From the IMG/VR virus record IMGVR_UViG_3300046450_000258, positions 1 through 32,182 of that record: a DNA stretch of 32,182 bases; one strand, written 5' to 3'. Shown here in pieces: positions 1 through 32,182 of this stretch; positions within the stretch are counted from its first letter, which is position 1, and every line of letters starts with the position of its first letter. The stretch is from a virus. The position numbers were made by a program, and so were the translations under genes. The notes beneath the pieces are model-generated. The model was not told the DNA's origin. It worked only from the letters and a program-made list of their open reading frames with translations, and did no database searches.

Positions 1-861
1 AAACATATCTACTAAACTTTTTATCTTGGCCATGTGTCCTTGTGTGTTTCTAATGTAGTGATTAAAGAAAGTTTTTAATCTATATCCAACACCAAGACCT
101 TCTGAAGAAGTTATACTCATTTCATCTATTACTTTTGAAGCTTTTAATAAAGATCCTTCTGCCATTCTTAACTTCGCATTAAATTGTGTAAGTTCACTTC
201 TTGTTAGTTTTACAGAACCTGATACATCTTTGTAACCAGCACTTGCTAAAAATACATTTGTTGCTGATCCTCTAATAGTTCCAAAACCAGCTGTCATACT
301 ATCTAAAGTTTTACCTGTATATTTTGTATGAAAAACTATACCCATTCTTGCTCTTAATATTTTTTTAGCAAGCATTGAACTAGTTGGTACTGCGTAAGTA
401 ATAGTATTTGGTGTAAATGAAACCATACTCTCACCATCTATATTAATTTTTTTTAAATCTGAAGGAGTGAATAGAAAGTCACCTTGAAGTACCCCATTGA
501 TACCTAGACGCCTTAATTCTCTTAATGCAACTGTTAGTTTTTCTGCTAACTCACCAGAGTGATTTTTTCTTATATCACCTACTGTGTAATTGACTTTTGG
601 ATTTTTGTTGAAAACTGATTTAGTACCTACAAAGAATTTTCCGTTTTCAGGATTAGTACCACAAATGATTGCTGGAGCGCCGTCCCACTTGACGGTCATG
701 TTGACTTTATTACTTGATGAACCAGCCAGCATATTTCTTACTGACTTTAAAAAATTAATAGCACTTTGCCCACCTGCAGAACCTTTATCTATGATAGCGT
801 CTTCTAGGTGTTCTAAATGAGTATTCCTATCTTTTGTAATAAATCCCTTAAAACTAAACAT
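1..861 (-). CDS. Partial conserved phage protein with ligase-like KxDG motif (DUF6267-like)
   Basis: An open frame of 287 codons begins at an ATG at 861 and runs off the left edge, so the C-terminus is missing. I believe it is the conserved T4-like marine phage family called DUF6267; its function is not established. Residues 56-64 read TVKWDGAPA, which matches motif I (KxDG, the adenylated lysine) of ATP-dependent DNA/RNA ligases. LQGDFLF (125-131) resembles motif III and MGIVFHTKY (173-181) resembles motif IIIa. A covalent nucleotidyltransferase or nucleic-acid ligase is therefore plausible, but motifs IV and V cannot be confirmed because the end is cut. A weak Shine-Dalgarno (AAAGAG) precedes the ATG, and a perfect sigma70-like promoter lies about 65 bases upstream. 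It follows gp41 and an 88-residue unknown in transcription order but has its own promoter. Confidence 0.75.
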   Translation of the reverse strand, partial: MFSFKGFITKDRNTHLEHLEDAIIDKGSAGGQSAINFLKSVRNMLAGSSSNKVNMTVKWDGAPAIICGTNPENGKFFVGTKSVFNKNPKVNYTVGDIRKNHSGELAEKLTVALRELRRLGINGVLQGDFLFTPSDLKKINIDGESMVSFTPNTITYAVPTSSMLAKKILRARMGIVFHTKYTGKTLDSMTAGFGTIRGSATNVFLASAGYKDVSGSVKLTRSELTQFNAKLRMAEGSLLKASKVIDEMSITSSEGLGVGYRLKTFFNHYIRNTQGHMAKIKSLVDMF

Positions 862-926
862 TTCTCTTTCATTGTGTTTCCATTACTATAATCACATTTT
901 CCATATAATTCAACGTATATATTTAT

Positions 927-955
927 ATTATATACTATTTAGGGGTTAATGTCAA
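927..955 (-). promoter_or_regulatory. Sigma70-like promoter for the KxDG gene
   Basis: On the minus strand TTGACA (955-950) is followed after exactly 17 bases by TATAAT (932-927). The predicted start is near 920, giving a leader of about 60 bases before the ATG at 861. The site lies in the 106-base gap after the 88-residue gene. Confidence 0.8.
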
Positions 956-967
956 GGGATATTATAT

Positions 968-1234
968 CTATTTTACGGTTTTAATGTATAGAAATTTGGG
1001 TATTCCCCCCTCTAATTTCCATACTTGATTTTTATTTTGAAATTTAACAAATTTATTAGCGTCTTCTTCAAAAAAATATTCAGCAACAACTGTCTTTTTT
1101 GGGTACTCTAGTACACGCCATAGAATATCACCTTTGGATTTTACCATCTTACTTTTATAATTCAAAGTATCCTCACTATTATCCCCGGGTCTTCTATCAC
1201 CCCTATGAAATTTTACTTTTTGTAGTTTGTTCAT
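968..1234 (-). CDS. Hypothetical 88-residue protein downstream of gp41
   Basis: I do not recognise this protein. Its ATG overlaps the gp41 stop codon by one base (TAATG), so it is probably translated by coupling with the helicase gene. The N-terminus is basic (KLQKVKFHRGDRR). The remainder looks like a compact alpha/beta domain with WRVLEYPKKTVVAEYFF followed by a Lys/Phe/Asn-rich stretch, and there is no signal peptide or membrane segment. A sigma70-like promoter for the next gene follows directly, so this is the last gene of the UvsX-gp41 unit. The overlap and protein-like composition support a real gene. A replication-accessory role is only a guess from position. Confidence 0.7.
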   Translation of the reverse strand: MNKLQKVKFHRGDRRPGDNSEDTLNYKSKMVKSKGDILWRVLEYPKKTVVAEYFFEEDANKFVKFQNKNQVWKLEGGIPKFLYIKTVK

Positions 1235-2619
1235 TAAAGTTTAAAATCTGAAAATTTCTCATAAGTCTGATCTGGATTTGGATAGTTTTCTTTTTCTTTT
1301 GTTTGATTGCTATTTACAATATTTTGTGCTGAGTTTTCAACATCATATAATCTCATTTTAGCTTTGTCAACCCCTAATATAAATGCTCTATTAACACCCG
1401 GGTCGTTGTATCTATTTTTTAATTGTTTTACTTTCATTTGACCTAATGCATCTAATTCATCATTAGTCATTAAAGCAAACATAAAGTCAGCAGTTGCTGG
1501 TAGACCAAATGATTCTGCAGTATCTTCTAATCCAATGTCTGTACTTACAAACCCAGTTCTAGTAGTTTGTGTTGCACTAAAGATTGGCACATCAAACTCA
1601 ACAGCTAAACCTCTTAATTCTTCAGCGATTGCTTTAACATAAAAATAAGAAGATATATTACCACCTTTAAATCTGCTTGAAGCACAAATGTTTAGATAGT
1701 CAATAAAAATAACTTGAGGTTTAAATGATTTCTTTAATGCCAATTCATTTAATAAACTTTTAAAGTGACCACTATGAGCAGCTGCAGTAGGATATTCTTT
1801 AATGATTAGTCTACCTTTTGTCTTATCCTCTAATTTAGTTAACTTATTATCATATAAATCTTTTGGCATGGTACGTAAATCGTCCATAGAAACATCAAAT
1901 AAGTTTGCATCTATTCTTTCCGCAATCCGTTCTTCTGACATCTCTAGTGTGATATAGAGAACGTTTAAGCCTTGTGTTAAGAAACTTGAAGCAACATGAC
2001 ACATAAACAAAGATTTACCTACACCTGTGCCTGCTAGAGCAATGTTTAAAGTCTTACTTGGTATACCGCCTTTTGTAATACGATTGAAATAACTTAAATC
2101 AAATTTGTAACGTTTTTCTTTTGTGTGGTACCACTCAAATCTTTCTTGTGCATCACCAATATAATCGTGACCAACGTGATTATCAAATGAAACTGCTAGA
2201 GCATCTGCTAGAATACTTGGTATCGCCTCTGGTGTTCTAAGCTTATCTTTGTTATCTAATATTTGTATACCTTCAAGTACTGCGTTATGTACTGCTCTAT
2301 CTTTACAAAACTTTTCTGTTGTATCTAATAACCAGTTAATATCTACGTCTTCTGGTTTTGAAATAGAGTTTACTAAATCTTTAACATTCTTAAATTCTTC
2401 TTCATTTATATTTTTTGTATTATTAAGTTCAATTAGTATTGCTTCTTTTGTTGGAAGATTTTTATATTTTTGAACAAAGGTATCAATTTCACTAAACAAT
2501 AATTGTTCATCACGTTTATTAAAATACGTACTTTTTATGAACGGTAAAACTTTTCTAGTGTATTCTTCTACATAAAAAAGACTTGTTAATATTGTATTTT
2601 CAATTCTATCGTTACTCAT
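1234..2619 (-). CDS. 41: Replicative DNA helicase (T4 gp41 type, DnaB family)
   Basis: This is the hexameric 5'-3' replicative helicase of the T4-like replisome, which unwinds the fork and works with the primase. The product is 461 residues, close to T4 gp41 (475). It has a Walker A (LAGTGVGKSLFMCH, about residues 195-208), a RecA-fold Walker B strand (PQVIFIDYLNI), and the sensor-like FSATQTTRTG segment typical of DnaB-type helicases. I chose the ATG at 2619; the codon just upstream is a TTG giving an MMSN start. The ATG overlaps the previous stop by eight bases (ATGAGTAA), implying coupled translation. It lies immediately downstream of UvsX and a 109-residue unknown, as in related marine phages. 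Confidence 0.95.
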   Translation of the reverse strand: MSNDRIENTILTSLFYVEEYTRKVLPFIKSTYFNKRDEQLLFSEIDTFVQKYKNLPTKEAILIELNNTKNINEEEFKNVKDLVNSISKPEDVDINWLLDTTEKFCKDRAVHNAVLEGIQILDNKDKLRTPEAIPSILADALAVSFDNHVGHDYIGDAQERFEWYHTKEKRYKFDLSYFNRITKGGIPSKTLNIALAGTGVGKSLFMCHVASSFLTQGLNVLYITLEMSEERIAERIDANLFDVSMDDLRTMPKDLYDNKLTKLEDKTKGRLIIKEYPTAAAHSGHFKSLLNELALKKSFKPQVIFIDYLNICASSRFKGGNISSYFYVKAIAEELRGLAVEFDVPIFSATQTTRTGFVSTDIGLEDTAESFGLPATADFMFALMTNDELDALGQMKVKQLKNRYNDPGVNRAFILGVDKAKMRLYDVENSAQNIVNSNQTKEKENYPNPDQTYEKFSDFKL

Positions 2620-2941
2620 CAATCACCATTGTTCCATTTTTTAGTTGGTCTTCAACTAATTCTAATAATATATCACCAATATAATTCTTAAACTCAGTAT
2701 CTTTAACTTCTACTTTGTTAGGATTTAGAAAAATATCATAGGTAAACTTTAACGGAATCTCACCATTAGCATTTGCTTCAGGAGCAAACTTAACCTTATC
2801 ATACTTATAAATTATATCTTTGTACTTGCCTTCGGCTAACTTTATACAACTAAAGTCTTCACCATCTTTTTGAGCAAAGATATATCTTTTATTCGTCTGA
2901 TTCTTCTGTTCCGTAACTAAATTTTCGTTTTGCTTGGACAT
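2612..2941 (-). CDS. Conserved 109-residue phage protein between UvsX and gp41
   Basis: Function unknown. I recall similar small proteins at this position in T4-like cyanophages. It starts inside the last 53 bases of UvsX in another frame and ends overlapping the gp41 start by eight bases, so the three genes form one translationally coupled block. The N-terminal 18 residues are polar (Asn/Gln/Lys-rich), followed by alternating hydrophobic strands ([22 protein letters not shown]) and an acidic C-terminal helix ([15 protein letters not shown]). No signal peptide or known motif is visible. The long overlap with uvsX is unusual, so an internal later start cannot be excluded, although no in-frame ATG occurs until near the C-terminus. 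Confidence 0.8.
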
Positions 2942-3920
2942 CTATTTTATCTAATACCTCTTTTGTAAAATATTTTTCAGGATTATCATTGATGTTCTTA
3001 CCAAAGACTTTAACACCATCTGGCATTTCGTATCTTGTAGATACTTTCTTAAAGATACCAGCTTCTTCAGCAAGTTCAATAAGACCATAGTATTTGTCTA
3101 AGCCTCTTTTGTAAGTTAGTTTTACATCTATTTTTGCGTTTTCTTTTGTTAACCTTGATTTATAATTTTTACAATGTATAATGTTACCAATAATTTCAGT
3201 ACCATCTTTTTCTTTTCTTTTAGATAGATAGATAATTGATGAAGCAGCATATTTTAGACCACTTCCTCCACCCATTTCTTTTTGAGGGAACATTGAACCT
3301 ATAACATCATATGTATGGTTGGTCATAATCATTGGTACATTTGCTTTACCAAGTTTCAATGTCAATACTCTAAATGTTGATTTGACAATTTGCGATCTTG
3401 TCATATCTCTTGTTTCTTTACCAGCAGCAGTATCTTCCATTTCTTTTGTGGTTGATAACATACCTAAACTGTCTAACACAAACAGTAAAGGTTTTCTTTC
3501 TTTTAATGGTTGTTCGATATATTTGTCTAAAATTTTTATAGATTGACTTCTAAATTCTTGTACTGTTGAAACTGGAACAACAACCATTCTTTTCGAATCA
3601 ATGCCTCTAGTTTCAATCATGTCTTTTGAGATTGCGCTTTCTGATTCAAAATAGATAACACCAGCTTCTTTATCTTTATCTAAAAATGCTTTACAAATAC
3701 CTAAAGCAAAAAATGTTTTACCTGTTGCTGCCTCACCTGCGATAGCAGTAATCTTGTTCCCTGGCATACCTCCATAGATACTACCGGATAATAATGCGTT
3801 AAAAGAATATGAACCTGTGTCTATAAAACTTGTTACGTCAGCACTGTCAATACCATCACTCACTAAACCAGCGTATTCATTACCAGTTTCTTTAATTATA
3901 TCTTTTAAAAAGTTACTCAT
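2889..3920 (-). CDS. uvsX: UvsX RecA-like recombinase
   Basis: UvsX catalyses strand exchange and recombination-dependent replication initiation with UvsY and gp46/47. From the longer ATG at 3926, Walker A is GEAATGKT (64-71) and Walker B is [24 protein letters not shown] matches the RecA L2 region, and an acidic tail ends EESDE. I prefer the second ATG at 3920 (343 residues), because the strong AGGAG lies nine bases before it but only three before the ATG at 3926. A promoter (3949-3977) precedes it, giving a leader of about 20 bases. It heads the UvsX / 109-residue / gp41 / 88-residue operon, and its 3' end overlaps the next gene by 53 bases. Confidence 0.95.
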
Positions 3921-3948
3921 TTTCATTATCTCCTATTTTGTAATACTT

Positions 3949-3977
3949 ATAATACCACATTTTTACTATATTGTCAA
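3949..3977 (-). promoter_or_regulatory. Sigma70-like promoter for uvsX
   Basis: Minus-strand TTGACA (3977-3972), a 17-base spacer, and TATTAT (3954-3949) preceded by TGG, an extended -10. It sits immediately after the CmoA-like gene stop. The leader carries AGGAG before uvsX. Confidence 0.8.
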
Positions 3978-3979
3978 GT

Positions 3980-4657
3980 CTATTTTTTTAAACAAATGAA
4001 ACCTAAGAAGTTATAGTTTTGCCAGAACGTATGTACTTCAAATCCAACATCTTCACACATTGTAAAGAGTTCAGTCTTGGTATTTAACTTCATCATATGT
4101 CGTAATTGTACTTCTTTATCTAGTATTTCTTTATCACTAAAATTTTTTCTTTTGTAGTCATAATAACAAAAAGTCATCATGTCTTGTACTCTTGGATTAC
4201 AGCTAAGAGTCTTTTCTGAAAAGACAAAAGCACCACCTGTATTTAATCCATCATAAACTTTTTGAATTATCTCTTGTCTATTTTTTGGAGCCATGAATTG
4301 TAATGTAAATATAGAAGTTACTAGTGAACAATTTTCAAAATCAAAATCTCTTACATCACCTCTAAAATAATTTAACATTTCATATTTGCTTTCATCATCA
4401 TTATAGTCACCAAAAAAATCAGCTTCAATTTCTATACCTGTATATTGTGCATGTGGTATATGTTTTTTATTTTGTTCTATCATACCTTTTAGTAGTTTAC
4501 CACTAGAACAACCTAGATCAACAACTTGCGTATAATCTTCAACAAAATATTGTGATAGAGAAAGTATATCACTCCATAGGTCACTATATCCTCTAATTGA
4601 TTTGTCAATATGATTATCAAATCCTTCTTTTGATGTTGCGAATGTAAATTTAGCCAT
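3980..4657 (-). CDS. CmoA-like SAM-dependent enzyme (carboxy-SAM synthase family)
   Basis: A 225-residue class I methyltransferase-fold protein. It aligns along its length with E. coli CmoA (247 residues), which makes carboxy-S-adenosylmethionine from SAM and prephenate. Shared blocks are IRGYSDL (Tyr24 matching CmoA Tyr39), VVDLGCSSG (46-54), GDVRD (100-104), FTLQF (117-121), GLNTGGAFVFSEK (137-149) and YDYKRKNFSDKEI (166-178). In a gapless alignment of the C-terminal helix, CmoA Arg199, which contacts the carboxylate of carboxy-SAM, falls on Glu182; the nearest Arg is Arg186, one helical turn on. CmoA Asn132 falls on Ile116. Family membership is therefore clear, but the product is uncertain. 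The ATG overlaps the stop of the C5-cytosine methyltransferase gene by eight bases and has AGGAG seven bases upstream, so the two enzymes are co-expressed. No CmoB is visible in the window. Confidence 0.8.
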   Translation of the reverse strand: MAKFTFATSKEGFDNHIDKSIRGYSDLWSDILSLSQYFVEDYTQVVDLGCSSGKLLKGMIEQNKKHIPHAQYTGIEIEADFFGDYNDDESKYEMLNYFRGDVRDFDFENCSLVTSIFTLQFMAPKNRQEIIQKVYDGLNTGGAFVFSEKTLSCNPRVQDMMTFCYYDYKRKNFSDKEILDKEVQLRHMMKLNTKTELFTMCEDVGFEVHTFWQNYNFLGFICLKK

Positions 4658-5813
4658 TAGTTATCTCCTTATATGGTTTTAATACTTTATTATATACACT
4701 TTCAGATAGTGCCTTCATCATTAACGGTGGTACCATACGCCCTATACGTTCTGATTGTTTTATATGTTTTCCTGTCAATTTAAAGTCTTCAGGTAATGAC
4801 ATAATTCTTTTTAATTCTTTAATAGTAAATTTTCTATTTTCTGTTGGGTGACAAGTACCAGCAACACCTGGAAGATTACCCATAGCTGTTATTGTTGGGC
4901 AAGGTTTACCTCTACTAGTTCTTTTTAAATTAAAGTGATGCCCTTTGTCATGGTAATCCATACCACTTAAAACTTTCTCGGGGTCTTTTGGCATCTTAGC
5001 CAAAGTCTTACCTACTGCTTTATCTGGACCTAAAGCCTTGTTTAAGTATTCTATTTCCTCTGGGTCTTGATTAACAATATCATTAATTGCTTCACCTAAT
5101 GTAGTTCTAAAATTATTCTTATCAGGATACAATTGATACATTGTCATAAAATTAATACCTACTTTCTCTGCTACATCTTCTCTTACCGCAATAAAGAAAG
5201 TTCTTCTACGAGATTGTGGAACACCAAAGTAACTTGCGTCTAATACATCAGCAACAACAAGATAACCAAGTTCTTCAAATCTATTTTGAATTTTATGGAA
5301 ATATTCTTTTGCTTCTCCCATTGTCAAACCTTCAACATTTTCTCCAATAATAACTTTTGGTTTAATTTCATTTGCCACTCTTAAAAATTCAAAAAATAAA
5401 TCTTCAACGTTTTCTACACCCTTAATATCTGAATATTGTTTTGTCTTACCAAATGCAGCTGCATGAGTTCTACCTGCACCATGAGATACTGAACCTGCCA
5501 TACTGAACGCCGAACATGGAGGAGAACCATCTAGTAAATCTAGTTCACCTGGTTTCATATTAATTTTTTCTAAAAAATCTTTGCCAGTTAGTTTTTTAAT
5601 ATCATCAGGAATAATAATAGTATTTGGATAGTTTTCTTTATAAGTTTTTTGAGCTTCTTCTACAAATTCATTTACTGCTAGTATCTTTCCACCAGCTAGA
5701 CGATAACCTGTTGAAGAACCACCACCACCGGCAAATGTAGATAGAACATTAAACAATGCTCGTTTCTCTCCATCTAATACGTCTTGTAATTTATATCTTT
5801 TATATTCGTTCAT
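4650..5813 (-). CDS. DNA cytosine-C5 methyltransferase 1 (motif X Arg variant)
   Basis: A 387-residue Dcm-family enzyme that modifies cytosine C5 in DNA. Motifs run in order: I, STFAGGGGSSTGYRLAG (25-41); IV, DGSPPCSAFS with catalytic Cys100; VI, GENV (157-160); VIII, GVPQSRRRTFFIAV (197-210); a short target-recognition region, about 230-300; IX, GKPCPTIT (302-309); X, ERIGRMVPPLMM (355-366). In motif X the near-universal Asn (IGN) is Arg359. The same substitution occurs in the second C5 enzyme of this window. The gene overlaps the CmoA-like gene downstream and follows the MT-A70 adenine methyltransferase. The promoter -10 (5822-5827) lies only eight bases before the ATG and there is no Shine-Dalgarno, so the mRNA is probably leaderless. 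No restriction endonuclease is nearby, which suggests self-protection or genome modification. The target site cannot be read from sequence. Confidence 0.95.
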   Translation of the reverse strand: MNEYKRYKLQDVLDGEKRALFNVLSTFAGGGGSSTGYRLAGGKILAVNEFVEEAQKTYKENYPNTIIIPDDIKKLTGKDFLEKINMKPGELDLLDGSPPCSAFSMAGSVSHGAGRTHAAAFGKTKQYSDIKGVENVEDLFFEFLRVANEIKPKVIIGENVEGLTMGEAKEYFHKIQNRFEELGYLVVADVLDASYFGVPQSRRRTFFIAVREDVAEKVGINFMTMYQLYPDKNNFRTTLGEAINDIVNQDPEEIEYLNKALGPDKAVGKTLAKMPKDPEKVLSGMDYHDKGHHFNLKRTSRGKPCPTITAMGNLPGVAGTCHPTENRKFTIKELKRIMSLPEDFKLTGKHIKQSERIGRMVPPLMMKALSESVYNKVLKPYKEITNG

Positions 5814-5821
5814 TTGTAAAT

Positions 5822-5850
5822 ACTATATCATACTTTGTCATGCTTGTCAA
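5822..5850 (-). promoter_or_regulatory. Sigma70-like promoter for C5-methyltransferase 1 (likely leaderless)
   Basis: TTGACA (5850-5845), a 17-base spacer, and TATAGT (5827-5822) preceded by TGA. It lies partly inside the 3' end of the MT-A70 gene. A start site seven bases below the -10 would be about two bases before the ATG at 5813. Confidence 0.75.
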
Positions 5851-6382
5851 CCTCATTTCCCCAAGAATCCCAATTATCTCGTGTATTACGAGCAAATAGT
5901 TCTACGTAAGGACCACTTAACATAGTTTCTATATGTTTGTACACAATATCTGGTTTTCTACTATGTTCTCTACGTTCAGACACTACTAATTGTGGTGTAC
6001 TCATATTTAGCCTTTTTGGTTTACCTCTAGTTGCTAGTAAACACATTTCAGGATTTGATCTAGTCCAATATCCTAAACCAGTAAAAAATCCTAAAGACTT
6101 TCTATTAGTTTTTGCCCAAGTAAATCCAACTGTTTTATACTTAAATCCCCAAGCATCTATAACCTTAAACGCTTGATCTAGTAGTGGATCAACCACCCAC
6201 ATTAATAAGACTGCATCGTCTTTAGCAAGGTTATTAACAGGTAACTTACAAATGTCATCAATTGACATACAAGGATAGTGTTGATTAGCATTCTTTCCTT
6301 CACCCTTTTTGCTATAGCTTTTAAAATACCATGGCGGGTCTGCATAGATTACTCCAAATTTGTTTGTTGTATCAAGTTTCAT
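5828..6382 (-). CDS. MT-A70 family DNA N6-adenine methyltransferase
   Basis: A 184-residue MT-A70 enzyme, probably methylating adenine N6 in DNA. The catalytic DPPW lies at residues 15-18 (VIYADPPWYF). Further landmarks are the NQHYPCMSIDDI segment, LLMWVVDPLL, the helix-strand VGFTWAKTNR, GYWTRSNPEMCLLATRG, and the C-terminal KPDIVYKHIETM and YVELFARNTRDNWDSWGNE, which are characteristic of the family and complete the SAM pocket. The length is normal for phage members. The start context AAATTATG is shared with gp43, gp47 and SufT and lacks a Shine-Dalgarno. The start overlaps the end of a 49-residue gene. Together with C5-methyltransferase 1 and the CmoA-like enzyme it forms a base-modification block. 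Confidence 0.93.
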   Translation of the reverse strand: MKLDTTNKFGVIYADPPWYFKSYSKKGEGKNANQHYPCMSIDDICKLPVNNLAKDDAVLLMWVVDPLLDQAFKVIDAWGFKYKTVGFTWAKTNRKSLGFFTGLGYWTRSNPEMCLLATRGKPKRLNMSTPQLVVSERREHSRKPDIVYKHIETMLSGPYVELFARNTRDNWDSWGNEVDKHDKV

Positions 6383-6521
6383 AATTTAAAAGTATGTATT
6401 TAAAAAGTAATATTATTATTAAAAATCTAGGAATGCTCCAATTAGAGTTATGTGCTAGTAAGCATCCTGTAGCAAAACCCCAATGAATAGAAATAAATGT
6501 CATAACTGTAGATGTTATCAT
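6372..6521 (-). CDS. Small 49-residue putative membrane protein
   Basis: This open frame starts with an ATG that overlaps the gp43 stop codon in the classic ATGA arrangement (6521-6518). It ends with a TGA 11 bases inside the start of the MT-A70 gene, so both junctions are coupled, which argues that it is real. The N-terminal half is mildly hydrophobic with aromatics (MTFISIHWGFATGCLL). The C-terminal half holds one strongly hydrophobic stretch, FLIIILLFKYILL (about residues 33-45), a plausible single transmembrane helix or amphipathic membrane anchor. I do not recognise it and no function can be assigned. It bridges the polymerase gene to the DNA-modification block. Confidence 0.6.
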   Translation of the reverse strand: MITSTVMTFISIHWGFATGCLLAHNSNWSIPRFLIIILLFKYILLNYET

Positions 6522-9007
6522 GTAAAGAAACTTTCCAAACTTGCCTTTTTTTCATAAGTCCATCCAATTGAATTTAAGATAAAACTTAATGGATCTAAAA
6601 ATGTTTTTTGAAACTGTATTTCATAGTCAATGTATTTTTGTAATTCAAATTCTTTTGGTAGTTTAGTTATGTAACTTATAACATCAAACTTAAATGGATT
6701 AGCTTCAATTAATTTAATAAACTTAATCTTATCACCTTCTTGTATCAAAGGATACTTTCTACTTAATTTAAATTGTTTTATTTGATGATTATATATCAAA
6801 GCACCTTTAACGTGTATTGGTGTTCCTTTAATAAACACATTGTTAGCATGTCTATATTTAGCAAGATTATTACAAGACCTTGGAAAAGATATTTGTTCTG
6901 CTGTCATATTAAAAAATTCATTTCTAAATTTAGTTACAAATGTTTGTAGAGTAACTTCATCTTTAGTCATAATTATATTGATTGCTTCTTTAATTTTACC
7001 TCTACATACTTCAGGTGTAGATGATTTAACAGCTTCAATACCCATAATCTTTAGTTTAGGTTGGTCATATGTAATACCTTCTTCATCTAATACATTTAAC
7101 ATATATCTTTTTTTAGCAGTCCATATACCTTTATCAGCAATTACTTCTCGTTTCATTATCATCTTTTGAGCAATAGCATTTGTGTACTCAGCAAGTTCTT
7201 CAAACTTCTTATCAATAAACGGTTCAATTCTACTTTCAACAACCTTATTTAAAAACTTTAATGTTTCAGATTTTGATTTGTCTTTACATACTTTTTCAAC
7301 AAGTTTATCTAAACACAAGTATATTGAATCTGTATCTGACGCAACAATGTAATCAACCTTTTCTTCTGTCTTTAAAATAGTATTCATGTATTCATTTACA
7401 TTCTTTTCAATCCAACGAATTACAAATTGACCAGCAGATGTAATTGCTGTTGCTTGTCTTACATCATAGTATCTAAAGTACTGATTACCAATTGCACCAT
7501 AGGCAGAGTTTAACGCAATCTTTTTTGCCCATTGAATATTATGACAACGAGAGATTTCTTTTAATAAACTTTTATCTTTTGTTTTTTGATACTCTTGTTT
7601 TGCCTGAAAAGATAATGTTTTAAATTTAACTCTATCGTTATACATACTTTCCATAAGTTTTGGTAAGAACCCTGGACTATCTATTTTAAACATTGCTCCA
7701 TTTGGTGTAATACAAGCGCCTTCAGCTTTTAGATGATCTAATGGTGTCGCATGATCTAATAATCTATCTACTGAAATGCCGTCTGATTTTACACCAATGA
7801 TTTTTTCTGGTGAGATATTATACTGCATAATTAAATGTGGATATAGTGAGTTTATATCAAATGAAACTATCCAGTTATGCATACCTGTAATAGGATCCTT
7901 AACGTAAGCACCTTCGTACTTATCATCTTTAGTGTAATTCTCTCTTGGTGGTATTTGAATATTATCTTTTTTTAAATAATTATAAATTAACATATCCCAC
8001 ATTCTTACTTGTGAAAATACATCAGCATAATTAACCTTAGCTTCATACGCCATTGTTAGGACTAGTTCAATAAGTTTTAGTTTATCTTCTAGTCTATCTA
8101 CAATTTCCACATCTTTAATGTTATAATCAATAAACGATTGATAGTCTTTTTTATACCAATCACTAAAAGTATCGTAAGGGTTTTCATCTTTTTGTAAACC
8201 TAATTCTACTTTACCAATATAATCAAGCTTATAACTTTCTTGTTTTGTTGGAATAAACTTTTGATATAAGTCCAAGTAATCTAACATGGCAATACCAAAG
8301 ATGTTATAATGAGTTTGTGGTCTTCCTCGTAATACAACTGTTTCTTTTTCAACTAAATTCCAAGGTGAAAACTTTTTAAGTACCTTCTCATCTACAAGAT
8401 TTTTAATACGATTGAATAGATAGGGTATGTCAAAAAACTTTGTATTCCAACCTGTAATAACATCAGGATAGTTTTTAGTCCAAAACTTCATAAACTCCAT
8501 GATTAAAGACTTTTCAGACTTACACTTTATGTATGTTACGTCTGATCTATCTGTTTTAAAATCACCCGTACCCCAAGTTATAATTTGTTTATTAGATTGA
8601 TTTTTAACTGTGATTGCTAGTAGTTCTTCTATTGCGTTTTCTATATCGGGAAATCCATTTTCAGCTGTACATTCTATATCAACTGTAAATATTTTAATAA
8701 GGTCTTTATCAAACTTCATTGTTTCTGGATACTCGTCTGCAATGTATTGATATTGATACCTGTCCATTCCAAACAATGGAGAGCTACCTGTATTATAAGT
8801 CTTTTTAAATTCTCTTGCTTTTGATATACTATCAAACTTAATTGGTTTTAAATTTTCGTTTTGTAAAGTTTTAAATCCAGTGTCGTCTTGTGTTTTTGCA
8901 TATAGAGTTGGACTATAATCTATTTTATTTTTGTATTCCTTTCCCTCGTGTATGCCACGAATTAAAAGTTTACCTCTATGTTCAATAACGTTTTTATAAA
9001 AGTTCAT
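6518..9007 (-). CDS. 43: DNA polymerase gp43 (family B)
   Basis: This is the replicative polymerase with 3'-5' exonuclease. The product is 829 residues (T4 is 898). The exonuclease domain shows FTVDIECTAE with Asp110/Glu112 (Exo I), NTKFFDIPYL (Exo II) and YNIKDVEIV (Exo III). The polymerase domain shows motif A FDINSLYPHLI, motif B KKIALNSAYGAIGN and motif C VASDTDSIYL. The C-terminus ends ASLESFFT, a hydrophobic tail in the position where T4 gp43 binds the gp45 clamp. It is intact, with no intron or split as seen in some T4-like relatives. The leader carries TATAATTAAATTATG with no Shine-Dalgarno. It lies downstream of SufT with a seven-base gap. Confidence 0.97.
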   Translation of the reverse strand: MNFYKNVIEHRGKLLIRGIHEGKEYKNKIDYSPTLYAKTQDDTGFKTLQNENLKPIKFDSISKAREFKKTYNTGSSPLFGMDRYQYQYIADEYPETMKFDKDLIKIFTVDIECTAENGFPDIENAIEELLAITVKNQSNKQIITWGTGDFKTDRSDVTYIKCKSEKSLIMEFMKFWTKNYPDVITGWNTKFFDIPYLFNRIKNLVDEKVLKKFSPWNLVEKETVVLRGRPQTHYNIFGIAMLDYLDLYQKFIPTKQESYKLDYIGKVELGLQKDENPYDTFSDWYKKDYQSFIDYNIKDVEIVDRLEDKLKLIELVLTMAYEAKVNYADVFSQVRMWDMLIYNYLKKDNIQIPPRENYTKDDKYEGAYVKDPITGMHNWIVSFDINSLYPHLIMQYNISPEKIIGVKSDGISVDRLLDHATPLDHLKAEGACITPNGAMFKIDSPGFLPKLMESMYNDRVKFKTLSFQAKQEYQKTKDKSLLKEISRCHNIQWAKKIALNSAYGAIGNQYFRYYDVRQATAITSAGQFVIRWIEKNVNEYMNTILKTEEKVDYIVASDTDSIYLCLDKLVEKVCKDKSKSETLKFLNKVVESRIEPFIDKKFEELAEYTNAIAQKMIMKREVIADKGIWTAKKRYMLNVLDEEGITYDQPKLKIMGIEAVKSSTPEVCRGKIKEAINIIMTKDEVTLQTFVTKFRNEFFNMTAEQISFPRSCNNLAKYRHANNVFIKGTPIHVKGALIYNHQIKQFKLSRKYPLIQEGDKIKFIKLIEANPFKFDVISYITKLPKEFELQKYIDYEIQFQKTFLDPLSFILNSIGWTYEKKASLESFFT

Positions 9008-9014
9008 AATTTAA

Positions 9015-9311
9015 TTATAAGTTTAATTCCAGTTTCGCAGCTTCCGACATCATATCTTGATTCCAAATTGGTTCAAATACTAAATCAAGATCAACTTTTT
9101 CAATACCTTCGACTTGCATAGCAATATCTTTAACCTCTTGTGGTAAGCTTTCAGCAACGGGACAATTTGGGGAAGTTAGTGTCATAACAATTTTTACAGT
9201 ATTCTCTACAACTTTAACCTCATAAATTAAACCTAATTCATAAATATTAACCGGTATCTCCGGATCATAAATTTTACTAATTTCAGTTATTACTTGTTCT
9301 CTTAAATCCAT
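9015..9311 (-). CDS. SufT/MIP18-family Fe-S cluster assembly factor
   Basis: A 98-residue DUF59 (MIP18/SufT/PaaD-type) protein. These factors help deliver iron-sulfur clusters to apo-proteins. The signature DPEIPVNIYELGLIY occupies residues 16-30, followed by a strand-rich core (VKIVMTLTSPNCP). The family's conserved cysteine is Cys50 in SPNCP, so a functional protein is expected. The length matches single-domain bacterial members, and the DPEIPVNIYELGLIY block is typical of alphaproteobacterial SufT, suggesting host acquisition. It lies directly downstream of a [2Fe-2S] ferredoxin (seven-base gap) and upstream of gp43. No other suf or isc gene is present, so it would act with host machinery. 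Confidence 0.88.
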   Translation of the reverse strand: MDLREQVITEISKIYDPEIPVNIYELGLIYEVKVVENTVKIVMTLTSPNCPVAESLPQEVKDIAMQVEGIEKVDLDLVFEPIWNQDMMSEAAKLELNL

Positions 9312-9318
9312 AATTTAC

Positions 9319-9657
9319 TTATAGTTTATGGTTATCTAAAAGATGGACAACCATTCCATCATGTTTTTTTTCTAGTGAAATTTGACAAGCTAATCTACTT
9401 CGCATTCTATCATAATTTTTTTCATATGTAATTAATTCAGTTTCTGCAGAATTTAAATCCATACCACCTACTATATTTGTCCATTGTTGATCTATCAAAA
9501 CATGACAAGTAGCACAGGCACAACAACCACCACAATCGGCAGGTATCTCATCAATGGCTTTATTAGAGAAATCTCTAGCGGCTTCCATCAACGTCATGCC
9601 TTCGTTTACTTGGACAGGAATAACTTCCTGACCTCTCATAAAGTTAACAGTTATCAC
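9319..9657 (-). CDS. [2Fe-2S] ferredoxin
   Basis: A 112-residue adrenodoxin/ferredoxin-type electron carrier. The cluster ligands follow the C-x5-C-x2-C-xn-C pattern: Cys42, Cys48, Cys51 (DCGGCCACATCHVLI) and Cys91 (RLACQI). Two additional cysteines (45, 46) inside the loop are unusual. The MRSRLACQI segment is typical of the ISC/adrenodoxin class. The start codon is GTG, overlapping the preceding TAG by one base (TAGTG), so translation is coupled to the Sm-like gene. Possible partners are host cluster assembly or a phage or host oxygenase; no reductase is encoded here. The adjacent SufT gene suggests a small Fe-S module. Confidence 0.92.
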   Translation of the reverse strand: MITVNFMRGQEVIPVQVNEGMTLMEAARDFSNKAIDEIPADCGGCCACATCHVLIDQQWTNIVGGMDLNSAETELITYEKNYDRMRSRLACQISLEKKHDGMVVHLLDNHKL

Positions 9658-9974
9658 TACAGTTTTGGTATTGAGTTTTCTGTAATTAGTCCTGGTGTTG
9701 TTTTGATAATTCTACTTGTATTTGACTCATATGATTTTACAAGATCATCTTTTGGTTCTGTAGTAAAAACAATTTTATCTTTACTTATTGTGATAGTATC
9801 TTTTTTACCAAAAGCATTATACAATGACATCATCAATTGTATAGGTTTTCCTGGTGCTGATTGTTGGGGTATGATAACAAATGGTTTGTGTAAACTTACA
9901 CCATCGTCATTTTCTCCTACTTTAGCGATTACATCTTCGCCAGTAGATAGTCTTAATAGTTTCACATCTTGCAT
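9657..9974 (-). CDS. Sm-like (LSm-fold) phage protein 1
   Basis: A 105-residue conserved marine-phage protein. It is clearly paralogous to the 142-residue product at 25216-25644: both share a (V/I)KLLxLxxGEDVI-type N-terminus, a central KPF element, TISKDKI or TIPKDKI, and a (V/I)KSY segment. From memory, a structural genomics group solved a related Sm-like protein of putative cyanophage origin, so I infer a five-stranded Sm/Hfq-like fold and possible RNA binding; this is not proven here. It has its own perfect promoter and a strong Shine-Dalgarno (AAGGAG before AATATTATG). It is first in a unit with ferredoxin and SufT, and probably gp43. Confidence 0.7.
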   Translation of the reverse strand: MQDVKLLRLSTGEDVIAKVGENDDGVSLHKPFVIIPQQSAPGKPIQLMMSLYNAFGKKDTITISKDKIVFTTEPKDDLVKSYESNTSRIIKTTPGLITENSIPKL

Positions 9975-9996
9975 AATATTCTCCTTAGTTGTTTAT

Positions 9997-10025
9997 ATTA
10001 TAACACAAATTGACTTGTTTGTCAA
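9997..10025 (-). promoter_or_regulatory. Sigma70-like promoter for the Sm-like 1 / ferredoxin / SufT unit
   Basis: TTGACA (10025-10020), 17-base spacer, TATAAT (10002-9997) preceded by TGT (extended -10). The leader carries AAGGAG upstream of the ATG at 9974. Confidence 0.82.
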
Positions 10026-10027
10026 TG

Positions 10028-11548
10028 TTATTCTTTCTCAAAGCCAACTTTGTCTTCTTTTCCTTCTTTGTCAACCGGTCTTAATCTCTTACTTAACGCA
10101 AATGTTCTATTAGGGTTGACACTAACATTCATAAGTCGCATTAAATCTCTATTAATTAATAGGTCCGAGCCTGATCTTGGTCTTGCATCTAACCCTACTT
10201 CTATATCTTTATATGTAAATCCATTAAACGAAATGTCTATTAATATCGTTGGTCTTTTTTCTGATGGCTCTTCACCGTCAGCATTTGCTCTAAAAACTTT
10301 ACTAGTTCCATGTCTAGGTTTAGAATATGTTTTACCATTGTATTCCCATTTAATAATTTTACCTTCTTCTAAAATTTTATCAGCATGTAACGCACAAGCC
10401 TTTGAACCATTACCCGAATCAAATTTTGCTCGTACTTTTCCCACATCAGTTAGATCAACAGTTTCTAACCAACCACATTCACTTGAAGCTTGTCTATCCC
10501 AATGACTTCTTTTAGAAACCCAATCTATGATATTGTACATTAGATTTTCACCATTAATTGATCCTGATGGTTTAGGATCAGCATAATAATCAATATATTG
10601 ATAACCTTCGTATTCAGCTCCAGATCCTGGACTACCATTGATTTCTAATATATAAGGTTTTCCTTTATATACAATATGGTCAACTCCCACAAGATAAGCC
10701 TTTGAAGCTCTACTTGCTTTTAAAATAATTTCTTGTTCTTCTTCGCTTAATTTGTATGGTTTTGGTACAGCGCCTCTATGCGTATTTGATCTGAACTCAT
10801 CTTCTGCATGTACTCTATTTGTTGAGGCAAAAATTTTATTATCCACTACAAGTGTTCTAACATCACCATCTGCTGGCATGTATTCTTGTAGTAATAATTC
10901 AGCGTCATGCTTCCATAATGCTTGAATAGTTGATGTTAGAGAATCTAAACTACCAATTTTAATAACACCAATACCTTGTGTACCCGTTAATGTTTTTAAT
11001 ATAATAGGAAATTTACCACCAACAAGTTTAAGAGCATCTTCTATATTTTTTTCGTTAGAAACAAATGCTGTTCTAGGTGTAGGTATACCAAACTTTTCAA
11101 ACAATAAAGCTGATGTCAATTTATTATCACAGGTCAACATAGCTGATCTTGTGTTTAACATAAATGCTTGTGAATTTTGAAATGCTGATATTAACGATAG
11201 TCCTGCCTCATCTTCAACGGAACCCGCTCGTGTAATACAAACTGTATCTTTACCTACAAAGGTGTGTTCGGAATCTCTACCATCATAATTATAAACAGTT
11301 AAAGTATTTTTTTCTTCGTCTTTACCTGTGATGATTGCATGTTTTGTATTAATGATAATACATTTAAAGCCTTTTTTTTGACAAGCTTTTTCGATTAGTC
11401 CTACCGTTAGTTCTTTTTTTGAAGCACTACCGGATTTTTGTTTTTTAACTTTAGGACTAGCTTTCGTAAGGATAACAACCGTAATAGGTTTATCTTTACG
11501 CTCTTTGTTTTGTTCTGTTATATATTCTCTAAACTTTGGAACTTGCAT
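10028..11548 (-). CDS. RimK-type ATP-grasp ligase fused to a RimB-like aspartic protease
   Basis: A 506-residue two-domain protein. Residues about 20-345 are a RimK-like ATP-grasp enzyme: LTCDNKLTSALLFEKFGIPTPRT (138-160 region), ATP-binding ILKTLTGTQGIGV (183-195), QEYMPADGDVR (221-231) and metal-binding LEINGSPG (301-308). RimK adds glutamates to the C-terminus of ribosomal protein S6. Residues about 360-485 match the RimK-associated retropepsin-like protease (RimB, DUF785): AKFDSGNGSKACALHADK with the catalytic Asp377-Ser-Gly, then GLDARPRSGSDLLINRDLM (452-470), the family's second conserved block. In bacteria these are usually separate genes, one building and one trimming the tail. The ATG directly abuts the RegA stop (TAAATG). 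The gene sits inside the replisome cluster, and bS21 and deformylase elsewhere in the window support a translation-targeting role. The substrate is inferred. Confidence 0.88.
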   Translation of the reverse strand: MQVPKFREYITEQNKERKDKPITVVILTKASPKVKKQKSGSASKKELTVGLIEKACQKKGFKCIIINTKHAIITGKDEEKNTLTVYNYDGRDSEHTFVGKDTVCITRAGSVEDEAGLSLISAFQNSQAFMLNTRSAMLTCDNKLTSALLFEKFGIPTPRTAFVSNEKNIEDALKLVGGKFPIILKTLTGTQGIGVIKIGSLDSLTSTIQALWKHDAELLLQEYMPADGDVRTLVVDNKIFASTNRVHAEDEFRSNTHRGAVPKPYKLSEEEQEIILKASRASKAYLVGVDHIVYKGKPYILEINGSPGSGAEYEGYQYIDYYADPKPSGSINGENLMYNIIDWVSKRSHWDRQASSECGWLETVDLTDVGKVRAKFDSGNGSKACALHADKILEEGKIIKWEYNGKTYSKPRHGTSKVFRANADGEEPSEKRPTILIDISFNGFTYKDIEVGLDARPRSGSDLLINRDLMRLMNVSVNPNRTFALSKRLRPVDKEGKEDKVGFEKE

Positions 11549-11995
11549 TTAACTCTCATCACTACTTTCAGTTTTTGGTTCAATCTTTTTTCCAATATTG
11601 TATTTTGCTGATAAAATCCATTCCTTTTTTTCTTTAAAAGGTAACACTTTGATTTGACTTAATGGTGCTTTATTTTCTAGGACTGTTTGGTTTTTGTCAA
11701 CAATTTCAATCAACTTCCAATCTTGTAAAAGAATTGATATTGTATTTCTTCTTTGAATATCATTTTCTGACAAGGTTGCATTCTTACCATCTAACGCAAA
11801 TAACTCTTTGAAATGTGTTATGAAATATTTACCTTGCTTGTGTAATATATGACAAGATTGATATAATGTTTTATCTTTTCTACTAGCGACACCAATACGT
11901 GTCAATGTTTCTCTAATTTTTAGGAAGTCGTCAGGCTGTTTGATTGTAACTTCAAGCATACTATCAGGCGTCCAATGTACAATATTTTCACTCAT
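11549..11995 (-). CDS. regA: RegA translational repressor
   Basis: RegA represses translation of early phage mRNAs by binding near start codons. Residues about 14-145 align well with T4 RegA (122 residues): VTIKQPDDFLKIRETLTRIG, KDKTLYQSCHILHKQGKYFITHFKEL, RRNTISILLQDWKLIEIV and EKKEWILSAKYNIGK. The protein is 148 residues because of an extra N-terminal segment (MSENIVHWTPDSM) and a polar C-terminal tail. It overlaps gp62 by four bases (ATGA), the same neighbourhood as in T4 (44-62-regA-43). The many U-rich, Shine-Dalgarno-poor start regions in this window are candidate targets. Confidence 0.95.
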   Translation of the reverse strand: MSENIVHWTPDSMLEVTIKQPDDFLKIRETLTRIGVASRKDKTLYQSCHILHKQGKYFITHFKELFALDGKNATLSENDIQRRNTISILLQDWKLIEIVDKNQTVLENKAPLSQIKVLPFKEKKEWILSAKYNIGKKIEPKTESSDES

Positions 11996-12384
11996 TTTGT
12001 TCTCCCGCCCTTGGATAAGGACTTTTTAATTTGTTCAATTTGTTGTTCGCTTAGTATGTTGAGTGCTTGTTTAGCCTTCTCATTACTATATCCATAATAC
12101 TCTTTTACATACTCTAAATTATTCAATTTAGTTTGTGATAACCATTTACCACCAAATCGCTTACTTTTTCTAATACTATTTATGTAAAAATGGAACTGTA
12201 CCTTTTTGTCTAGGAAGTGATATCCATTCATTTCATTCGCTTGTGCAATACAATCATAGAACATAGATAAACACTTATTTATAACAAATGGTGGGTATTT
12301 CTTCTCCCAGGTAGAGTCCTCTGTATCTAGCAGATTTTCTTTAGTGAAATTTAGTGCGTTAAGGTAATCTCGTAACTCATACAT
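11992..12384 (-). CDS. 62: Clamp loader small subunit gp62
   Basis: A 130-residue protein resembling the short gp62 of T4-like marine phages (T4 gp62 is longer, 187). gp62 with four gp44 subunits loads the gp45 clamp. Recognition rests on the N-terminal MYELRDYLNALNFTKENL, the KYPPFVINKCLSMFYD segment, LDKKVQFHFYINSIRKSKRFG, and the C-terminal EYYGYSNEKAKQALNIL, as well as on its position between gp44 and RegA. The leader GTTTATATTATG is identical to that of gp44 and contains no good Shine-Dalgarno. It overlaps regA by four bases. Confidence 0.88.
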   Translation of the reverse strand: MYELRDYLNALNFTKENLLDTEDSTWEKKYPPFVINKCLSMFYDCIAQANEMNGYHFLDKKVQFHFYINSIRKSKRFGGKWLSQTKLNNLEYVKEYYGYSNEKAKQALNILSEQQIEQIKKSLSKGGRTK

Positions 12385-12399
12385 AATATAAACTTAATG

Positions 12400-12537
12400 C
12401 TATTTTCTTTTATTGTGTCTACCCATATACCATTCGCCTGGTTCATAATCCCAACGTTTGCCATGATGGCCTCTGATATCTGCGTACCACATTCTTAATT
12501 TAACTATTATTTTTCTAAAAATTGTTCTTTTTGCCAT
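12400..12537 (-). CDS. Small basic 45-residue conserved phage protein
   Basis: A short frame between gp44 and gp62: MAKRTIFRKIIVKLRMWY at the N-terminus, then ADIRGHHGKRWDYEPGEWY and a basic tail GRHNKRK. I recall a similar tiny protein in this spot in cyanophages; its function is unknown. It is strongly basic and aromatic with no membrane segment, so a nucleic-acid or clamp-loader partner is possible but unsupported. A weak purine stretch (AAGAGAAT) lies upstream of its ATG, the gap to gp44 is nine bases, and the gap to gp62 is 15 bases. Without this gene there would be an unexplained 160-base hole in a compact replisome cluster. Confidence 0.75.
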   Translation of the reverse strand: MAKRTIFRKIIVKLRMWYADIRGHHGKRWDYEPGEWYMGRHNKRK

Positions 12538-12546
12538 TCTATTCTC

Positions 12547-13491
12547 TTATTTAAATTTACATCCGGCCATAATTTCGGTCAAGCATGCAACCATATTTAT
12601 TTCTTGATCAGCGACAAACGCAGATTTATATTGGTATCCAGCAAGAATTAATATTGATTGAGGAACTGACTTACTATCTAAACTTGTATAAAGAGTTTCA
12701 TATAATGTCTTAAACAATGAAGATGGTTCTTTATCAAGGTTTTGTACTACCCATTTTCTCATATCATTAAATCTTTTCTCTTTTAATGTCTTAATGAGTT
12801 CTTTAGTATTCGCCTCTGATAGATTGAATAATATACCACTATCTATCTTACCTCGTACAGAATACCGCTGTAGCTCGTTGATAGTACGTCTAAAGTCCGG
12901 ATAATACTTCTGTATAAGTTCTGCTAGTACATTCTTATCAAACTCTATATTTTCGTCTTTTAAAACATCTTCCATACGTTTCATAAAGGCCATGGCAGTC
13001 TTTTTTACTTGACCATTTGTAATCTTAAAATCAATAACAGTACATCTACTATGAAGTGCTGGTATGATCTTATTCTTATAATTACAAGTAAAGATAAATC
13101 TACAATTCTTATAAAAAGTTTCTATAAAATTTCTTAAAGCTGGTTGAACACTCTCAGCATTCATATAATCAGCCTCGTCAATTATAATAACTTTATGATT
13201 TGCGTCTTCGGTTAAGGAAACTGTGGAAGCAAAGTTTTTAATTTTACTTCTTACAGTATCTATTTGTCTACCCTCGTCTGAACCATTTATGACAATATAG
13301 TCACAACCTAGTTCTTCACATAGTGCTTTAGCAACAGTTGTTTTACCTGTTCCAGCACTACCGGATAATAATAGATTTGGTATTTCTTTTTGTTTTAGAA
13401 ATTGAGTAAATGTATCTTTTAATTCTTCGGTAAGAATACACTCACTAATTTTCTTTGGTCGATACTTTTCGACCCATAGGAACTCTGACAT
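12547..13491 (-). CDS. 44: Clamp loader large subunit gp44 (AAA+)
   Basis: A 314-residue AAA+ ATPase (T4 gp44 is 319) forming the motor of the gp44/62 sliding clamp loader. Seen directly: WVEKYRPKKISE at the N-terminus (clamp-loader box II), Walker A SGSAGTGKTTVAKAL (about 43-57), Walker B VIIIDEADY, sensor 1 FIFTCNYKNKI, and the arginine-finger SRC motif LHSRCTVIDF. The C-terminal collar domain follows. It is preceded by gp45 with a 42-base gap and a GAGG before GTTTATATTATG. It is the first of gp44 / 45-residue protein / gp62 / RegA. Confidence 0.97.
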   Translation of the reverse strand: MSEFLWVEKYRPKKISECILTEELKDTFTQFLKQKEIPNLLLSGSAGTGKTTVAKALCEELGCDYIVINGSDEGRQIDTVRSKIKNFASTVSLTEDANHKVIIIDEADYMNAESVQPALRNFIETFYKNCRFIFTCNYKNKIIPALHSRCTVIDFKITNGQVKKTAMAFMKRMEDVLKDENIEFDKNVLAELIQKYYPDFRRTINELQRYSVRGKIDSGILFNLSEANTKELIKTLKEKRFNDMRKWVVQNLDKEPSSLFKTLYETLYTSLDSKSVPQSILILAGYQYKSAFVADQEINMVACLTEIMAGCKFK

Positions 13492-13533
13492 AATATAAAC
13501 CTCATTTTACTTATCAATTAATTAAACATACTA

Positions 13534-14199
13534 TTAAAACTCTGAATCAGGTTCTAATGCTATCCAATATTGTAAGGGTTTATTTCTGTTTACAAAGTGA
13601 CTTATCTTTGCTTTAGAGATCGCTACGTCATAGTCATCAACTAATTGTTTAAAGTTTTCTGTTCTATAATACGCAGTAAACTTCTTATCAGATTCACCTA
13701 CATCAATAGAATATTCATTTGAAGTAGTATTCTTTTTGTCCGTTGCAACCATTTTAACTACTGAACCATTGCCTATAACAGCAACGTCAGGTAGATTTAA
13801 TGTAGTTGCACCTTTCATTATTTTTGTAAAGTCATCTTTTTTCAAAGTAAACGTCACGTGCTTATCTGGCATTGTGATACCTTTACTTGGAGATACTACA
13901 ACAGATTTGTCAGCAAAGAAATATTTAATTGCTTGTTTAGTATTACTCTCAGCAATATTAACATAAGCTCCACCGTTAAAGTTAAGGTCTGGCTTAGCAA
14001 ATAACTCAACTGATCTTAAAAATTCAGGTAAGTCATATATCGCAAATTCACTTTCAAACTTTTCTGATACTTCAGCTTCTGCTAAAATATTTTTCATTGT
14101 AGAAATAGTTTGTACTTTACTTCCAGGTTTAATCAATAAGTTTTGATTAATGTCTGAAAAGTTTTTTAACACAGATATTGTGTCGCTTGATAGGTTCAT
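13534..14199 (-). CDS. 45: Sliding clamp gp45
   Basis: A 221-residue trimeric processivity clamp (T4 gp45 is 228) for gp43 that is also the mobile activator of gp55-dependent late transcription. Recognisable features are the N-terminal LSSDTISVLKNFSDINQNLLIKPGSKVQTIS, the LPEFLRSVELF strand-turn, and the C-terminal YWIALEPDSEF. The first matches the T4-type gp45 start (KLSKDTTALLKNFATINS-like). A good Shine-Dalgarno (TGGAGTG) lies seven bases before the ATG, and a promoter with TTGACA lies at 14235-14263. It heads the clamp/clamp-loader unit, as in T4. Confidence 0.95.
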   Translation of the reverse strand: MNLSSDTISVLKNFSDINQNLLIKPGSKVQTISTMKNILAEAEVSEKFESEFAIYDLPEFLRSVELFAKPDLNFNGGAYVNIAESNTKQAIKYFFADKSVVVSPSKGITMPDKHVTFTLKKDDFTKIMKGATTLNLPDVAVIGNGSVVKMVATDKKNTTSNEYSIDVGESDKKFTAYYRTENFKQLVDDYDVAISKAKISHFVNRNKPLQYWIALEPDSEF

Positions 14200-14234
14200 G
14201 TTTTCACTCCATTTTCATAATTTAATTTAATATA

Positions 14235-14263
14235 ATAGTATCATAGTTTAGTTTAATTGTCAA
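14235..14263 (-). promoter_or_regulatory. Sigma70-like promoter for gp45
   Basis: TTGACA (14263-14258), 17-base spacer, then TACTAT (14240-14235) preceded by TGA. The -10 is weaker than the others, but spacing and TG extension agree with the set. It lies in the 66-base gap after the peroxiredoxin gene. Confidence 0.65.
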
Positions 14264-14265
14264 TG

Positions 14266-14823
14266 TTATAAGCTTTTAGTAATTTCACTAGCTGTTATAA
14301 AACTTAAAACATCTTCTGGTGATGAAATTGTATATGGGTCTTCATCAATACTAGAGTTATTAAGACCTGGTTCTTCAAAAAATTCTTCTACTAAACCGTC
14401 ATTAATAATAGCTGCATATCTCCAGCTTCTCATACCAAAACCTTGTGCGGGTTTGTCCACTAACATTCCCATTGATCTCGTAAATGTACCACAACCATCA
14501 GGTATCATTTTAACATTTTTAATTTGTAAATCTCTTGCCCAAGCATTCATTACAAAAGCATCGTTTACTGATATACAATAAACATCATCAAAACCGTGAT
14601 CTTTAAATTGTTGATATAACTCATCATACATTGGTAACTGTTGTCCCGAACAAGTTGGTGTAAATGCGCCTGGTAAACTAAACAATGCTATCTTTTTGTT
14701 TTTAAATAATTCACTAGTGTGTACATCTTTCCATGTACCACCTATCAAAGTACAACCACCCTTTTCTTCACTGTCGCCTTCTCTAAATTTAAATGTATGC
14801 TCTATAATATTCCACTGGTTCAT
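14266..14823 (-). CDS. Peroxiredoxin (Prx5-like)
   Basis: A 185-residue thiol peroxidase of the AhpC/TSA fold that reduces peroxides. The signature SLPGAFTPTCSGQQLP includes the peroxidatic Cys58 and its Thr, and the conserved active-site Arg lies in MRSWRYAAIIND. The PGAFTPTCS form and the VNDAFVMNAWARD segment point to the Prx5 subfamily. I start it at the ATG at 14823, where AAAGGAA lies seven bases upstream; the open frame could extend 17 residues but would enter the promoter. A textbook promoter (14851-14879) overlaps the terminator of the upstream hsp20 gene. It is a likely host-derived stress gene, unusual among replication genes, and sits next to Hsp20. Confidence 0.92.
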   Translation of the reverse strand: MNQWNIIEHTFKFREGDSEEKGGCTLIGGTWKDVHTSELFKNKKIALFSLPGAFTPTCSGQQLPMYDELYQQFKDHGFDDVYCISVNDAFVMNAWARDLQIKNVKMIPDGCGTFTRSMGMLVDKPAQGFGMRSWRYAAIINDGLVEEFFEEPGLNNSSIDEDPYTISSPEDVLSFITASEITKSL

Positions 14824-14850
14824 AATATATTTCCTTTTCAATTTATATTC

Positions 14851-14879
14851 ATTATATACTAAAAGAGCGCTCATGTCAA
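14851..14879 (-). promoter_or_regulatory. Consensus sigma70 promoter for peroxiredoxin, embedded in a terminator
   Basis: TTGACA (14879-14874), 17-base spacer, TATAAT (14856-14851): a perfect match to the consensus. The -35 is in the loop of the hsp20 terminator hairpin, and the spacer contains the hairpin's 3' arm and T-run. Confidence 0.85.
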
Positions 14880-14892
14880 GTGTGAGCGCCCT
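14861..14892 (-). terminator. Rho-independent terminator after hsp20
   Basis: On the minus strand AGGGCGCTCA (14892-14883) pairs with TGAGCGCTCT (14873-14864) over ten base pairs with one G-U pair. The loop has nine bases and TTTT follows. It lies 13 bases below the hsp20 stop codon. The GC-rich stem stands out in this AT-rich genome. Confidence 0.8.
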
Positions 14893-14904
14893 TTGTATTA
14901 GTTG

Positions 14905-15387
14905 TTATTTAATAACAATATTTTTGGCTTTCTTATGCTCTGGAATAATTCTTTCCAAAGTTACTTTAAGTAAACCATCTTTTAGTTGAGCACCTTTGAT
15001 TTCAACTTCGTCAGCGATTGTAAATGTCTTCGTAAATTGCCTTTTAGCGATACCTTGGTGTAGCATCTCCTCATTTGGTTTACTATCATCTTCAAACGTT
15101 CCTACGTTGTCCTCGAACTCTTGGTCTTGTTTAGTTTTAACGGATTTAATTGTTAAGACGCTTTCCTCAAAAGTAACCGTAATATCTTTTTTAGAGTACC
15201 CAGCCAGAGCCAACTCAATATCATAAGTGTATTGACCTGTCTTTACAATGTTGTATGGTGGATAGTTTGGTACGGTAGTTGCTCTAGCATTGTGTTCAAA
15301 CATTCTTTCAAAATGATCGAATACGCTATCGAATCCTACTGTTACCGGTCTTAATTGGTTGAATATACTTAGTGCTTCGTGTGTCAT
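14905..15387 (-). CDS. hsp20: Small heat shock protein Hsp20 (IbpA-type)
   Basis: A 160-residue alpha-crystallin chaperone, a hallmark of T4-like cyanophages and pelagiphages. The N-terminus (LRPVTVGFDSVFDHFERMF) matches the class A bacterial sHSP start. The alpha-crystallin domain runs from about residue 42 (PPYNIVKTGQYTYDIELALAGYSKKDI) to KDGLLKVTLERIIPE. The C-terminal IVI is the oligomerisation I-x-I motif. An insertion rich in Asp/Glu (QDQEFEDNVGTFEDDSKPNEE) lies in the domain's middle loop. Its AGGAGG is the best Shine-Dalgarno in the window. A T4-like late element (TATAAATA) about 70 bases upstream suggests late expression, perhaps assisting virion assembly. A strong terminator follows. 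Confidence 0.96.
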   Translation of the reverse strand: MTHEALSIFNQLRPVTVGFDSVFDHFERMFEHNARATTVPNYPPYNIVKTGQYTYDIELALAGYSKKDITVTFEESVLTIKSVKTKQDQEFEDNVGTFEDDSKPNEEMLHQGIAKRQFTKTFTIADEVEIKGAQLKDGLLKVTLERIIPEHKKAKNIVIK

Positions 15388-15454
15388 AAAAACCTCCTAG
15401 TTTAAGCAAAGTTATTTCTTTTAAAATGTACACCCATTAAGGCATGTACATAGT

Positions 15455-15462
15455 TATTTATA
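15455..15462 (-). promoter_or_regulatory. T4-like late promoter for hsp20
   Basis: A perfect TATAAATA on the minus strand with no sigma70 -35, between the structured RNA region and hsp20. It fits recognition by the gp55 late sigma factor encoded in this window. The predicted leader is about 60 bases with AGGAGG. Confidence 0.7.
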
Positions 15463-15484
15463 TAAGTATTATTTTTTAAAATTC

Positions 15485-15618
15485 AAGTGGTAGTTTATTT
15501 TTAGGTGTAAACTACCAAATCACCACTTGCGACACCGATAAATTATCGGGCTCTTTACGCCATTAGGGTCTTATGAACGGCCCTAACCATAATATATATA
15601 CTTCAATTACGGCGTAAA
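15485..15618 (-). ncRNA. Structured non-coding region downstream of bS21 (multi-hairpin)
   Basis: This 240-base gap between bS21 and hsp20 has no convincing gene, only an 11-codon frame. It holds a nested set of perfect stems. TTTACGCC (15554-15561) pairs with GGCGTAAA (15611-15618) and encloses TTAGGGTC/GGCCCTAA (15563-15570 with 15579-15586). Next comes CCGATA/TATCGG (15535-15540 with 15544-15549). Last is GGTAGTTTA/TAAACTACC (15489-15497 with 15508-15516), which competes with AAGTGGT/ACCACTT (15485-15491 with 15522-15528). On the minus strand the last hairpin is followed by a T-containing stretch, so it may end the bS21 transcript. The region could be a processed small RNA, a 3' regulatory element or a terminator cluster. 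No tRNA or known riboswitch was recognised. Confidence 0.5.
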
Positions 15619-15629
15619 ATTCTATTTAA

Positions 15630-15839
15630 TTATATACCTAAATGCTGTTTTAATTTTTTTTGTGTTTTTTTATAGTTAGCAATACCTTCTTTTTTCTTAC
15701 GTCTTTTTTTCTCTGACGGTTTCTCATAGACAGAGTTTAGTCTATAATCTTTGATACCACCTTCTTTCATAACTTTCTTTTTTAGAACTCTTAATGCTTG
15801 TTCTAAATTGCCATTTCTAACATCTACTTTAATACTCAA
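15630..15839 (-). CDS. rpsU: Ribosomal protein bS21
   Basis: A 69-residue homologue of bacterial ribosomal protein S21, which sits by the anti-Shine-Dalgarno region of the 30S subunit and helps initiation. Diagnostic parts are IKVDVRNGNLEQALRVLKKKV (residues 3-23), EGGIKDYRLNSVYEKPSEKKRRKKKE, and a very basic C-terminal helix. The only in-frame start is TTG at 15839, nine bases after AAGGAA and one base after the previous stop. The non-ATG start may hold expression down. Phage-borne S21 is known in marine and giant phages and is thought to replace the host copy. It sits next to a structured RNA region. Confidence 0.93.
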   Translation of the reverse strand: MSIKVDVRNGNLEQALRVLKKKVMKEGGIKDYRLNSVYEKPSEKKRRKKKEGIANYKKTQKKLKQHLGI

Positions 15840-15840
15840 T

Positions 15841-16041
15841 TTATACTTTCCTTCCCATTGTTTTAAAATCGGAAGAATCTACAACCTGATATGTTCCCTT
15901 ATTGTAACCGATCCCTATTGTTTTACCAGCAGGCAATGTAACTTTTGGTAAACTACGCTTAATACAACTGCCTGAAATTTTATCACTTGTTGGTATAGAA
16001 TTCATTTTTTGACCGTTAATATCTAAAGTATAATCAGGCAT
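15841..16041 (-). CDS. Hypothetical 66-residue protein upstream of bS21
   Basis: I do not recognise this protein. Starting at the ATG at 16041 it reads MPDYTLDINGQKMNSI, then a TSDKISGSCIKRSLPKVTL segment and GKTIGIGYNKGTYQVVDSS, which looks like a small beta-rich soluble domain. AAAGG lies upstream of this ATG. An alternative ATG at 16104 adds 21 residues (MEKIRERYRPVNLKLIKGVKT minus its last residue, basic) and would overlap the preceding small gene by 14 bases; it has no Shine-Dalgarno, so I prefer the shorter form. It ends one base before the bS21 TTG start, so the two are co-translated. A role linked to CobS or S21 is unsupported. Confidence 0.65.
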   Translation of the reverse strand: MPDYTLDINGQKMNSIPTSDKISGSCIKRSLPKVTLPAGKTIGIGYNKGTYQVVDSSDFKTMGRKV

Positions 16042-16090
16042 AGTTTTTACACCTTTGATTAGCTTTAAATTAACAGGTCTATATCGTTCT

Positions 16091-16210
16091 CTAATTTTTT
16101 CCATAACTTAATTCTTTTTCAATTTCTGTATTGCCACAGGTAATTCCTTGTAAAGTGAGGGTGGCCACTACACCACCCCCTAGGACTACACTATGAAATA
16201 GATTATGCAT
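16091..16210 (-). CDS. Small 39-residue hydrophobic peptide after CobS
   Basis: This frame begins with an ATG inside the last codons of the CobS-like gene (ATGCATAA, eight-base overlap) and stops at 16091. The N-terminal half is hydrophobic and glycine-rich (LFHSVVLGGGVVATLTL) and is followed by ITCGN and a charged tail (TEIEKELSYGKN), which resembles a short signal or membrane segment. The DNA holds a GC-rich hairpin, GGGTGG/CCACCC (16159-16164 with 16173-16178), that could alternatively explain the region as an mRNA structure. The coupled junction is the main reason to list it; it may be spurious. Confidence 0.4.
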   Translation of the reverse strand: MHNLFHSVVLGGGVVATLTLQGITCGNTEIEKELSYGKN

Positions 16211-17435
16211 CAGTAGAGTATGGACTATTATTGTCCGTATCTTCCTTTTGCGACTCACTATCATTGTCTTCCACTTGTGAATTAACATCAGCGTTCCTCT
16301 GGTCTTCCATTATGTCTTCGACATTGGCGCCAGCATCAACTTTGGTGTATAACTCAACAAAGGAATTTTTAGTATCATCATCAAATCTATTCGTACACAT
16401 CTGAATAGCTTTCATCTTATTATCAAAGATGGCATAAGCTTGTGTAATATGTACAAGTCTTCTAGTTGATATAATCTCATCAACACCACCATCAAAATAA
16501 GTTTTTCTGATAACATCTGCCCAAGTTGTAAGTTTTTCTACGAACTTAACATCTTGCTTACCTGCGGCTTTTAAAGTATTAATTAATATTTTCTTCTCAA
16601 CTTTTGCTTGAGGATACGACTGTTCAAACGTTACAGGAAATCTCTCAAGGAAAGCCTCGTTAAGAATATTAGTACCAATAAATTTACCGTCTTCGGAACC
16701 TTGACCTTTTGTATTCGCTGTAGCGATTACATTAAACCCTGGTTTTGGTTTTACAAACTTGTTAATCTTTTTAACAAAGACACCTGAACCTTCAAGGATC
16801 GGTTGTAAACACATAATCTTATTAGACGCTAAGTCAACTTCATCTAACAATAGAAGAGCACCTCTCTCCATCGCTTCGATAACTGGACCATTCTGCCATA
16901 CTGTTTGACCATCTTTAAGTCTATAACCACCTAATAGATCATCTTCATCTGTTTCAATAGTAATGTTAACTCTGATTAGTTCTTTTTTCAATTCAGCACA
17001 AGCTTGTGTAACTGACATTGTTTTACCATTACCAGAAAGACCTGTAATAAAACAAGGATAGAATTGACCAGACTTAATAATATTTTTAACATCTGGGTAG
17101 TTACCAAAGCTTACAAAGATTGGATCTTTTTTTGGAACTATATCACCCGTTAAAGATGAAACAATATAAGCTGCTTCTTTTTTAATCTCGGAAACGGGAG
17201 CTTCCAATAACTGTTCGTTCTCTGTAGGTTTACCTTCTAACGGTAATTTGTAAGTACCTCTGTCAACTTTGTACTTATCTGATTTTAACCAAGATGGGTT
17301 CTTAATCTTTTTCTTATCAACAAGAGCATTAATTTCTGATCTTGTTAAAGTATCTTTTTTATAGAACTTATAAAGTTCTGATACTTGTTCTTTTTGAGCG
17401 ATGTTTAAATCAATCATAGTGTTTTTTCCTTTCAT
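16203..17435 (-). CDS. cobS: CobS-like / MoxR-type AAA+ ATPase
   Basis: A 410-residue AAA+ ATPase widely labelled CobS (cobaltochelatase subunit) in T4-like marine phages. Walker A is GLSGNGKT (132-139). The CobS/MoxR signature TDEDDLLGGYRLKDGQTVW (162-180) and Walker B LLLLDEVD (194-201) follow, with sensor 1 VIATANTKGQG and FLERFPVTFEQSYP near the arginine finger. The C-terminal 40 residues are an acidic, disordered tail. The neighbour upstream encodes a metalloprotease/VWA protein, the usual partner of MoxR-type ATPases, and no cobalamin genes are present. A remodelling or chaperone function is therefore as likely as cobalt insertion. Two Shine-Dalgarno/ATG pairs exist: AAAGGA before 17435 and again before an ATG six codons later. 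Its own promoter is at 17457-17485. Confidence 0.9.
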   Translation of the reverse strand: MKGKNTMIDLNIAQKEQVSELYKFYKKDTLTRSEINALVDKKKIKNPSWLKSDKYKVDRGTYKLPLEGKPTENEQLLEAPVSEIKKEAAYIVSSLTGDIVPKKDPIFVSFGNYPDVKNIIKSGQFYPCFITGLSGNGKTMSVTQACAELKKELIRVNITIETDEDDLLGGYRLKDGQTVWQNGPVIEAMERGALLLLDEVDLASNKIMCLQPILEGSGVFVKKINKFVKPKPGFNVIATANTKGQGSEDGKFIGTNILNEAFLERFPVTFEQSYPQAKVEKKILINTLKAAGKQDVKFVEKLTTWADVIRKTYFDGGVDEIISTRRLVHITQAYAIFDNKMKAIQMCTNRFDDDTKNSFVELYTKVDAGANVEDIMEDQRNADVNSQVEDNDSESQKEDTDNNSPYSTDA

Positions 17436-17456
17436 AGTTTATCCTTTTATACGTTA

Positions 17457-17485
17457 ATTATATCAGGTTTGTATTGTAAAGTCAA
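17457..17485 (-). promoter_or_regulatory. Sigma70-like promoter for the CobS-like gene
   Basis: TTGACT (17485-17480), 17-base spacer, TATAAT (17462-17457) preceded by TGA. The -10 region AAACCTGATATAATTA is identical to that of the C5-methyltransferase 2 promoter, and GCTATTGACTTT around the -35 recurs at 19792-19797. Confidence 0.8.
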
Positions 17486-17515
17486 TAGCCTAATTTGCGT
17501 TGTTATTACTAGCAT

Positions 17516-19762
17516 CTAGGCGACCTCCTCAACGAATTTGTTTAAAAGCGTTCTACTAACGATTCGATTCTTCATTGATTTACTAAAGATTTTTTTAATA
17601 GATGTCGCTTTCATATCACTCTTAATCGCTGATAAGTCCGTATTATCAACTTGCATACTTTTACCATTCAATAAGAAGTATTTACTATACCCTAAACTTT
17701 TCGCTTGTGCATATCTTTCTTTAGTCATAGCAGACTTCATTTGTTTTATCAATTTTTCTTTATCAGAATAGTTTTTGTAATCACCTATGTAGTCAGCATA
17801 CTCCCAACTTTTTAATTTTCTAGTAACATAAAACCCAATCGTAGATATATTATGTTGCTCTCTAATCGCTTCTAGTAATATACCAGTTACAGATGATCTT
17901 CTATAATTTTCATTTTCATCAGAATACGACTTCTTACCTACTTTAATAACAGGTGTTCCATAAGTGTTACTTTCAACTAACTTACCTGTACTATCTTTTT
18001 GAAACGGATTTGATAATGAATAATTAGCACCACCATCTGTAAGAGTTATTAAAGTCATTTTTTCAATACTATATTTTTCTTTAAATAATGGAATCATTTT
18101 CTGCATACATACTAAACCTTCATTTAAAGGAGTTGTACCTAAGTGAAAGTTTGTTGGTAAGTCATAAGATGAACCTTGATACTTTGCAGGATCAGAACCT
18201 GTATACCAACTATATCTATTATTATATGATTGACCCATGTGATATAAGTACATTAAAGACTCGTCTAATGTTTTTCTTTTCATTGTATTGTTTGCAACAC
18301 AAACCAAGTTAACATCTTTTAATGTACCATCACCTGACTTATAGTTAAAAGACAATTTACCTTTATTGTTATATCTATCTCTCGAATTATCTTCATATTC
18401 ACTTGTGAAAAAGTAAACTTCATACGGAATATTAATTTTATCACAAAACCATACTAGATTTAATAACTGATCTATTGTTTGCTTTAAAGTATCACACATT
18501 GAACCTGACCAATCTAATAACATCATCATACCATGATTTTTAGAGTCAGGTAGTATAGTCAACTTTTTAAATATATCATCTGAAAACTTATAATTTTTTA
18601 ATTTTTGAGGATCAATAATACCTGTTTTAGATGTTGTTGCTCTTTTATACGCTGTAGCAGATTTTTTCATTTCGAATTCTTTTACAAGATACATTACAGT
18701 TCTTTTGTTATCATGTTTAAATTTTTTGTAAGTATTATGTAACCATTTTTGATAATTATTATATTCTGGGTATCTTTTTATTTCACTAGAAGCATACTCT
18801 CTCATTTCTTTTAAAAATTGTGTATTTGAAACAATAACTTGTTTAAGATTAGCATCAGGTAAAGTCATATATGAATATTTACGAGAAGTAGTTGAAACTA
18901 GCTTTTCTTTATTTTGTTCTAATGCGTCATCTGTAATAGCAACTAAAGCACCTGGTTCAATACCACCCTCTCCACCACCGTTTTTTGATTCTGGAATTGG
19001 ACTAGTTTTATCAGTATCTGTTTTATCTTCACCATTATCTTCTGATTCTTCTGAGCCATTTGAGTCTTCTTCTGAATTTTCACTAGACTCATTACTTTCA
19101 TCTGACATATCGTCCTCATCTTCAGAAAGATTGTAGTTATCAGCAAATGCGTGTTCATCAAAATCAGGTAGTTTTTTTAATTTCTCAACTTCTTTTTTCT
19201 GCCATTCTAGTATTTGTTTAGCAAGGTTAACAGTATCATTAAATGTTTTTAATTTGTCAACCTTACTTAACCATACCTTATCAACAGGAGAGAAAGTAAA
19301 AGGCAATCTTTTTGAAGACTTATAGAATAAATTAATTTTGTCAATTAACATTAAGTCTGTATTAATATCTTTGTTTTTAGTACCAAAGAAATTTTGTTTT
19401 TCTAAAATATCAAAACCATTGATATAGTTTTTAACTACACCAGGATATTTCTTTTGAATTTTTGCGTCTATTCTACAATCTTCTAAAACGTTAACATACG
19501 ATCTTAAAGAATCATCACCTGATATTTTTTTCCAACCATCTGTTGGTGTCCATAAAGCGTGTGAACATTCATGTGCGATTAACATATCGTACACATCACC
19601 AGCTTGTACTTTAAAAATAGGTAGTGTTAGTATTCTGTTAACTGTATCAAATGATGCAGTCTTTACAGCGTTATGTTGAACTTGAATATTCTCTGTTGCG
19701 ATTAACTTTGCGAGTTGTGATTTTATCTCAAAATTTATTTTTTTATTTTTTTGTGTATCCAT
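17516..19762 (-). CDS. HExxH metalloprotease-like protein with C-terminal VWA domain
   Basis: A 748-residue protein, usually annotated as a peptidase in cyanophages. The N-terminal domain has IAHECSHALW with zinc-binding H64-E-C-S-H68, then VNVLEDCRIDAKI (about 92-104), the typical third-ligand helix. A Ser/Glu/Asp-rich linker occupies about 215-265. The C-terminal von Willebrand factor A domain carries the MIDAS motif LDWSGSMCDT (about residue 417) and LITLTDGGANY. This layout parallels CobT, NorD and CoxE partners of MoxR-type AAA+ ATPases, and the CobS-like ATPase is the next gene. The pair likely forms an ATP-driven, metal-dependent remodelling complex; its substrate is unknown. The promoter -10 lies seven bases from the ATG without a Shine-Dalgarno (probable leaderless mRNA). 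Confidence 0.88.
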   Translation of the reverse strand: MDTQKNKKINFEIKSQLAKLIATENIQVQHNAVKTASFDTVNRILTLPIFKVQAGDVYDMLIAHECSHALWTPTDGWKKISGDDSLRSYVNVLEDCRIDAKIQKKYPGVVKNYINGFDILEKQNFFGTKNKDINTDLMLIDKINLFYKSSKRLPFTFSPVDKVWLSKVDKLKTFNDTVNLAKQILEWQKKEVEKLKKLPDFDEHAFADNYNLSEDEDDMSDESNESSENSEEDSNGSEESEDNGEDKTDTDKTSPIPESKNGGGEGGIEPGALVAITDDALEQNKEKLVSTTSRKYSYMTLPDANLKQVIVSNTQFLKEMREYASSEIKRYPEYNNYQKWLHNTYKKFKHDNKRTVMYLVKEFEMKKSATAYKRATTSKTGIIDPQKLKNYKFSDDIFKKLTILPDSKNHGMMMLLDWSGSMCDTLKQTIDQLLNLVWFCDKINIPYEVYFFTSEYEDNSRDRYNNKGKLSFNYKSGDGTLKDVNLVCVANNTMKRKTLDESLMYLYHMGQSYNNRYSWYTGSDPAKYQGSSYDLPTNFHLGTTPLNEGLVCMQKMIPLFKEKYSIEKMTLITLTDGGANYSLSNPFQKDSTGKLVESNTYGTPVIKVGKKSYSDENENYRRSSVTGILLEAIREQHNISTIGFYVTRKLKSWEYADYIGDYKNYSDKEKLIKQMKSAMTKERYAQAKSLGYSKYFLLNGKSMQVDNTDLSAIKSDMKATSIKKIFSKSMKNRIVSRTLLNKFVEEVA

Positions 19763-19769
19763 ACTAGCT

Positions 19770-19797
19770 AATGTATCAGGATCTAGCGAAAAGTCAA
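19770..19797 (-). promoter_or_regulatory. Probable promoter for the VWA/metalloprotease gene (leaderless)
   Basis: TTGACT (19797-19792), 16-base spacer, TACATT (19775-19770) preceded by CCTGA. The -35 context GCTATTGACTTT matches the CobS promoter. Only seven bases separate the -10 from the ATG at 19762. Confidence 0.6.
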
Positions 19798-19801
19798 TAG
19801 C

Positions 19802-21145
19802 TTATTTTGCAGTGATATTACTAGGGTTTTCTGGAGGGATGTTCTTGTTTTGTTCTATATTGTAGGGTTTTATTACTTTTTCGTATATATTTTGAGATAG
19901 GTTTTTCATCATTAGAGGCGCTACCATACGACCGATTCGTTCAGCTTGTTTATCAAATGTACCTTCTAGTTTATAATCATCTGGTAATCCCATGATTCTT
20001 TTTAATTCAGGTATAGTAAACTTTCTATTCTTATCATAGTGAAATACACCCGATACACTCATCTGTTGTCCTCTTTGTGTTAATGTAGGACAAGGTAAAT
20101 TGGGGGCAGGTCTTATCATATTAAACATAGATTTCTTATAGTTTATATCTATGTAATAATAGTCTTTGTCTGTATCCCATTCATAGTGTTTAACCTCTTT
20201 TTTATACAACTGCTCTATCTTTGTATCCGAATTTGTAATTATAGGTTTAGCATTTTTCTCTTTAAATCCCATGTTTTTGTATTCTTCCCACTTATCTTTT
20301 GGGATAATTCTCATATCATTTTCACTTGGTTTAGTATGTCTTGTAGGATTAAACGGTAATATCTCTACCCATTTCTTTTGAAAGCCCTTTTGTACATATT
20401 CAAATAATTCTTTTTCTTGTGATTCGTCACTTACTACGTTCTCAATAGCTTCTTTTAATGATACTTTAGTATCAAGTGGTTCAGGATATACTTCGTTTTC
20501 CATAGTCATAAAGTTCATTCCAACCTTATCCATTACATCATTTCTTACAGCAACAAAGAAACATCTTTGTCTTCCTTGAGGTGTTCCATAATCAGCAGCA
20601 TTTAGTACTTTACCCACAGCTTCATACCCCAACTTACCAAACTCATTTACAATTCTATTAAAGTATTCTTTTGCTTCTCCCATGGTAATACCAGCTACGT
20701 TTTCGCCAATGATTACTTTAGGCATTATCTCTCCAGCAATTCTAGTAAACTCAAAAAATAAATCTTCTATATTTTCTACTTTTTTACCATCAGAATAAGT
20801 CTTGGTCTGATCCCAACCCTTCTCTCTTTTACCGGCCACACTGAACGCTGAACACGGTGGAGAGCCATCAAGTATATCTAACTCACCCTTTTTAAGACCA
20901 GCGGCTTTTAAAAAGTCTTCGCCGGTTAATTCTTTTATATCGTTTGGTAATACAGGAGTATTTGGGTAATTTGCTTTATATGTTTCCTGTGCTGCCTCAA
21001 CAAACTCATTAACACATAATATCTTAGCACCTGCTAATCTATAACCGGTAGAAGAACCACCACCACCAGCAAATGTAGATATGACAGTAAAGAGTTCTTT
21101 ATTAGAGTTATCGATAACTTCTTTTAGATAATATGGTGCGTGCAT
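19802..21145 (-). CDS. DNA cytosine-C5 methyltransferase 2 (motif X Arg variant)
   Basis: A 447-residue paralogue of the C5 enzyme at 4650-5813; the first 200 residues are closely similar. Motifs: I, STFAGGGGSSTGYRLAG (23-39); IV, DGSPPCSAFS with Cys98; VI, GENV (147-150); VIII, GTPQGRQRCFFVAV (187-200); a longer and different target-recognition region (about 220-345), implying another target site; IX, PCPTLTQRG (351-359); X, ERIGRMVAPLMM (402-413). Motif X has Arg406 where Asn is usual, the same replacement as in enzyme 1. It sits alone between deformylase and the VWA protein with a perfect promoter. The -10 is six bases from the ATG and there is no Shine-Dalgarno, indicating leaderless translation. 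Confidence 0.95.
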   Translation of the reverse strand: MHAPYYLKEVIDNSNKELFTVISTFAGGGGSSTGYRLAGAKILCVNEFVEAAQETYKANYPNTPVLPNDIKELTGEDFLKAAGLKKGELDILDGSPPCSAFSVAGKREKGWDQTKTYSDGKKVENIEDLFFEFTRIAGEIMPKVIIGENVAGITMGEAKEYFNRIVNEFGKLGYEAVGKVLNAADYGTPQGRQRCFFVAVRNDVMDKVGMNFMTMENEVYPEPLDTKVSLKEAIENVVSDESQEKELFEYVQKGFQKKWVEILPFNPTRHTKPSENDMRIIPKDKWEEYKNMGFKEKNAKPIITNSDTKIEQLYKKEVKHYEWDTDKDYYYIDINYKKSMFNMIRPAPNLPCPTLTQRGQQMSVSGVFHYDKNRKFTIPELKRIMGLPDDYKLEGTFDKQAERIGRMVAPLMMKNLSQNIYEKVIKPYNIEQNKNIPPENPSNITAK

Positions 21146-21151
21146 AATGTA

Positions 21152-21180
21152 ATTATATCAGGTTTATTTAATAATGTCAA
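21152..21180 (-). promoter_or_regulatory. Consensus promoter for C5-methyltransferase 2 (leaderless)
   Basis: TTGACA (21180-21175), 17-base spacer, TATAAT (21157-21152) with TGA extension. Six bases (TACATT) separate it from the ATG at 21145, so transcription should start at or next to the start codon. Confidence 0.82.
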
Positions 21181-21182
21181 TG

Positions 21183-21749
21183 TTATGTTTTTTTAATGAT
21201 TCTCGCATTTTTATCTTTTTTCATTATATTCATCATCTTTTCAGCTTTATCATAAGCTCGTTTTAACTTAAATTTAGATACGTTATCTGTAAAGTTTAAT
21301 CCAGTTGTGTGGTCGTGTTCGTGTTGAAATATACGACTAAACATTCCATCTAAATGAGCTTCTTGTAATTTTCCATTCTCGTCTTCATATTTAACTACTA
21401 CTTTTCTAGGTCTTTTTATAGATAAGAATACAAAGGGAAACGTTAAACAACCCTCTTTCATTAGTTCAGTTTCTTTACTACTTGATATAATCATAGGATT
21501 AAAACAAGCCATCTTTAAACCACTTTCTAATTGTGGGTGATCTCCTAGCACAAACATATTGAAAGGTAACCCAACTTGATTACAAGTTAAACCGATGCCT
21601 CCATATTTTTTCATAGTTGTAAACATTGAATCCGCTAGTTCTTTTCTATCTTTAAATCCTTCATCTTTTAACATATCATCATTAAAAGGAGCGATAGCTG
21701 ATTGTACTCTTGGATCGGTAGGTGGTATTAATTTTAATTCTTTAGACAT
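21183..21749 (-). CDS. def: Peptide deformylase
   Basis: A 188-residue Fe/Zn enzyme that removes the N-formyl group from nascent proteins. The three family motifs are intact: GIGLTCNQ (51-58, motif 1, with Thr for the usual Ala), EGCLTFP (99-105, motif 2, metal ligand Cys101) and QHEHDH (142-147, motif 3 HExxH with metal ligands His143 and His147). I start at the ATG at 21749, which overlaps the gp46 stop by eight bases; an upstream in-frame TTG would add 11 residues. A basic C-terminal tail follows motif 3. Deformylases are common in marine T4-like phages and are thought to boost processing of phage or photosystem proteins. Here it joins bS21 and the RimK fusion in a translation theme. Confidence 0.95.
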   Translation of the reverse strand: MSKELKLIPPTDPRVQSAIAPFNDDMLKDEGFKDRKELADSMFTTMKKYGGIGLTCNQVGLPFNMFVLGDHPQLESGLKMACFNPMIISSSKETELMKEGCLTFPFVFLSIKRPRKVVVKYEDENGKLQEAHLDGMFSRIFQHEHDHTTGLNFTDNVSKFKLKRAYDKAEKMMNIMKKDKNARIIKKT

Positions 21750-23457
21750 ATTGTAACTTCGTAAAGTTGTGTTCCTTTTCAAATTTAATTATGTTAGTAA
21801 ATTTATCAAATAATATATCTCCTTTGTGTGATATAATAAAGATGTTTTCAGTATCCATCTGTCTTACTATCTTAAAGAAGTCATCTGTTCCTTGACCATC
21901 TAAACTACTATCAAAAATTTCATCAAGGACCATTAGGTTTGTATTAGCACTATTCTTCATTTTAGCAATGGCACGCCAAGTAAACACTAGTGCCAAATCT
22001 ATTCTCATTTTCTCACCCTCACTAAAACTATTATATTCAAATATATCTCTATAACGGCTCTTTACTGTTTCATTAAACTCCTCGTCTAAATTGAAGTTTA
22101 TAAAGAAGTCCATAGATTGTAGATATTGATTTATAAGAGTATTCATAATAGGTAGATACTTTTTGATTATCTTTGCCTTAGCACCTTTATCTGAAAGTAT
22201 TTCTCTTACAACATCTATGTATTTCTTTTCTTCTACTATCTTCTCTAATTCAATCTTTATTTTTTGTAATTCAGTTTTAAGTTGTATTATATGTTCTTCA
22301 ACAGTGGTACTATCATCTTCTTTTCCTTCAAGTAACAATATTTCATTATGTAAACTATCACTAAACTTTTTCAATTCATCAATAGAGGTATTGAGTTTTG
22401 ACATTTCAATGTTAGTTTCATACATCTTTTCTGATATTTTATTAAAGTCTTGTAATTGACCTTCTACTTTTGATATCTCTTTTAGTAAATCCTTCATACC
22501 ATCATTCAAAGTTACAATTTTGGCTTTCTCATATGTTTGTTTTTCACTCCTAAATTCAGTTTGTATCTTTTGAGTACAAGTAGGACAGTTATCGTTTTCT
22601 TTAAAAAAATTTAAATTGGCTTCATGTGTTACTAGATTTTGTTCTATTTTAGTTTCTAGTTTTTCTAATTGTTTTAGTTTACTTTCAAACTTATTTTTAT
22701 CTTTAATAGTTTCTTCTAATTTTATATAATCTGTATCTAATCTTTGTATCTTTCTTAAATATTGTTCTTTGGCATCAGTATTTTTTTCTAGTTTTTGCTT
22801 CTTAATATCCATATCGCCAAGACTTCTATTCTTTAAGTTCTCAAAATGTTTTGTTTCTAATTCATATTTTGATTCAATTAGATCACATTGATGTCTAGCT
22901 TCATTAATTTTTTTTGATAAAGCAGTTTGTTGATTCCTAGTCAATATATCCATATGAGATAAAACTCTTATATCTAAAATCTCCTCAACAACTTCTCGTC
23001 TATGTCTTGGTCTCATTTGCATAAACGGTTGGTATGATGATGAACCTAATACAGCTATTTGTTTAAATGCTCGGTAGTTTAATCTTAATATTTGATCTTC
23101 TAAAACATTTTGATAGTCTATACTTGAAGCGTCTTGATTCAATAATACACCATCACTATAAATTTCAAATATACTAGGTTTAATACCTCTTACAACTTTA
23201 AATGATTTTGTACCAATTTGAAAATCTATCTCAGCACGAGTATCTCCATTGTTAATTGTATTTACTATTTGTTCTTTTTTGATTTGTCTGAATGGTCTAT
23301 TGAATAGTGCAAAACAAATAGCGTCTAATAGTGTTGATTTACCAGAACCATTAGCTCCAATCAACAAGGTCATTTGAGCTTTAGTTAAATCAATCTCAAC
23401 AAAGGTATTACCTGTTGACAAAAAGTTTTTCCATTTAATTTTTTTAAATATAATCAC
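21742..23457 (-). CDS. 46: Recombination nuclease subunit gp46 (Rad50/SbcC-like)
   Basis: A 571-residue SMC-type ATPase that pairs with gp47 to resect DNA ends for UvsX-dependent recombination and to degrade host DNA. Walker A is LLIGANGSGKSTLLDAI (32-48), and Q-loop AVLGSSSYQPFMQMR follows. A long coiled coil (about 180-420) is interrupted by the zinc hook NCPTCTQ near residue 290. The ABC signature is FSEGEKMRIDLAL and Walker B is LMVLDEIFDSSLD. The length is close to T4 gp46 (560). The ATG overlaps the gp47 stop by four bases, and the stop overlaps the deformylase start. Confidence 0.97.
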   Translation of the reverse strand: MIIFKKIKWKNFLSTGNTFVEIDLTKAQMTLLIGANGSGKSTLLDAICFALFNRPFRQIKKEQIVNTINNGDTRAEIDFQIGTKSFKVVRGIKPSIFEIYSDGVLLNQDASSIDYQNVLEDQILRLNYRAFKQIAVLGSSSYQPFMQMRPRHRREVVEEILDIRVLSHMDILTRNQQTALSKKINEARHQCDLIESKYELETKHFENLKNRSLGDMDIKKQKLEKNTDAKEQYLRKIQRLDTDYIKLEETIKDKNKFESKLKQLEKLETKIEQNLVTHEANLNFFKENDNCPTCTQKIQTEFRSEKQTYEKAKIVTLNDGMKDLLKEISKVEGQLQDFNKISEKMYETNIEMSKLNTSIDELKKFSDSLHNEILLLEGKEDDSTTVEEHIIQLKTELQKIKIELEKIVEEKKYIDVVREILSDKGAKAKIIKKYLPIMNTLINQYLQSMDFFINFNLDEEFNETVKSRYRDIFEYNSFSEGEKMRIDLALVFTWRAIAKMKNSANTNLMVLDEIFDSSLDGQGTDDFFKIVRQMDTENIFIISHKGDILFDKFTNIIKFEKEHNFTKLQYV

Positions 23458-24518
23458 CTCTCAATAGCCTCACTAAACAATTCTTTTATAGTTTTTTTAA
23501 GTTTTTGTTTATCTAATTTAGTATCAGCTTGTTCTACATAATTACCTAGAAAGGTTAACGTATCTTCCCCTTGGTCAAGTATATCTTCTTTTATACTTGT
23601 TGTTATATCTGTAGTTAAATCTTCTATAATATTAATTTCATGTACATTAATTGTATTATGGAATCTATCAATTAAGTTATTAAACATTTCTTCATTTGTT
23701 TTATTAGTAACAAATATTTTTACAAATGTATTTTCAAAGCTTGACAAGTCTTTTTTAGAATAGTCTTCCTCTTTATCATTGTAAATTAACTTTCTATGTA
23801 TTCTAATTGGATTAGGTACTCGTAATAGTTCTCTAGTATCTGTATCAAATATATGAAACCCTTTTGGACACTTGTAGTCAGACCACGTAATTTCATATTG
23901 ATTACCACAATAATATATTTGTCCATCATCTGATTTTTTATGAAAGTGTCCAGATATAACTTTTTCAAATCTTTTAAATGTTGACTTATCTAATCCTTGA
24001 TTGTTGTATGTACCATTATGCATCTCAAAGCCTTTAATCTCTAAATGACCCATAGCAATTTGAGCTTTACTATTTTTTATTTGTTCTTTAGAGTGCTCTA
24101 AATTATCATCACAAATCCAAGGTATCATTAAAATATCTAAACCATCAAAATTAACAGTTGTTGTTTTAGAGTAAATCCAAGGTTCATTCTTACCATCATA
24201 TGTTGTACACAATTCTGTAATTGAGTTTACGTCATTTGTATTTTTGTAATAAGTATCATGGTTCCCTAATATGATATGAGTATCTATACCCTCTTGCCAT
24301 AACCTTTTCATAAACCTTTGTCTAAAAACATGAGCTGTTTTAAAGTTGATAAACTTTCTTCTATCAACAACATCACCTAAATGAATAAGAGTTTTTATAT
24401 TGTGTTCTTTAAGATATGGGAAAAACAATTCCTCATAGAAACGCATAAAGTAATCCAAAAACGCAGGACTATCGTTTCTCGCACCGAAGTGTGTATCATT
24501 TAACAAAGCGATTTTCAT
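23454..24518 (-). CDS. 47: Recombination nuclease subunit gp47 (Mre11/SbcD-like)
   Basis: A 354-residue calcineurin-fold nuclease, partner of gp46. All phosphoesterase motifs are visible: LLNDTHFG (Asp8, His10), IHLGDVVDRRK (Asp49), ILGNHDTYY (Asn86, His87), MGHLEIKG and VISGHFHKKS. The C-terminal region beyond about 240 is the capping and gp46-binding part. The leader GTTAAATTATG has no Shine-Dalgarno, and the gap after gp55 is only three bases, so it is probably cotranscribed from the gp55 promoter. The length fits T4 gp47 (339). Confidence 0.97.
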   Translation of the reverse strand: MKIALLNDTHFGARNDSPAFLDYFMRFYEELFFPYLKEHNIKTLIHLGDVVDRRKFINFKTAHVFRQRFMKRLWQEGIDTHIILGNHDTYYKNTNDVNSITELCTTYDGKNEPWIYSKTTTVNFDGLDILMIPWICDDNLEHSKEQIKNSKAQIAMGHLEIKGFEMHNGTYNNQGLDKSTFKRFEKVISGHFHKKSDDGQIYYCGNQYEITWSDYKCPKGFHIFDTDTRELLRVPNPIRIHRKLIYNDKEEDYSKKDLSSFENTFVKIFVTNKTNEEMFNNLIDRFHNTINVHEINIIEDLTTDITTSIKEDILDQGEDTLTFLGNYVEQADTKLDKQKLKKTIKELFSEAIER

Positions 24519-24521
24519 AAT

Positions 24522-25055
24522 TTAACCAAAAAATTTAAGAGTAGCTTTAACTTTAGCTTTCTTTTTAACAGTCTTCTTCTTTTTTACAGGTTCTTCCATT
24601 CTTATATTTTTTTGTAAGAACTCTCTAAATTGATTTGTAAACCCGCCATCTTCATGTGGTTGTAAAGTCATATCATCATAATTATTATCCATAATAAGTT
24701 TATGTTTAATTGTGACTTGTTTCTTTTCTTTTTGGATTCTTCTGATGAAGGCGTAATAGATTATTTGAGTAAAATAAGCAAAAGGATTATTTGATTTTGC
24801 TGGATCAAAGTTGTCCAAATATTGTAAACAATTTTCAATACCATCACTAATCATATCATCTCTAAATGTGTAATTAATGAAGTTAGGTCTGAACGATAAA
24901 TGATTTGCAATCTTTAGAAAACAACTACCAATATAATTACTCACTAATGGTTTATCTTTTTTTTGTTTTTTTGATTTATTTACTTCTTTTTTGTAGGCTG
25001 TCATTGCCTCTAAAAAGTCTTTGTTATTTACGTAATGTTCTTTTTTTGCTGCCAT
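24522..25055 (-). CDS. 55: Late transcription sigma factor gp55
   Basis: A 177-residue minimal sigma-70-family factor that directs host RNA polymerase to TATAAATA late promoters. The sigma region 2-like core is recognisable: FRDDMISDGIENCLQYLDNFDP and NPFAYFTQIIYYAFIRRIQKEKK. The C-terminus is very basic (VKKKKTVKKKAKVKATL) and ends KFFG, a hydrophobic tail in the position of the T4 gp55 clamp-binding motif. Late elements of the right type occur before hsp20, gp22 and gp21 in this window. Its promoter -10 is six bases from the ATG without a Shine-Dalgarno (leaderless). T4 gp55 is 185 residues. Confidence 0.93.
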   Translation of the reverse strand: MAAKKEHYVNNKDFLEAMTAYKKEVNKSKKQKKDKPLVSNYIGSCFLKIANHLSFRPNFINYTFRDDMISDGIENCLQYLDNFDPAKSNNPFAYFTQIIYYAFIRRIQKEKKQVTIKHKLIMDNNYDDMTLQPHEDGGFTNQFREFLQKNIRMEEPVKKKKTVKKKAKVKATLKFFG

Positions 25056-25061
25056 AATATT

Positions 25062-25090
25062 AATATACTACACTTTGTTGTTTTTGTCAA
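25062..25090 (-). promoter_or_regulatory. Sigma70-like promoter for gp55 (leaderless)
   Basis: TTGACA (25090-25085), 17-base spacer, TATATT (25067-25062), then AATATT and the ATG at 25055. It should feed gp55, gp47, gp46 and deformylase. Confidence 0.78.
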
Positions 25091-25142
25091 TGTTCGTTCA
25101 ATATAATAGTAAAAAATTACTTGGTAATAATTTTCAAATCAG

Positions 25143-25209
25143 TATTGACTTTTGCTCAAAAATGCTTATAATAGAGCTTGTTGAGCGATGATAAGAAATA
25201 GAGTCAATA
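25143..25209. other. Nested inverted repeat with plus-strand promoter-like sequence
   Basis: This is part of the 160-base non-coding gap between gp55 and Sm-like protein 2. An 8-base perfect inverted repeat TATTGACT/AGTCAATA (25143-25150 and 25202-25209) encloses GCTCAA/TTGAGC (25154-25159 and 25181-25186). Within it the plus strand reads TTGACT (25145-25150), 16 bases, TATAAT (25167-25172), the only good plus-strand promoter I found. It would fire antisense into the Sm-like gene. Confidence 0.4.
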
Positions 25210-25215
25210 GAGTTA

Positions 25216-25644
25216 CTAGTGAACAGTTCCGTTATCATCATAATCTTCATTAAATATTTCATTCAGTTCTTCATTTTCATCATCAGTTAATCGTCTTCTC
25301 TTATATTGTTTAGTTTTAGGAATTTCTTTATTCGTTGAGTAGTCTTTAGCTACGTGGAAGTAGCTTTTAATCATTTCAACACCAGCGTTAGTGATAGTTA
25401 ATATCTTATCTTTAGGGATAGTAATAAGTTCATCTGGCGTATAGGCAGCCCACTTTATAAGTGCTACATAATCTTTGATACCTACCGGAGTTAACTGTGG
25501 TATATATTTTAATTGAAACGGTTTTTCTAATCTTAACAATTTAGAATTCTCACCTAATTGTAACTTAGGTAATACACAAACCACATCATCACCATTAATA
25601 AGTTTAACTATCTTTATAGGACTGTCTAATTGTTTTTCTATCAT
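25216..25644 (-). CDS. Sm-like (LSm-fold) phage protein 2
   Basis: A 142-residue paralogue of the 105-residue product at 9657-9974. Shared landmarks are PIKIVKLINGDDVVCVL, EKPFQLKYI, ELITIPKDKIL and VEMIKSYF. The C-terminal 45 residues are extra: a basic patch (KTKQYKRRRL) and a very acidic end (DDENEELNEIFNEDYDD). I infer an Sm-like RNA-binding fold by family, not by experiment. The junction with UvsW carries GATAAATA five bases before the ATG and no Shine-Dalgarno. That 19-base junction is identical to the one before the tail-tube-like gene. A plus-strand promoter-like element lies just past its 3' end. Confidence 0.72.
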   Translation of the reverse strand: MIEKQLDSPIKIVKLINGDDVVCVLPKLQLGENSKLLRLEKPFQLKYIPQLTPVGIKDYVALIKWAAYTPDELITIPKDKILTITNAGVEMIKSYFHVAKDYSTNKEIPKTKQYKRRRLTDDENEELNEIFNEDYDDNGTVH

Positions 25645-25648
25645 AATA

Positions 25649-27130
25649 CTATTTATCTAATTCAATATTGTGTATTTCATATTCAAAGTCTTCACTATTA
25701 TAAATGCTGATTCGTTCCTTAAAATGAGCTAAAGTATAGTTATCTTTATTGTTGTAAGATATATCATCTGCGATATCATATAAAGTAGCTGATGAATCAT
25801 TATCTTTCAGACGTAATCCTCTACCAATACTTTGTAAATTTCTTATACGGCTCTTACTAGGGCTACTAAAAATAATGTTGTGTAAATTACGAATATTGAT
25901 ACCAGTAGAAAATGTACCGTAACTTGCGATAATAATGGCGTCTTGACTTTGTTCTGTGATTTCTCTAACTTGTTCTCTTGCATCTGCTTCTACTCCTCCA
26001 TGGATATAAAATACTTTTCGATCTCCAGCCTTTTCTTCAATTAACTCTTTGAGTATTTTACCATGTTTTTCCACATATTGAAATAGACATAAGGAGTTAC
26101 CTTGTAAAGATATGCATAAATTTCGTATGTATTTATTCCTTTTGGTATTTGAAACAAGATAATCCATTTCTTCCTGATAAGACTTATCTTTTAAGAAGTG
26201 TCTAGCTGTTTTATCATGTTGTAAAACTAAACACATAATCTTTAGTGCAGCAAGTTGTTTCTTTGCCATCAATTCACTTGTAGATACGACTTTATTAACT
26301 GTACCAAATAATCCTTCTAATACTAACTTGTGAGTTTTTGTTCCATCAAGTGTACCTGTTAGACCGATTCGATATTTACATTTCTCTAGTTTTGTCATCA
26401 ATTTAGTTAATGACATAGCTTTAAATAGATGAGCTTCATCTCCTATTATCATACCAAATTTATCAAACCACTTCTTAGGTAGATTATAAATGGATTGCCA
26501 AGTAGATATTATAACTCTTTTAGTTGTTTCTTTATCGTGTCCTTGATATATTTTATGTATGTTTCTTTCACTATTGTAGCCATAATCTTTAAAATCTTTA
26601 AATAATTGTTCCACAAGTGAAGTAGTTGGTACAATAATTAGTATTCTATCTTGTTTTGTATTTTTTAATCTTAACAAATTAAAGATCACCATAAGATAAG
26701 CAATAAGAGATTTACCAGATGCTGTTGGGGATACAAGTAAACATCTATCTTGTTCTACCGAATATTTAAACGCTGCCTTTTGATAATCTCTTACTTCGAA
26801 AGGTAATTTAAGAGCTTTGATTAAGTCTTCTACCTTCTTGTCATCTACTTTATTGTGTTTTATTTTAGTACCATCAACAACGTGTACATCATTATCTTTA
26901 CACCAATTAATAATATAAGGATATAATCCAGCATATATTTGACCAGTTGCATATGAGAATAAACGTATCTTACCGTCCCAGACTCTGTTACGGTATTGTG
27001 GCATGAACTTATAACCAGGAACTTCGAAAGTAAAAAATGCACCTATCTCTCGTCTAATATCAGCATCAGCTTCTACTTTAAGATAGACTTCATTTACCTT
27101 ATCAATAATAATATAACGAGTAAGGGACAT
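25649..27130 (-). CDS. uvsW: UvsW RNA-DNA and recombination helicase
   Basis: A 493-residue superfamily 2 helicase (T4 UvsW is 503) that unwinds R-loops and branched DNA, switching replication from origin to recombination mode. Motifs: I, LLVSPTASGKSLIAYL (about 130-145); Ia, IIVPTTSLVEQ; II, IIGDEAHLF; III, IGLTGTLDGT; V, SYGTFSTGINIRNLHN; VI, QSIGRGLRLKDND. An N-terminal domain of about 110 residues (GYKFMPQYRNRVWDGKIRLF) matches the UvsW substrate-binding domain. Its ATG overlaps the UvsY stop by one base (TAATG). Confidence 0.96.
   Translation of the reverse strand: MSLTRYIIIDKVNEVYLKVEADADIRREIGAFFTFEVPGYKFMPQYRNRVWDGKIRLFSYATGQIYAGLYPYIINWCKDNDVHVVDGTKIKHNKVDDKKVEDLIKALKLPFEVRDYQKAAFKYSVEQDRCLLVSPTASGKSLIAYLMVIFNLLRLKNTKQDRILIIVPTTSLVEQLFKDFKDYGYNSERNIHKIYQGHDKETTKRVIISTWQSIYNLPKKWFDKFGMIIGDEAHLFKAMSLTKLMTKLEKCKYRIGLTGTLDGTKTHKLVLEGLFGTVNKVVSTSELMAKKQLAALKIMCLVLQHDKTARHFLKDKSYQEEMDYLVSNTKRNKYIRNLCISLQGNSLCLFQYVEKHGKILKELIEEKAGDRKVFYIHGGVEADAREQVREITEQSQDAIIIASYGTFSTGINIRNLHNIIFSSPSKSRIRNLQSIGRGLRLKDNDSSATLYDIADDISYNNKDNYTLAHFKERISIYNSEDFEYEIHNIELDK
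25650..25657 (-). promoter_or_regulatory. Late-promoter-like element before Sm-like 2
   Basis: Minus-strand GATAAATA, one base off the T4 late consensus. It ends five bases before the ATG at 25644 and overlaps the UvsW stop codon (GAT AAA TAG). If active, the transcript would be leaderless. Confidence 0.4.
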
Positions 27131-27558
27131 TAGATAGCGCCACTAGTAAATTTTCTCCAATCAATAGCATTCTTTATTGTAAAGCCACGATTTGCTATTT
27201 GTCTAATTGTTTTATCTAAAAAATCTACTGTTGTGTTTAAGTAATCTACTTTCTGTTTTAATTTTTGTAAATCTATATCTGCAAATAGATATTTGTCAAC
27301 ATCTGTTTTAAGTAATTTGAAACCAAATGGTTTATCAATATACACTTGAGGATTTGCTTTACCTGTGTAATATTCCCACTTTTCTCTTTTTAAAATATTG
27401 TATTCAGTTTCACTACGACTTAACATTAATTTATACATTGTTAAATGTTTTAAAAATTTGTTATGTAGTTGTGGGGTTTTTAATGATTCTAAATCTAATT
27501 CAGTATCATTTATTTTAAGGTCCTTATCAGCTAACTCTTGTAATTCTTCTAAGGTCAT
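27130..27558 (-). CDS. uvsY: UvsY recombination mediator
   Basis: A 142-residue helical protein (T4 UvsY is 137) that loads UvsX on gp32-coated single-stranded DNA. It matches by its start (TLEELQELADKDLKINDTEL, with the T4-like LEDLQ-type opening), the central KREKWEYYTGKANPQVY (T4 has a similar LDYYSG segment), and the C-terminal IANRGFTIKNAIDWRKF, resembling T4 IKSRGFAIKHIQDMRAF. It is upstream of UvsW as in T4. TGGAG precedes ATATATTATG, and an ACTAAATA late-like element lies about 30 bases upstream. Confidence 0.93.
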   Translation of the reverse strand: MTLEELQELADKDLKINDTELDLESLKTPQLHNKFLKHLTMYKLMLSRSETEYNILKREKWEYYTGKANPQVYIDKPFGFKLLKTDVDKYLFADIDLQKLKQKVDYLNTTVDFLDKTIRQIANRGFTIKNAIDWRKFTSGAI

Positions 27559-27587
27559 AATATATCTCCATTTTATAATTCATTAAC

Positions 27588-27595
27588 TATTTAGT
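27588..27595 (-). promoter_or_regulatory. Late-promoter-like element before uvsY
   Basis: Minus-strand ACTAAATA, the same variant found before the lipoprotein gene. It is about 30 bases above the uvsY ATG, in the 41-base gap after the tail-tube-like gene. Confidence 0.4.
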
Positions 27596-27599
27596 AGTG

Positions 27600-28229
27600 T
27601 TAACTTGTAGTCACAGTTGATGCTGAAGCTCCAGCTAACGCAAAATCATATATTGTATAATTAAACGAAACTGTTGCTGTTAAATAATCAACGTCAGCGG
27701 CTTGTTGATTATATTGTAATCCAGTTACTCCTGTTGGATAAACATCTCTGAATCTTACTTCTAATTCAGCGTTATTTTTACTGGATAATATTGTTAGAGT
27801 AGCATCTGAATATATACTACCAACATCAGTAGCTCCATATTTAACTTTACCTATTTCAGTACTTACTGATGATGAATTTCTATTAGGAAATCTATCACTA
27901 CCTGAAGATACTAAATTTCCAAATTCAGTATGATCTCTAGGGAAACCTAATCCAACTAACCAACCATGAATTTCTTGGAAGTTCTCTAAATTTTCATCTA
28001 CTAAAAAGGACATTTGTAAGGGTTCATAAGTTAACTTCTCACCCGGTAATGGAATATCTTTTAGTGGAGTTGCTTGTATGGGTGAACCCCCTAAATTAAT
28101 ACCAGGTATATTTACTGCTGTACAAAAGTATTCTACTTTTGGTAGTTTAACTATACTAAATTTAAACTGCGTTGGTGACGCATAATCTAGTTTAGTGGGT
28201 TGACGTAATAAAGAATTTGTAATTGTCAT
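27600..28229 (-). CDS. Tail-tube-like virion structural protein
   Basis: A 209-residue protein that I recognise as a conserved T4-like marine phage structural family. The start FKFSIVKLPKVEYFCTAVNIPG, the PLPGEKLTYEPLQMSFLVDE segment and NFQEIHGWLVGLGFP are characteristic of tail-tube-fold proteins (gp19/gp54-like beta barrels). The C-terminal half has beta-strand and Ser/Thr-rich repeats. I cannot tell tube subunit from baseplate-tube adaptor, and it is longer than T4 gp19 (163). The start has no Shine-Dalgarno; GATAAATA ends five bases before the ATG. It sits between the capsid block and UvsY, away from other tail genes. Confidence 0.6.
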   Translation of the reverse strand: MTITNSLLRQPTKLDYASPTQFKFSIVKLPKVEYFCTAVNIPGINLGGSPIQATPLKDIPLPGEKLTYEPLQMSFLVDENLENFQEIHGWLVGLGFPRDHTEFGNLVSSGSDRFPNRNSSSVSTEIGKVKYGATDVGSIYSDATLTILSSKNNAELEVRFRDVYPTGVTGLQYNQQAADVDYLTATVSFNYTIYDFALAGASASTVTTS

Positions 28230-28233
28230 AATA

Positions 28234-28437
28234 CTATTTATCTACTTCTTTCCATGACTTTTCATCTTCATGAGCTCTTTTAATTGACTTACACTCACTA
28301 GGATTAAACATACACCCTAATACAACGCCCATAGAGCCATCATATACATTGGGTTCTATCTTTTTCGTTACATTTGTACTCTTTATACAAGAAACCAGTA
28401 ATAGAATTGTTGTGATTAAGACTAGTGATATTTTCAT
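28234..28437 (-). CDS. Small phage lipoprotein
   Basis: A 67-residue protein beginning MKISLVLITTILLLVSCIKS: a short basic N-region, a hydrophobic core and an LVSC lipobox with Cys17. It should be lipidated and membrane-anchored, leaving a mature part of about 50 residues (STNVTKKIEPNVYDG, two further cysteines, acidic-basic tail). The frame could start further upstream, but that would run through the gp23 terminator, so I chose the ATG at 28437, five bases after an ACTAAATA late-like element. By analogy with other phage lipoproteins it could act in superinfection exclusion or lysis; neither is shown. It lies between gp23 and a tail-tube-like gene. Confidence 0.8.
   Translation of the reverse strand: MKISLVLITTILLLVSCIKSTNVTKKIEPNVYDGSMGVVLGCMFNPSECKSIKRAHEDEKSWKEVDK
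28235..28242 (-). promoter_or_regulatory. Late-promoter-like element before the tail-tube-like gene
   Basis: Minus-strand GATAAATA, formed over the lipoprotein stop codon and ending five bases before the ATG at 28229. The 19-base TAGATAAATAGTATTATGA is identical to the junction before Sm-like 2. Confidence 0.45.
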
Positions 28438-28442
28438 GTTAG

Positions 28443-28450
28443 TATTTAGT
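28443..28450 (-). promoter_or_regulatory. Late-promoter-like element before the lipoprotein
   Basis: Minus-strand ACTAAATA directly below the gp23 terminator and five bases before the ATG at 28437. A fresh promoter is expected after a strong terminator. Confidence 0.45.
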
Positions 28451-28456
28451 AGATAC

Positions 28457-28490
28457 AAAAAAGGCGAGGTTTTTAGGCCCCGCCTTTTTA
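28457..28490 (-). terminator. Strong rho-independent terminator after gp23
   Basis: On the minus strand AAAAAGGCGGGG pairs with CCTCGCCTTTTT over 12 base pairs with one G-U pair. The loop is eight bases and TTTTTT follows. It lies about 20 bases after the major capsid stop. Its A-tract also makes it workable on the plus strand. Confidence 0.9.
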
Positions 28491-28509
28491 GATATTGTAT
28501 AAACAACTA

Positions 28510-29859
28510 TTACATTAAGTTCGCAACTTGAACTCTTCTGTAGTATCTGTTTGAGTTAGCTGAACCAGCGTTATCAACCGCAGTAGCAGCACCAGACTGA
28601 GCGCCTGTTTCTGCGAAAGGATTAGCAATAAGACCATATCTAGTCTTAAAACCAATTTTCGGTTGGAACGTATCTTGGCCAACTGCTCTAACCATTTGAA
28701 GTGGCACATAAGGACAATAGAACATACCAGCATCGTAAGGTGAAGTTCCTTTGTATCCAACTACGAAAAACTGTTTACCAGTATTGTTCGCACTGTATGG
28801 ATCAATATATACTTTAAATCTACCGTTTAATACACCAGCAAAAGTATTACCAGTATCGTCAACGTTTAGGTTATTGTTTAATGCAGGAGTGTAATCTAAT
28901 ACACCAGCCATTTGAAGCGCAGATGCAACATCAGAAGAACAGATAATCATATTACCTTTTCCTCTTCTTGTTCTCTGTGCAATAACATTAGCTTCTCTTT
29001 CAACTTGGAACATTAGTCCTTTGAATCTCTCAACTGACCATCTACCATTTGAGTCAGTATCTAAATCAAAGATACCTTCTGTAGTAGTATTTACTGTTCC
29101 TGTGTTAGCAGATGCACCTTTTTCAGCATTGATGTAAACTGTTCTTACAACTTCTCTGTTGATTTCCGAAAGGATTTCAGCAGATAGAATATTTGCAAGT
29201 TCTGTTTCAGCATCTAAACCGTGGATAGCTTTTAAATCTTGAGCTAATTCCATAGTGTATTCAGCTTTAAGAGCTCTACTTCTAGCAGTTACTGTAGATT
29301 TCTCGATTGAGAAAGCCATTTCAGCAAACTGATTAGCAGTAGCATCACCTAATGCCTCAGCCGTAGCCGTAGTCATACCTTCAGATTTTTTATACGTCCC
29401 AGGGGATGCATCATTTAAAACTGATGGGTTTGTACCAGAGTGACCACCAGCAGTTTGACCTGCAGTTGAGTCAGCAGCAGCATTTCTTCCAGAGAAATCA
29501 GTATCTGCTTCATCGAACATAGCTTCTCCGCCAGTTTTAGAAGTGTATCTTGATCTCATTGCAAAGATAAGGCCTACTGGGCCTGTCATTGGTTGAACGC
29601 CAGCGATATCGTAAGCGATAAGGTTAGGCATTGCTCTTCTTACTAATGAAATTAAAATTGGATCCCAATTTGCAGTTCCACTAGTGTTGTTTGTAGGAGC
29701 AGATTCATTTAAGAAAGCTTGATCCTCTTTTTGTGCTCTTTCTTGGTTTTCCAAGATTGTAGCTGTAACGGCTCGTCTGTAAGAATCCGTGATCTTTGGA
29801 AGATCAGGGTGTTCTAGGACTGGCTGCCATTTTTTTTCGTAAGTTTCAGATAAATACAT
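28510..29859 (-). CDS. 23: Major capsid protein gp23
   Basis: A 449-residue HK97-fold capsid protein typical of marine T4-like phages. Key segments are the precursor start MYLSETYEKKWQPVLEHPDL, NWDPILISLVRRAMPNLIAYDIAGVQPMTGPVGLIFAMRS as the conserved block used in g23 surveys (residues about 64-103), KALKAEYTMELAQDLKAIHGLDAE-like helix (RALKAEYTMELAQDL here), and the C-terminal GLIANPF. FLNE (49-52) fits the gp21 cleavage rule (hydrophobic-x-Glu), predicting a mature start at Ser53. GGGGAG is a strong Shine-Dalgarno, and a strong terminator follows. It comes after gp21 and gp22 as in T4. Confidence 0.97.
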   Translation of the reverse strand: MYLSETYEKKWQPVLEHPDLPKITDSYRRAVTATILENQERAQKEDQAFLNESAPTNNTSGTANWDPILISLVRRAMPNLIAYDIAGVQPMTGPVGLIFAMRSRYTSKTGGEAMFDEADTDFSGRNAAADSTAGQTAGGHSGTNPSVLNDASPGTYKKSEGMTTATAEALGDATANQFAEMAFSIEKSTVTARSRALKAEYTMELAQDLKAIHGLDAETELANILSAEILSEINREVVRTVYINAEKGASANTGTVNTTTEGIFDLDTDSNGRWSVERFKGLMFQVEREANVIAQRTRRGKGNMIICSSDVASALQMAGVLDYTPALNNNLNVDDTGNTFAGVLNGRFKVYIDPYSANNTGKQFFVVGYKGTSPYDAGMFYCPYVPLQMVRAVGQDTFQPKIGFKTRYGLIANPFAETGAQSGAATAVDNAGSANSNRYYRRVQVANLM

Positions 29860-29881
29860 TATCGTTCTCTCCCCTATATTG

Positions 29882-31039
29882 TTATTTGTTAGACAATTTA
29901 ATGTCTTTTGTTTTACTTATAGCGGCGGTATAAGCAGCCATGCTTTTATTTAGATCAACTGAATCAGTTAATCCATCGTTTACCGCTACATCATCTACTT
30001 CTTGTGTACTCACTTCTTTTTTAGCACCAAAATAGCTTTCTTTAATAGTAGCTACTTTAGTTTTAAAGTCTTCCTCATTTGTAAACTCAACTTCTTCAGC
30101 AAGTTTGTTAAATTTTTCTTTAGCAGTGTCAGCTAAATCAGAAGACGATTCATCAATGATGTCTTGTCTTACTAATACGCTTTTTGCTGAGTTTAATTCA
30201 ACATTCTTTTCGATTTGTTCGTTAAGTTTCTTCTCAAGGTTTTCTATTTTAGAAGCTTGATCTTCAAGTACGTCATATTTTTCATCTGGAACATCAATGT
30301 AATGATCTTCAAATAATTTTTTAAGACCACCTATGAAATCCTCAGCTATTTCGCCCTTGATTCCTCTTTCAATCGCTAGTTTATTTTCTGCCATCCATTC
30401 TTCGATAACATAGTTCATGTATGAGTCAACTTTCTCAACTAGTTCGACTTTAGAAGCTTCTACTTCTTCTTTTAACTTTTCTTCATAAGACGCAGTCAAT
30501 TTTTTCTTTGCTTCTTTAACATTTGCGTTAACAGCAGCTTCGAAAATTGTTGCAGCCTTAGTTTTAAACTCTTCAGATAAGTCTTCATCTTTAGTTAAAG
30601 CGGCGACATCAGCAGATACGTCAATAAAATCATCTTCTGATTCTTCTTTAACATCTTCTTTGTCGTCTTTTTTAGTAACATCTTTTCCAGATTTTTTTAA
30701 TGCATCTAGAGCAGCTTGTGGCATTTCGCCTTCTTCAACTTCTGTTTTTTTCTTATCGTCTTTTGCTTCTGAATCGTCTTCCTCTTTCAATTTTGGCATT
30801 GCGTCAGCAGAACCAGCATGTGCTTGAGGAGCTTGTCCAGAAACAGTCTTAACTTTTTTTGTTGCGTCAGGGTTGCTGTCTGTCGGTTTAACAACAGGTG
30901 CTCCTAAATCTTCAGCATCATTTTTCAGATGTGTAGGTTCAGCAGGAACAGCGCCTCTTTTAGGAGCATCTGCAGATGGATTTGTTGCCTCAGCCACTAC
31001 TTTTGCTTCTACCGCCTCAATATTTTTTGTTTCGGCCAT
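29882..31039 (-). CDS. 22: Prohead scaffold protein gp22
   Basis: A 385-residue scaffold core protein, identified by position between gp21 and gp23 and by character. Residues 1-145 are low-complexity, charged and Ala/Pro-rich (disordered). Residues about 150-330 are long acidic helices with coiled-coil heptads (SYEEKLKEEVEASKVELVEK, NLEKKLNEQIEKNVELN). It is longer than T4 gp22 (269), mainly through the N-terminal extension, as in cyanophages. AAGGAG precedes the ATG. The leader contains a 20-base perfect palindrome below a TATAAATA late promoter. It would be degraded by gp21 during maturation. Confidence 0.9.
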   Translation of the reverse strand: MAETKNIEAVEAKVVAEATNPSADAPKRGAVPAEPTHLKNDAEDLGAPVVKPTDSNPDATKKVKTVSGQAPQAHAGSADAMPKLKEEDDSEAKDDKKKTEVEEGEMPQAALDALKKSGKDVTKKDDKEDVKEESEDDFIDVSADVAALTKDEDLSEEFKTKAATIFEAAVNANVKEAKKKLTASYEEKLKEEVEASKVELVEKVDSYMNYVIEEWMAENKLAIERGIKGEIAEDFIGGLKKLFEDHYIDVPDEKYDVLEDQASKIENLEKKLNEQIEKNVELNSAKSVLVRQDIIDESSSDLADTAKEKFNKLAEEVEFTNEEDFKTKVATIKESYFGAKKEVSTQEVDDVAVNDGLTDSVDLNKSMAAYTAAISKTKDIKLSNK

Positions 31040-31055
31040 TAGAAATCTCCTTTTG

Positions 31056-31075
31056 ATTTATAAACGTTTATAAAT
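31056..31075. repeat. 20-base perfect palindrome in the gp22 leader
   Basis: ATTTATAAACGTTTATAAAT is its own reverse complement. It lies between the late promoter (31090-31097) and the gp22 Shine-Dalgarno. Each arm carries a TTTATAAA core that itself resembles a late promoter. Confidence 0.7.
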
Positions 31076-31089
31076 TTCTCTTGTACAGA

Positions 31090-31097
31090 TATTTATA
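31090..31097 (-). promoter_or_regulatory. T4-like late promoter for gp22 and gp23
   Basis: Perfect TATAAATA on the minus strand, just below the gp21 stop codon and about 50 bases before the gp22 ATG. No sigma70 -35 is present. It probably drives gp22 and gp23 to the terminator at 28457. Confidence 0.72.
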
Positions 31098-31100
31098 AGA

Positions 31101-31745
31101 TTAGAGTTTTTTAAGAAATGATTCAAAGATTTTTAGTTTAGTTTCTTCTAAACTTCTTTGTTTAGCAGCCCGTACTTGTTGTTTCCAAGCCTCTAAATCA
31201 ACCTGTTTAAGTATACCATTATCCCAAGTCCACTCTCTACTCTCCATAATACCTTCAACAAAGGCGTCTGGCGCAGAGGGGTCAGCAACAATATCAGCTG
31301 CTGTGGCAAGATAAAAGTCATCTTTAACAAAGTTTATACCATTTCTATTAATAATCGAACCCATACCTCTACTAGAAACCCCTAGTTGAGCACCCTCGTC
31401 AATAAGACCTTTTACAATCTTACCATAAGGTGTGTCCATTATTTTCGCTTCACCAATAAAATTATCGCCATCAGGTGTTAATGATTTCACCATATGACAA
31501 ACTCTCTCCAAGTTTACCGTTGGTCCATCAGGATGTCCTAACTCGCCAAAAGCTCTATTTTTATTGATAAATTCTTTTGTATATCTATTCACTTCTCTAA
31601 CCAAGATTTCTCTAGGATAGACTCTTCCATTTTTATTTTTAATATTTGATTGTAAGAATACACCCTTAATCTTATACTCTTTTTTACCGTTTTTTTCCTC
31701 GATCAGGTATTCGGCATTTTGTACTTCTTCGGATATTAGTTTCAT
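31101..31745 (-). CDS. 21: Prohead core protease gp21
   Basis: A 214-residue serine protease (T4 gp21 family) that cleaves scaffold and capsid precursors in the prohead. The catalytic His is in FGELGHPDGP (His71) and the nucleophilic Ser in GVSSRGMGS (Ser124 or 125). The start KLISEEVQNAEYLIEE and the NGRVYPREIL segment (40-48) are typical. The length equals T4 gp21 (212). A TATAAATA late promoter lies about 20 bases before its ATG, with GAGAGAG as the ribosome site. Confidence 0.96.
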   Translation of the reverse strand: MKLISEEVQNAEYLIEEKNGKKEYKIKGVFLQSNIKNKNGRVYPREILVREVNRYTKEFINKNRAFGELGHPDGPTVNLERVCHMVKSLTPDGDNFIGEAKIMDTPYGKIVKGLIDEGAQLGVSSRGMGSIINRNGINFVKDDFYLATAADIVADPSAPDAFVEGIMESREWTWDNGILKQVDLEAWKQQVRAAKQRSLEETKLKIFESFLKKL

Positions 31746-31764
31746 AAATTCTCTCTCTTTGTAA

Positions 31765-31772
31765 TATTTATA
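31765..31772 (-). promoter_or_regulatory. T4-like late promoter for gp21
   Basis: Perfect minus-strand TATAAATA in the 34-base gap between the 130-residue gene and gp21. The expected leader is about 12-15 bases. Confidence 0.72.
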
Positions 31773-31779
31773 ATATTTT

Positions 31780-32172
31780 TTACCTAAACTCTACTATAAT
31801 CGTATAATTATCACCATTTACAAAATTCTTTGTGGATAGTAAAATATCACCTGTTGGTGTTGTTGCGTTGTTTGGAATTTCGTTTCCTGATACTCTTAGG
31901 TCCCAATAACCTTGACCTGATAAAAGTAATGCAGTGGAATCAGTAGCACCGTCCCATAGTAGTTCTATACCAGACTTGTTATTGTTAGTATTAATTGAAT
32001 ACCAAATTTTAGATAATTTTCTAGTACCATCTTCAGTCATAAAGGTTGTTGCTGATGCATCAACTTTGTTAACTAAAGTTTCTCCAGTACCATCTGATAA
32101 GTTTGTAAGTTTAACTACATACTTAATACCAGAAGTATCTGTGATTGTTTGTGTTGTTACTGTATCAGCCAT
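31780..32172 (-). CDS. Conserved beta-rich virion-associated protein
   Basis: A 130-residue protein whose family I recall next to gp21 in T4-like cyanophages, with unknown function. The sequence alternates short beta strands: TITDTSGIKYVVKLTNL, LSKIWYSINTNN, GIELLWDGATDSTALLLSG, and a C-terminal NGDNYTIIVEFR. This suggests a small beta-sandwich, perhaps a head decoration or structural component. Its ATG is ten bases from the right edge, so its promoter and ribosome site are mostly outside the window. The placement immediately before the prohead protease supports a virion role, but this is inference. Confidence 0.72.
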   Translation of the reverse strand: MADTVTTQTITDTSGIKYVVKLTNLSDGTGETLVNKVDASATTFMTEDGTRKLSKIWYSINTNNNKSGIELLWDGATDSTALLLSGQGYWDLRVSGNEIPNNATTPTGDILLSTKNFVNGDNYTIIVEFR

Positions 32173-32182
32173 ATTAACTTCT

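What the first reader, a model, noticed from the sequence alone, without database searches (positions are those of the whole stretch)
10028..11548. RimK ATP-grasp ligase fused to its RimB-type protease in a phage replisome cluster
One protein appears to hold both the S6 glutamate ligase and the retropepsin-like protease that trims such tails, with the catalytic DSG intact at 377-379. In bacteria the two are normally separate proteins. Placed between RegA and an Sm-like protein, it could reprogramme host ribosomes by changing S6 tail length.
Basis: partly seen in the sequence, partly recalled or inferred. Interest (0 to 1): 0.72.

Follow-up and report, generated by a model that had tools for sequence, protein, structure and literature searches.

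The report
Phage RimK–RimB fusion beside RegA
Marine T4-like phages carry one protein that looks able both to add and to trim chains of glutamate, as host enzymes do on a ribosomal protein; the fused gene was reported in 2008, but what it acts on during infection is still untested as far as I could find.

Summary
The minus-strand ORF 10028-11548 (506 aa) has a RimK ATP-grasp half and a C-terminal retropepsin-like RimB (PF05618/DUF785) half, D377-S378-G379 intact, directly between regA and a 3BY7-like gene. Ligase and protease active-site residues, including three Lys/Arg positions that grip polyglutamate in related RloA proteases, are kept in essentially all relatives examined. The arrangement is not new: Monier et al. 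2008 reported it in marine phage contigs. Fusion is not peculiar to phages: bacterial RimBK hybrids are published, in opposite domain order. The likeliest biochemistry is a polyglutamate writer joined to its eraser; host ribosomal protein S6 as target is plausible but untested, and the one bacterial hybrid assayed was not seen to glutamylate S6. Added here: the slot holds two discrete versions about 30% identical while adjacent RegA stays at 72-81%; the cassette is absent from HTVC008M and Melnitz has a RimK without protease; the homologue in Yersinia phage YerA41 was listed among particle-associated proteins by mass spectrometry. Verdict: real, already described, functionally open; moderate interest.

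The parts
10028..11548 (-). RimK-RimB fusion protein ('RimKB'), 506 aa; ATG directly follows the regA stop codon
10622..11128 (-). RimK-like ATP-grasp ligase domain, residues 141-309; K143, K185, R231, R245, N255, D290, E302, N304 identical in 160 of 160 aligned phage proteins (R107, N-terminal of this domain, too)
   Evidence: PF08443; Foldseek best hits are RimK structures; conservation
10085..10480 (-). RimB / retropepsin-like protease domain (PF05618, DUF785), residues 357-488
10418..10426 (-). K375 (polyglutamate contact, RloA K46 equivalent), F376, D377 (catalytic Asp, RloA D48 / RimB D31 equivalent)
10253..10255 (-). R432, equivalent of RloA R114 (polyglutamate contact)
10181..10183 (-). 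R456, equivalent of RloA R137 (polyglutamate contact)
11549..11995 (-). RegA translational repressor, directly upstream
   Evidence: PF01818 4.8e-45; adjacency 148 of 148
9657..9974 (-).
   Evidence: adjacency 141 of 141
9319..9657 (-). 2Fe-2S ferredoxin, part of the same cassette

Best explanation
The gene makes a single polypeptide that builds and trims alpha-linked polyglutamate tails: the RimK half ligates glutamate with ATP onto a protein C-terminus, and the RimB half, working as a dimer as retropepsins do, cuts long glutamate runs and so sets tail length. The most likely target is ribosomal protein S6 of the infected host, altered from the RegA-linked (early or middle) operon onward so as to tilt host translation towards phage mRNA. 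Shown here: domain identities, fold, intact catalytic and polyglutamate-contact residues, purifying selection on both halves, fixed position after regA. Inferred: enzymatic activity, dimerisation, the S6 target, timing in this phage and the effect on translation.
For: RimK fold and family (5ZK6, RimK with RpsF, is the top Foldseek hit). RimK residues reported to hold the glutamate chain in P. aeruginosa RimK, R64, R189 and N262, correspond to R107, R231 and N304, present in 160 of 160. The protease half has the fold and the catalytic Asp in 159 of 159. RloA residues modelled and tested for polyglutamate cleavage (K46, R114, R137) correspond to K375 (158 of 159), R432 (159 of 159) and R456 (159 of 159). 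Median pairwise dN/dS 0.11-0.14 for both halves in both lineages. RegA directly upstream in 148 of 148 loci with sequence there. In bacteria RimB trims RimK-made S6 tails. The YerA41 homologue is middle-expressed.
Against: The only hybrid assayed (Desulfotalea RimBK) was not seen to glutamylate RpsF. RimK-family ligases also serve small-molecule and carrier-protein pathways; the window protein scores far below the S6-ligase equivalog model (109 versus 331 bits) and just below the RimK-family model (140.2 versus 143.4). R8 of RimK, a glutamate-chain contact, is not kept (K, D or K in the window, Mosig and GN1 proteins). Mosig-type and GN1 proteins have Gln where bacterial and window-type RimK have Arg in the SNxHRG loop. 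The window domain itself fails PF05618. No host S6 could be inspected.
Confidence: 0.45

Rival explanations
1. Same chemistry, other target: the enzyme glutamylates and trims another host or phage protein, or makes free poly-alpha-glutamate that drains or stores glutamate; S6 is not the physiological substrate.
For: Bacterial RimBK cut polyglutamylated RpsF but was not seen to glutamylate it, and RimB stimulates free polyglutamate synthesis by RimK. The published discussion notes alternative RimK targets.
Against: No substrate candidate appears in the cassette: of 36 window proteins listed none has a run of four glutamates, and of 92 distinct RegA proteins only 13 end in Glu.
Confidence: 0.3
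2. The protease half is mainly a built-in regulator of the ligase rather than an eraser of substrate tails.
For: RimB raises RimK ATPase in P. fluorescens and P. syringae and lowers it in P. aeruginosa. Methylophilales phage Melnitz has the ligase without the protease half.
Against: Catalytic Asp and polyglutamate contacts are kept in essentially all sequences, which pure allostery would not require.
Confidence: 0.12
3. The protein rides in the virion and acts at once after injection.
For: The YerA41 homologue g112 ('ribosomal protein modification protein') is asterisked as an LC-MS/MS-identified phage-particle-associated protein (Table 3), and the deposited record calls it a structural protein.
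Against: 63 proteins including many replication enzymes were found in that preparation, so carry-over is possible; no proteome of a Mosig-type or window-type phage was seen; the gene sits in a replication block, not with structural genes.
Confidence: 0.08
4. A glutathione-synthetase-like or other small-molecule ligase, as Mosig's protein is annotated ('putative glutathione synthetase').
For: ATP-grasp kinship: PF02955 E 2.1e-15; annotation.
Against: RimK models and RimK structures score far better; fusion to a polyglutamate-protease-type domain fits protein tails.
Confidence: 0.05

Closest known systems
Phage RimK with C-terminal DUF785 in GOS marine contigs (Monier, Claverie and Ogata 2008, PMC2530865)
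   Same: RimK ATP-grasp with PF05618 on its C-terminal side, beside regA, with a 3BY7-like gene nearby on T4-like contigs
   Different: In 2008 the extra domain had no known function; its reading as RimB, the residue tests and the two versions at the slot are added here
Bacterial RimBK hybrid (Desulfotalea psychrophila DP2392; Little et al. 2025, PMC11957791)
   Same: Same two domain families in one protein
   Different: Opposite order (RimB N-terminal); cellular gene; protease activity shown, S6 ligation not seen
Pseudomonas RimK + RimB (separate proteins)
   Same: Same ligase and protease families, shown to act on S6
   Different: Two genes, partly with RimA and c-di-GMP control; not in a phage
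RloA secreted retropepsins (9G58, 9G59)
   Same: Closest solved structures besides 2PMA; same polyglutamate-contact positions
   Different: Periplasmic, not fused to a ligase
T7 kinase phosphorylating S6 (as cited in PMC2530865)
   Same: A phage modifying the same ribosomal protein
   Different: Different chemistry

Membership tests
RimK family alpha-L-glutamate ligases | RimK ATP-grasp domain | tested here: met
   PF08443 125.8 bits, cutoff 21; Foldseek's first 22 hits are all RimK
RimK family alpha-L-glutamate ligases | Glutamate-site residues R64, R189, N262 | tested here: met
   Equivalents in 160 of 160; the R8 equivalent is not kept
RimK family alpha-L-glutamate ligases | NCBIfam RimK family model TIGR00768 cutoff | tested here: not met
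   140.2 bits against 143.4
RimK sensu stricto (S6--L-glutamate ligase) | NF007764 equivalog cutoff | tested here: not met
   109 bits against 331
RimK sensu stricto (S6--L-glutamate ligase) | Adds glutamate to S6 | not testable with these tools
   needs enzyme assay or mass spectrometry
RimB / PF05618 retropepsin-like proteases | PF05618 match above cutoff | tested here: inconclusive
   Window domain: none; Mosig and GN1 homologues above cutoff; 29 of 45 at E<=1
RimB / PF05618 retropepsin-like proteases | Retropepsin fold | tested here: met
   Z 12.3 to 2PMA, 11.6 and 11.3 to RloA2 and RloA, 8.8 to XMRV protease
RimB / PF05618 retropepsin-like proteases | Catalytic D[ST]G | tested here: met
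   159 of 159 fused proteins
RimB / PF05618 retropepsin-like proteases | Lys/Arg that grip polyglutamate (RloA K46, R114, R137) | tested here: met
   158, 159 and 159 of 159; RloA roles from PMC12239564 section 8
RimB / PF05618 retropepsin-like proteases | Homodimer and polyglutamate cleavage | not testable with these tools
   needs protein work
Bacterial RimBK hybrid | RimB domain N-terminal to RimK | tested here: not met
   Phage order is RimK then RimB
Marine phage RimK-DUF785 of Monier 2008 | RimK with C-terminal DUF785, beside regA, 3BY7-like gene nearby, T4-like contig | tested here: met

The most novel reading that the evidence does not exclude
Marine T4-like phages carry a self-contained ribosome-tail editor, writer and eraser in one chain, held at one genomic slot in two discrete, mutually exclusive versions, one of which replaced the other while the neighbouring genes stayed in place, as expected if each version is matched to a different host tail or counters a host control of S6 glutamylation; in some phages it enters with the virion.
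Probability: 0.2. Interest if true: 0.72.

Novelty: already known. Interest (0 to 1): 0.42.

Why it matters
If S6 is the target, this would be a phage enzyme that both adds and trims a ribosomal protein tail, giving a clean way to ask what S6 polyglutamylation does to translation. A carrier of a related fusion has been cultured (Mosig on Pelagibacter ubique HTCC1062), and S6 glutamylation and trimming assays exist for Pseudomonas and E. coli proteins, so the 2008 suggestion can be tested directly.

Tried and rejected
Host S6 tail: sought and not reached. The single genome-contig scan returned 3 loci (an archaeon, a Clostridia bacterium, a Phycisphaerales bacterium; RimK region only), and the genome search did not accept a plasmid locus as centre, so no Pelagibacter genome could be opened. 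That scan used exact short patterns, so it does not show that cellular genomes lack the RimK-RimB order (Monier et al. cite haloarchaea with it).

Autoglutamylation: the last residue of the complete fused proteins varies (E, K, D, M), so there is no conserved C-terminal Glu. RegA as substrate: 13 of 92 distinct RegA proteins end in Glu. Encoded polyglutamate in the window: none of 36 proteins listed has EEEE; one has EDEDD. Amino-acid carrier (LysW-like) as substrate: a LysW note stands on a YerA41 gene eight genes downstream; the part of it in view shows no glutamate tail, its end is not in view; not pursued.

Structured RNA in the window: no Rfam match at gathering score. tRNA or tmRNA: none. 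PF05618 by HMM in six viral records: none, because the window-type domain is too divergent for that model; profile and fold comparison resolved it. Four plasmid regions with bacterial RimK were opened out of 70 plasmid records with a match; they served for the residue alignment only, not for architecture counts.

Full-length AlphaFold model: pLDDT 69 only, used for the ligase half; the protease half was modelled apart. Recent swapping of the two versions among close relatives: version changes once on a gp43 tree (100 typed tips) and three times on a regA tree (149 typed tips), so frequent exchange is not indicated. A profile-profile comparison of the phage domain with one Vibrio RimB gave E 1.2e-4 but probability only 54%.

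Four truncated loci (L004, L008, L014, L018) were dropped before alignment; the 160 aligned proteins are the window's, 76 of L001-080, 80 of L089-168, Mosig, GN1 and Melnitz (the last has no protease half).

Full report
What is there. The window is a 32,182-base virus record, GC 31%, with a T4-like gene set: gp43, gp44, gp45, gp62, RegA, UvsX, UvsW, UvsY, gp55, gp46/47, major head protein, scaffold and head protease. The nearest isolate by DNA polymerase is Pelagibacter phage Mosig (67.9%), then cyanophages at about 53%; the window's own host is not known. The finding is one minus-strand ORF, 10028-11548, 506 aa. Its ATG follows the regA stop codon with no gap.

Ligase half. Residues 141-309 match PF08443 (2e-36), and RimK structures match best by sequence (7QYR 1.1e-28) and by fold (5ZK6, RimK with RpsF, TM 0.81 by target). 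In P. aeruginosa RimK the bound glutamate chain touches S7, R8, S14, R64, S68, R189 and N262 (passages of PMC10092738). R64, R189 and N262 map to R107, R231 and N304 through the HMMER alignment, and all three are present in 160 of 160 phage proteins, as are K143, K185, D290 and E302. R8 is not kept. The protein misses the S6-ligase equivalog cutoff by far and the RimK-family cutoff by three bits, so 'RimK-type ligase' is safe and 'S6 ligase' is not.

Protease half. The window's own domain escapes Pfam. The evidence is from relatives and fold: profile hits to three solved PF05618 proteins and nothing else at E<=10 (a larger alignment adds one unrelated hit at 0.1), PF05618 above cutoff in the Mosig and GN1 proteins, and a model with Z 12.3 to 2PMA and 11.3-11.6 to the RloA proteases against 8.8 for the best retroviral protease. 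In a single-sequence search the window domain alone ranks 2PMA first, at E 0.0062. The catalytic Asp and Gly are in 159 of 159 fused proteins. In RloA, K46, R92, R114 and R137 contact polyglutamate in a model, and alanine changes at R114 and R137 hurt cleavage most (section 8 of PMC12239564). Counting from the catalytic Asp on the 9G58 sequence as printed and using the alignment, K46, R114 and R137 fall on K375, R432 and R456, kept in 158, 159 and 159 of 159. R92 is an alanine in RimB itself according to that paper and was not scored here.

Both halves are under purifying selection: median pairwise dN/dS for the ligase and protease halves is 0.114 and 0.139 in window-type loci and 0.135 and 0.126 in Mosig-type loci (pairs are not independent, and saturated pairs were left out as listed there).

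Place. Of 160 IMG/VR loci (80, 80), RegA is directly upstream in 148 of 148 with enough sequence and the 3BY7-like gene directly downstream in 141 of 141. HTVC008M, a Pelagibacter phage relative, has only one 67-aa ORF between regA and gp43. Melnitz has a RimK without the protease half, one small ORF before the polymerase. In cyanophage S-RIM8 a RimK of 292 aa without the protease half lies near the terminase instead. In the phage collection the protease half is found only in Mosig and the two Yersinia phages GN1 and YerA41 when searched with the Mosig and GN1 domains, and the search with the whole window protein covers it only there.

Two versions at one slot. Window and Mosig fusions are 32% identical, against 77% for RegA, 84% for gp44, 68% for gp43 and 64% for the 3BY7-like protein. 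To sample without using the fusion, loci were fetched by the 3BY7-like gene: 153 loci, 146 after removing seven contigs fetched twice, 20 of them with under 700 bases upstream; the remaining 126 of 126 carry a fusion, 87 window-type and 39 Mosig-type. Each of the 132 scored before that removal is at least 67.7% identical to its own version's reference and nothing lies in between, while RegA of the Mosig-type loci is 72.5-80.6% identical to the window's, inside the window-type range of 69.8-99.3%. Version follows phylogeny with few changes. The simplest reading is one old replacement of the gene in place; fast divergence followed by constraint is not excluded. These loci are limited to the 80 best hits per scan, so rarer versions may exist.

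What is already in print. Monier, Claverie and Ogata 2008 (PMC2530865; section 11 read in full, other passages by search) describe a phage rimK beside regA, more than a hundred related marine contigs, DUF785 on the C-terminal side in several, N-terminal in bacteria such as Synechococcus, C-terminal in Halobacteria, a 3BY7-like gene, and the suggestion that it acts in a process similar to T7's phosphorylation of S6. Little et al. 2025 (PMC11957791; abstract and sections 5, 6, 12, 13, 14 read) show RimB to be a retropepsin-like polyglutamate protease, name the RimBK hybrid, find it in 12% of rim-bearing accessions, and report that D. psychrophila RimBK cuts polyglutamylated RpsF but was not seen to glutamylate it; the word phage occurs twice there. 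I found no paper that reads the phage fusion as writer plus eraser; the searches were made, in open-licence PubMed Central only.

Expression and virion. YerA41's g112, 'ribosomal protein modification protein', is listed as middle-expressed and asterisked as particle-associated by LC-MS/MS (Table 3 of PMC7354516; proteomics section read). I match it to the fusion by position (two genes after the ribonucleotide reductase alpha gene in both the table and the record) and by its deposited label 'structural protein'; the GN1 and YerA41 proteins are identical. The paper's supplementary table was not open to me. Sixty-three proteins were found in that preparation, many of them enzymes.

Judgement. That the protein is a RimK-type ligase fused to a RimB-type protease I hold at about 0.95; that both halves act on polyglutamate, about 0.75; that host S6 is the main target, about 0.45. 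Related phages also encode ribosomal protein S21 (passages of PMC9004378 and PMC6375957), so a broader habit of altering the small subunit is credible but circumstantial. Because the arrangement itself was described in 2008, I file it as already known and score the interest for what remains testable.

Noticed in passing
10028-11548 and L081:5001-6386: Two discrete versions of the fusion (about 30% identical) occupy one syntenic slot while the adjacent RegA stays at 72-81% identity; no intermediates among 126 loci sampled through the neighbouring 3BY7-like gene.
   Followed up: partly
9015-9657: A 2Fe-2S ferredoxin and a SUF-associated (SufT-like) Fe-S assembly protein lie between the 3BY7-like gene and gp43; the ferredoxin is fast-evolving (46% to Mosig) and the SufT-like gene was seen in only 3 of 80 window-type loci, not all of which reach that far.
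   Followed up: no
25216-25644: A second protein related to phrog_431/phrog_527, the family of the 3BY7-like neighbour.
   Followed up: no
21183-21782: Phage peptide deformylase, another gene acting on nascent protein ends.
   Followed up: no
L173:6554-6928: YerA41 carries a gene annotated as a mono-ADP-ribosylating toxin four genes downstream of its fusion homologue.
   Followed up: no
L174:5419-5622: HTVC008M has a 67-aa ORF of unknown function in place of the whole cassette.
   Followed up: no

Follow-up and report, generated by a model that had tools for sequence, protein, structure and literature searches.

Known DNA Cytosine Carboxymethyltransferases

The closest described system is that of the Synechococcus phage S-B43, whose SpCmoX protein is a DNA cytosine C5-carboxymethyltransferase with the target GC (Yang et al., December 2025, Nat Commun, PMC12783734). 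According to the main text of that report, the donor, carboxy-SAM (Cx-SAM), is made by a phage CmoA (SpCmoA) with a kcat of 2.33 s−1, E. coli CmoA is also able to supply it, and a third S-B43 protein, CmoY, ligates glycine onto the modified base. The crystal structure of SpCmoX (PDB 8YF3) has Arg350 in place of Asn304 of M.HhaI, in contact with the carboxylate of the donor. Wild-type SpCmoX was reported to take only Cx-SAM, and its R350N variant, one mutant of one enzyme, to use neither SAM nor Cx-SAM (PMC12783734). The same paper cites M.MpeI N374K, an engineered protein that acts as an artificial carboxymethyltransferase.

Two CmoX-like Genes and a cmoA Gene in a Marine Phage Fragment

The stretch of DNA analyzed here (the window) is a virus record of 32,182 bases that represents only a fragment. 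Its DNA is nearest to the Pelagibacter phages Mosig EXVC030M and HTVC008M, and its genes follow the order of T4-like marine phages. The source is probably a Pelagibacter-type T4-like phage. The features relevant to this work, all on the minus strand, are the following.

3980 to 4657, minus strand: CmoA, predicted carboxy-SAM synthase, 225 amino acids (PDB 4iwn/4gek, TIGR00740)
4650 to 5813, minus strand: CmoX1 (enzyme 1), predicted DNA cytosine C5-carboxymethyltransferase, 387 amino acids (60% identity to SpCmoX, PDB 8yf3)
4737 to 4739, minus strand: CGT codon of enzyme 1 Arg359 (aligned to SpCmoX Arg350)
5828 to 6382, minus strand: MT-A70 N6-adenine methyltransferase gene, directly upstream of cmoX1 (family match)
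10028 to 11548, minus strand: RimK-like ATP-grasp protein, the sole ligase-like gene noticed in the window (family match)
19802 to 21145, minus strand: CmoX2 (enzyme 2), predicted DNA cytosine C5-carboxymethyltransferase, 447 amino acids (54% identity to SpCmoX, PDB 8yf3)
19928 to 19930, minus strand: CGT codon of enzyme 2 Arg406 (equivalent to SpCmoX Arg350 and M.HhaI Asn304)

Both enzymes were classed as C5 cytosine methyltransferases by Pfam (PF00145, matches of 5.8e-54 and 6.3e-55 for the two enzymes) and by NCBIfam. The initial annotation had drawn attention to an arginine in place of the usual motif X asparagine in each of them, and this is borne out. The open reading frame of enzyme 1 contains ERIGRMVPP with Arg359 (context QSERIGRMVPPLMM), that of enzyme 2 contains ERIGRMVAP with Arg406 (context QAERIGRMVAPLMM), and both arginines fall on SpCmoX Arg350 in pairwise alignments. 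HMMER alignments place Gly-Asn at the same position in M.HhaI and M.HaeIII; the placement of the arginine in both enzymes rests on alignments. The interval originally assigned to the observation takes in enzyme 2 and leaves out enzyme 1, which lies 14 kb away.

The resemblance to SpCmoX extends to the other donor and catalytic residues that were compared. Phe25, Glu47, Phe48, Asp69, Cys98, and Arg350 of SpCmoX are all matched by identical residues in both enzymes in the pairwise alignments, and both have the SPPC motif, with Cys100 or Cys98 as the catalytic cysteine. The top PDB match for each is 8YF3, the structure of SpCmoX with Cx-SAM (1e-144 for enzyme 1 and 1.3e-112 for enzyme 2). An AlphaFold model of enzyme 2 (pLDDT 86.9, pTM 0.85) has the C5-methyltransferase fold, superimposing on 8yf3 with a Z-score of 46 and a root mean square deviation of 1.7 Å over 331 residues and matching M.HhaI with a Z-score of 31.6. 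The window enzymes share fold, motifs, and catalytic cysteine with M.HhaI and other SAM-dependent C5 methyltransferases but differ from them in motif X, where the latter have asparagine and use SAM as the methyl donor. M.MpeI N374K is similar in that a basic residue replacing the motif X asparagine permits the use of Cx-SAM; that protein, however, is engineered, CG-specific, and uses lysine, whereas the window enzymes are natural and have arginine.

As in S-B43, a CmoX gene lies within a cmoA cluster: cmoA and the 3′ end of cmoX1 share 8 nucleotides. The gene cluster around enzyme 2 has no cmoA of its own. The window CmoA matches the CmoA structures 4iwn/4gek at 5.7e-29 and is 52% identical to the active SpCmoA. 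Its match to TIGR00740 (3.2e-32) scores 112 bits, under the curated cut-off of 193, and other CmoX-linked CmoA proteins likewise fall under the NCBIfam curated cut-off. The homologous E. coli protein (PDB 4GEK/4IWN) serves tRNA wobble modification via CmoB, whereas the phage gene sits with CmoX. Arg199, an important residue of E. coli CmoA, is aligned with a glutamate in the window CmoA; SpCmoA reads alike there by eye, and because SpCmoA is active the glutamate is no argument against the window protein.

The MT-A70 gene upstream of cmoX1 was considered as a possible N6-carboxymethyltransferase. Mosig, which has no cmoA, likewise has an adenine methyltransferase gene next to that of the polymerase. 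A specific link is therefore lacking, and the MT-A70 gene is probably a neighbor outside the CmoX system.

Proposed Carboxymethylation of Two DNA Targets

The residues, the gene linkage, the phylogeny (below), and the fold of enzyme 2 lead us to regard it as very probable that both enzymes are CmoX-type DNA cytosine C5-carboxymethyltransferases fed by the phage CmoA, in the following way. CmoA would make carboxy-SAM from SAM and prephenate. Each CmoX would flip out its target cytosine, the cysteine of the PPC motif (Cys100 or Cys98) would attack C6, and the carboxymethyl group would be passed to C5, with 5-carboxymethylcytosine as the product. The motif X arginine (Arg359 or Arg406) would hold the donor carboxylate, such that carboxy-SAM is chosen over SAM. 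GC is the probable target of enzyme 1, which belongs to the SpCmoX clade. The target-recognition region of enzyme 2 is different and longer, and this enzyme probably acts on some other sequence. A single donor supply would in this way serve two specificities and shield more of the genome from host restriction. Activity, donor selectivity, the GC target, and the role of the arginine are established in the literature for SpCmoX only; for the window phage we infer the activity of both enzymes, their targets, and the protection.

On this reading, DNA carboxymethylation in nature would not be confined to a cyanophage but would also occur in what is probably a Pelagibacter-type T4-like phage, in which two recognition domains draw on one source of donor. 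As natural enzymes that differ in their target regions, the two would also be of practical use for placing a chemical handle in DNA at sequences of choice.

Fate of the Modified Base

No CmoY was found in the window, whereas S-B43 has one. Specifically, nothing in the window matches SpCmoY, none of the 40 cmoA loci of the window's clade has a CmoY-like gene, and PF00733 was found neither in 20 contigs of the window's clades (G001-G020) nor in the complete S-CRM01 genome. Because no CmoY is linked to the system in this lineage, the finished base may be bare 5-carboxymethylcytosine. That the phage lineage carboxymethylates two targets with two CmoX and one CmoA, has no glycine ligase, and retains the negatively charged 5-carboxymethylcytosine as its final modification is a proposal to which we give somewhat less than even chances. 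A ligase-free phage of this type could reveal whether 5-carboxymethylcytosine by itself protects DNA.

RimK-type ligases join amines to carboxylates. As an addition to the two-enzyme scheme, the carboxymethyl group could be further amidated; candidate ligases would be the RimK-like ATP-grasp protein (10028 to 11548) and an unlinked CmoY encoded outside the fragment. The attachment of glycine by CmoY in S-B43 provides a precedent, and the window, being a fragment only, leaves room for a distant ligase. Against this, Mosig and Melnitz also have the ATP-grasp gene but no cmoA; as a gene not specific to the system, it was mostly rejected as a substitute for CmoY. The lack of CmoY across the 40 cmoA loci, and of PF00733 in complete S-CRM01, similarly counts against a separate ligase. 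We consider further amidation rather unlikely.

Two Probable CmoX Paralogues with One cmoA

In a quick tree, enzyme 1 and SpCmoX fell in one set of 18 rows (SH-aLRT 98) and enzyme 2 in a sister set (SH-aLRT 92 for its main part), both inside a clade of 57 rows. Their placement in separate sister sets makes the two enzymes look like old paralogues rather than the products of a recent duplication. They are 68% identical in the N-terminal core and 32% identical in the target-recognition region. Relative to SpCmoX, identity in the latter region is 48% for enzyme 1 and 30% for enzyme 2, in which the region is large and divergent and spans about residues 207-368. The possession of two CmoX enzymes, one of them with this longer recognition region, distinguishes the window phage from S-B43.

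The pair is no accident of one contig, as it recurs in two others. Contigs G011 and G012 each contain enzyme 2, enzyme 1, and cmoA, with the gene order of G011 being that of the window. Apart from the window, only these two contigs were found to span both sites, and both enzymes are present in all three; no contig examined that covers both sites has enzyme 2 without cmoA. Elsewhere, two CmoX genes occur in tandem before cmoA (L120-L125, L127-L130, and L167, the L124 contig ending before the cmoA position). Three of these tandems (L122, L125, and L167) consist of one CmoX of each type, and the enzyme-2-like recognition region is kept in L122 (59%) and visibly in L167. The donor mechanism has been known since 2025; the recurrent arrangement of two CmoX, one CmoA, and no CmoY seems to be undescribed, and the main text of PMC12783734 makes no mention of paralogues or tandem CmoX genes.

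These data bear on the idea that only enzyme 1 is a working carboxymethyltransferase, with enzyme 2, its arginine retained by descent, being either inactive or an ordinary methyltransferase that uses SAM. Enzyme 2 is indeed 14 kb from cmoA and divergent in its recognition region, and most of its relatives are on contigs without cmoA, although those contigs stop short of the cmoA position. However, enzyme 2 has lost none of its catalytic and Cx-SAM contact residues, and the arginine is present in every close relative of it for which the region is sequenced. The window, G011, and G012, which are long enough to include both positions, all have both enzymes together with cmoA, and the mixed tandems of L122, L125, and L167 place an enzyme-2-type gene inside the cmoA cluster itself. 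As reported in the main text of PMC12783734, moreover, SAM is not used by wild-type SpCmoX. An ordinary or inactive enzyme 2 is accordingly very unlikely.

The Motif X Arginine Tracks cmoA

Viral loci were found through CmoA. A C5 gene lies beside cmoA in 59 of the 60 loci, and all 59 of these genes encode the motif X arginine; the sole locus without a C5 gene, L106, is in a contig of 12.7 kb. Bacterial loci were found via an alignment of CmoX proteins, with non-redundant rows and with the CmoA identities checked. Among these, cmoA is nearby in 8 of the 10 Arg-type rows and absent from all 32 Asn- or Met-type rows (Fisher test 4e-7, ignoring kinship). Given these viral and bacterial counts, the arginine is no accident. 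On the tree there are only four independent changes, in 3.5 of which on average cmoA changes the same way and in none the opposite way (sign test p = 0.125 over random pairings, not significant alone). Two loci were discounted as exceptions. L204 would be a Met-type row with cmoA, but its CmoA-like match is 9 kb away and is better assigned as BioC, so cmoA was scored as absent. L192 reads Gly at motif X, but the C terminus of its open reading frame ends in unrelated sequence there, which looks like a frameshift or truncation rather than a true variant.

Relatives without cmoA mostly differ at this position. Methylophilales phage Melnitz has an enzyme of the CmoX branch with leucine at the arginine position (L005:4010-5224), and its complete 141-kb genome lacks cmoA; the leucine is possibly a change to another donor or function. 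The C5 enzymes of control phages without cmoA have Asn or Met wherever motif X can be aligned, those of Constella and 4268 being unalignable there. Many SAM-only enzymes with arginine would have spoken against a role in donor use; in the motif X comparison of viral and bacterial relatives they were not found, the cmoA-less relatives having mostly Asn, Met, or Leu.

Arginine without cmoA was found, within the record or locus searched, in Moraxella phage Mcat8, which is absent among the CmoA matches, and in bacterial loci L178 and L186. The other exceptions are contig fragments and enzyme-2 relatives on contigs that stop short of the cmoA position. In Mcat8 and the two bacterial loci, the CmoA of the host might supply Cx-SAM.

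Both explanations that the initial annotation offered for the arginine are upheld: the residue characterizes the CmoX lineage, and within that lineage it is the carboxy-SAM contact seen in the crystal structure, with a phage cmoA adjoining enzyme 1 as a potential source of the donor. Its reasoning that retention of the same arginine by enzymes with divergent target regions points to function is less compelling: the two enzymes are homologous and their arginines go back to one shared ancestor rather than to two independent changes, which weakens the argument. A neutral lineage marker, both enzymes transferring methyl groups from SAM, would likewise need one Arg-bearing ancestor only, but it is scarcely credible given the biochemistry and structure of SpCmoX at the same residue (PMC12783734, main text), the linkage of the arginine to cmoA in viral and bacterial loci, the leucine in cmoA-less Melnitz, and the apparently independent arginine of an HhaI-type enzyme beside cmoA (L254, below). 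The interpretation of the motif X arginine in terms of donor use is thus strongly supported, which provides sequence-level support for the idea that the donor of a DNA C5-transferase can be predicted from one residue in motif X.

Other Motif X States and Gene Fusions beside cmoA

In L254, cmoA and a CmoY-like gene are followed directly by the gene of an HhaI-type C5 enzyme, which has GFPC instead of SPPC (L254:4098-4985 and L254:2584-4117). This enzyme has arginine at motif X (YERAGRTVF), apparently by convergence and not by descent from the CmoX lineage. It would be overlooked by any filter that requires SPPC.

C5 enzymes encoded next to cmoA in Staphylococcus phages and related contigs have glycine at motif X (VVGGVINQ; L252:6461-7468, L253:5684-6682, L254:4989-6008, and L255-L257). 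In the entire records of Staphylococcus phages F1 and SPbeta-like, no C5 gene other than the Gly-type one was found, so arginine is not the sole state beside cmoA. Phage SpP belongs to the genus of F1, has no cmoA match, and has asparagine at motif X. The Gly-type motif is possibly a second way to fit carboxy-SAM.

Several bacterial contigs contain natural fusions. A CmoY-like ligase is fused to CmoX, with cmoA nearby, in L179:8990-11128, L182:8981-11119, and L192:9113-11059, and CmoA is fused to an Arg-type C5 enzyme in Reichenbachiella (L200:9077-11401). The fusions suggest that the CmoX system is also present in bacteria or their prophages. In Hymenobacter, Telluribacter, and Spirosoma contigs, cmoA immediately precedes an Arg-type C5 gene (L184:9318-11002, L194:9195-10996, and L196:9333-11014).
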